Assembly (NCBI RefSeq): GCF_001625215.2
Contig: NC_030387.2
Span: 31,767,606-31,831,605, forward strand
DNA: 64,000 nucleotides
Source: Daucus carota subsp. sativus
Taxonomy: Eukaryota > Streptophyta > Magnoliopsida > Apiales > Apiaceae
Reading direction: 5' to 3'
Shown: one piece after another, positions 1 through 64,000 of the stretch
Layout of the letters: each line of letters opens with the position of its first letter
How positions within the stretch are numbered: position 1 is the first letter of the stretch
Program-made: the position numbers and the translations under genes
The notes under the pieces: generated by a model
Database searches by the model: none
Told to the model about the DNA's origin: nothing
The model's input: only the letters and a program-made list of their open reading frames with translations

Positions 1-505
1 AAAAATAAAGGGGTAGGCGAAAGGTTACATCAATACAAACTATCAAACATATTTCATGGAGAAACCAATATAAGAAAAATAAAGCACAACTTACTCCAAG
101 AGCTATACAAACAAAAGCACCAGTAAAATAGAAAGTAAAGACATAGAAATGTGAAGGAAATACAGGCAGCAAGTAAAATGAGTTACAAGCAGCAAAGCGA
201 ATCCCATCAATTAATATCGCACTACATTTTAGAACAGGCCTCTGCAAACTTTATTCTCACAGAGCCTTAGTACTAGTGCTTGTACACACTACACACCCCA
301 AGGGTATATTTAATCATATCCAACTAAAAAAATACATAACAAACAAATTCATGGATAGATAGTTCTTCAAAAAAACAGTTTTATCCACTGCAAAAATAAT
401 ATACTGCTATTCCTGATGAAATTTTCGTACTACCAAACATGCATCATGCTTCAAAAGTTACATTCTATCACATATATAAGGATTTAAAACTGTTAGCTAA
501 GAATG
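1..505. other. downstream part of the snoRNA transcript, no gene seen
   Basis: AT-rich sequence after the last snoRNA of the cluster. I see no further C/D boxes or open frame. The transcript end or further units may lie beyond the left edge. Confidence 0.4.
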
Positions 506-596
506 GCCTCAGAATTGCAGAATTAGTCAACAAGTGGCTTAAAAAGCCATTCAGTCCCGAAAGATGGTGTATTTTAATTCTGATTTCCTCACTGGC
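506..596 (-). ncRNA. C/D box snoRNA, snoR39BY-like (copy 1)
   Basis: Read on the minus strand this has a box C variant (GTGAGGA), a D' box CTGA after a guide, an internal TGGCTT/AAGCCA hairpin, and a box D CTGA. The D' guide CACCATCTTTCGGG is complementary to the conserved 25S rRNA segment CCCGAAAGATGGTG. The box D guide ATTCTGCAATT is complementary to 5.8S rRNA AATTGCAGAAT. By the five-nucleotide rule the predicted 2'-O-methylated bases are the G of CCCG in 25S and the G of AATTG in 5.8S. Yeast snR39b modifies the same 25S region and human SNORD96 the same 5.8S region (family knowledge). The ends pair as GCC/GGC. A second copy at 1530-1621 keeps both guides and changes both strands of the terminal stem. 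The snoR39BY name is recalled, not searched. Confidence 0.85.
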
Positions 597-704
597 ACCA
601 CATTGAATAGAAAGTTTAATTTAAAACATACATACAATTAATAAAAGCTTTAGTGAGTGAAAAACAAATGACAGATATCTCAAATCATATTTGCATCATC
701 AATG

Positions 705-796
705 ATTGTGCTCAGACAGCCAAGGGGTTGTCTTCAGAACTGGGGGATTAAACCCAGATCAGAAACTCTAGTCCACATAAGCCTCATCACCGCAAT
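705..796 (-). ncRNA. C/D box snoRNA guiding 25S rRNA (copy 1)
   Basis: Minus strand: perfect box C TGATGA, D' CTGA after the guide GGACTAGAGT, a CTGGG/CCCAG hairpin, a C'-like TGAAGA, then guide CCCTTGGCTGT and box D CTGA. The ends pair as ATTG/CAAT. The guides match the conserved 25S rRNA segments ACTCTAGTCC and ACAGCCAAGGG, which by memory lie within about 60 nt of each other in domain V. So this RNA probably directs two nearby 2'-O-methylations. The orthologue name is not recognised with certainty. It sits between the other two RNAs of the cluster, in the same order as in copy 2. Confidence 0.85.
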
Positions 797-887
797 AATC
801 AATATCTAGACATTAACACATACTAACACTCAAAAGCTTAAGAAACAAGAGAAACTATTGAAGAAATATAATCCAAGTCTGAAATGT

Positions 888-976
888 GCATGTAATCTCA
901 TGGCAGGTCCCAAATGATAATTGCAGACATTATGCTTCACCAAGGCAATAGGATATGAAAACACTTTCAGTGCTCT
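888..976 (-). ncRNA. candidate H/ACA-type hairpin RNA (copy 1)
   Basis: A conserved block shared with 1794-1875. On the minus strand it folds as a hairpin with a TTTCAT/ATGAGA basal stem and a long internal loop, followed by ACA exactly three nucleotides before the proposed 3' end. An H-box-like AGAGCA lies just upstream (971-976). A full H/ACA RNA would need a second hairpin further upstream. Sequence there is not shared between the copies, so the call is tentative. Its conservation next to two snoRNAs is the main support. Confidence 0.4.
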
Positions 977-1529
977 TGACAGATAGCAATCAGTTCAACC
1001 ACTATCGCATCAAAGTGAAGTTTGTGACCATATTTGATCAATCATGTATTACAAATATTAATAAAATTCACCAAAATTTTGAAGAGCTTTATGTAGAAAA
1101 CAAGTTACCAACATATACATCAAATGATATAAGATTGAACTCAAAATTTTGATAATCACATTAAAATAGCGTCTTCCTTACACAAGAACAGTTCAGCTTG
1201 AGACACCATTACATCAAGTCTTTGCTTAATTGATTACATTTCCACCATATATTCTATCAATAATCTTTTAAACAACTCAAACACAAGTGACAACCAACAA
1301 ACTAACCTTGTATTCATTAATATATACAATAAATCAACTGCGAGGTAAATTTAATAAAATCAACAAAACAGCACTCAGAACAATACGGACAAAAAGTAAA
1401 CTATTTCATTCATACCGATTCCCAGTTGCTTCAGTTGCTTAATCGCCATCCACATCAGCCGCATTCTATATATAAATAAAAAATCAAAGACAAGAAGCAC
1501 ACAAAACAGTCAGTTATCAGCAATTAAAC

Positions 1530-1621
1530 GCTTCAGAATTGCAGAATTAGTCAACAAGCGGCTTAAACAAGCCATTCAGTCCCGAAAGATGGTGTATTTT
1601 AATTCTAATTTCCTCATTAGC
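1530..1621 (-). ncRNA. C/D box snoRNA, snoR39BY-like (copy 2)
   Basis: Second copy of the snoRNA at 506-596. Both guides (25S CCCGAAAGATGGTG and 5.8S AATTGCAGAAT) and the D' and D boxes are unchanged. Box C reads ATGAGGA. The terminal stem is GCT/AGC where copy 1 has GCC/GGC, a compensatory change that shows the stem is under selection. Changes elsewhere fall mainly in the spacer between D' and C'. Confidence 0.85.
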
Positions 1622-1656
1622 ACCAAATCAAATACACCATATAATTCATTTTAAAA

Positions 1657-1751
1657 AATGCTCAGACAGCCAAGGGGTTGTCTACAGAACCCAGGGAGAT
1701 TAAGCCCCAAGATTCAGAAACTCTAGTCCACATAAGCCTCATCACCACATT
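1657..1751 (-). ncRNA. C/D box snoRNA guiding 25S rRNA (copy 2)
   Basis: Second copy of the snoRNA at 705-796. TGATGA, both guide segments (GGACTAGAGT and CCCTTGGCTGT) and both CTGA boxes are kept. The D'-C' spacer has diverged. The terminal stem is AATG/CATT in place of ATTG/CAAT, so pairing is kept although the bases differ. Confidence 0.85.
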
Positions 1752-1793
1752 AATCAATCAAAAATATTGCAAAACAAACTCTAAATAATGTAG

Positions 1794-1875
1794 AATTGTA
1801 ATTCTCATGGCAAGTCCCAAATGGTAATTGCAGATGCTGCATCACCACAAGGCAATAGGATATGAGAATGCCTGC
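1794..1875 (-). ncRNA. candidate H/ACA-type hairpin RNA (copy 2)
   Basis: Second copy of the block at 888-976. The basal stem is longer here (ATTCTCAT/ATGAGAAT) and the 3' side again runs into ACA three nucleotides from the end. No convincing H box was found, so it may be a single-hairpin RNA or part of a longer one. It is the first RNA after the promoter. Confidence 0.4.
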
Positions 1876-2079
1876 AATTAGGCTCGGCTCTTTTCAAAGC
1901 CAAGCAGACAGGCTTGCTGTGTGACGATTTGTAGGGCAATTGGGTTTTGCGAATACTGATTCGGTTCGCCCCAATTTCATATTAGCCTGAATCGTCAGTA
2001 AAAACCAAACAACATGATTTACAAAATTATTTACGGTGTGTTGAGAAAGAAAAAGAGTCGCGGAGGCGGCCAGGGGAAG

Positions 2080-2216
2080 ATTTGATAAACCCTGAAGGGT
2101 TGTTATGTTTATATAGGGCCACCTGTTTTTCAGATTTAGGGTTTTAGCAGATCTTCCCATCTTCGACTTGTTTCCGAAGCCCATTTGAATCGGACCCCGT
2201 TTGACGCTGCCCTACA
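2080..2216 (-). promoter_or_regulatory. telo-box / site II promoter of the snoRNA cluster
   Basis: On the minus strand, in order: a site II element TGGGCT (2178-2183), a telo-box AAACCCTAA (2136-2144) and a TATA box TATATAA (2109-2115). A pyrimidine-rich leader follows, with a possible 5' splice site just after it. This combination is typical of plant ribosomal-protein and snoRNA genes. Transcription would start near 2080 and run leftward through both snoRNA sets. A possible small exon at about 1412-1467 (AG before, GTATGA after) hints at a spliced host transcript with little coding capacity. Confidence 0.75.
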
Positions 2217-2303
2217 ATGTAATGGCCCCATATCAGGTTAGACCTGGTTTCTCTCATTTTTTTTATTCTGAATTTAAAAATATATGAAACTAGACACAAA
2301 TCT

Positions 2304-2319
2304 AAGAACATACCCGAAA
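2304..2319 (+). repeat. left target-site duplication of the LINE-type element
   Basis: AAGAACATACCCGAAA, identical to 12948-12963. The A-run that follows makes the exact left edge of the element uncertain by a few bases. Confidence 0.8.
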
Positions 2320-2669
2320 AAAAAGTAAAGACGCACCGCCCCCTCTCCCTTTCTATTAGGGTTTGTCCACCTTCAAGTAAATTGATGGGCTTTCACTGGT
2401 TTCTCCGGTGGAAAACCCCAATCTCTTTTTTATCTTTTACTCTTGTTAGTTTTCTTTCAATAAAACCCAATTTTTTGGGGATTTGTGTGTCTCTCCTTTT
2501 GGAGTGTGTGTTTTGTCTCTCCTGTTGGAGTGTTTAGTTATGTTTCCGTCTAGTTATGGTTGGGTCTATTTAGTGTTGGATCTGTTGAGAACGAGTTTAT
2601 TGATATTTTCGGTGATCTGCAAAAACTGTATCGAATCTGGGACGGTGGTGATTATTGCAAGAGCTCACC

Positions 2670-4946
2670 TGTGGCGCCCTCCAAACCCGGGTCAGAAGTT
2701 TGGGGTCCACATCTTAACATAAACCTGTAATTAATGATATAATATATATAGTGACCCATAACTGTCTTTGGATCGCAACAGGTTAAAGTATAAAACAAGC
2801 CACAACACAACTTTAATTATTACAAACCCAAATCCCAAAATAAAAACTTAAATCTTACAAGCTTACACGTCATTTGTGTCTCATTATTCAAACTAATACA
2901 TATATCAAAGTCAAGCGCTGCCGATAGCTCTCTCCATCTCTCAGCCTGGAATCCTGGCCTTACCACTAGCCTGAGTATCATCGTTACCAACCTTCTCTGC
3001 TTTCACTGGAAAGAACATAGAGTATCGCAAGAGTGAGCTGACAAGCTCAACAAGTATAACAATATCCATTTAAACATTTATCAAAAGATGATGGAAATCA
3101 ATATTTAATAGAACCAACCTCAATGTCAAAGTTTCTTTTTAGAGTATCAATTAGAATTGGATATTAAATTTTATTTTTAAAAAACCAAAGGTTAGGCTGC
3201 TGATCAGTCAGACACTAACCCCGAGCAGGCCCCGCCATGCTCGTTTACTGGATCCAAGGCACACATTGGCCTAAAGTGACCACTCATCTGGTCTGACCAT
3301 TCATTTGGTCCATTTAAGAAAAACTATCCAATTCTATTATAAATCAGGATGAATAACAATATAATGCAATAAACAGAATCATTAAGAACATGATTAAATT
3401 TTGGAGCAGAAACAGAATTCATTTCAGCAATATCTTTAAGATATTCTACAATAAGAATCGGGAATAATTCCACGAGTCAAAGGATCAGATATAGCATATT
3501 TGGATTTCAAGTGAAACAATAGTCATGGTCTGTATGAAAGAAGGTTTCTGGTTTTATTAAAGAATTCACATGTCAAAAGGGTGTTTTCAAGTCCAAAGAA
3601 ATTAGGTTATTGAAAAGGAATCACAATTGTGGGGTGTATGGTATTCCAGGTATGATTGACTTCCAGTCAATTGGTTTGGATATCAAAGGTGTGTCAGAAC
3701 ATTGAAATAAGGTTTATATGGTAGTTATCCAAAAATCTCAAGGTTTGAAGGTTTACAATTGAATAAGGTTTCCAAAATAGATATCAAAGAATCAAGTTAA
3801 TGGCTCAAGAATCAATGAATGAATAGTTCAAGTGATAGTCAAAGAATCTGGTTGATGGTTTAAGAATCGATGAATTAAACAATTCATGATATGGCTCAAT
3901 AAGTGTCATGAGTGAATTAGAAAGCTAGCAAAGCAATCACATCAAGGATCATATATATATAATTGAAGGAAAGTATCAAGGAAACTTGCCTTATACTGAC
4001 GATTTCAAATTTCAATAGCTCTTGCTCGATAAACTATACTATATCCACTTGCTTTCCCTTTTATTACGCCTCGCTTCTCTGATGATTCTGCACTGATTCT
4101 GATGTTGGATTATGATTCTACTTGTTAAAACCTTCAATTTGAGTCCTTGAACGCCAAAATCCGAGTCCGATAACGCGTCCAAATCCTCGTTTGAATCTCA
4201 AGAACACGAAGAACTCTCTCGGGAATTTCTCGGTTTTAACTGGTTTTATGATTTTCGTAATGAAATAAAGTACGGTTAAGAATATTTATACTTATGAATA
4301 ATTAGTACCCCTTTGGATCATATATGGCATGAAAATACAATGTTTAATAGCTTTATACTAATAAAACGGGTCCAATCGGTACCGGTTTTTGAGATAATCA
4401 TCAAAACGGGGCTTTTAATCCGTCATTAGTATGCGGGTCCCACCGTCATTATGACAAGATAAGGATAAGTATAAAATATCTAGTTTCACGTTTATCGATA
4501 CAACCGGATAATTATCGAATACCGAAAGATTCCGCCGGACCGGCTTCGGAACAAACCGTACTCCGGATCGAAAAAGTCAAAACATGAAAAATGTCCGGAA
4601 TGTTCAAATTAGGCTAAAAGTGAATTTTGTTGAAATTTTCGGGAAGTAAAATCTCGGTACCGTTGCAGGTTGACGGTTTTCGAAGAATCCAAATAATTAA
4701 TAATTAATTGAAATATACATAATTAAATCCGTAAATCCAATATAAAATCATCTGACAATACATAAATCGATATGAAAATATCTAAATAAACTATATTTTG
4801 TACTGAACATATAAAAATTGATATTCCACAAATTTAATCAAAAATACATAACTAAATTAATAGAACAGGAACCAATTAATTCACAGAAATTCATATAAAA
4901 TTCATATAATATTCATTAATCATTCAAATCATTACACTGATAATCC
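2670..4946 (-). repeat. 3' LTR of the Ty3/gypsy element
   Basis: About 2277 bp aligned to 10244-12520 with no length difference and about four base differences counted by eye. The outer end carries the TG..CA-type terminus beside TCACC. Confidence 0.9.
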
Positions 4947-7900
4947 CAATATACTGGTGATCGACATTTGCGTCCGTAAAGAGCTTCATAAGGAGGCATC
5001 CCAATGCTTGCGTGATAACTATTGTTGTATGCAAATTCCACTAAAGGTAGATGCTCGTCCCAATTACCTTTGAAATCGATTGCACAAACACGTAGCATGT
5101 CCTCGATCGTCTGAATAGTTCTCTCGCTTTGGCCGTCTGTTTGTGGATGATATGCCGTACTCATATTCAATTTAGTGCCCAAGCATTCCTGAAAACTTTT
5201 CCAAAATCTCGAATTAAATCTTGGATCTCTATCTGACACAATGGATACGGGGACTCCATGACGAACTACAATCTCTTTCAGGTACATATGGACTAATTTA
5301 TCCAAAGAGAATCTCTCATTAATCGGAAGAAAATGCGCTGACTTGGTTAGTCTATCCACTATAACCCAAATGGCATCATGGTTTGCTTTAGTCCTTGGTA
5401 ATCCTACAATAAAATCCATAGCAATATGTTCCCACTTCCATTCTGGAATCTCTAAAGGTTGCAATAATCCACTTGGTCTTTGGTGTTCTGCTTTCACTCT
5501 TTGACACGTATAACATTTACTTACCCATTCTGCAATTTCTCTTTTCATGTCTGGCCACCAATAGTTCTCCTTTAAATCTCTATACATCTTAGTGCTGCCT
5601 GGATGAATTGAATACTTAGAATTGTGTGCTTCCTGCAAGATATCATTCTTTAATTCTGTTACCGGTGGAATCCATATCCTGGAAGAAAACCTAAGAATCC
5701 CTTGATCATCTTTCTGTGTACATAACTCTTCTCCCACTAACTTGTTTACATCCTGATACATTACCTCTTCCTGACACTTCTTAATCTTTTCTAATAGCTC
5801 TGGTTGGAAGGTCATGGTATACATTGCTATCTTTGATGGTTCATGAATTCTTACTTCAATTTCCAATTTTTGGAATTCCTTATATAACTCCTCTGGCACC
5901 GTCAATACATTTAATCTTTCCTTTCTACTTAAAGCATCCGCTACAACATTGGCTTTTCCTGGATGATACTTAATCGTACAATCATAATCCTTAATCAACT
6001 CTAACCATCTTCTTTGTCTCATGTTCAACTCCTTCTGGGTAAAGATGTACTTTAAACTTTTATGATCTGTATAAATCTCACATTTTTCTCCGTACAAATA
6101 ATGTCTCCATATTTTTAATGCAAATACAATAGCTGCTAACTCCAGGTCATGAGTGGGGTACTTCTGTTCATGAGGTTTAAGTTGTCTCGACGCATACGCA
6201 ATAACTTTATCATGTTGCATCAATACACATCCTAATCCTTTATACGAGGCATCACTATAAATCACAAAATTCCCTTGATCATCTGGAAGGGACAATACTG
6301 GTGCTGACACTAATCTCTTCTTCAACTCCTGAAAACTTTCCTCACACTTCTCATTCCATATGAACTTCTCATTCTTTCTAGTTAACTTGGTCAGTGGGGT
6401 TGCAATTCTTGAGAAATCCTGTACAAACCTTCTATAATAACCTGCTAACCCCAAGAAACTTCTGATCTCTGTGGGGGTCTTTGGTCTTTCCCAATTCATT
6501 ATAGCTTCAATCTTCACTGGATCTACCTTGATTCCTTCACGACTCACTATGTGTCCTAGAAATTGAACTTCTTGTAACCAAAATTCACATTTAGAAAACT
6601 TTGCATACAACTTCTCCTTTCTTAATATTTCTAAGGCTGTTCTTAAATGTTCAGCATGCTCCTCAGCTGTCTTAGAATATATCAGAATATCATCTATAAA
6701 AACAATCACAAACTTGTCCAAATACTTCTTAAAGACTCTATTCATTAAATCCATAAAAGCTGCTGGTGCATTCGTTAATCCAAAAGCCATTACTAAAAAT
6801 TCATAATGACCGTACCTTGTTCTAAAAGCTGTTTTAGGTATATCTTCAGATTTGATTTTGAGCTGATGGTATCCCGACCTAAGGTCAATCTTAGAAAAAT
6901 ACTCTGCTCCTTTCAACTGGTCAAACAAGTCGTCAATACGAGGTAAAGGATATTTATTCTTGATGGTAAGCTTATTAAGCTCTCTGTAATCTATACATAA
7001 CCTCATACTTCCATCTTTCTTCTTCACAAACAACACTGGTGCTCCCCATGGGGATACACTAGGTCTAATCACTCCTTTTTCCAATAACTCTTGTAATTGT
7101 TTTGCCAATTCTTTCATCTCTACTGGTGCCATCCTATACGGGGCTTTGGATATTGGCTCCGTTCCAGGTGCTAAGTCAATTGCAAATTCTATCTCTCTAT
7201 CTGGGGGAAGTCCTGGTAACTTATCCGGAAACACATCTGGAAATTCATTCACTACAGGGATATTTTCAAGTTTTACTGGTTCCTGACTTTTATCAATTAC
7301 ATAAGCAATATAGGCTTCGCATCCTTGTCGTAACATTCTCTTTGTTTGGATCATGGTTAAGAACTTATTTACTTGCTTTTGTCCTCTAAAAGTTATTACC
7401 TCGTCGTCTGGTGTCATTAATATTACTTTCTTATTTTTACAATCTATCTGCGCACTATGTTTAGACAACCAATCCATCCCTAAAATTACATCAAACTCCC
7501 CCAACTTGAAAGGTATCAAGTCGGCACAAAACTTATTTCCTAAAATCTCAATTTCACAATCAGGGCAAACTCGATTAACAGAGATACGATCCTGATTAGC
7601 TAGTTCTACATTCATAACCTCATTCAACAATTCAACAGGACAATTCAACTTATCAACAAAAGCTTGAGAAATGAATGATCTAGTGGCTCCAGAATCAATT
7701 AACACCTTGGCATTTATAGAATTTACATTAAGCGTACCTGTCACCACATCGGCATCCTGAATAGCATCTTTCACTGACATATCAAAGACTCTTGCCCTAG
7801 GAGGTTCGTTCACTTCTGGAACAGTTCCCATGATTCTAAGTGCATTGCTAACAGAGGCTGGTGTCTTGCAGTCCTTAGCCATATGTCCTGGCTTTCCACA

Positions 7901-8974
7901 TTTAAAACATGTATATCCTATGGCTGGAGTCTTACTTGTTGAGCCTCTATTGGTCTGATCCTTTATTGCTGGCTGGTTCTGACATTCTCTAGAGTAGTGT
8001 CCTTTCTGGTTGCATTTAAAACATACCACATTCAGTTTGTTACATACTCCTCCATGTCTCTTGCCACACGTTTGACATTCCGGCATTGAAGACCTTTGTT
8101 GATTGGCCTGACTTCCCGTAAGAAAACGTCCTCCTTGTCCACCACTGCCTATTCTCTTAAAATTAGGATTTCCTCCTGCTTGAAACTTCCCTTTCTTCTG
8201 GAACCTCCCTTGATGAGAGGATCCTCCTCTATTGTCTGGCTTTCTCTTCTTATCCTCCTTAGACTTCTGAAACAACTCATTCTCAGCCTCCGCAATCATT
8301 GCCTTCTCAACCACTGCCGCATACGTTTCTAATTGCAAAATAGCTAGCTTGCTCCTAATCCAAGGCTTCAGACCTTGTTGGAATCTTTTTGCTTTCTGCC
8401 TATCTGTCTCTACATAAGTTGGCACAAACCTAGCCAATTCCGCAAACTTATTCTCATATTCAACCACCGACATATTTCCTTGTTTCAGCTCTAAAAAGTT
8501 CAACTCCATTTGATCTTGAAGAAACCTAGGAAAATACTTCTCTAAAAACAATTCCTTAAACCTCTCCCACGTCATCTCAACTGTACCTTCCATATTCTTC
8601 ACAGATTCCCACCAATACGTTGCTTCATTCTTTAAGTAGTGACTAGCAAACTTTGTTTTCTGGTCCTCACTTGCTGGAACTAATTCAAAACACTTTTCCA
8701 TTTCTTTTAGCCATATTTGGGCTGCAACAGGATCTGCCGAGCCCTTAAACTCTGGAGGATTAACTGCCTGAAAAGTTTTAAAAGTTACCCTAGGATTCTC
8801 TTGATGTTGCTGTTGTCGGGTAAGATGAGCAGTTTGCTGAGCCAAAATTTGAATTAACTGGGCCACAGCAGGATCTACTGGGCCTATGTTGACATTCTGG
8901 TTATCATTGTTATCATTGATGCTGTTGGTGCCTTCAGGATCACTGTTGGCACGAGTATGTCTTGTTGGAGGCAT
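4947..8974 (-). pseudogene. gag-pol region of the LTR element (fossil)
   Basis: A long gag-pol frame. In order it shows a retrotransposon gag capsid domain, CCHC zinc knuckles ([14 protein letters not shown] and [14 protein letters not shown]), an aspartic protease ([10 protein letters not shown]), reverse transcriptase ([10 protein letters not shown]), RNase H ([11 protein letters not shown]), and an integrase with an HHCC zinc finger and DDE core. Gag and pol are in one frame, as is usual for this lineage. The element is classed as broken. No repair is considered here. Confidence 0.9.
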
Positions 8975-9452
8975 TCTGTAAAGAAGAAACAATTTACTTA
9001 GTCGTTTTAAATCAAATTCTCTTTTTATAGAAGGTTTTTAAGAAAACAGAATTATACATTTTTGAAAACATTTTTGAGATTGTTTAACTAAATAAATTGC
9101 ATGCTTCTTTACAGAATGTAAAACATTGAAAGAAAGATTGTAATACTATCACAAGAGTTTATGATTGGTACTGAAAGTAAAGTAAAATAAAACAAGTGCG
9201 ATAAAGTAAAGGACAAGACTGAAAAGTAAAAGATGCTGATATATATAAGTCAGTGCTGGAGATACAAGCGTCAAGCGCTTTATCAAAAGTAAGGTATAAC
9301 AACAGCAACAGCAAGACTATCATCTAGTCAGCTCGGCTAGTCTATATACATGACAAAATCTGCTGACCTGATACAACTACTCACTACACACTGCATCATA
9401 CACACTACTCACTATATTACTAACCATCTCCAACACATGATATACTCCAGAC

Positions 9453-10040
9453 CTAGGGAAAGTCTGGTCCTCCGATAACATCCAGCCGCTCCAAGACCCA
9501 ACGAGCCCAGTCTATAATATCTCCAGGGGTACCAAGTGGTGCGGTGATCCCACATAACCTCTCTACTGCCTCTGTCCTAAAAGCACGTATCTCCTCTCTC
9601 AACTGTCGCTCTGCCCTGTTAGGGTCTAAATCCCCCATCGCCTGTGTCAGCTCTCCAATCTGGCCCAACAACTCATCTCTCTCCATCAAGAGTGCCTGAT
9701 AGTAGTGATAGGGTACTGAAAGAGGGGAACACGGATAAGAAGGTCCAACACCTGAAAATCCAGAAGACTCATGCTCTGGTGGAGGTCCACGGATAGGAGG
9801 TCGTACAAGGGGAGCAGGTGGGGGCATCTCAGATACAGGTGGGGGTATAGCCCTAAGCGGTACAGCTGCAATAGGGGTCTGTCCACTACGAGGGTATCCA
9901 GGTGGACGTGAAGGTCCAGCTACAGGTGGGGGTGTAAGTGCCCTGGGTGGGGATATAGGTACAACTCCTGGACGGGGTGGAAGTCCCTCCACTGTCGACT
10001 CTGAATGATCAGAATGAACCGGAGTACTGGGGCCTGACAT
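9453..10040 (-). other. extra leader ORF of the LTR element, proline-rich
   Basis: A frame of about 195 codons between the primer-binding site and gag. The first half is very rich in Pro, Ser and Gly. The second half looks helical and charged (RAERQLREEIRAFRTEAVER), perhaps a coiled coil. I recognise no domain. It could encode an accessory protein of this family, or be a non-coding leader that happens to be open. Confidence 0.5.
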
Positions 10041-10228
10041 ACCTGATAGTCTGAGAATCAACATAAACAAACACGTATCAAAATCTATATCCACTACTAA
10101 CATCAACCCTAAATCTATTACGAATAATCCTCAACCTCTCAACGTTCTATCTACCTATCACTCATTTCTAATCCTAAACTTTTACCCAACCTAACCATCT
10201 AGGCTTGTTTCATTGACTTAAACCTGTC

Positions 10229-10240
10229 GCTCTGATACCA
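10229..10240 (-). other. primer-binding site of the LTR element
   Basis: TGGTATCAGAGC on the minus strand, complementary to the 3' end of plant initiator Met tRNA, three bases from the 5' LTR. This fixes the element's orientation. Confidence 0.9.
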
Positions 10241-10243
10241 ACC

Positions 10244-12530
10244 TGTGGCGCCCTCCAAACCCGGGTCAGAAGTTTGGGGTCCACATCTTAACATAAACCT
10301 GTAATTAATGATATAATATATATAGTGACCCTTAACTGTCTTTGGATCGCAACAGGTTAAAGTATAAAACAAGCCACAACACAACTTTAATTATTACAAA
10401 CCCAAATCCCAAAATAAAAACTTAAATCTTACAAGCTTACACGTCATTTGTGTCTCATTATTCAAACTAATACATATATCAAAGTCAAGCGCTGCCGATA
10501 GCTCTCTCCATCTCTCAGCCTGGAATCCTGGCCTTACCACTAGCCTGAGTATCATCGTTACCAACCTTCTCTGCTTTCACTGGAAAGAACACAGAGTATC
10601 GCAAGAGTGAGCTGACAAGCTCAGCAAGTATAACAATATCCATTTAAACATTTATCAAAAGATGATGGAAATCAATATTTAATAGAACCAACCTCAATGT
10701 CAAAGTTTCTTTTTAGAGTATCAATTAGAATTGGATATTAAATTTTATTTTTAAAAAACCAAAGGTTAGGCTGCTGATCAGTCAGACACTAACCCCGAGC
10801 AGGCCCCGCCATGCTCGTTTACTGGATCCAAGGCACACATTGGCCTAAAGTGACCACTCATCTGGTCTGACCATTCATTTGGTCCATTTAAGAAAAACTA
10901 TCCAATTCTATTATAAATCAGGATGAATAACAATATAATGCAATAAACAGAATCATTAAGAACATGATTAAATTTTGGAGCAGAAACAGAATTCATTTCA
11001 GCAATATCTTTAAGATATTCTACAATAAGAATCGGGAATAATTCCACGAGTCAAAGGATCAGATATAGCATATTTGGATTTCAAGTGAAACAATAGTCAT
11101 GGTCTGTATGAAAGAAGGTTTCTGGTTTTATTAAAGAATTCACATGTCAAAAGGGTGTTTTCAAGTCCAAAGAAATTAGGTTATTGAAAAGGAATCACAA
11201 TTGTGGGGTGTATGGTATTCCAGGTATGATTGACTTCCAGTCAATTGGTTTGGATATCAAAGGTGTGTCAGAACATTGAAATAAGGTTTATATGGTAGTT
11301 ATCGAAAAATCTCAAGGTTTGAAGGTTTACAATTGAATAAGGTTTCCAAAATAGATATCAAAGAATCAAGTTAATGGCTCAAGAATCAATGAATGAATAG
11401 TTCAAGTGATAGTCAAAGAATCTGGTTGATGGTTTAAGAATCGATGAATTAAACAATTCATGATATGGCTCAATAAGTGTCATGAGTGAATTAGAAAGCT
11501 AGCAAAGCAATCACATCAAGGATCATATATATATAATTGAAGGAAAGTATCAAGGAAACTTGCCTTATACTGACGATTTCAAATTTCAATAGCTCTTGCT
11601 CGATAAACTATACTATATCCACTTGCTTTCCCTTTTATTACGCCTCGCTTCTCTGATGATTCTGCACTGATTCTGATGTTGGATTATGATTCTACTTGTT
11701 AAAACCTTCAATTTGAGTCCTTGAACGCCAAAATCCGAGTCCGATAACGCGTCCAAATCCTCGTTTGAATCTCAAGAACACGAAGAACTCTCTCGGGAAT
11801 TTCTCGGTTTTAACTGGTTTTATGATTTTCGTAATGAAATAAAGTACGGTTAAGAATATTTATACTTATGAATAATTAGTACCCCTTTGGATCATATATG
11901 GCATGAAAATACAATGTTTAATAGCTTTATACTAATAAAACGGGTCCAATCGGTACCGGTTTTTGAGATAATCATCAAAACGGGGCTTTTAATCCGTCAT
12001 TAGTATGCGGGTCCCACCGTCATTATGACAAGATAAGGATAAGTATAAAATATCTAGTTTCACGTTTATCGATACAACCGGATAATTATCGAATACCGAA
12101 AGATTCCGCCGGACCGGCTTCGGAACAAACCGTACTCCGGATCGAAAAAGTCAAAACATGAAAAATGTCCGGAATGTTCAAATTAGGCTAAAAGTGAATT
12201 TTGTTGAAATTTTCGGGAAGTAAAATCTCGGTACCGTTGCAGGTTGACGGTTTTCGAAGAATCCAAATAATTAATAATTAATTGAAATATACATAATTAA
12301 ATCCGTAAATCCAATATAAAATCATCTGACAATACATAAATCGATATGAAAATATCTAAATAAACTATATTTTGTACTGAACATATAAAAATTGATATTC
12401 CACAAATTTAATCAAAAATACATAACTAAATTAATAGAACAGGAACCAATTAATTCACAGAAATTCATATAAAATTCATATAATATTCATTAATCATTCA
12501 AATCATTACACTGATAATCCAGACGTTACA
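10244..12530 (-). repeat. 5' LTR of the Ty3/gypsy element
   Basis: About 2287 bp. It begins TGTAACGTCTGG at the high-coordinate end and ends GCGCCACA at 10244 on the coding strand. It matches the other LTR almost perfectly. Confidence 0.93.
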
Positions 12531-12571
12531 TCACCTTTCACAACCAAAGATCGTTCATCATTCACGGGTTT

Positions 12572-12716
12572 ACACTTTCGGCATGTCTATAGCTGGTATC
12601 CGGCATGTAGATAGCTGGGGTGTCTTCGGCATGTCTATAGCTGGTGTCCGGCATGTAGATAGCTGGGGTGTCTTCGGCATGTCTATAGCTGGTGTCCGGC
12701 ATGTAGATAGCTGTGT
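12572..12716 (+). repeat. 48-bp tandem repeat, three copies
   Basis: Three near-identical 48-bp units lie in the 3' part of the LINE-type element. Each unit is itself a diverged dimer built on CGGCATGT..ATAGCTGG. Forty-eight is a multiple of three, so in the open frame the unit reads FGMSIAGVRHVDSWGV over and over. Confidence 0.85.
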
Positions 12717-12947
12717 TACCGCTTCTCCAATCTCAATTTATGCGATTGGTGTTTCGCTTGGGATGTCTTTGATTTCGTTTTTAGTTTCAAGAATTGTTAA
12801 ATTCTATGTGTTAAACGATCAGGAAACAAATCATCTAATTGTTTTTAGTATGTTATTTGTTTTACCACCTGGTTGTATCGGCAGTTGGGGGTTTGTCCCG
12901 ACTGTATTATGTTCAAGGTAATGAAATTTTCTTGCATTTGTCAAAAA

Positions 12948-12963
12948 AAGAACATACCCGAAA
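12948..12963 (+). repeat. right target-site duplication of the LINE-type element
   Basis: AAGAACATACCCGAAA, directly after the terminal A-tract. Identical to 2304-2319. Confidence 0.8.
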
Positions 12964-13208
12964 TATATCAAAGTAGACCGATTTCAATAAAATTTATACA
13001 ATTACAATATATTGTTTCAAGAGCACGTATTATAAATATTTAATTAAATAATAAAATTAATATTAATATTAATTAAAAATATTATTTAAATACCCAAAAT
13101 ATGAAAATACACAACAATATTATACCCGAAATAACATGACACGACGATATTGACATTCTTACTCACATGGATCCACGAAAGCAAGTAAACAAATATGTTG
13201 TTGCTCCT
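12964..13208. other. AT-rich spacer
   Basis: Very AT-rich sequence between the LINE duplication and the hAT-like end. I see nothing else in it. Confidence 0.5.
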
Positions 13209-13375
13209 AGGGCCGTCAAAAAAATCCAAAAGATCCGATATCTGTCCGAAAAATCCGTTATTGTATTCGGGAAAAAGCGGATATAATCCGTATCCGGAAT
13301 AAAACGGATATTATCCGTATTCGAATCCAGGGTTTGCGGATACGGATATGGATATAGGCGTATCCGTATTCGAAA
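13209..13375 (+). mobile_element. hAT-like terminal region with GGATA(T/C) subterminal repeats
   Basis: Begins TAGGGCCGTCAAA and then carries many short copies of CGGATA and TCCGTAT in both orientations. This is typical of the ends of Ac-like hAT elements and their MITEs. A weak matching patch lies at 13747-13770. I found no clean opposite terminus or 8-bp duplication, so the element is incomplete or decayed. Confidence 0.4.
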
Positions 13376-15131
13376 ATATTATTATATGTATATAATAATA
13401 CTTATATAAATTTATTATTTACTTATATTTTTTATTTTATCATATAAATTTTGAAAAAGAATTAATATTTAAAATAAAAAAAAACATTAATTATCTTGCA
13501 AATGGAGAAAATGGAACTATCTTCATCAAGTTTTTTCTTTTTAAAATTGTTGCAGATAGTGTTGTTTTGTGATTTTAAGTTGTTAAAATTAATATTTTGT
13601 TCGAAATATTTGGCCTGAATGCTCAAACTTCTGTTAAAGTATGTTATTAATTTCTGATTGGGTATACATGTGCTGTTGAACAGTTTAAAATATGATTTTT
13701 TAATTAATCTCGATATGTATATTTGATTTTTGGTGATGTTTGAAAAAGCGGATATGGATATACAATCCCGTAATGAAAAAAGAAAACCCGAAGGCACAAA
13801 ATAATTTCTAGAAATTTTCCCCAAAGACTTGTTGTTCTAAAATGATCCTGCTCCTCGTACCACCATCTTTCCCAGCCCTGATCAGTTTTCGAGCTTAAGC
13901 GAGAACCAGAAGCATATCGAAAAAAAAAACAAGTAGATAATCCCAGCACATATAAATAGATAATCCCTTTCTTACTTTTACATTTACATCAACATTGGAG
14001 CTGGTTATCCACTTTTTTAAACAACCTACCATGATGAGCAGGTCTGCAGGAAAGTGAATTTACCGGTGGATTTGGGCTCGTCACTGGACCTGCTCTTTTG
14101 GCAATTTTTAATCAATCTAAAATCCAGACTCATTTGGTTTTCATTTTTGAATGTCATATTATAAGGCGCTTCCTTTCGTGAAGCCAAGTTCTCTCGCAAT
14201 TTTGTGCCTCAGTAACAAGTAGATCAAGACATGAACTCATATTTACAGGCGAGGCGTTGGTTTAAGGGATTAATATGCCTCACTTGCAAATTTTAGCATG
14301 ACGCTTTACCTTCATGGCCTACGCTCTCTTACTTTACATGTTTTGGCTAAGCTGTTGTGATAACATTTTAGAATTTGATCAAGGTAGATAATTGACAAGA
14401 TTAGTATTCTGGATTCTGGAAACACGGATCTGCATCGAGCACATAGGGGCATAGGGTTAAGTAAAACTTGGTCAAGCTATCATGTTTACTGAACTGGTTA
14501 CAACATGGAGTCATAAAGTGTAACAGTAGCCTCGCTGCTTTTCTGTTAATGTTAAATTCAGAGTGTTAATTAAACTGTGTCCTGATTTCAGGAAAGGACC
14601 AAGGTTTTGTATGTTTTGTTTATTTACAAGGATCAATCCTAAAAAATGTAGAGGATTCTCTTGCCTGCTCCAGATTTTAGAGGGAAAGAGACAAGCCCAA
14701 AGTTATTTTCATTGTCATTGTCGGTTAAGAAAGCAGATACGAGATGGAGAGAATCGAACTAACTTAAAAGAATATACCTGGGTACATCCATAGTTTTTCT
14801 AATTAGTGGTGTTTGTCCAATTGGTTGAGCTATTCAGAAACTTCCAAATTCATATTTCAACTTCTAATTCTGTTTCCGCTAATGCTAGTGGCATTAAACA
14901 ATTATAGGCTGTTCCGGAGTGTCCCTTCCAGAGGTAGAGTTAGTCATGTAAAACAACAAAGATCCTATATCCTATTGAAATATTCCAACTTGTTCATTGT
15001 TTTTTCAGACATTCCATTGTTACATTATAAGCAACACCGTACGTTGATGATCTTGAACAAGTATATAAATATACGTTCATGTTCTTCATGTTGACATCAA
15101 TACCTAATTAAGTGAATTTCTTGGTCAAGGG
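13376..15131. other. intergenic, upstream of the SPX gene
   Basis: AT-rich to about 13.8 kb, then mixed-composition sequence. The short open frames show no family motifs or coherent codon use. The 5' UTR and promoter of the SPX gene must lie here, but I cannot place the TSS. Confidence 0.4.
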
Positions 15132-15919
15132 ATGAAATTTGGGAAAGAATTCAGGATGCGTATAGAAGAAATTCTTCCTGCTTGGAGAGACCATTATTTG
15201 TGTTACAAAACCTTGAAAAAGATTCTGAAGCGCTTTCCATTTACAGTTGATCAGGAGAACCGGTTTCTTGTGATTCTCAATCAAGAACTGATAAAGATTA
15301 ATGATTTTTATGTGGACGAGGAAGAAGAATTTATCATCAGATTTCAGGTGAATTTTAGAATATGTTCCAGCATTAACTTCATAATCAGTTTTCTCTTTCT
15401 GTTGCAGCATAGCAACTGCAGTCCATATATGTTTAGATTTCTTAAAATCACATTTTGCGTTTAATTTAACAAAGTAACTAGAAAATACACAGATAAGCTC
15501 ATTGCAGATTCTGAACTGCAACAGGACTTGAAAGAGAGAACTGACAGAGTGAAGGAGATGATCAGAAATGGAACGTTCAGAAGTGAACTCCGTGGTGAAA
15601 TAATGGGCATTCTTACTGATTTTTTCACCATTCAAGGGGAGTTGGTGGTGCTAAAAAACTATTGCTTCTTGAACTATCTTGGTAAACGACTACCAGTACG
15701 TTTTCAATTTCTTTCTAAGATCTGACACGAGCCTGACCCCTTATTTCATTTCTTCATCCGACAGGGCTAACAAAAATATTGAAGAAGCACGACAAAATAA
15801 CAGGGGGATCATTGCGTATTCCATTTATCCATCTGGTCCGTCGACAGCCCTACTTCACAGCAGAACCTCTCACATTGCTACTCCAAGATTGTCAGGCAAA
15901 TCTTGAATTTCTCCTCTGA
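15132..15919 (+). CDS. short SPX-domain protein
   Basis: Single-domain SPX protein, an inositol-pyrophosphate sensor that in this family restrains PHR transcription factors when phosphate is sufficient. Exons: 15132-15347, 15525-15681, 15765-15919, with phases that fit; 175 residues. It starts MKFGKEFRMRIEEILPAWRD, the hallmark SPX N-terminus. The basic ligand-binding clusters are present: YKTLKKILK in helix 2 and KILKKHDK near the end. It then reads FVDEEEE-like FYVDEEEEFIIR and ends near NLEFLL. Plant SPX1-4 proteins are usually 250-320 residues. Here the loop between the second and third helices is very short and the C-terminal tail is missing. The sequence just past the stop reads SEAEAQETSPSS in another frame, like the usual SEAE tail, so a small indel may have shortened the protein. 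It could be a functional short paralogue or a decaying copy. Confidence 0.8.
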
Positions 15920-16766
15920 AGCAGAAGCTCAAGAAACCAGCCCAAGTTCTTAGAAAAGTGATTATTTGGGAAGAATGTACAGTATCATGTGCACATTGTA
16001 TAGACCATGTGGAATGGTGGGCATTGTGCACTATATCATCTAATACTATATCTTATTCTTCTGTATTTCATTCGTGTAATGAGACATGTAATTTACGTTC
16101 AAATCTGAACTAAAAAGCTTGTATCATAGCGTATGTAATATTTAGCTACATTATAATACTCGCAGGTGGAGTTTAATGTAGCTTGATAGTTGATACTGAT
16201 ATTATTATCGTTTAGGTGGAATAGCTGTTTGAAGCTCAGCATGTTTGTATATGATTGTGAGTAAAATCTGTTCTGTTATTCGACTTGAGGTAGTAATACC
16301 AATTGTTGCAGATTTACTATATGCTCAAATTCCCTTGTAAAATCCGCCGTTAATAGTGTGCGAGAACATTGTAAACAATTGTTCTAATGTTTTGCAAAAT
16401 TTTGCAAATATTTAACATTTTCCATGTTATACTGTTCTACAACAAAATAACAGTCTTCTTGGTATTCTCACGTTAAAATGTGTTCTCCACGACCAAAATA
16501 ACCATACTATCCCCGGTAAATATATAAAAATGCTTAATACAATGATCCTATTATAAAGGTAGGGTACTACATATTGCTGACTTGTAAAATGCATTGGACA
16601 ATAAGTTATTTTTACTTTGGTGATGTCAGTTATCTTTTGGCGGAAAAATTAACAACCAGATCCTGAGACCATGCACAGGGAAGATATTCATTCTTCTCCA
16701 TACTTTTTCACTTTTAATTCTGTGATCTGATTTACAAACCCTGGGACTAATTTTGATCTATAGGCA
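15920..16766. other. intergenic: SPX 3' region and p24 promoter
   Basis: Same-strand gap between the SPX stop and the p24 start. It holds the SPX 3' UTR and the p24 upstream region. No repeats or RNA genes were noticed. Confidence 0.4.
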
Positions 16767-18104
16767 ATGTGGAGATTTAAAACAATCATAAGTCTTGTGA
16801 TTCTTATATCCTGGTGGTCGCCAATGGCGTGGGCAATGCGGTTTGATCTGAAATCAGGAAGCACAAAGTGCATAACAGAAGAGATCAAGAGCAGTGCCAT
16901 GACTGTTGGAAAATACACTGTCATTTCCGATATCAAGCCCACGCAGGAGTCCCATAAAATTACTATTCGGGTACCAATATTCTTTCTGCGGCTCATTTAA
17001 TTATTTTGTCCCTTGTAAATCTTAGTACTGATTTGTTGTAATTGATCATCACTAGTAAGATTTGAGATTTTTTAAAGACTGTGTGATAGGCTCCGATACT
17101 ATAGACAATAATTGATAATGTTGATGCAAGAGAATTAAAATTGTAGTTCCCATTGTCGAAAACTTTTTCTTGGTGTTGTGTAAACGAGCTAGACGCCTTG
17201 AGGCTCGGATTCAAGCTCAATTAGATGATTCCGCCTAGAGCTTGATCAAACTATAATTTTTAAATTCGAAGTTGGGGTCAATAAAAGTTCAATAATCTTG
17301 GTGGCAAAGTTAGTGTAGCTAATTCCGTGCTAAATGATTGTGAAATTTATGGTATGATCAGAAGGAAATTTGTTTATTAGAATTAATATAGGGAAAAGAA
17401 AAAAACATTGAAGGAAAGAAGGGTGGAAGATTAATTTTGTGTGAATCCATACATGTAGGTGACTTCGCCGCATGGGAACAACTATCACTATTCAGATCAT
17501 GTGGATTCAGGGACTTTCGCCTTTACAGCGGCTGAAACGGGTGATTATATGGCTTGTTTTTGGGCACCTGATCATAAGCCACCGGTCACTCTCTCAGTAG
17601 ACTTCGACTGGAAATCAGGCGTTGCTGCAAAAGATTGGTCCAAGGTTGCTAAGAAAGGACAAGTTGATGTGAGTCTTTTCATATTTCTTTTCTTCGTTCT
17701 CTTATCTTGCTCTTTATAGAAGTTTGATACTGCTGGTATCACTATGTAGCTTTTTTCAGAATGTATCTTTGCTATATGCTGCATTGTTTAATTGTTTTAT
17801 GCGTTTTTCCCTCAGGTCATGGAAGTTGAACTCAAGAAATTGTATGATACGGTGACATCCATTCATGACGAGATGTTCTATCTCCGTGAAAGGTAAGAAA
17901 AGAAAATTCTGGTATCATAGCTTTGTTGATTACTAATTTTACATGTCTGGTGTTATCAGGGAGGAAGAAATGCAAGCACTTAACCGATCAACAAATTCGA
18001 ATATGGCAACTTTTAGTTTTCTATCACTCTTGGTCTGCTTGTCAGTAGCTGGATTGCAACTATGGCATCTGAAGACATTTTTTGAGAGGAAGAAGCTTCT
18101 TTAG
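16767..18104 (+). CDS. p24 / emp24-GOLD cargo receptor (p24 delta type)
   Basis: Type I membrane cargo receptor that cycles between ER and Golgi in COPI/COPII vesicles. Exons 16767-16970, 17459-17668, 17816-17892 and 17960-18104 join in phase to 211 residues, the normal family length. The first ~23 residues are a signal peptide (ISLVILISWWSPMAWA). A GOLD domain follows, with the usual paired cysteines (TKCITEE and DYMACFWAP). A short coiled coil (VMEVELKKLYDTV to MQALNRST) precedes a membrane span (FSFLSLLVCLSVAGLQLWHL). The cytosolic tail is TFFERKKLL, with the diphenylalanine and KKxx dilysine signals used for coatomer binding. Nothing looks broken. The delta assignment rests on tail and luminal similarity from memory. 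Confidence 0.93.
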
Positions 18105-19808
18105 TTTTACATCTAACCAGAACATTTTGGTTCTAAGCCTTCAGTTCCTGTACTGTAATGTTGAGGGGTTTTGACTGACTTTTTATAACAATTTTGAAGC
18201 TAAAATCATAATAGCACATCTTATAACACTGTCTCAATATTGCACTAACATAAACATATTATGAACCTCGTGACATGAAATTAAAATTATGTTAAGAGAC
18301 AAACGGGTAACATGTTCAGCAAATCCTGTTGTGCAAAACACATATGCCGCAGACTGCACTTATTCCGTCTCATTTCATTACTTTTGAGTCTGTTCGGGTA
18401 AACTTAAAATAATGACTTAGTACTTAATAAGGTCTCATTTGTTAATAGCTACACCATGCTAAAATGGCTGATTGATAATCGATACACTAGTTACGATTGT
18501 TTGTTGGATGATATTAGTTTTTGAAAGCATTTACATTCTCGGCTAGGGAGGGGATTCCCAACAGAATTATGAAAATTATGAAAGCTGAAAGACCAAGAAA
18601 GCTAACTAGATAAACTTACAAGAAAATCTTGAAAATCATGCATAATTGAGAAAGAAGACAGAAGATATGACATTTTGGAAAATATGGAGACCAGAAGAAT
18701 CTGGAAAAGCCGACACTAAAAAATTTGACGGCAAGACAAATCTTGAAAAGCTTGCACTCGGAAATAATTCATGTACTATGGACAAAATAATATGTTCATA
18801 GCCGTTGAAGGGGTTATCGTTAGGAAATTATCAGTTTCTCAATACATCATTTTAAATTGCTCTACGTTCATTATTGTCATGATGAAAATCCGTTATTCTA
18901 TATCATATACAAATACTATCTATTTAACATTATATAATTTAAGTTATATTATTTAGATTATAGATGGTGGATATCTGTTATTATTTAGAGTAGAGATGGT
19001 GGATATCTGTTAAGCAACCTGGTTGAGGGATAGCAGACACATCAGTGGTGAGCCGGTCTGTACAAATAGTATGATTTATGTGATGCAAATAGGATTTCTA
19101 TATGATATTTATAATTCATGTTTTACATGATATTGATGAAGCATGCTTAGAAATGTTTAGAAATTATGAAATGTAAATTTTATTTTTAATATGTTTGTTT
19201 TTACCGGAATATCTATTCGCCATCCTCTTTAGGGTTTAACAGATATAGGAAACAATCCCAAGTTCTCTTGGGAGAGGGGATTCCCAACAGCAAGTTAAGT
19301 ATCCCAGTAACAGTGTCACACTTGTTCTGGACTTTCAGGAGATCATGCTGTTATCTAAAGTAAGTTTGCTAAGCTCCTTACTAATTGTTGTTTGAAGTTC
19401 ATTGAAATGCAGTACTTCTATTTAGCTGACATTGGTCACCACAATGCCTAGAAGCAACTCAGCTTCATCATTTAGTAGTGTATTCAAACGCTTTCATTCC
19501 ACTACATTGGTCACCACCACCATACCTATGGCTACTAAAATTTCGAAGCAGCATAAACAAAATCCGAAAACTACTTGGACCACTTGGAAGTTAAAAAAGC
19601 ATTTCAAGAAAAAAAAAAACAGGTCCAGGATTTATTTATTAAAAACCACACACAAAGAGTGTACATAACACAACTTTATTTTGGCCACAACCTGCCTTGT
19701 TGCACAATAGGAGGTGCGCCGAATCACACGACTGAAGTAACTTGAAAATAAAACATCTCTCCTTTATGTAGAAGATAGATATGACATGAATCAGGCAGAT
19801 TGTCCTGC
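18105..19808. other. intergenic, convergent p24 and PLDRP1-like 3' ends
   Basis: Contains 17-bp direct repeats (18548-18564 and 19274-19290) around a 709-bp segment, and a two-copy repeat of GATGGTGGATATCTGTTA (about 18961-19014). The open frame at 19432-19668 is low-complexity Thr/Lys-rich and not convincing. Confidence 0.45.
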
Positions 19809-21828
19809 TCAATCATCATAGTGCCTGCGGTTGTGGTGCTGGCGGTATTTCTTTTTCTCATCATCATCATCGTCGTCGTCGTCATTGTCACCCTGCCAAT
19901 TTAAAATACGCAGCACGATCAGATGTTTAAAAAAATAAATACCTTATACAGGACAACAATTCAAAAATTGTAATACTACTACAATCCCAATTCAGATCTC
20001 TGACTCTATCATCTACAAACCATTTCAATTCAACAGCATAATCATAATTGGGGGGAAAACTGCTCTACCCTATGTCCTATCTATGGCTTACTTACAAGCT
20101 ATGCCATTTCAGTATTAGCGACCCAAGGAAATCAAAATTACTTTAAAACATGCTTAAACTAAGAGCAACTCAGAGCTTGAAGCAAAATTTCATCTTAAAT
20201 TCATACTGTACGTTTCAATTACACAAAAACTTGATACATAGCTTAGGCCTTCAGGAAATTTTTGTTTTTAAAAGCTGAACCCCAATTGCTACATCATTTT
20301 GTCCATAAATGGCAAAAAATGGCAATGCGTACACCACATTGAAAGCAAATTGAAAAAGTAGGACAAAACTAGATTCCGACAATTTTTCCAACATTTCTAA
20401 CTTAAGACTATTTTTCTGACTTTGGCTTATTTAAGAACAGAAAAATCAGGGGAAGTCCTCCAGCAACATATCAATAAGGTTTTCTCTTCCTTTCTAGTTC
20501 ATACTCTTCTTTCCTTTAACTCATAGCTATCCTTTTTGTGTATGTTGCTATACGAAAATCTATAGGATATAATCGATATGTGTTTCGTTGTTAAATCGAG
20601 AAATACAACATAATTTAAGAGGTTTGCACAACCCAGAAGTACAAGACAATAGTCAAGCCTACGTATCAATATAATCCTCATACTATCAAGTCCAATGGTA
20701 ATTAGCTATATCTCATTTTAAAAAGCAGTTGTTGGTGCCAAAATAAATCAATGCTGCGTGTGAGTCCAATGCCAATGCATCATAGCCATGACCATTGCTA
20801 GTTTTTGGAACCACAAACTAACTTTTGGTGCTAATTAGAACTTGTGCTTCAATGCTTGTTTCTAAACTAGCTTTAAATGAACTAGAATATTTAGTTTCTA
20901 GTGGTTAAGTGGCAACAAAACTATAACCATAGATGGTGCTCAGGTGCGATAGATAAAATATAAAGATTAACTTACAAAATAATCAATCCAATGCATAGCT
21001 AGAGTTATAGCAAGATTTATTGAGAATGTAAAAGGGCTGATAATGTATAAAACTCACATATTTCTTGTGACCATATCTCTTCTTTTTCTCATCATCACTG
21101 TCATCATCACCACCGCGCCTCTCATAGCTAGGCTTCCTATACTCCGATTCCTCGGATCGCCCGTATCCGGATCCTCCATACCCTTCACTCACACGAGATT
21201 CATGGCCCCCATACTCAGTCCTCTCGGACCTCCCACCATAACCCGACCCGTATTCAGAACCATGCTGCTCATGCCCACTCTTCCTCCCATACCCAGAGCC
21301 ATACTCGTCATCATCATTCTTCCTCCCATAACCCGACCCGACTTGTTCATGATGTCCATACCCACCTCCACCCGACCCATGATGCCCGCCTCCACCCGAC
21401 CCATACCCACCACCACCAGATCCATACCCGCCACCACCACCCGACCCATACTCGCTGTCATGACCCGACTTCCTCCCATACCCACCAGATCCACCTCCAC
21501 CATACTCACTCTCATCAACACCACCACCAGAAGCACCGGGTCGAGAACCGGGTCGGGTCGTGGGTCGGTTATAGCTCTTGTACTCATCATCAACAGCATC
21601 ACTCCCATAAGCAGAAGGCTTAGCTTGAGTAGAATACTGAGGGCGATTGTAATCAAACCCACCACCAGAACCCGAAGAATTCGCGCGGTAGCAAGTCTCT
21701 TCAGACGGCGGCAAAGGGCGGCCGTAAGTCAAATGAATATCATAACCGCCACCGTACGGCGTCGGATCGTACTCGTCGAAATCGTCGACTTCGTCCTCAC
21801 CGTGATGGCCTTTGGGATAGTACGACAT
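19809..21828 (-). CDS. glycine-rich disordered protein, PLDRP1-like
   Basis: Two coding exons on the minus strand, 21058-21828 and 19809-19892, joined in phase 0; 284 residues. The N-terminus MSYYPKGHHGEDEVDDFDEY, then DPTPYGGGYDIHLTYGRPLPPSEETCY, matches the Arabidopsis At5g39570 family (PLD-regulated protein 1). Those are plant-specific, intrinsically disordered proteins linked to RNA binding and stress. The middle is Gly/Tyr-rich with repeated SEYGSGYG and YGRKSGH units. The C-terminus alternates acidic runs and basic, His-rich patches. The second exon has eight Asp in a row, then EKKKYRQHHNRRHYDD. No catalytic domain. The 1.16-kb intron seems empty. Start chosen as the first Met before the conserved VDDFDEYDPTPY. 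Confidence 0.88.
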
Positions 21829-23060
21829 CGTTTTGTATGTTTGTTTGTTGTAGTATTTGGATCTGAGAGTGACAAATGTGTGTGACGATATTTTGGGCTT
21901 TTATAGTGAGAATTTGTGGTGTCCGATAAGTGTCGGTAACGCGTGGAGGAGAGAGAGTGAAATGTTTGATTATTTGAATTCGGATCCTCTTTTCCTTTTT
22001 AAATGGTCTTTATGAGACAAATTCGGATCGACTTGTGGTTTTGCATTTTTACGTCTCTACTTTTTCAATAAATGTAAGAATTTATGATGACATGGAAATT
22101 AGGGTAATGTAAATGAACAAATAAATAAATAAGGGTTGAGGCCACTTGTCTCGACTTGCCTCATATCGAGTTTCTACGAGTTCTTCAATTTAAGTATTTG
22201 AGAATATTATGTATCCTAAAAATGGTTTTCGATTTTTATTTCAAATCAGAATGGACAATATTCCAAGTAGTTGATTGATTATATTCATATTAATAATAAA
22301 ATCAATCATACACAAGTATATGTAAATCACCCCAATTAAAAACGATCATTCACTGATCATGTCATATGGACAAACGGGAACTGTTTAGGTAAGCCCCATG
22401 TAGGTCATGGGTAAGGTATATTAATATTGGGGGTCTTCACAGAAACAGCCTCTCTGCTTTAAGCGCAGAGCAGACCCTGCTCTAAACAGGATATACAGTA
22501 TGTTTGGTTTGGTAAACAGGATATACAGTATGTTTGGTTTGGTTTATACATTGCTCTTATTGGTCGGGAAGGAGATACCTACATCTAAAACAAATGGTTA
22601 AATAACTGGTTAGAACGATAAGATGTGTAGTATAGAATTTTTGGAAAGAGCCAAATCGAATATAAAAAGATAAAAAAGGATGTTCACAATTTCACATAGC
22701 TCTTCACAGTTCACAGGTACAGTTTCCTGCTGCATCACATTTATGAACTGAGACTGCAATGATAGTGTACTTCACTTGGCAGCTTACAGGGAGCAGCGAA
22801 TGCTATTTTACATTCAAATATCCACGAAATACAATTTCCATACTAAATTGTCATTGATCAACGAAACAATAAAAGATTTTACAGACCAGGTCACTCTATT
22901 TTTTTATACACAAATTTTGTCAACAACAAACAAATCTTCGATAACATCTCCATTCATGAACAAATTTACTGTTAAAACTTGCACACTCGCGAAACTAACA
23001 CAACCACCACTCAGAAAATTGACATATGGAGAAGCACCAGTAAAAGTGAATATTCAGAAC
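21829..23060. other. intergenic between PLDRP1-like promoter and VTI11 3' end
   Basis: The proximal part is the promoter of the PLDRP1-like gene. At 22486-22547 a 31-bp unit (AAACAGGATATACAGTATG core) is repeated twice in tandem. Otherwise nothing notable. Confidence 0.45.
22486..22547 (+). repeat. 31-bp tandem repeat, two copies
   Basis: Two adjacent identical copies of a unit containing AAACAGGATATACAGTATG followed by TTTGGTTTGGT. Perfect identity suggests a recent duplication. Confidence 0.85.
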
Positions 23061-26000
23061 CTAATTTTTCAATTTGAAGTACAGAATCAAGATGATTGCC
23101 AAGACAAGTACAGCAACCACAGTGCCGATGATATACTTGTTCCTGCTCATCCGTTTTGACATAGCTGTTAGAACTTTCTTGCTTTTACTAATATTGTCAT
23201 CCACTCCATGAAGCTGAAACGATAAGGGAAATCATTACAAAAAAAATAATGAAACCTGATGGGGATTTGCTTAGTGCCATCACACATGCTAGCTGTAATT
23301 CGTTGTACCTTTATTCTTTAATTATGAAATTTACTTATGGTCTGTTTGGGAACTTGAATTTCATTTGAAATTCTCAATTTGATCAAATGACAGGTTTGGA
23401 TAAATGACAGGTTTGGATAGACAAAAAAGTTTAATTTGATTTTCATTTGAAATCCTAGGACATTAAAATTCTAGTATAAAGCTGAGAATTTGAAATGACA
23501 CCTCAAATCATATCATTTGAAATCCGAAATTTGAAATGAAATACATATTCCCAAACGCAATCTTAATTTCTTTTCATATACTTCTCAACATAGTGAAAAG
23601 TTGCAGAATATACTCAGTCATCGTTTAAGTTTTCTATTGTCACGTCCTACATATTTTAGTTACAAATCAGTAGTTAAGGGTTAGTACATATGTTATATAT
23701 CACTTGTTACCTCGACCCCTTCCACTTCTGTGCTACGCTGCTGATTAAAGCATAGACATACTATAACATATACTACTAATACACATGTAATGACTATATC
23801 ATCAAATACCGTGCTATTGGCATGTAAAAGTGATTGTCGCTGTTGGTGCAGATCATGGAGAATCGAAACCCCAAGTTCTTCTGTTTCCAGCATTGTCCGT
23901 CTACTTTCCCTGACTCTGTCACTCGATTTATTTAGTCTCTCAGTTGACATTAGCAATCTCCCTCTTTGATCTTCTGATACCTACATCATTCAGTATACCT
24001 AACGAATAAAAAAATAGCTTCTCATGGATAAGATGAGAGCTGATACTGCATATGTTTATTTAACTGCGTTTAACATGTTATCACCAGAGAATATGTACAA
24101 GCAGAAGATATATTTTCAGGATGACTTTAGATGCAAAATATTAAAAAATTCGCAAAGATACATGATACTCTTACTACCAAAAGAATCCACCAATCACTAC
24201 AACTATGGCCATGGCATTCAATTAAGACACATAAGAAAATTTTCTATGAAATACAATTAGTCCAGTCATACCATTTGTGCATCAGCCATGCCCGACTCGA
24301 GCAAGTCGTCTCTAGCAGCCTGATTTAAGTTGGTTGATAAAATTCGTTTAACTTCACTTTTCAAGTTGTTCAGATCAGATTTATATTCTCTCAACTTAGC
24401 AAGAAGCACGGCTCTCACATTGGGCTGCAAACTTCTTGCTTCAATATCCATCTTACGGATCTGCAGATCCGATCAAGTAATCAACCAATACAAATTTCAA
24501 TCACTAGTTGTATATACAAACACGAGTAAATCATTTTTGGCAAAAAGCTCATGTACCAAAGATTCAGCATCATCTAAACCTGCTTTCACTTCAGAAAGTT
24601 TTTGTTTCTTTTGTTCTGTAAAAACGGAAAAAAAAATACTCAGTTTGCAAGACACCTGTCCCAAATACTGGCAAAAAAAGGGCCTCGGTAAAGACATTAA
24701 AATAGATAATGTTTTCCCCTTCTATTCTTTTCACAAATTAAATCCAAACATGCAGAAATTGATATAATATAATCAAGGAAGAGAAATTCGAAGATCAGTG
24801 ATACAAGTGAGTGCTGTACACACACATAGAGACAGACACACGATCGCATATGTACATGCGCACACACACAAATCTTTCTCCTCTCAGCTTTCTCTCCCTT
24901 TTTCACACAGACTGCCCGTGCCATTTTCAAAGACATAAAGCACCGAGCAGCTAGGTCCTAGCTCAACGTTAGTATAACACAGTGAAGCAACATAAAAGTT
25001 TCCTATTACAACAATCATATATCTTAGGTTGCCTAGGAAAACATTATCTGATGTGATATTCCACAAGAGCAATTGCTTTCTGCCAAAGCAGTCTCAGATG
25101 CAGATGCAAATACATTTAAGTGAAGTAAAGCCACAAGGTCACCACTGTTTAAGGCAACACATAATTTAGTTTATTACCACTTGGTGTATACAGAACTTTA
25201 TCTCCATGGTAAATATCAGTAACTTCACCCCTCCCCCTCTCTTCCTTACCAGCCTTAGTAATATTAATACTCAAAAAAAACATTTTTGGGGCACTTTATA
25301 ATAATATCTTTCATAGTGCTCTCTTTAGAATTACCCATCAAAATCGGATGCCTAAATATAATTTGAAAGAAAAAAATATCATTGCCATAACTTCTAAGCT
25401 TTTTGACTGTCTTGAAAAATGTCAACAGCACAGCACGCACACTGTTCTTGAGTCAAGACCATAAAGTCATCCAGAACTAAATGAGGGGGAAGTGCATATA
25501 TCAACACTGCTTAACTTAAAAATAGTCTAGATAGTAATGTTCATGTTTTTATGTTAAGTGTATCGAACAAAGAGATGCAATACACATCAACAAGTCTATA
25601 ATTTTTGGGTTGCAATGTCTTTTTTCCAAGTAAATTCTATATTAAGCCGCACCTCTCATTCCTGCAGAATTATTAGTGCAGTAGAATTCATATCATCACG
25701 GAAAAAAACTGTTAAAACCCTGGTTATGAGACCACTAAGATAATCTAACAGCTAAACACAAGAGTAAGTGCAAGTGGAAGTCACAGTTACCACATGAGTC
25801 ATGACGACTTTGGTGTACGAAATATCAGGTGAATACAATGTTGCAATATTAAAAATAATCCGGTGAACTGATAACTCAGGCTATACACACTGATAAATAA
25901 CTACACACGTCAACATCGAGGAAAAAGTGAATTGTGCAGCAACAGAGTTCGTAGCAATTAAAATGCAGTTATATCTACTAATTATAAACATTAAATAAGA

Positions 26001-26393
26001 TACTAACTATACTGCATTGAACATGTACACCGTCTTTTTTCCTTTCTAGCTAGTATTAGTACCTTTCCATTAGTAAAAGTGTAAAACTAATTAATCTTAC
26101 GATTAAACACATGCTTCAGTATATATACCGAATCAACGGAACCACCCTCGAACCAAAACACGCCAACTAAAATCCTGATATTAACATATACACATATAGA
26201 GGTGCACATCAGACTTCCAATATTTGCATTAAGACATCAAAGTACATGTGTCAAAGATATCGAAGAAACCGAATTCAATTAAAAAGCCTTTCAGCTTACC
26301 TCCATCTACAAGACTAGCAGAAGTACACTTTTTCAACAAATTAGCGGAAAGTTCGCAGTACTGACGTTCATAACCTTCAAACACCTCACTCAT
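23061..26393 (-). CDS. VTI11: VTI11-like Qb/v-SNARE
   Basis: SNARE of the trans-Golgi, prevacuolar and vacuolar pathway. It pairs with SYP2-, SYP5- and SYP4-type partners in membrane fusion. Exons 26300-26393, 24557-24615, 24272-24460, 23810-23980 and 23061-23213 join in phase to 221 residues, the exact family length. It starts MSEVFEGYERQYCELSANL, the conserved VTI N-terminus. The N-terminal three-helix domain includes RSLQPNVRAVLLAKLREYKS. The SNARE helix runs from MSTERLNKSSDRVRESRRTM through GVSILHDLHQQRQSLL to DDNISKSKKVLTAMSKRM. The C-terminal anchor is YIIGTVVAVLVLAIILILYF plus a short KLKN tail. SLVDGEQKKQKLSE and AARDDLLESGMAD favour VTI11 over VTI12. The first intron is about 1.7 kb. 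Confidence 0.93.
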
Positions 26394-27895
26394 CTTCTTC
26401 AATTACTCCAATTATGCACCTCAATTCAACAATGAAGCTTCTGTAGTTTAATCAACTAATAATAAAAGAGGCAATTAAACTGGATGTTTATATTAGTAGA
26501 CGAATCGGTTAGGGTTCGATCTGCTAATAACGAGATGAATCGCAATAATATGTAAATAAAATTAATGAAACAAATATAAACTTAAAGTGTTGAAATTGAT
26601 CGGAATGTACCTAAAAGTGATCGGAAAAGTAGCCAGAAGTTGATGATATAAAGATATTGCGTTACAGCGTGAAAGAATAAAAGAAGAACATTCTCTTGTT
26701 GTTCTCGTTTATTCCTTTATGACTCGGTAGGACACATTTTTCTCCTCTATTTTCTTTAATTTTCTTTGAAATGAACGTTCTCTGAATAATTCTCAAAATG
26801 GTCCGTACAACAAAATAAAAAGTTGTGATTATTCTATAATTTACTCGAATAATAATTATATTATTTTTTTTGCACATAATTTGAATCTAAGAAATATATT
26901 TGTATATATTATAAAAAAAATTTAATTAAAATGTAGATATAAATTGTTGTTTATAAAAAAATTATGAAATATAATGGATATAAATATGTATTTTTATATA
27001 TCAAATTATGTATAAAAAATCAAAACAATTATTATTTTGAAATTGGAGAAATATTTTTCGAATGAGAAAGTTTTAGATTATTGAATTAAAAATGTGCTCC
27101 TATTATTTTGGAAAAAAAGGGATGAATGTGCTCCTATCATTTTAGAATATAAAAAATTTATATATAATCGAGATCGTTTATGACAATGGAGCTTAATAGA
27201 TTGTAATCTGGATTTATCCGATTCTTCTTTAAATTTTCGTGTATGGATCATTTTTGAAATTGCTGATGTTATCGCTATATGCTCAGTTCTTGAAGTTGAT
27301 TTGGAAACAATAATCTGTTTTGAAAATTTTCAAATAATTGATCAATTACCTAGCAAGAGGTGATAGCCATTAACCCGTAAGTGGTAACATCTCTTCTAGA
27401 GTTTCGACATGATGCACACCGAGTTCAAAAATAATCTGATGACAAATACAGAAATTGTTTGAAATAGTATAGTAATTTTAAAATTACTATACTATCATAC
27501 GACCAGAACCGGCCATTCGAGCTCACCTAAAGAGCGACCATTGACAAATTTGGTCTGGAGTATTATCAGAACTACAGACTACAGATACACACAAATCATA
27601 AAATAAAGCCGACCCTCTTGTTTAATTTAAGATTAAGCTGCACCAGCTACAGCAGCTCCAAGTGGCGAGGTTAGCAAAGATTGTAGACCAATCAACAATA
27701 AGCATAAAGGCATCTTTTGTTTCCTGTCAACGATTTCAATTTTATATGACATTCAAGACTATATAATTTAGAGTTAGTCGATAATAGGTAACATACACAT
27801 GCAAGATATTGCAGACAATGAGGCCATTTGTCTCTAGTTTCGTATATTAATAAGGGTCTTTCTGGCGTGTCTTCATGGACATACACTAACAATTA
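26394..27895. other. intergenic upstream of VTI11 and of the ERF gene
   Basis: The right-hand promoter region of VTI11, then very AT-rich sequence to 27.2 kb. It holds a 32-bp perfect palindrome at 27464-27495. No gene was seen. Confidence 0.45.
27464..27495. repeat. 32-bp perfect palindrome
   Basis: ATAGTATAGTAATTTT followed directly by its exact reverse complement, with no loop. Confidence 0.9.
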
Positions 27896-28141
27896 CTCCC
27901 TCCGTCCCACCAGGTTCTTTACAGTTTCCTTTTTTGGATGTCCCATCCAATTCTTTACATTCCAAAACTTACCAAAAATAGTCAATGGGTCCCACCACTT
28001 CCGAACTTTTCCTCCCTTTTCACACTACTTTTACTCCTTTTTCACACTACTTTTACTCCACTATCTCTTTTTTATTCATTAAAAATTGCTGGGTCCCACC
28101 ACTTCAAACCAAACGTAAAGAATTGGCTGGGACGGAGGGAG
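27896..28141 (+). mobile_element. Stowaway (Tc1/mariner) MITE
   Basis: 246 bp with terminal inverted repeats starting CTCCCTCCGTCCCA and flanked by TA on both sides (27894-27895 and 28142-28143). The repeats extend inward through sequence pairing with GTAAAGAATTGG.. at the right end. No coding capacity. Confidence 0.9.
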
Positions 28142-28861
28142 TACTTTTTACTTAGACGAAAAATTTTGATTGGTGAAAATTTTTGTGCATGCAGGAGCCG
28201 TCATTATTACTGGAACGGGAACCAAAAGAATACACTACTTACTTTATTAAAAAGTGATTATTAGTATTTGCTCATGGGCACACAGTAGAAAGTCCGTATT
28301 AATAATGTGCAAGAGTTGCCCGAGTCTCTTTCAGGCTTTCAGTTTCATCTCCTGCACACATCATGGTGAATCCTTTCTTGGTTTATCTGGTATACGTTGT
28401 ACACAATAGAAAGTGTACAATTAGTCGCTGTCTGGAACCAAGTATTGGATTTACGCGCATAGAAACAAGCTGCAAAATTTAAAATACGGCATAATCAAGT
28501 GTAAGCAGTGCACTGGCATGATAATACTTCTCTCTTAGTAGAGAAACAGATGGAAGCAATGCACTGTACTCTTTGGATTGACCAAAATTACATTTTTTAT
28601 TATGTAAATTGAAGAGAAACTTACAAGTGGTCTAACATAACTTCATTATAATTATAAATATAAAATGAATGAGGAGAAATGAACAAGCAGTAAAGACCTA
28701 TTCAACACTCATTGCTTGGTTGATAGGATCTTTATTTTTCTGCGACTATATATATAAATCCATGCATTGTTAACTCCAGTATATCACAAGTAAAGAAACA
28801 TAGTATAGCAAGAACAAGAAAAACCAAGTTGAGTACTGAGCATAAACATTGAGAAAAAATA
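28142..28861 (+). promoter_or_regulatory. upstream region of the AP2/ERF gene
   Basis: A TATA box (TATATATATAAAT) lies near 28747-28759, about 100 bp before the start codon, so the 5' UTR would be roughly 70-80 nt. The MITE ends about 600 bp upstream of the TATA box. No further elements are assigned. Confidence 0.5.
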
Positions 28862-30091
28862 ATGGGTAGGAAGAGAAAGGCTGGAGAAGCTACTGATGAC
28901 CAAGATAGAAGCTCTGGTGAAGCAGACATGGCTTGGGATAAAATGGTTAAGGATGCAGCAGCAGCTTCTGCGGTGCTAAGTGGAGCACGGGGTGGCAGGA
29001 AGCGTTTCATTGGGGTTAGACAGAGGCCATCAGGACGGTGGGTGGCTGAAATCAAGGATACGATTCAGAAGATTAGAGTGTGGTTAGGAACTTTTGATAC
29101 AGCTGAGGAAGCAGCAAGAGCTTATGATGAAGCTGCTTGCTTGCTTCGTGGGGCGAATACTAGGACAAACTTTTGGCCTTGTTCTCAATCCTCATCCTCA
29201 GCTCCTGCCCTTCCACCAAAAATTTCAAACATTCTTCTTCACAGGCTCAAAGCCAGAAATAACTCTTTAGCTGCCTCATCCAACTCTCCGGTCCCTGTGA
29301 ACCATGAAGAGAAGGCTCAACAAGGATATGAGGAGGAGGTGACTGAATTTTCAGATGCCCAATTCACTGATTTTCTGAATGATATGGAAGACTATATCCC
29401 CATCAACGAAATGCTTAACAATGCTGGTGCAAGTACTGGTGAACACACAAACACCATTGAATACACTTGTACTAGTTTTGACTCGTGTCTAACAGATCAG
29501 AACTTGAGTCCCCAGGATCAAGGGAGAGACTTTGATTGGGTGCATAATTGGACTGATCACTCAGAACAATCCTCTGGTGGGCAGTGCTCAAGTGGCGAGG
29601 AATATGTTGAACCTGATTTTGAAGAAGATGAAGGAACTGAACTATGTGCCACTGATTTCCAATTTGTTGATGAACTGGGATCGACTTACTGCTCCCCTTT
29701 CGAGATCACGGAAGAGATAGCATTGCCTATTGAGCAAGCAGTATGTGATGGTGAACCGACGATGATCAGTGAGGCTATGAGAAGGATGAAATATGAAAGA
29801 AAGTTCTCAGCTTCTCTCTATGCATTCAATGGCATAACAGAGTGCTTGAAGTTTAAGCTTAAATCAGCAAATGCCACACATAAAGTTGGATCAGATCAGC
29901 TGAGCAAACTTCGAAATGCATGTAACAAGAACCAACAGGATCAGAAGGAAGCTGAAGAAGAGAGAGTCAAGACACCAGAGGAAGAACTGGAAGCATCACC
30001 ATATATGGAATCACCGTTTCATAGCAATGAAAATGAACTGTCACTGTGGAGCTCTCTTGATCTTCAGCCCATATGCTTTGTTAATTATTAA
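28862..30091 (+). CDS. AP2/ERF transcription factor, RAP2-11/ERN1-like
   Basis: Nuclear DNA-binding protein of 409 residues in one exon. A basic N-terminus (MGRKRKAGE) precedes one AP2/ERF domain at about residues 48-107. It reads [20 protein letters not shown], then [35 protein letters not shown], with the conserved DNA-contacting Arg and Trp residues and the YRG- and RAYD-type elements. Alongside RAP2-11 and ERN1 the [19 protein letters not shown] block points to this subgroup. The long C-terminal half is acidic ([20 protein letters not shown], then [11 protein letters not shown]) and probably activates transcription. A family-like patch [14 protein letters not shown] lies near residue 315. 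RAP2-11 acts in low-potassium responses and ERN1 in nodulation, but the role here cannot be read from sequence. The protein is longer than RAP2-11. Confidence 0.9.
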
Positions 30092-30841
30092 TTAATCTCC
30101 TTGGTTTTTTTTTTGTTCAGGCCAAGTACTAAATTACTAGTTAGGTTTCACATCAATAGCTTCATCTCCATTCAACTGTGAGAGAAAATATCCTTTGTAA
30201 TCTCATCTTGAATATTCAAAGTTGTGTTACTAATTTTTGCACTGTTGTTTACAGATTTAAAGTTTGTGATTACGCATAACTGACCATTTGCAAACCAAAA
30301 TCACAGGCAATTACACCTACATTTGTCCCCTGTTTGTGTAGTAACTAAAGATGCTACTCGTATAAAGAATGTTCTATTTTCGGAATTCAGACACATGAAC
30401 AATAGAATACATAATTATATGAAACCTTGTAAAGTTCAGTTACATATTTCACAGGTTGCCCCCAAAAGTTCAGACCATTGGTCATATTCATCAACTTGCT
30501 TTTTATAACAAATTTCCTACTCCTTGATCATTCTCAGCAATGGAGACTACTATATCAATAACTTCCAAATAATATGGTTTACAAAATCTTTAGTATTGAT
30601 AAGATTCCATTGCAAATTGAGTAGGTGGCTGCACCAACGCTCAAACTCCTGGCATGTGGTTAAAAGTGACCCCAGTTGGAATGGCATACACAGCCGCCTA
30701 CAACATAATACCTAAAGAAAACAATAGCAACACGTAGGACACGACCTGAGTGGGAAACTAGTTACATACAGCTCAAGCTTTTCTTCGCAAATGTCACTCA
30801 CAATTTGCTGTGTAAGCTGGCCTTTACATCAGACTAATGGT
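30092..30841. other. intergenic, convergent ERF and SnRK1 3' ends
   Basis: 3' UTRs of two converging genes. No other feature was seen. Confidence 0.5.
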
Positions 30842-37046
<6,205 letters not shown>

Positions 37047-37734
37047 CTAAAAAAGTCATTCATAAATCATGACAGATGCTGAAAACTAATAAAGACACAA
37101 AATGTGAACATACAGCCTGTTAATAGAATACTACATTTTAAACTTTATCTAAATGAAAAAAATCAAAGCCATTATTTACACAAATTGAAAAACATGTTAA
37201 AGATTTTGTAAGAATAAGGTAAATATCAAGGACACTGAAGATACAGAAAAGAGACCTCAATGAAGATGAGGATTGGCAGTTCATAAACACTATCACACAT
37301 TCAACATCAATGCCTGGCCTTGATTTTATATTTAATAGAAGTCAAGTTCTAAACACTCGGACAGATGGTTATCTATGCGATATTATTATAAATTAACCTA
37401 TGCTTGTCCATATTGACAGCAACTATCAACATAAGATCTTTTGAAAGTTTGAGCATCCATAAGGATATCCATTCATCAGCAAGAATAAACTAACTTCTTT
37501 AAAATCATATACTGCATTGCTGAGTTGACAGTCTAACAGAAACCATGAGAGAGAATACAAAAGTGACACTAAATCTAACATGCTACCTATTTATCTTATG
37601 CATCTATACATAGCTGAAGGTAGCAATGCCCTTAGCTAGAGCCAATATTGTTAAGAATATACATAATGTAAACGTTATTGGCATTTCTAATAAATAAACA
37701 TACATAATCAATATAAAACAAAACATAAAAAATT

Positions 37735-38003
37735 AGATTGGTACAGAGACTTCCATAAGATAATTGCAATGAAATCTATGAACACATACTAAATAACAAC
37801 AAAATACATTGAAATGGAGGCAAAATCAGTGTGTATGTGTGTCTGTGGCATGTGTGTGCGTGTGGATATGTGCATACATAGATACATAGATAAATGGAGA
37901 ATATAAAATATTATATTCCTAAATTTGGTCAAGTGAAGGGGGGAATTGCAGGATGCAGGAAACCGAGAAAAATGAAAGAAGAAACCAAGTCAACACTTTA
38001 TAC
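37735..38003 (-). promoter_or_regulatory. SnRK1 promoter and leader region, inner copy
   Basis: A diverged copy of 38625-38903. Shared blocks include the leader patch AATTGCCCCCCTTCACTT-like sequence (plus strand GTCAAGTGAAGGGGGGAATT) and a TATA box TATAAAG on the minus strand at 37996-38002. If active, it would give a transcript with a different noncoding first exon. Confidence 0.5.
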
Positions 38004-38624
38004 TTTTCTTCTGCTAAGCAAATTTATTTTAAAATTTTTATACATATATTTTACTATTTGAATAGTAAAATTATAGTAATTTATGTTACCTATTCAAAAA
38101 AATTTGAAAAAGGTTATATTCAGTCCTAGCACATTATCCTAGAGACACCGGAGTCTTGTTTAGGGCTAAAATATGAGTTCACATAGGGAAGCTGCAACAG
38201 GAAGCTCATCCAATTTACTAAATCGCCAATTCACTATTCAACTATTATTTTCCATAAGACTACATAGTCATGGTTATTCCAGGAAAATAAGGAACAGAAT
38301 ACAAACAACCATATCTAAAAGTTCGTACTAAACAAACTACAAAGTAACAACCAGATAACCACAAAAATTCAAAGTCACACCCAACGCACCACGGTTATTG
38401 ACACTATCACATATACAGATCTAAAACACAATCACGACACCAAATTACTAATCCTCACTTCCACGCGAACCTAACAAACTAAAATTCTAATTAATGCTAA
38501 CATCCAAAACCCTAGACTGATCCTAGCAACCAGAGATCTGAATTACATGTTTTCTATTCAATTCGAATCACCAACAACAACATACTTCGATACTTGCAAC
38601 TTTGCAAACATTTTAAATAAATTA

Positions 38625-38903
38625 GATTGATGCAGAGACTTAGTGGCGAGAATTGCAACAAACGATACGAACATTTGCTAGATTATGCGAAACTACATTA
38701 AGATGAAGGTAAAATCAGTGCGTGTAGATAGATACAACGATACATACAGAGATACATAGGATGAATCGAGGATATAATATACCTGAATTAGGTCAAGTGA
38801 AGGGGGGAATTGCAGAATGAAAAAAAAAGCTGAGGACGACAAAAATGAATAGTGGGATGGGGCTTTTGCTCCCACACCTTTTCCCCCAAATCAACACTTT
38901 ATA
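38625..38903 (-). promoter_or_regulatory. SnRK1 promoter and leader region, outer copy
   Basis: On the minus strand the TATA box TATAAAG (38897-38903) precedes a pyrimidine-rich leader that carries the same GTCAAGTGAAGGGGGGAATT patch as the inner copy. A likely 5' splice site (AG then GTATATTA) follows near 38782. The intron would run to the acceptor just before the start codon. Confidence 0.55.
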
Positions 38904-39195
38904 CTTTTTGTGCTTGTCAAATTATTTTGTATTTTAAATATCCAAATTAAATTTATTATGTTACCTATTCAAAAGGTTTTAAAACATAAAGCCTGTTTAA
39001 CATAATATTCATTTAATTCATATATAAATTATGACCAAAAACATATTTAGATATTTTTAAATGTTTTGATTAAAAGTATGTGTGTCAAAACTTTTATTTA
39101 TAAAAATTGATTTTGAAAAATATACACTAAGAGATATGTTATACATATTGACCTGCATATGCACACCGTTATTAGAAGATCATATATAATATTAA
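38904..39195. other. upstream flank of SnRK1
   Basis: AT-rich sequence with no clear features up to the Helitron terminus. Confidence 0.4.
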
Positions 39196-39224
39196 CTAGT
39201 TCAGAAGCCGCGCGTTGCGACGGC
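39196..39224 (-). mobile_element. Helitron 3' terminus (minus strand)
   Basis: On the minus strand a GC-rich hairpin (GCCG..CGGC with one mismatch, 39207-39224) is followed seven bases later by CTAG and then T. This is the standard Helitron 3' end. The body would extend to higher coordinates, through a roughly 60-bp two-copy repeat. Its 5' TC end was not found. Confidence 0.55.
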
Positions 39225-39343
39225 CTATAAAAATTATATTAATGATTCAAAATTAATATTTGTAAAATAAAATAAATATGTGGCGGTCTATAAAATTTAT
39301 ATTGATGATTCAAAATTAATATTTATAGAATAAAATAAATTTT
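39220..39343 (+). repeat. two-copy tandem repeat, about 62-bp unit
   Basis: CGGCCTATAAAAATTATATT and CGGTCTATAAAATTTATATT each start a similar AT-rich unit containing GATTCAAAATTAATATTT. Confidence 0.75.
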
Positions 39344-39372
39344 ATAGTATAAACATCTCGATGCAATACCAA

Positions 39373-39804
39373 TCTATACTATACTATAATAAGCCAACAT
39401 GGGTATAATTTGTAGTCGTACAAAATTTTGGTATGGTCATGTCCGTTATAACTAGAAGTCTCTAGAGTCCAACATGTAGAGTTCTCTTGTCTTACATCAT
39501 TAAACAGTTTTATAAAGTTTAAATTACAAACACATGTGATGTACTACAAGATAAACACTCCATCATTATTTTTTCAAATATAATTTATATTTAGTTAAAA
39601 AATAAAAAAGATTTTATTATTTATACTAATAATTTACAATACAAAAAAATATTGTTAAAGCTAAATTTATAAGAGTGAATATAATTGAATAAAACTTCAA
39701 TTCATCAATATTAAAACACTAATAAAATGACATTTTAATTTAAATTATATATAATAAATTCAAAATTATATAGTCGCCCGTGCTTTGCACGGGTTTAAGG
39801 CTAG
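39373..39804 (+). mobile_element. small non-autonomous Helitron
   Basis: 432 bp. It begins TCTATACTATACTATAATAA after an A and ends with a CCCGTGC/GCACGGG hairpin, seven bases, CTAG, then T. Both ends fit Helitron rules (A^TC..CTAG^T). No Rep/helicase. It may lie inside the larger minus-strand Helitron whose 3' end is at 39196. Confidence 0.8.
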
Positions 39805-40594
39805 TATTAATATATAAAATTAGACTATAATTCATGAGTGAAAAAATGAAAATAAATTTCTACATATAATTAACGATTTAAGGCATAACGAATCTTAATT
39901 TTAGTTGTGTTTTTTTTTAAAAAGTAAGTCTGTTTTTCAAGAATATTGTCATTAATCTCCAAACACTACTTCGTAGACATATACACCATGCCCTGAATGT
40001 AAAAATTATACGGCTCTTTAACAGAACTGATTAATGACATCTAGCCATATACATTGATTGACCAATAAAACAGACTGTAAGTTTGCAAGAACATAAGTGC
40101 ATAAAAGTCAAAAAGATATTGAGATGCAAATCCGAAACCATCCCCAGTTTTAATAGGGATAAATATTATGTTCTAGTTATACGAACATTAATCATGTCGG
40201 GACGTATGAATTCCAATCCGTGCAGGTGTATATTATTGACTCCTTCCTTCAATTTCTTTGAATTAGTTGTCCGCAAAAACATCAATCTAAATTCATGAGA
40301 TAACAGTCTACTCCCACATCCGACAAACTCTTACCCTTGTCAATGAATCATCTCTATCGCCGTTCAAAAAATCTATCATAGTGTAACTCATTATTGTATT
40401 AAATGGAGAAGATAAATAGGCAAAAAAATTGTTCATAAAGCGTATTCGCCCCCTTACCATATGTGTAGAACGATAGCTTACCAGGATAAAACGGGTTACG
40501 ATGTCGTTGCATAAGAACGGCACCACCAGTGAGTAGGGTTGTGGTATTGAGAGAGAAGGTTGTGTTTAGATGATTTAAAACCCAACAACCTATA
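39805..40594. other. intergenic, possible minus-strand promoter
   Basis: Sequence of unknown origin. A minus-strand TATA-like TATAAATACC at about 40597-40606, followed by TTGTTGGGTTTTAAATC and a CT-rich leader, looks like a promoter or an old LTR. The 72-codon frame at 40308-40526 downstream of it matches no family I know. Confidence 0.35.
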
Positions 40595-41140
40595 GGGGTA
40601 TTTATAGATGCAGAGAGACTTGTGTGTTACACTTTTCCATAATTAAAGAATCTGGATCTGAATCAGATTAAAAAACTTGCAAGCTACTATATTCCATAAA
40701 TAATCTGAACCAGAATCAGATTAGTTTATCCCAAGATATATACCATATCAATTAATCTGAAACTAAAAAAGTAATTTTTTTTTTTTGATATTTTTCATCC
40801 AAAATTCTATAAAATTAGAAAAATAGAACGGAGCTATCTAAGATGCGCCACATACACGCCCCTCGCTTCGCTTATAGGTGAAGAGAGACTTGTGTGCTAC
40901 TCTTTCCATAATTAAATAATCTGGAACAGAATCAGATTAAAAAACTTGCAAGCTACTATATTCTATAAATAATCTGAAACAGAATCAGATTAATTTATCC
41001 CAAGATATATACCATATCAATTAATCTGAAACAAAAAATAGTAGTTTTTATTTTTGATATTTTTCATCCAAAAATTCCAGAAAATTAGAAAAATAGAACG
41101 GAGCTATCTGGGATGCGCCACATACACGCCCTCGCTTCTC
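40595..41140 (+). repeat. 270-bp tandem duplication
   Basis: Two copies, starting near 40595 and 40865, share GAGAGACTTGTGTG, several AATCTG..CAGATTA segments and GATGCGCCACATACACGCCC. They differ at perhaps 5-8% of positions. Each copy also contains inner inverted ATCTG/CAGAT motifs. Confidence 0.85.
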
Positions 41141-43315
41141 TTTTATATAAGTATTTTGATTTATTAATTTTATTCTTTATCTATTAATAATAACATATTA
41201 TTATATGTTTAGTTTTTCTAAAATTTAGTTATTTATCACATCGTTAAAAAAAATATTATGTCTCGTAATTAATTTCAGTATGGTAGATCTTTATTATGTA
41301 CATCTTTTCTGATTTTCTCTTTTTTTATTTATCAAATGACATTAAAACTAAAATTTCATGTCTGAGTATATTATTGAAAATAATTAGTTCATAGTTTTAA
41401 CACTTTTTATAAATAGAGTGATATATGTCATTATTATGATAAAATAGAGAAACATCATAAAATATATTAAATTTTCTTTTAATTGATCATATAATTATTG
41501 GATGAATGTATGATGCATGTACAAGTTTATTGATATATGCATATACATGAAAATATATGTGAACGTAAAAATGGGGATGCACTCATCATCCTCCTCATTC
41601 TCTCCTCTGTTATAATAATTAAATTTACAGGAGCGGAGAAGAGAAAGGGTTTTAAATCTGCATTTCATACCCGCTTTCGTTACATATTACTCTCAATCTC
41701 TCTCCCACTTTATATTTTTTTTCTCGTTTTCATATTATTACATGGTTGCAGAGAGATGTGGGAGAATCCATATTACATTATATGTTATCATAATACATCA
41801 TCAGTTGTTCCAGGATCTCTCTTCTTCTAACTTATTAATCAAGGTTATTCCTGTGTATGTAATGTATCTTAGTATCATCTATTTGCATGACCTTTATTTT
41901 TATTCATGTTTTTATAAATAAATTGATCAGATTTATTAGAACTTTTTAAGATCTCTAATCTTTTCTCATTTGCTAATCTGGTGCATGTCATAGTGTTAAA
42001 TTATAACATTTGTTCTTTTGTTTGAATCAAATACCATATTTGAATTTTATTTTATTCACTTTATGCAGTTTGAATGGTTTGAAACTTGAGAGTTTAAGCT
42101 AAAATTATAAGTACTAATTACATTAGTAAGATTTTCATGATTTATCATTGTCCACTCAGTAAATTTTTGTACCTGTTTTTTCCAGTCTTATAACGTAAGA
42201 CATTAGGGTCAGATGACGTCTTTACTAAAATTCCCAGAGTATTTCAAGATTTGCTGTTTAGACAGCACTTTGAGTCTTTAATTGTATTGATGTTCGATCA
42301 TAACGACTCAGGTTAATCTTATTGTGTGGGGTCATAACTTAAGGATTCTAAATATTTTGTATCAGTCAACTTGTTATGTTCTGTAAGTTGCAGGTACCAA
42401 CTTGGCCAAAAAACTAAAGATTACATGTTAGAATCTGCAGATACAGCATTTTTATAAAATAATAAAGTTTTCTGCATTTCTTTGCCGACTCTGCAAATTT
42501 TGCATGCCGCTTAAATTCTAGTTGTCTCATGGATTAATGATACATGTATTTATTTTCTACACACATATAACAAAGGATGGTTCTCTCACTAATATAAAAA
42601 TGGATACATACTTTAATTTAATAAGAGAATTTTTGATTCATTTGGATCCTATATATGTTTAGAATTTTAGGACTAAAGCAATTTCATAACTTCAGAAGTC
42701 ATGAACGAAGGTTGGATCACTTTTCTTAGCTGTAATTACTTTCGTTTTAGTTGTTGCGTTAACTTTAAAATTCGGACTACAACCATAATCTGCTATTAGA
42801 TTGGTAGGCAAGACCGGTGAAAAACTTAATATTTCATAACTTATCATAACATGTTCCTCTAAAATCTTCACGTAATCGAGATGTGAAAGTTACAGTGTAC
42901 CTGAGCCCAATAATTTATTGCACTCACTTAACAAGTATTGTTGTGTAAAGTCATTGTGCAAGTCTTATCTTTTATCCTCATTGGTTGTGGAACTACTACA
43001 AAAAAGCTATTTTGCCTCTCTCTCTTTTCATGACAGTTCCTAGACCTAATAATTCGTCTCATGTCTTACAAGCTTGGCAAGTTATAACTCTGAATTGACA
43101 CTATTAAATGTGTAATCCTAGATATTGGTCCTTTAGTCAATGCAAATATATTCTGGTGTAGTTTTATTTGCATTGTAAAATCATATCATCCTTAGTTCTT
43201 CTTTGAGCATTTATGCTATATATATTTGTGTTGATAATTCTAATATTTTTTTCAGTTTATCAGGCGTCGGTTAATATACTTGTGTTAATCTACATATCTA
43301 AATTTGCCGATCAGT
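41141..43315. other. intergenic and 5' region of the EDR2-like gene
   Basis: AT-rich sequence without recognisable coding content. A TTTTTTTCAG acceptor ends near 43256, so the EDR2-like gene probably has a 5' UTR intron whose upstream exon lies in this stretch. Confidence 0.4.
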
Positions 43316-46169
43316 ATGGGTGCTTGCTCTTCAACATTGCCTAAAAATCACAAGACTCGAAGTATCATCCATCGCCCTCCGAAGAAGGTTGGTGGTAAGC
43401 TATTGAAGATTGTTCGAAGACGGAAAAGGAAAACTGATGCTCCTGTCAACGACTTTCTTCACACAACCACCACGTGTAGAAGATCTGAGGTTTCCAGTTC
43501 ATCATATCATCTAACACAGTATCAGTGGCGTCATAAACAAAATGATGGAAGTGGTATATTCTGCCTATTTTTTTCATTTATTTTTAATATTTTGCAAAAC
43601 AATGGCAATAATCTATCTTGACTGAATAGTCACTATGGTTGATTGAAACCTACCATAATAATGTTCTTAGGAGAAGAAAGTGTAAATCAATTTCTCAATA
43701 TTTGGTTGTGCACACCATTTCCTTTTAATGGATAATACATGCTGCAACTTAATTAAATTAAAGTAACAATATGTCTTCACGGTGCACTATCTCAATTATA
43801 ATGAACTCACATCGTATTTCATATTTTGTAATATTCTACTTCAGGTTCCACCAGCCTTTTTTCTTACTATTATGTGCATCTTGTAGTTCAAATATGTGAA
43901 CTTCTATGACCTAACTGAAGATTATTCTCAATATTGAGATCTCTAATTTAACGAATAATTTACACAATATATGATAAATGTCCTACACATACAAAAATAT
44001 TCCAATGTGCCTAACTTGCAAACATTGGAGCAAAACACTTTACTATTAAACATGTAAGTACGACATATGTTACCTTATTCTTAGATTTGATATATTGGAA
44101 AGTGAAGAATCCAGAGTTGATGCTTTTTAATGTAGTATTATGTCAATTTTGATCATTTGGTTCTGTTAAAATAGATACCAAACAGATTACTTTGATAATG
44201 TGGAGATGTTATAGGGTTCTGAGAAATAGAGAACCTTACTCACATCTTTTCTCATATAGATGATTATATTGCTAAATGATTACTATTAATATTGTATCTT
44301 GGACGGTAATGATATATTGGCTTCAAGTTTGCCTGAAATACTAATATGCAAGTGATATCCCTAGCAATATTTTATCAAATGAATATTATATGTTGTTTAT
44401 GTTTATTGTCATGCAGTAATTTGTCAGGAGGAAGCATGGTTTGATACGATAAGCATCTTGGAGTCAGATACAGATGAAGACTTCAGCAGTGTACACGAAG
44501 GTATTGCAAATCAGCTTCCAGCATTAAGTTACACAAATTTCCCTTTTGCATATATTGTGTAGACGCCTGGGAGACCTATTTTGAGTTCACACATGTTATA
44601 CAAATAGTTATTAATCTTCTTATTCAATATACTTTTGCTGAGTACTTCATCCATTAGCTCTGCATTCTACATAACTAAATAACTATCTGTTACTAACTTT
44701 GACTATTAAGTGAAGCAAGGGTTGAATACAATACATAGGTTTTTGTATTTGTTTCGACCTTCGTTAATCAATTGTATTAATGTATTTATTTTTTTTCTTG
44801 TGCAGACCTTCCAAGTGGACAAGTTCTCCAATATGAAACATCATCATGCTCTGTAGATAGGAAATGCTTGTACGAAGAAATCCACGAAAAATTGATGAAA
44901 ATCGATAATGGTAAAACAGAGATGTTGGTGGACAGAGATGGAATCAAGGATTCAGATGGATTTAAACTTACAAAAAACTACAATGGAGTGAAAGAAGATC
45001 AACGTGATTGTGAAGATAAAAATCTAGAGAACATGAAGAGATATAGCCTCTCTCCATTAGAGCCTGTGAATTTTAATGAAATTATCATTAACACATCACA
45101 TCCAGGTCATCAATCTCAAAAAAGGAAATCAAAAGTTATCAGGCTTTCCTTCAAAAGAACATCTATTGATGGAGATGAAACGACTGAAATTTGTAAGTAT
45201 AGCATGCATGGTTCTGCCTCAGTATTATTTTTTTATGAAATTCCTCAAACCTAGCTTAAATTTACAGAGAAACTAGAACTTATGTTGTGTTCTCATTATA
45301 TATTCTTAAACCTTGCGTACAAACTAGTTGATGTTAGTCCTGCTACTCTTAATTTGAAATTTTATTATGTTCATCATAAATAAAGGTAATTCTATTATCA
45401 AAGTTTTTTAGTTTCCAGCAATGTGCAACACAAATTCACTATATATTACAGTAACCACTCTCAATTTATCCAGGTGAATCAAAAAAATTCTTTTATCGTC
45501 CGAAAATAGGAAACTTGATTCCATTTCGTACAGATGGAACTCCAGGTTCTTGGTCAGAGATTGAACCTTCGCATTTTAAAGTACGTAGTGATACTTACTT
45601 TAGGTATGCCTATTACCTTTATATCTTTAGACTTTTATGAATGTACTTTCATATAATAGTCTGAGTGTCGATATCTTGTTGTAGAGATAAAAAGAAATCC
45701 CCTGCTCCAAATAACTGCCCATATAAACCACTTGGCGTGGATCTCTTTGTTTGCCCAAAAAAAGTTGATCACATTGCTCGACATCTTGAGCTTCCTTCTG
45801 TGAAAGCCGGAGGAAAAGTTCCTCCACTTCTTATTGTCAATATTCAGGTACAATCAGTTATCTTCTTATTGATTGAATCCAGTTATTACAATATTCAATT
45901 TTTATTACCTAATAATAATATCATCTCTTGTAAGAGTACTATCATGCTTAAGATTTTTATATAATCTTGTTCTGATTCTTTTCACAGCTTCCTACTTATC
46001 CTACTGTAATGTTCGGTGGTGATAGTGATGGGGAGGGTTTGAGCCTTGTGCTATACTTCAAACTTTCAGACAATTTTGAGAAAGATTCTTCTTCTCAATT
46101 CCAAGAAATGATTAAGGTGAATCTGCATTAAGTTTTCGGTTTATAGTTTGTATTGGGTACTTCTGACTC

Positions 46170-46226
<57 letters not shown>

Positions 46227-49022
46227 TAGTAGTTTTTAATGGCCACACGTAATATTAGTCGTCCTCCAACCTTATTGTACCTGATGATATTCACTAAAGA
46301 CGCCTATTTCCATTTGGATTTGTCTAGCTTATTGTACAATAGAAGACAATAATCATGACAATCATGATATGTATGTCCTTACGACATTTAAGCTACTTGT
46401 GTGTTACTTAATTTGAAAGCCTGCTAATTATTTGAGATAAGAGTTCTCAATATTTTCCTTTCACTATGAAATACAATCCCTATTGTCTTTCCTCTTGAAT
46501 TTCTTAAACATTATAATCTTTAGTAACTCTAGACCTCCCTCGCATATATGGTTGCAGTGTCTAAATGAGCATTTATTTATTTTGTTTTATGTGTATGTCA
46601 TTATGTGGATACATTTAATCTATTGTGCTTCCACGATGTCTAAATGAAAACTTATTCTTCCTATTTCTTATTTTAAAATGTAAATATACTAGACAACTAT
46701 TGATGAAAAGTACTTAAACTTTAATGTAATGTTTTGAATTTTGGCTGATTAACTTTAATATATGGCTTATATTACAGAAATTTGTTGAGGACGACATGGA
46801 AAAGGTTAAGGGGTTTACAAAAGAGTCCACGGTTTCTTTCAGAGAAAGACTGAAGATTATGGTTGGAGTTGTCAATCCCGATGATATTGTTTCATGTTCT
46901 ACTGAAAAAAAACTTATTAATGCTTATAATGAAAAACCAGTCCTATCACGTCCACAACACAAGTTCTATCAGGTAAAATGTCAATTTGGGTAATCCACCA
47001 TTGTGCTTTTGTTATAAATACATGATGATCACCAGAGATATTTCTAGAAGAAGGAGTTAATTATCAAACTCATCATTGAAGTCATGAAATTGTATCAATT
47101 TGGTCATTAATCTTCACGGGGTCTCAGTCTAGTCATTATGGTGAACTAATGATATCAAATTAGTCACAACTGCTAACTCTTAACAAATTTGGACGGAAAC
47201 CATCAATCCACGTGGCAAGTGTGCTGACTAAGCGCGCGTGTAATGGTCTAACAATCAGGATTCCAATCATGTGCGTGTACACACACACACATACACACAC
47301 TCATTGTGAACATCCTAGATCAACATTACATAAAACTAAGAGCAAGTCCATTAAGTTACCTAAATGAGCTCCTCAACTCATATTTAGATAATGTATCAAA
47401 AAACTGGCACTACCTAAATCACTGGTACATCCTCAACCTTCTAGCAAATACTTATTTTTAGGTAACCTCTAGCCATTACGGCATTACCTATTTAATATTT
47501 ATGAATTAAAAAATTCATCTCTCTCCTTCTTTCTTTATCTTTTCCCTCCTTTCCCCCTTCGATCTCTCAAATTTATTATTTATTATTAAAATAATAATAG
47601 AGGAACAAATATAGGGATTGCTATTGGAGTTGACACTAAAAGTAGATTACTTAAATTGCTAAGACTCACTCCGATTCATTATTTTATATTATTAATAGGT
47701 AATGCCTATTGGACTTGCTCTAACATCACAAAAATTTTAAAAGCAATGATAATATGTAATAATACACCAAGAATACAAAAGAAAGTATGATTTTGGGCAC
47801 ACACACGAACAAGCATGAACAAAACATAAACCCAAAGCCTTGCAAAAGATTCGGTTTTCTTCCCGCAACCTCTTCAACTTCGGTTTTGATGGGTATATTT
47901 ATCGACATGTATGTATATATTATGTTTTTATTTTATTTTTTAAATTTGGTTTTCTCTTCGTTCTGTTTTTTTTAGTTGATTAGCCATGTCAACCTCCACT
48001 AAGCTGCGATGCAGCACTCTAGTTAAGGGCATGTTAAACAAGTTATAGTCGGTGACTATTTTGATATTATTAAATCACACAATAACGACTATAGTGAAAC
48101 CTTGTGGATATCAGTGACCAAGTTGATACCATTTGATATCCTCAATGATGAGTTCGATAATCAACCCTTTTTAAAAGCATCTATAATTACTATACATTGC
48201 ACTTATACATGTTTCTACCATGGGAATTTGGCACTAATTCAATTCTTTTCTTTAGATCATATCATGTTCATATACTAGTTTAAATGCAGTGTTGGAAGTG
48301 TAATGAAACTATTATGTTGATATAGTCTTTTCTTGCATAGGCTTGTGGCTTCTTTGTTGATACTCACCATTCTGATATATTTAGGGATCGAACTATTTTG
48401 AGATTGACCTCGACATTCATCACTTCAGCTACATAGCCAGGAGGGGACTAGAGGCATTTCGAGAACGCTTGGCAAATGCAACAATGGATCTTGGTTTAAC
48501 AATTCAGGTGCCACTTTAAAAATCAATGATCCTTATTTTGACACATATTTAGAACAACTCCAAATGTCACTTTAATTTGCAAGTGCATCTAAATCTCTCG
48601 TTGTGACAAAATAGTTCTTTCTCATATATATATTTTGCATGTTTTGTTATTTAATGGAAAATTAAAACACCCCGTACTATTTTTAATTCAAAATCTCAGT
48701 AGTAGAATGACCACATATTATTGACTATGCTCACATATATATAATCAGGTGGACCGGAACTTACTTTATATTGTAGCCATCCAATTCCTGTCGACATTAT
48801 TTTCATGAAATATTGTCCCTCCTTTCTCATTTAGAAAAAATAGTTAACCATGAAATGGTATTCAAATATTTCTGTTTGGATGGACATTTAATTGCTTGAT
48901 AACAGGCTCAAAAACAAGAAGAACTGCCGGAACGAGTACTTTGTTGTCTCAGACTCAACAAGATTGATTTCATCAATCGAGGTCAAATACCAGGAATTAT
49001 TGCACTTGACGAGGATGATTAG
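43316..49022 (+). CDS. EDR2-like C-terminal (DUF1336) protein
   Basis: Nine coding exons join in phase to 521 residues: 43316-43553, 44417-44500, 44806-45192, 45474-45603, 45685-45847, 45988-46116, 46778-46972, 48385-48507, 48906-49022. The N-terminus [10 protein letters not shown] has Gly2 and Cys4 suited to myristoylation and palmitoylation. It is followed by a basic patch ([12 protein letters not shown]) and the conserved [19 protein letters not shown] segment. The EDR2 C-terminal domain covers about residue 195 to the end. It includes [60 protein letters not shown], and [23 protein letters not shown]2 itself adds PH and START domains and is a negative regulator of cell death. This short class has only the C-terminal domain and no assigned biochemical role. 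Start placed at the Met before GACSS, not further upstream. Confidence 0.9.
46173..46224. repeat. (AT)n microsatellite
   Basis: An uninterrupted AT dinucleotide run of about 52 bp in an intron of the EDR2-like gene. Confidence 0.95.
47340..47720 (+). mobile_element. Tourist-like (PIF/Harbinger) MITE
   Basis: 381 bp with terminal inverted repeats GAGCAAGTCCA.TA and its complement, flanked by TAA on both sides (47337-47339 and 47721-47723). It sits in the 1.4-kb intron before the eighth coding exon of the EDR2-like gene. Confidence 0.85.
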
Positions 49023-49673
49023 GTTGGATTGTGGAATTTTTAATGCCTCTTTTGAGCAAATTTCATATGTTACTTGTGTCCGCAACTGAGCTACAACCTT
49101 GTATATGAAAAGAAGTAAGAGAATCTCATGTACTTGTACAATATCATGTAATGAGAATCAGACTCATCTTGATTTATCAATTATGTTCACAATTAAATCA
49201 TATATATATCCAACATAATACAGTAGCTGCAATCTGTTGTACATGCATATGAAATTAACTAGAATTTTCACATGAAATCATAATTTCATGATGAGTCCGG
49301 AGAACAACAGAAAAATCAATACAGTACAATTTACAAGATCATTGTGTAAGTTATAACCTTTATATGGGAAAATGTATGGTTTTATGTTAGAAAGTAAAAA
49401 TGTGTAAAAATTAAAAAATAACAAATAATTTATAACTTATAATCTTATGTTACATTTTGTTGATCAAGAAGAAATAATGATGAACAATCATAAAAAGCAA
49501 TGCACCGTAAATCAGTAATATGATCAATCATTTTTTTAACTATAGCACACATGTCGAGTTTGGTCTTAAATAAATTGTGTGCTAACTATAGTAACTTTAA
49601 AAAAACCCAGTTCTAATAAAATAAATGAATTCAAATCAAGATAAAAATTAAATATAGTAACTTTAAAAAAGAA
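49023..49673. other. 3' flank of the EDR2-like gene
   Basis: 3' UTR and AT-rich spacer. ATAGTAACTTTAAAAAA occurs twice (about 49579 and 49655), just before a Helitron terminus. Confidence 0.45.
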
Positions 49674-49702
49674 CTAGGGAATTATGCCCGCGCTTCGCGA
49701 GC
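49674..49702 (-). mobile_element. Helitron 3' terminus (minus strand)
   Basis: Minus strand: hairpin GCTCGCG-AAG-CGCGGGC (49686-49702), eight bases, then CTAG and T. A typical Helitron end. The body would extend to the right, over the gene-fragment cluster. No matching 5' end was found. Confidence 0.6.
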
Positions 49703-50222
49703 TCCCTTTAAAAATGTTTAATAGTTCAAAATATTAAGAATTATGACTTTTTATAAATACAATGCAAATGCATGTTTAGTTATAATAGTATTAACAACCA
49801 TTACATCAGACACGATGATCACGATTACTCTCCTAAAAGTATACACTAAATACTTATACATAATGTATAAAGTTGAAATCCATACGTAATTATCTCACAA
49901 CTGCAAAATTGTTGTCTGATAAAATTGTCTATACATAACGATCTCCAGCATGCCAATCTCCTGTTTGAGCTGCAAAGCGTTCCGTCATTAAGCTCATTTG
50001 GACTGGCGAGCACCTTTAAGCAATTGAAACCATATGCAGATCATAGTTGTTGCTTTTGATAAGGCCATCAACTAAAGTAGTGTAAATAAAAACATGAGGA
50101 CAAATTCCACTTTTGCATATTTTAATATAGACAGCCAATGCATAATTGATGGTATTTTACTTGACAGAACCATATATTATGCTATTGTACACCATGCTGT
50201 TGTGAACAAAGCCATCTTCCAA

Positions 50223-50765
50223 AACAACTCAGTTCAGGCCTATGTTGATGTTAGAGATGTCGCTTCTGCACATGTTCTTCTATTTGAGACCCATGCAACA
50301 ACAGGAAGATACATCTGCTCCGAAATATCGCTTCATCGCGGCAAGGTGGTAGAAACTTTAGCAATATATTTCCCTGAATATAAGTTAAAAGTTAAAACAT
50401 ATACACACCTAGCAGGTTTATAATTAAGCCTTTACGACTAAAGCATAATCAAATAAATACCATGGTTGTAATGCAGAAGTTCTGATGAAATTAAGCCAAG
50501 ATCCAGGCCATTAACAATTTCAAACCAAAAGCTCAAGGACATGGGGCTTGATTTCTCACCCGTGAGGCAATGCCAATATGAAATAGTGAAGAGACTGCAG
50601 GAGAAGGGTGACCTCTTGGTTTCCGTAACCAAAATTTTATCAGATGTAGCTGAGCCATCTAACTGCAACATTCATCTAAATCTTTTGCAACGAAGCTTTA
50701 ATAAGGAAGTGAAGGATTCTCATAATCAGCTTGCAAACTATCTACAATCATCCAGCTGCACATAG
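50223..50765 (+). pseudogene. cinnamoyl-CoA reductase 3' fragment
   Basis: Remnant of an NADP-dependent lignin-pathway reductase of the short-chain dehydrogenase superfamily. The first part reads QAYVDVRDVASAHVLLFETH, then TGRYICSEISLHRGKVVE and FPEY. After a probable intron (donor about 50384, acceptor before 50477) it continues SSDEIKPRSRPLTISNQKLK and DMGLDFSPVRQCQYE. These match the last ~100 residues of CCR. The Rossmann NAD(P) motif and the catalytic NWYCYGKT region are absent, as is everything upstream. The 3' reading frame runs about 40 codons past the usual end. It is therefore a truncated copy, not a working enzyme, and lies 0.55 kb from a Helitron end. Confidence 0.8.
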
Positions 50766-51484
50766 AAATCATTACACAGAGTAGATGCTAGAAAGGCAGA
50801 CTTGGTCACCAGGGAAGGAAAGCCAAGTAGTAGATGCTAGAAAGGACATGACTGACTATAGTGTCGATACGTATATAAAAAGGACACTATTGTGCATAAT
50901 ACCAAACCATCGTGGTATTTGTACTTAATCACAGCCTAGAATATTTAGTAGCGATAATGTATCTTTCTCTCATTCTATCCTATTGACGTAACCTTCACTA
51001 TAACTTATGATTACCACTCAAATACTACTCAAAAGGTAACTTCAATACACGATCACATGTAGTCCTTAACAAACCAAAAGATCATTGTATTAGATATCAT
51101 ACCGCTATTTATTGAAGCTTTTGACTAAACATCCTGCAATTGAAGATCAGTTTTTCGTCTTTGAATTGCCTGCTGAAGTTGTGCCATTGATGAAAATCAA
51201 AAATAAATAGAAAACATAATAAATAGGAAACTAACCTTAACTTTTAGTTTTTATTTCCTAAATGATTTATCTAATATTTCTATTATATGTCTTTCTGAAA
51301 ATAAACAGTGAGTTCAATAAAGCTAAGAAAACTCTGACTTTCTTAAACGTTAAATAGTTTATTATATAATAGAATTATATATATATATTATGTATCTTAT
51401 ATATGTATATAAGTATATAAGTATATAAGTATATATACACCTGATATTATTTGAAAGAAATTATTCATATTAACAAATATTATA
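50766..51484. other. spacer with ATATAAGT-type microsatellite
   Basis: A GTAGATGCTAGAAAGG.. motif is repeated twice at about 50780-50845. A TATATAAG repeat lies at 51375-51435. No gene was seen. Confidence 0.45.
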
Positions 51485-51739
51485 CTCCCTTCCTCCCATT
51501 TTAGTTGTCACATTTCTATTTTTATTAGTCAAATTGACTAATTTTTGACCAAAGATTATAAATCACTTTTTCATTATTCTAAAAAACTGAAAATTACATT
51601 TTAAAGTAGATTAAAAGTTATTTCTGGTGATATTTTTTTTATTTTTTCAATTGAAAAAATATCAATAAATTTCAGTCAAACTTTGGTCAATTTGACCGGC
51701 ACAAAACCAAATGTGACAACTAAAAAGGGACGGAGGGAG
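51485..51739 (+). mobile_element. Stowaway MITE
   Basis: 255 bp. Terminal repeats are CTCCCTTCCTCCCATTTTAG at the left and the complement of CTCCCTCCGTCCCTTTTTAG at the right, continuing inward with TTGTCACATTT. It is preceded by TA; the right flank is CA, so the duplication is imperfect. Confidence 0.8.
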
Positions 51740-51957
51740 CACCTGAGAAATAAACTGCATATAAATTTATAAAAAATATATAATATTAAAAATAGACAGG
51801 GTGAAGTGCAATAATGTTGTCGACAATATAAATCTCGATCAAGGATGCATAGTGATGTCCTTGTGGTATTTTGCAAATCTAACATGAACAGGTCATTATA
51901 AATCCAAATACGACGACTCACACAACTATATTTCACTGGAGCAAAATGGAGGCATAC

Positions 51958-52203
51958 CATGACCTGCTTCGGGATCCACACCTGAATCAATCTCACCGCG
52001 CTGCTGTATTTTTGTCAATCTATTACGCAAAAACTCATCGAGTGCTGATCCACTACCACGTCGTTTTCGACCTGCAAATCAGAATTGTGAGAACGCGTGT
52101 CTAACATGGTATGAATGCGTACATGTCTTGTATGCAACTCATACTACAAACCTGCAACAGAGGATGTTATAGAAATACTCTGACTTGTTCCATCATTGTC
52201 CAT
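51958..52203 (-). pseudogene. unrecognised two-exon 5' gene fragment
   Basis: Two exon-like pieces on the minus strand, 52152-52203 and 51958-52071, with good splice sites and matching phase. They read MDNDGTSQSISITSSVAG, then RKRRGSGSALDEFLRNRLTK and IQQRGEIDSGVDPEAGHG. No family is recognised. A donor (ATG then GTATGCC) ends the second piece, but I find no third exon before the MITE. It may be the start of a gene captured with its neighbours, or a small real gene whose 3' part I cannot see. Confidence 0.4.
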
Positions 52204-52402
52204 GATTGGAGATGAGAACAATAATCATAACAATGGCAGAAGATTGCTCCGGCCACTCATAACTACTCCGAATCAGTTTTTCACATATCTTGGTTTCAAA
52301 ATTTTGAAATCAGAGGTGGAAGATAAGGCAACAGAATATGTCAATTAAATGAATTGCCACATCAATTAAAAATCTGCATGTCATTGCTATTTCTTGCATT
52401 TG

Positions 52403-53054
52403 GACCTTAGTGTGACCTCTGCTTGAGCAATTCTGCTTGCTTTGCACTTCCTTCGGTGATACTTGCAACCCTTGAAGTTTCATTTTAGAATCCTTCGAGA
52501 GTTCAGATTTTTCTTCAGAATCACCACCATCAGCAGCTTTGATGAACACGTTGACTGGTGTCTAAGGGGGTGATTTTCTTTGCTGCATCTGTTGAACTTT
52601 TTAAATCAAAGCCAAATAACCTGCATGAGTCGACAGCATCAGACTTCTTCTCTTCAACCGGGAGAGCTAACTGGTCATTGTATTGATACATTGGATTCTA
52701 GTTTGTAAAGCTATGTTGAACAGACCATGCAGAGGCACTTTTGTTATCTTCATTTTCATCAGAGATCTTACTCCAAGGAGCTCTGACATGGGAACTTTCA
52801 GTAGTGAGATTTGAATATTTTGCTGATCGCATGGGCTGTCTATAAACATTAATATCCGTCCTCTGGCCTTCAAGAGAAACATTTAATTGGCTTGAATCGT
52901 GGGAAGGGTTCCAGGCAGCAGGTACTGCTGTAGAAGTCGGTTCAACAGCAGAAATATCACTTGGTGGTCTTGGTCGTTTATTATTCACTGAGGCAGTTTG
53001 ACTAAGGCTAGGAGGCACAGAAGCAACAAAAGATTCACATACCAATCTCAAGCA
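52403..53054 (-). pseudogene. auxin response factor (ARF) middle/C-terminal fragment
   Basis: Three pieces on the minus strand in ARF order. The first (52700-53054) has PPSLSQTASVNNKRPRPPSD and VEPTSTAVPAAWNPS, like the middle region of ARF1/ARF9-type repressors. The second (about 52560-52670) reads KKSDAVDSCRLFGFDLKSS, the conserved SCRLFGF motif before the PB1 domain. The third (about 52403-52545) has SSRGHTKVQMQEIAM, the start of PB1. The pieces are in different frames without clear introns, and PB1 stops after its first strand. The B3 DNA-binding domain is absent. This is a decayed or captured fragment. Confidence 0.7.
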
Positions 53055-53963
53055 TTAACCTAACCAAAGAGAAACTAAGCCTGACACATATTGAACCAAC
53101 CTACACATAGATTGTGTTACTTTTACAGTACCTTGGTTTGCTTCTCTATGCCACATAATCATCTAGGGCCGTGTAAGCTTTACAAAACTGCAAAACTTTT
53201 TAAAAAATTTGAAAATGTACATTAACATAGAATCAGATTTATAAATCTAAATTCTTCACATTTATTTTTCAGATTAGCACGAAGAATGGGAGGCTGCAGA
53301 GTACCCCTATAGATTTGGTCTCATATTGGAACCTAGATCAACAATATTAGTGAATAAGCAATAATAAAGTCCCTATTTGATCATTTTCAACACATCTATA
53401 CATAATTAACATGATACTATAGCAGATTACAAAATTACAAAATCCCATCTTTTACCAAATTACAAAATACAAAGAATTACTCTATGAAATATATACATTG
53501 TAATAACAGATGAGTTGCATAAAACTAAAGAAAAATGTGTGATCTTACCTGATACTTTGAATGGTACCTTTGAACAGCATATGCTTGACATTAAATCACA
53601 TTATGCGCTATAAATAAGGCTCTATAGCAGAATTTCTAGCAGTGTAGATTTTGCATGTTTTAGAACATCTTCCCGGTGTAAAAAATCCAGAATCATATCT
53701 AAGAGCAGCTATGACTCTAGGTTGGCTCAATGTTATCCACTTCTTCACTCTATCTCCAAATATCTTTCCTTTGCCAATAAAGTTTGTTGTGTGTGGATCA
53801 TTTGTATAGGAATATGAAATCATGCTGCAAGAATACTCATAACAGATATTATTCTGAAATAAGAATACTAACTTAAAAAAGGAAGAAACATACCTAATAT
53901 ATAGACCATCAAGCCACAAATGCTTGAGAATTATCACCATCATATTTCTGAAAACTTCCTAAT
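53055..53963. other. spacer with an exon-like minus-strand segment
   Basis: A minus-strand frame at about 53632-53830 includes FIGKGKIFGDRVKKWITLSQ and PRVIAALRYDSGFFTPG. It looks coding-like but matches no family I recall. The rest shows nothing. Confidence 0.35.
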
Positions 53964-55072
53964 ATATTGGATTCTTATATAATGAACACAGTTATAGGAT
54001 CATATTTAGTTGGCTACTCAAATTTATAGGATGAGGGTGGAGATAGAGGAGCAAAATAAAGAAAAAAAGGATGTTCCAGGTTATGCCAGGGCATAACCCG
54101 TTCCAGGTTATTTGCTATTAAATCCTACTCAACACTGCATGTTTAAAATTATATATCATGATCATATTATGAAGGATGCCGACAATTATCTGTTAAGTTA
54201 TTAGGACTACAGTTATGGTTGAAATTCTTTTGATGATCATTCTTCCCTTGGTTACCTGACCCCTCTGGACCTCTACAGTACATACATAGTACATTTAAGA
54301 GTTGCCCATTTATAAAATTTTGGCCCATAACTGAAGATACCAGAAGTGTAAATAAGGTTTATCAATATTTTAAAATGGGAAAAATTCACACCTGACCTCA
54401 CAATCCTAAAATTAGTGATAGAGAATTAAATATTCATGCACAAAGCAGAGGGTTAGACATAAGAGATAGAAATGTAGCTTAGATTAAATTGAAAACTACC
54501 GTGTAGTCAGATAATGCTCATCGCATTAATATTTGTTTGGAGAACCATCGTCTGTTGAGAAGGTTTCTTAATTTTTTTTATATTTCTTTTAATGCAGTCT
54601 GGGAATCAAAATATTAAGGCAATGGGAGCATTGCCTCCTAATTTTGGTATGCCATCTGGAATGCATCCCCCACTTCCACCTGGTCCTCCACCACATGGCC
54701 AGCAGCCTCAGTAAATGAAAGTTGTTTTTATGAAGTCCTGTAATATTAGAAAGGCTTGTTACTGAGCTTAATGGAAAATCAGTTGAGCTGCTACTGGGTC
54801 ATTCCTTACTTGAGCAATTGTTTTTGTTTTTATAGAAATTTAGTTGTATATCGATGTTGTAACAAAACTATGGCAGTCTTTCTTATGTCTTGACTCTTGA
54901 CCTAGTATGAGTGAACTTCATGTAGTAGGGTGAATGGCCTCAATTATATCCAGTATTCCAGTTAGATAAATTTGAGTAGCTAACTAAATATGATCCTATA
55001 ATTGTATCACGAAGAAGAAAAAGGAATTGTAAGTTGATGGTGTGACGTGTTCATTATATAAGAATCCAATAT
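53964..55072 (+). mobile_element. inverted-repeat element carrying a host exon
   Basis: Left arm 53964-54028 and right arm 54964-55072 are inverted copies. Shared blocks are ATTGGATTCTTATATAATGA and TAGGATCATATTTAGTTGGC, and the right arm has about 45 extra bases. A last-exon-like segment lies between them. Outside the arms, TTATCACCATCATATTT occurs as a direct repeat (about 53931 and 55108). The structure suggests a Pack-MULE-type or foldback transposon, but no clean target duplication was found. Confidence 0.5.
54598..54714 (+). pseudogene. proline-rich terminal exon, isolated
   Basis: After a good acceptor (TTTAATGCAG) comes a 38-codon exon. It reads SGNQNIKAMGALPPNFGMPS, GMHPPLPPGPPPHGQQPQ and a stop, then a plausible 3' UTR. 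Composition recalls splicing-factor C-termini. No upstream exon is present on this strand. It lies inside the inverted repeat. Confidence 0.5.
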
Positions 55073-55803
55073 GGTGATTCTGATGCAGTTTTAAATGCTT
55101 AACTATTATCACCATCATATTTTTGAGAAGGCTATAACTCTGGAGTACATATGTTCAACTAAGCACTACACATAGACTCTTCACAATCGATCCTTCACAT
55201 TGCTCTAATCTCCTTGTAGTATCTTTAATTTACTACATTCAAATTATAAGATATCAAAACAATTCAATCACCCTTAATTCCCAGGTGTAGCTTTGATAAC
55301 TCAATGTCTCGGCTAAGGACCATGGTCATGAAGCAAGAAGCATCCTATAGACTTTTATCAGACAACCATTCAAGGGCCTATTTCATTTTATTTTGGAGCA
55401 GAGATTATTCAAGCTCACCCAAAACAGAAAAATAAAATATATCAGTAAACCTACAAAATCTGATAAACACACAAACATATTAATATAGTTGCCTTTTAAA
55501 TATTTTTTACCTCTGATGACAACACATTGCGATGTGATCAGGTTTTGAATGTAGTTTGAGAATCGGCCAACCACCTTAATATTGAGACTGCCTGTAAAAT
55601 AAGTTATAGGCTTGAGAGTTACCAATTATATAGCTAGATACCTGGGAGATTCTCACTCTAACATTTGGAACTTGATCCACTCCAAGCGTCCAACGCCAAG
55701 TTCCAGGTGCCTTGTATACAAATATTGAAAAACAAATGTATTTAGCCTCATAACATTATGTATGTTGTAAGAAAGATTGTGGAACCACAAATGTTAAAAA
55801 CTA

Positions 55804-56054
55804 CTCCCTCCGTCCCCCTCAATTGTTTACATTGGGGGACGGGAGCTCGGCACACATTCTAATACTCATATAAAATATAGTTTGATAAATTATTTTGAAC
55901 TTTTTTTTCTTCTGAATAATAATTTACTATCTAAACTTTTATACGAAAAAGAAAAATATTAAAAAAAAGTTATGAACCTATGTTTAATATGCGTCTTAAA
56001 ATGCGTGTCGAGCAATGTAAAAAAAGTGTAAAGAAATGAGAAGGACAGAAGGAG
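55804..56054 (+). mobile_element. Stowaway MITE
   Basis: 251 bp, left end CTCCCTCCGTCCCCCTCAAT, right end the complement of CTCCTTCTGTCCTT, flanked by TA (55802-55803 and 56055-56056). Confidence 0.8.
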
Positions 56055-56331
56055 TATAAAAATTAAGCAAATCACACCCTAATGAATGTTAAATTTATAA
56101 GATTGGACAAACATTGCCAACGTAAATTACAAATCACTTGCACTATCTAAACCAACACTGATTCTAGCAGGCGAAGCTTCAGGAATGTAAAAAGAGCAGT
56201 CATTGAAGCAAATCCCACACCCAAACCTACAAATATTCATCCCAGTTGTACTACACCAATAAAACATAGAATATGAGCTGGCAAGATTGGTTTCTTTCAC
56301 CCATTATATCATTTATCCATCCACAAAAAAC

Positions 56332-56494
56332 AGCTCAATAATTGAACCTACCACATATATTCTAAGTTTTTAACGATAGTTTCCTTCACATAATAAAACT
56401 AAAACAAAATCATACAAAATACATATGACAAAATCATACAAATTAAAAGAATATAAGATAGAGGTGGTGAGGTTTTGATACTAAAGTAAATGGC
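56332..56494 (+). repeat. 163-bp direct repeat, copy 1
   Basis: Begins AGCTCAATAATTGAACCTAC and ends CTAAAGTAAATGGC. Nearly identical to 56802-56964. Confidence 0.9.
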
Positions 56495-56801
56495 ACTACC
56501 TCTGGAGATTGTAAAAAACAGAGACAATCTTGGTGACATCTTCTGGTCTAGAGATTAGGATATTAGGATTCATATTTTCACCATTTTCTGATATTATTCG
56601 ACTATTTGTACTTTCATTACCTTTTACTTTTTTAAGCCAAGTACTGTATTCATATTCTGGTCACCAGCCTATGCTTTATACCTAGATACATAATTAAATT
56701 CTGAATCTTGATAATATGATGGTAAAACCTCTGTGTAGATCCTTCTGTCCTATATACGCCTTTGGAATCACTGCTGGGACCCTTGATCATGCAAGTAAAA
56801 T

Positions 56802-56964
56802 AGCTCAATAATTGAACCTACCACATATATTCCAAGTTTCTAACGATAGTTTCCTTCACATAATAAAACTAAAACAAAATCATACAAAATACATATGACA
56901 AAATCATACAAATTAAAAGAATATAAGATAGAGGTGGTGAGGTTTTAATACTAAAGTAAATGGC
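56802..56964 (+). repeat. 163-bp direct repeat, copy 2
   Basis: Same length as 56332-56494 with about three differences by eye, 470 bp away. Recent duplication. Confidence 0.9.
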
Positions 56965-57349
56965 GGAGAGTATACGTTCATCACTAACCATATTTAAGGT
57001 CTTAATATATTTACCTCCTTCAAGAACGAAGTCTGATGATTCGGGTACACGTATCCGAGCTGCGAAAACAGAATTCTAAAAATATTAATTCTAATAATAC
57101 ACTGGTTTCTATATGAATGTCAGCCCAGAATATATTCAGAGGATTCAACGAAATTGTCACAAATAATTGATACGTACCACCAACTAAATTGTTTCCAAAG
57201 CTGCCATCCAAATTAAGGAAAGAGATAAGGCAGGCTATTATTAGCTAACCATATTAACATATCTCTAATACCTTCATTCTCGAGTTGACTTTGAGTGCTC
57301 TTGTCCCGGAGCTTTAGACGGAGATCTCTGCGATCTTTTGTGACATTAA

Positions 57350-58043
57350 CTTCCAATTAAACAGATTTAACACATAACAGGTGATCTGCTTCGCTTAAAA
57401 TCCGTTGATCAGTTGCATAATAACTTGCAAAAAAACGTATCGCAGATAACCATACGTAAAACTTGCGTCCCTTTGTTATCATAGAGATTATGCACCCATT
57501 TTTCAAAATGCAAGCATCAATGAAATCTGTTTATTTTTTCATCAATTTGCAGCTTGACATTAACAACTCTCACTTAAAAACATACTAAAAATTCATGCAT
57601 CGAACAAATGTGCAAAACTAAAACCTGTTACATAAATTCTCTCTTTAAAGTACACACTACCTCTTCCAGAAATCATACAATCAAGGCGAGGTCTCAGGTC
57701 AAGTCTAAAACAGAACATACATAATACATAATGAACAACCAACTCAAATTGATATATACATTAGTCTCAAACTAAAGCCCAAGAAAACTACCCAAAAATA
57801 AGTGCAAGATATCAGTATCATAGAAAAGTTGTGTGACAATAACATCAGCACCACAATCCACCTGTCAAAGAAGCACACAATGTGTATTCAAGTACCCAAT
57901 CATAAAGATATGTAGCATAGCTCCATGGTTCTGTGCCCAACATCCTCCGAATCTTCTCGACTATGAAAACCATCTCTTTTTAATATATTCGTTATACTCA
58001 ATCTACCTTGTGTGCTTGTGTTTAAAAATGCAATTGTAGTGCT
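57350..58043. other. spacer, nothing recognised
   Basis: AT-rich sequence between fragments. No motifs, repeats or coding signal seen. Confidence 0.4.
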
Positions 58044-58218
58044 TTCATGGACCTTGGTGGCTACGGAGTCAGAGGCAGCCTTGAGGCTGATCACCAGGAA
58101 CCATTCCTCCACCTTTTGATGTGTCAATAGCCTCTATCATAGTGACAGCCTCATCAATTTCAGGCCTTATGTCAGGATTAGCATCCGTTCATCGCTTCAT
58201 CAAATTCGCCAATGAGAC
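58044..58218 (-). pseudogene. protein kinase C-terminal exon fragment (STY13-like)
   Basis: After an acceptor CAG the minus strand reads VSLANLMKR, a stop, then TDANPDIRPEIDEAVTMIEA, IDTSKGGGMVPGDQPQGCL and another stop. This matches the last exon of plant STY13/Raf-like kinases, normally KRCWDANP..RPEM..V and GGGMIPxDQPQGCxCF. Both stops replace conserved Cys or nearby codons (TGC to TGA style changes), so the piece is decayed. No other kinase exon is nearby. Confidence 0.75.
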
Positions 58219-59310
58219 CTGATGGAACAAAAATATTAAATGGATCAAACAGAACAAACAATTTATTTCAGGCGTTCTAACAAACACTTTATGGTTTCTT
58301 AATTATAGAAACCATATATTAGAAATCATAAATGACAACTTATGAAAAAAGAGAAACGGGATGCAGAGGAGATTGTTTCAGACCTGCACACGGGGAAAAT
58401 CGACGCAGGAGAGGGATGGAGAATTCCAAAAATCAGCAATAGATCGGTGTTTACATGTGTAAATGGATGTATACATTCCGCTGCCGGTGTAGTAACACCG
58501 TCGCTTTCCATGCCTGGGAAGAACACACTGCCCTATTCAAAGATGTCTATGCAAACATTCGAAGATCGAAGATATGACCCGACGGCGTGAAGATATGATC
58601 CATACTATTGAAGACTGTATTCAAAATTTGAATTAGGAGTCGGAAATTTTGGTAACAGAATATCCGCTTGTTGATGCACGATCAAATCAGTTTGAAGATA
58701 AGCACGCGAGAAACAGAAGTAACGGGTTAATGGGTTATCCGGATCAGGCAAATGTTATGGGTATTTGAAGGAGTATTTTAGGGCCTTCACTAGCATTTAT
58801 TAAGATTATATATATATATATATATTTAAATTTAATATTTAATATTTAATATTTATTTATATTTATTATATTTATATTTATATTGAATATTGAATATTGA
58901 TTGATAGGTTTTAGTAAAGAAAGAAATAAGAAGAAGAAAGAAATTAGGGTTGAAGAGCGGGTATATAATGAAAAAGATGGGCGAGAAGAAGAGGAGAAAA
59001 GCGCCTTAGGCCGAGCGCTGTCCCCGGAAAAGAAGGGGTAGCGTGGTATTCCACGAGTGAGGTTATAATTGTGGCGCACGATTCCGTCGTGTGATAGGCG
59101 CACATTCACTGGATTAAATCCCAGGCTCGTCTTTGCTGCTTTCGTTTCCAGCTAAAGCGATCTGGGTTCCTCATCCTACATCTTTTTCTTCCTATTTAAA
59201 TCTTTAAATTAGTGATGAAATTGTGTTTTGTTATTTGATGGTGTTGTAAATAGATGTTGCTTTGGATCTGGATTACTGATCTTGAATGGGAGAAAATTTG
59301 TATGTATGTG
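58219..59310. other. intergenic with a GC-rich, hairpin-forming patch
   Basis: Mostly AT-rich, including (AT)n at about 58808-58826. At 58985-59105 the sequence turns GC-rich with several short hairpins (for example CGTGG/CCACG). No tRNA or snRNA is recognised. Confidence 0.4.
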
Positions 59311-59314
59311 TTAA

Positions 59315-59726
59315 GTTTAGGGTACATGTCACGGCAGTTCTCACTGGCATGCCTATAGGCATGTATTTTACAAAAAGGCATGCCCAAATGGCATGCCATT
59401 TTCCATTAAATATAGCAAAAACTGCTGCATCATTACAGGATTGATACTAAAGTGCACTTACAAATATAACAAAAGTTAGTAAATATTAAGAACCGAACTT
59501 AGTACAATACTAACTTATATTAGTAGTTTATCTAATATTTAACTATGAAGTTGGACTATATTTAAAATTTTCAATATTTATAAGATATAATATTTATATA
59601 AATTTTATTATTTATATAAAAAATTAGTAAAAAAGCATGCCAAATGGACAAAAGGCGTGCCTAGGGCATGCCCAGTCTGGCATGCCCAATCTGGCATGCC
59701 CGTGCCGCTGTGACATGAACCCTAAC
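59315..59726 (+). mobile_element. MITE-like element with GGCATGCC subterminal repeats
   Basis: About 412 bp. The ends are GTTTAGGGTACATGTCAC and the complement of GTTAGGGTTCATGTCAC, with TTAA on both sides (59311-59314 and 59727-59730). About nine copies of GGCATGCC or one-base variants cluster within 100 bp of the two ends, and the middle is AT-rich. The duplication might be TTAA or longer, so the superfamily (piggyBac-like or hAT-like) is open. Confidence 0.65.
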
Positions 59727-59730
59727 TTAA

Positions 59731-60700
59731 GTTACCTGGCTTAAAATTTTCAGCACGAGATGTCCTGTTGAATAGATATCTTTGAATTGAAGAGTAATGT
59801 GTGGTAACTTCGGATTTGAAAATATAATCTGCAAGGACTTGAATTGGTTCATAATCGGTGACATTGAGGGCGTGTCTGGGTTCACCGGTTATTTCCGGAA
59901 AATATAAATATCTGGATATTATTTTCATAAAATCAATATGTACTGAGAAGGATATTTTGGGTATATTTGGCCCTTTTTTTTTCAAGCTTTGTATAGGAAT
60001 TTGTAGATCAAATTTCTATTTATAAGTCAGAGGTTTTTAATGGTTTTTTTATTTTTGAAATTTGATTTACAAAAATGTATAAAATTATTATAAAAGATAA
60101 TTGTTAATATTTATTAATATATTATTATTTTATTACTATTATATTTTTAATAACTCATAAGTAATTGATAAATCAAAATTATACGAATTGATATTTTAGA
60201 CTCTCAGTTTATCATATTAAGCCACGTTATAAATCATAATTTTAAGTTCAGCGAAACGGGCTCGGTTACTTGTTTTACAAAAATATGTATATTTTTATTT
60301 GAATTATTTATGAAAATAAATATTTATTTTAAAAAATAAGATACGAAAATAAATATTTTCTTTAAAAAAATAAGATAAGTTAAACTATGCAAAATTAATG
60401 TAAGTTAAATTTTGAATTACATTCTTGTGTTCGCTGTAAATCAACAAAATTGGCTTAAAAGAATGAGATGAACCTGGAAAACAAATGTATCAAATGAACT
60501 ATAATGAATGGAATTACCAAAAACAAGGATTCAATGTTGTCAAGGTGAATCAAAAATTTTGAAGTGTTCCACCGTTTTTACTCTGTAAATCCAGTAACAA
60601 TACTAGGCTTATAAGCAAACAATTTTAACAGTGGAGCATTTCTAAGCCTCCGGTGTGCTGCAATAGCCTTGACAGCTTTGATGATGTTTCTGCAGATTTG
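59731..60700. other. intergenic, 3' flank of the CDK-like kinase
   Basis: AT-rich spacer. The minus-strand frame 59722-59985 overlaps the MITE edge and shows no family similarity. Confidence 0.4.
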
Positions 60701-63700
60701 TTATACTCCTGCACCAACAATCAACCGCAGTTCTTTCCATTTTCATTTCCTGCTCATTCTAAATATTATGAATGCCTGCGATTTCATTTTTATGTAAAAT
60801 GTACCTCTATGAAAACGCGATGGATGATTAGCACTTTGACGAGTATGTCCGTCTTGGCTTCCACGTTTTCTGCTTGATTGTGTCAATGGCCCTGAGAATG
60901 AACTCCTTCCCTTCATCTCAGCGTTCCTTTCCTAGTACATATCAACAAGCCAGATGAAATTATGTTCAGGGAAACAAATAACTACTGATAGATGATAAAT
61001 AAATGTGAATATATCTGGACTTTCCTTCAATGTGAATATATCCAGATTATTTGTCCATCCTATTCTGTACCATTTTAATAAATAAATTATCCCACTTCCA
61101 TTAATCAAAAGTAGTCTAAAAGTTTCGGAAAACTAAAACAAAAAGTGCTGCAAAGAGGAGGTACTAACTCCATATGAATTCCCTGGTGTATCAATATCAG
61201 ACCATGCAAGCGAATTTTGCTGCTGAGGGCGAACTTGTTCCCTTTTCATTGAACGCTTTGAACTGTTCACCCGGTGTCTTAAAGGAGGCTTCTCTTCACT
61301 CAAATGTTCAATGTTATTTTGCATAGCGTTTTGGTCTGCAGAACTGGTTTGAGCTTTCAAAGTTTTCCTTCCATGTGATATTGAGGAAGCAGAATCCTGC
61401 TTTTGCCTTTTGTCCCTGGATTCTGATGCCACTGGTACTGAGAGTGTTCTATTTGATTGAGACATCTCAGTCACTTGACTAACTTCAGATGCAGAATCAG
61501 AATTCAATGAATCCCTGGATCCTTTTTCCTTGGCACATAGGATAAGAATACTTAATTTAGTGGGAAGCAAACTTCTGTCTAAAACTATAACTCACAGAGA
61601 GAGGGGAACCTGTTTCTGTTCTGACGTGGTTGATTCTTGCAAGGGTTGGCGCTCTCTACTGGAATTCCTTGAAGCTCCAACTGAATTTCTCAATGGTCCA
61701 GATGCACGCATTCTGGAAGCGTTTTTCCTGAGACCACAGGTGATATACTTCAGTTTTAAGGAACCATTTGATCGAAAACATTCCATGACAACACTGTCTA
61801 AGGTATAGAAATGAAAATAATAGCATCAATTAAAATGCCTTAGCACTTTGCTTTTTCTTTATTCTACTGAAGCTTTATTTTGACTCTAGAAGGAAAGTGA
61901 TCATGTCATGTTTATACCTCTGTCAGCAGCAGCAATCTGATATAAATATGATAGCCCGAACTGGTTGTACATATTACTAGATTAAAAGTAGTAGCAGTAC
62001 TCTAATAGAATTACTTGGTGATTATTTGTAATAGAAAATTTTCAGCCCGTAATCTATTCGAGTCCATAAACTTCACTCAAGCCCTTTAAGGTTAAATAAT
62101 CATGAGTGTAAGAGCTACCTTCTTTCTTCCTCGCGGAGCTTTGCATCAATTTCTTTGTTGGGTGGGTATTTTGGCAAGCTTGACGGATCACATGCATAAG
62201 GCGTTGAATTGAAATACTGTCTAGCACAAAGGCTTCTGATCAGTGAACTTGATAAAATATAATAACATATGACATTCTTTCTAAAATAATGAGATGAAGA
62301 ATTGAGCAGCATTAAATATTTAAATAGAATTTGGGTTTCAAACTTTCAACAATATAGAAGCAGTTTTCGCGTCATGCTACAATATATTTTACAGTTTACT
62401 AACTTATCCACGAGGTTACCTCAGAATTAAGTGCAGCAGTAGCTGTTCCACGCTTATGTGGTTCAATGGAAAGGAAACTTTCTATAAGATGCTGAGACGT
62501 TTCTGGAAATTCTTTACACCTCTCTCGAAGCATACTTTCATAGCGATGCTGGGGTTTAAACATTGTCGCAAGCGGAAGTTTGTACCTTCTCCAGTATTCC
62601 TCAGTAGGAGTACCGCAAAGCCTAAATATTTTATGTAATTGTTCAACCTGTGGATATGGTAAAGGAACTTAGAGAAACTAAATCGAATCGAGACACCTGT
62701 TTATGCATCTAATGAACATTTCAGAAGACCAAGACACAAAATCAAATTGAGAGACCTGTGTATGCATCAAATGAACATTTTAAAAGGCTAAAATAATTAG
62801 GGGACTTCTGCTTCAATGTGGTAACATAACTGAGAGTTGATAATTGTGAATGCACGGAAAGACCACCCCGCAGAGACCTAACAGTGTCCATTGTTTATTT
62901 TGTAATAAAGCAAAAGTAGGACATTCCCTGTTCAAAATTCTTCCTCGGAAATGATATATCTATGTTTTACTTTATTAATTTTGTATACGTCTCTCATCAT
63001 ATAGGGAAGAAGCGTTTGCATGTGATGGCAGTTCAGCCATCCTATCTCCTCCTCGAACACAAAGCACATACGAATCTAAAAAATGTAGCATAGAAACCTT
63101 TCCTTTTCCTAAGTAGACCAATACCAAATTAAGTCAAAAATGCCAGGTGCATTCCACATGTAAAGCGGTTTAGGGAGGGTAAGTTGTTCCTCTGCTCCTA
63201 AGTTAGACCAACAAAGAATGCATTCTCTAAATTAAAAACGAGCAGCAGATAAACTTTCTCTACAGTTTACAAACCCAATTTCAATTCAAAGTTAAAATGT
63301 GTTACATAGCATAGCAACATAAGAAAGGAAGAGATAATTTGAGTGTTATCACCTCAGTTTTCCCTTTGAGAAAGGGCTTCCCGGTGAAAAGCTCAGCAAA
63401 TACACATCCCACACTCCAGAGATCCACAGATACCCCATATTTAGTTGAGCCCAGTAGAAGTTCGGGAGGACGATACCATAGAGTCACAACACGAGTTGTT
63501 AAAGGTTCTTTATTATATGGCGCAGTAAAGTTTGCCAGACCAAAATCTGCTATCTTCAAAATTCCATCATTGTTAACCAATATATTAGATGTTTTGACAT
63601 CCCGGTGCACTATCCCTTGTGAGTGGCAATGCTCAAGTCCACATAGTAGCTGGCGCATAAAGCACTTAATCTGCTCGCAATTAAAAAAAGAAATCATTTA

Positions 63701-64000
63701 TTGATCTTGACTCTTGAGTTAAAGCTGATGGATGTTACAACCCTAAATAATCTTGATTTCTTGACAACATCAGATATGCAGAAAAATCATTCAAAGGGTA
63801 ACTTGATATATTCTGAACACTTATTTTGGTGAAAAAGAACAAACCTGTGCCTCAGTAAATTTGATGTCAGGACATGATAACAGACCAGCGAGATCATGTT
63901 CCATATACTCAAAAACAAGGTATATGCTACATGATAATTTTGAAGCAATGATCCCCTCTAATTTCATAATGTTTATATGATCAAGCCTTCGGAGAATTGT
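60701..64000 (-). CDS. CDK-like Ser/Thr kinase (At1g54610/IBS1 type), partial
   Basis: Runs off the right edge, so the N-lobe start is missing. Exons: 63845-64000, 63353-63670, 62420-62647, 62119-62216, 61610-61727, 61169-61528, 60805-60931, and a tentative last piece ending at 60701. The kinase part includes RRLDHINIMKLEGIIASKLS and EYMEHDLAGLL, then the catalytic IVHRDVKTSN, DFG (IADFGLANF) and RVVTLWYRPPELLLG of CDK-type kinases. EQLHKIFRLCGTPTEEYW and FKPQHRYE follow. After the kinase domain comes YACDPSSLPKYPPNKEIDAK and a long Ser-rich, basic tail with the family SGPL motif (SSFSGPLTQSS). The family has CDKC-like catalytic domains; the IBS1 member is linked to defence priming. The last exon is uncertain: joining gives only HRGV before a stop. 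Confidence 0.88.

Follow-up and report, generated by a model that had tools for sequence, protein, structure and literature searches.

U17/snR30 is needed for ribosome building in yeast and animals. It is required for early pre-rRNA cleavages and is bound by the H/ACA proteins and by Utp23. As described in PMC9176245, yeast snR30 has a 5′, an internal and a 3′ hairpin, the rRNA sites rm1 and rm2 lie at 801-806 and 836-841, and Utp23 binds the RNA via its C-terminal motif PNPLSVKKKK. We read rm1 and rm2 as GGAAUA and UGGUUU from the primers printed in that paper. The Utp23 motif was also seen in a structure at the junction of snR30 with expansion segment 6 (ES6) of 18S rRNA (PMC12095548). The U17/snR30 table in PMC7601244 lists no plants, and the members that it does list are near-identical to the consensus. 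According to PMC8351944, A. thaliana has no identifiable U17/snR30, and an independent pathway might have evolved. No report of a plant U17/snR30 was found in the literature that we searched, which included a search by sequence string and had the primary U17 papers outside its scope. A plant U17/snR30 would be a new form of a known RNA; the cluster described here and its duplication are ordinary, and two of its RNAs, A and B, belong to known, routine families.

We analysed a window of 64,000 nt from Daucus carota subsp. sativus (G000:C7:31767606-31831605) and searched the 441-Mb genome assembly, which comprises 11 contigs. The snoRNA cluster lies entirely on the minus strand and consists of a promoter-proximal unit (1998-1528) and a downstream unit (963-504), each with RNAs that we call A, B and C. 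On balance we lean towards C being the missing plant U17/snR30: its m1 and m2 would be adjusted to plant ES6, and polycistronic, tandemly duplicated snoRNA clusters would carry it. The evidence for pairing of C with ES6 comes from the sequence of one genome. The features of the cluster are as follows.

2109-2183, minus strand: promoter-like block with TGGGCT (2183-2178), telo box AAACCCTA (2144-2137) and TATATAA (2115-2109); motif scan, consensus matches only
1794-1998, minus strand: C, promoter-proximal copy, candidate plant U17/snR30 of the H/ACA type, about 205 nt with probable ends; folds, and paralogue alignment with five double changes in 47 pairs
1922-1997, minus strand: 5′ hairpin of C, closing stem UGACGAUU/AAUCGUCA; four of the five double changes fall here
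1915-1920, minus strand: candidate H box of C, ACAGCA; the C4 copy has AAATCG in these columns
1870-1913, minus strand: internal hairpin of C in predicted folds; the C4 copy also has one
1855-1863, minus strand: m1-like motif of C, AUAUCCUAU, with predicted pairing to ES6 AUGGGAUA
1807-1813, minus strand: m2-like motif of C, UUGCCAU, with predicted pairing of its GCCA part to ES6 UGGC
1797-1799, minus strand: ACA box of C; ACA follows the closing stem in three of three copies
1654-1754, minus strand: B, promoter-proximal copy, RF00333, 55.3 bits (gathering score 55)
1528-1623, minus strand: A, promoter-proximal copy, RF00055, 62.9 bits
888-963, minus strand: C, downstream copy, 3′ hairpin region only; m1-like motif 956-948, m2-like motif 906-900, ACA 893-891
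704-800, minus strand: B, downstream copy, box C/D snoRNA RF00333 (snoZ157/R69/R10), 67.8 bits (gathering score 55)
504-598, minus strand: A, downstream copy, box C/D snoRNA RF00055 (SNORD96), 61.9 bits (gathering score 43)

A repeat search of the window linked 495-961 to 1519-1868 by six collinear direct-repeat pairs of 85-96% identity, with spacings of 1025, 1024, 955, 950, 907 and 907. Together with a match to RF00055 and one to RF00333 in each unit, these pairs bear out the tandem duplication of the order A-B-C proposed in a preliminary description of this DNA. That description implied that all three RNAs of the cluster are of the box C/D type. The tandem three-gene cluster stands, as does the box C/D assignment of A and B, for which Rfam covariance models on the minus strand gave scores at or above their thresholds; C gave no family match and is instead an H/ACA RNA. 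The cluster end had been placed at 1875, but the promoter-proximal copy of C extends to 1998.

Three genome copies of A were over the cut-off of the RF00055 covariance model. In all three, the guide beside the D box matches the genome's own 5.8S rRNA over 11 nt, the guide beside D′ matches its own 25S rRNA over 14 nt past one unmatched base, and the fifth base of the match is a G at both rRNA sites. Table 1 of PMC8053127 gives SnoR39BY as the RNA for 5.8S G79 and 25S G814 in Arabidopsis. Both A guides fit these two sites and nothing notable differs in the window copies; judged by the matching sites, A is probably the SnoR39BY of Arabidopsis. The preliminary description had seen a compensatory change in the terminal stem of A, and this was confirmed, although it amounts to a single base pair: column pair 12-100 is C-G, U-A and C-G in the three genome copies. 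Comparison with the C4 copy adds two compensatory pairs in the internal stem, where two other pairs each have one unpaired cell. The C4 copy of A (L020 3664-3759, minus strand; C4:49.57 Mb) may have a weakened C box, because GGAGGA replaces the TGAGGA of the window copies.

RF00333 had four matches in the genome, three of them over the cut-off, and both window copies of B score at or over 55 bits. B thus matches the snoZ157/R69/R10 family, and its guide regions are near-identical across four full copies. When the genome's own rRNA fragments were scanned for targets of these guides, the matches were of at most 7 nt. Pair counts for B use four of five copies, a partial fifth B-like copy (C7:37.15 Mb, second unit) being excluded. 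A second compensatory change had been claimed for the stem of B, from ATTG/CAAT to AATG/CATT, and proved to be a register artefact: the two 3′ strands sit two alignment columns apart, in different registers. In a shared register the inner stem changes one-sidedly, from TGC/GCA to TGT/GCA, and covariation in this stem was rejected.

The motif scan found the promoter-like motifs, which include what we take to be a telo box and a site II element, in the order expected for a minus-strand start. Upstream of the C4 cluster, TGGGCC and TATATAA are present, and a telo box of opposite orientation lies downstream of this TATA. In the scan of the window, neither AAACCCTA nor TGGGCY turned up between the two units, although TATA-like strings did, so a single precursor would fit. 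A second telo box (2364-2357, minus strand) and a plus-strand TGGGCT lie near the snoRNA promoter at window 2357-2391 and perhaps belong to a divergent gene.

By its boxes and predicted folds, C is an H/ACA RNA. DNA queries of the genome found no C loci beyond three. The paralogue at C4:49.57 Mb adjoins the A copy and has the same hairpin plan, with no B match between the two. The 5′, internal and 3′ hairpins are predicted in two of the three C copies; in the promoter-proximal copy, the predicted 3′ hairpin is closed by AUUCUCAU/AUGAGAAU and is followed by UUACA. The consensus of the H box is ANANNA, to which ACAGCA conforms in the promoter-proximal copy and AAATCG in the C4 copy imperfectly. 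Rfam gave no match for C at E 10, SNORA73 included, in either a 4-kb or a 251-nt search.

In order to assess covariation, we used the alignment of C with its C4 paralogue, which takes in two of the three copies and excludes the downstream one. In this alignment 93.5% of 93 cells are paired and 5 of 47 pairs are changed on both sides, a number reached by 12 of 500 shuffles; slid alignments give 0 or 1. The 5′ hairpin of C, compared with the C4 paralogue, offers better covariation than the A and B pairs of the preliminary description and lies outside the region it covered. The 3′ hairpin alone has one double change in three copies, no excess over shuffles (383 of 500). The internal hairpins of C and the paralogue share their position and differ in sequence. 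The letters of the 5′ pocket differ between the promoter-proximal and C4 copies, and the 3′ pocket differs in one column. In the downstream copy the 3′ pocket is retained, but the 5′ half aligns with no 5′ hairpin and the lowest-energy fold of this copy, taken alone, is a different one; the copy is possibly decaying. The view that both copies of the cluster are under selection was too broad; it suits A and B.

Searches for whole 18S or 25S rRNA in the genome, including 40 of 106 candidates that were scored, returned fragments only. In a fragment at C5:18.50 Mb, plant ES6 has GGGAUA and UGGCCU in the positions that correspond to rm1 and rm2, 28 nt apart compared with 29. C had been picked in the preliminary description by conservation, without regard to ES6 pairing, and the register was taken from yeast. 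In this fixed register, m1 of C pairs at six of six rm1 positions (one G-U) and adds two more pairs, while m2 pairs more weakly, at four of six rm2 positions, leaving two m2 positions unpaired. The total at the base of the 3′ pocket is 8+4 bp. The stacking sum is -19.6 compared with -16.9 for yeast, calculated with a Turner stacking table, which also served the scan of 298,820 strand-bases for sites. When pockets were shuffled, 40 of 100,000 reached -19.6 in the fixed register, and 459 of 400,000 equalled C by pair count. We also exchanged partners. One pair is lost when plant m1 is set on yeast rm1, and two when animal m2 is set on plant rm2; animal m1 on plant rm1 (6/6) and plant m2 on yeast rm2 (4/6, the same as on its own site) lose none. 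Because two of the four swaps lose no pairs, co-evolution of m and rm is only moderately supported.

Pairing was not rare by itself. A basal-type pairing of 12 bp somewhere in the 18S fragments was obtained with 671 of 1000 shuffled pockets, and ES6 pairing of yeast-level energy occurred at 536 sites in 298,820 strand-bases, many of them stronger than C; pairing alone is thus weakly informative. A conjunction of features is more informative: when ES6 pairing had to be joined by an ACA that begins no more than 11 nt away and by a closing stem of 5 bp or longer at the edges of the motifs, the same 298,820 strand-bases yielded the three C copies only (five rows, as L019 overlaps the window).

Compared with U17/snR30, C has the same H/ACA plan, an internal hairpin as in yeast and predicted pairing at both ES6 sites. 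Its length of about 205 nt is close to the 207 nt given for the human RNA in PMC7601244, and its motifs are separated by 41 nt, compared with 43 nt in yeast as counted from PMC9176245. In contrast, the motif letters are AUAUUCCUA for m1 and AAACCAU for m2 in U17/snR30 and AUAUCCUAU and UUGCCAU in C, which lacks the exact U17 consensus letters of m1 and m2. C also differs in pairing at only four of six rm2 positions, in having no Rfam match and in its location in a polycistronic-looking plant cluster. Since the letters of C differ from a consensus that the members in the table of PMC7601244 follow almost exactly, we propose that C works like U17 and may well belong to the U17/snR30 family.

The main rival reading also fits well, and we regard it as unlikely though serious: C would guide pseudouridylation in the ordinary way, its 3′ pocket binding 18S CAGGUC-U-G-UGAUG through the distal halves and directing modification of that U. 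The target site is CAGGUCUGUGAUG, taken with an intact 18S flank, and the U is presumably yeast Psi1415, whose guide we take to be snR83; the likeness of C to snR83 would be one of possible distal pairing with the same target. With the intact flank, all three copies of C form 6+5 bp at this site, and 31 of 400,000 shuffles (7.75e-5) equal the pair count there, which is rarer than the ES6 fit. The site came from scanning, however, and was not set beforehand; in a control on the promoter-proximal copy only, 490 of 3000 shuffled pockets had a site of equal or better energy within 2,651 nt. Within the fragments, a best distal score of 12 was reached in about 2.6% of 3000 shuffles and one of 11 in 6.9%. 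In the promoter-proximal copy 4 of the 11 pairs are G-U and the energy is -11.5. In both variable pocket columns a U that faces G is replaced by C, a change that preserves the pairing and raises the energies to -14.2 and -14.3. A canonical H/ACA guide usually has 14-16 nt between pocket and ACA; the distances in C are 17, 16 and 17 nt. A guide of this kind would also have no need of the six basal columns that are invariant in the three copies, and it leaves the third hairpin unexplained.

It is less probable still that C, as an H/ACA RNA, has another rRNA target or none and is an orphan, a scaRNA or an snRNA guide. Neither rRNA target is proven, and our scan covered rRNA only, about half of 18S and less than one third of 25S; against this reading, two rRNA fits exist, one of them in a register set in advance. 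We give only a slight chance to a dual mode of the 3′ pocket, in which basal pairing with ES6 would serve assembly and distal pairing would serve modification of the presumed Psi1415 uridine. A box C/D identity for C, as implied by the preliminary description, is very improbable and was rejected: the promoter-proximal copy has a C-box-like GTGATGC, but this stretch lies within the apical stem and reads GTGAAGC and GTGTAGC in the other two copies, no C/D family reached threshold, and the RNA has the H/ACA plan of 5′, internal and 3′ hairpins with an ACA.

We also examined the partner protein. The Pfam model of the UTP23 sensor motif matched at C1:34.32 and C6:20.68 Mb with 27.4 bits each (cut-off 15), and a third, weak match of 20.9 bits against the same cut-off of 15 was found at C1:50.17 Mb. 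GPNPLSCKKKK is present at both UTP23-like genes, that at C1:34.32 Mb (L034, L040) and that at C6:20.68 Mb (L035, L041). At the C6 place the same strand carries, about 4 kb upstream, an exon with a match to the Fcf1 PIN family (E 4.9e-11). Among the UTP23-like exons, Pfam assigned the sensor motif to two of four pieces, the two sensor exons, and the PIN family to one of three pieces; the other four gave no match. By these matches the UTP23 partner motif is kept in this genome, but it does not follow that C is its ligand.

In the explanation that we favour, the promoter-like block at 2183-2109 would drive a minus-strand precursor C-B-A-C-B-A, which would be cut into snoRNAs. A would guide 2′-O-methylation of a single G in each of 5.8S and 25S, which from the matching sites would correspond to Arabidopsis G79 and G814, and B would act as a snoZ157-type guide. 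The basal sides of the 3′ pocket of C, UAUCCUAU and GCCA, would pair with AUGGGAUA and UGGC in 18S ES6, and the rRNA between the two sites would fold as its own hairpin. The ES6 part of the small subunit would then be held apart by C in early assembly, with no uridine placed for modification. What the analysis shows directly are the sequences, the boxes, the predicted folds, the covariation in C and the complementarity; transcription and processing of the cluster, protein binding and a role in 18S maturation are inferred. If this is true, a plant candidate that fits ES6 speaks against a separate plant pathway, and C would explain why the UTP23 sensor motif is kept in this genome. C supplies an exact sequence for deletion, crosslinking or mutation in plants.

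Several other features were noted in the window. A 1373-aa open frame at 4916-9037 (minus strand) resembles by eye a Ty3/gypsy-type retrotransposon polyprotein; the snoRNA promoter is about 1 kb away. It is flanked by the repeats 3277-3310/10851-10884 and 4889-4926/12463-12500, which have the same consensus, are 7.57 kb apart and are probable LTRs. At 3699-3878 there are short direct repeats, each about 40 nt long, at spacings of 55-56. A glycine-rich 305-aa open frame at 20983-21900 (minus strand) had no Pfam match at E 0.001. A 412-aa open frame at 28853-30091 (plus strand) contains an AP2 domain, which scored 57.6 bits against a cut-off of 33.3.
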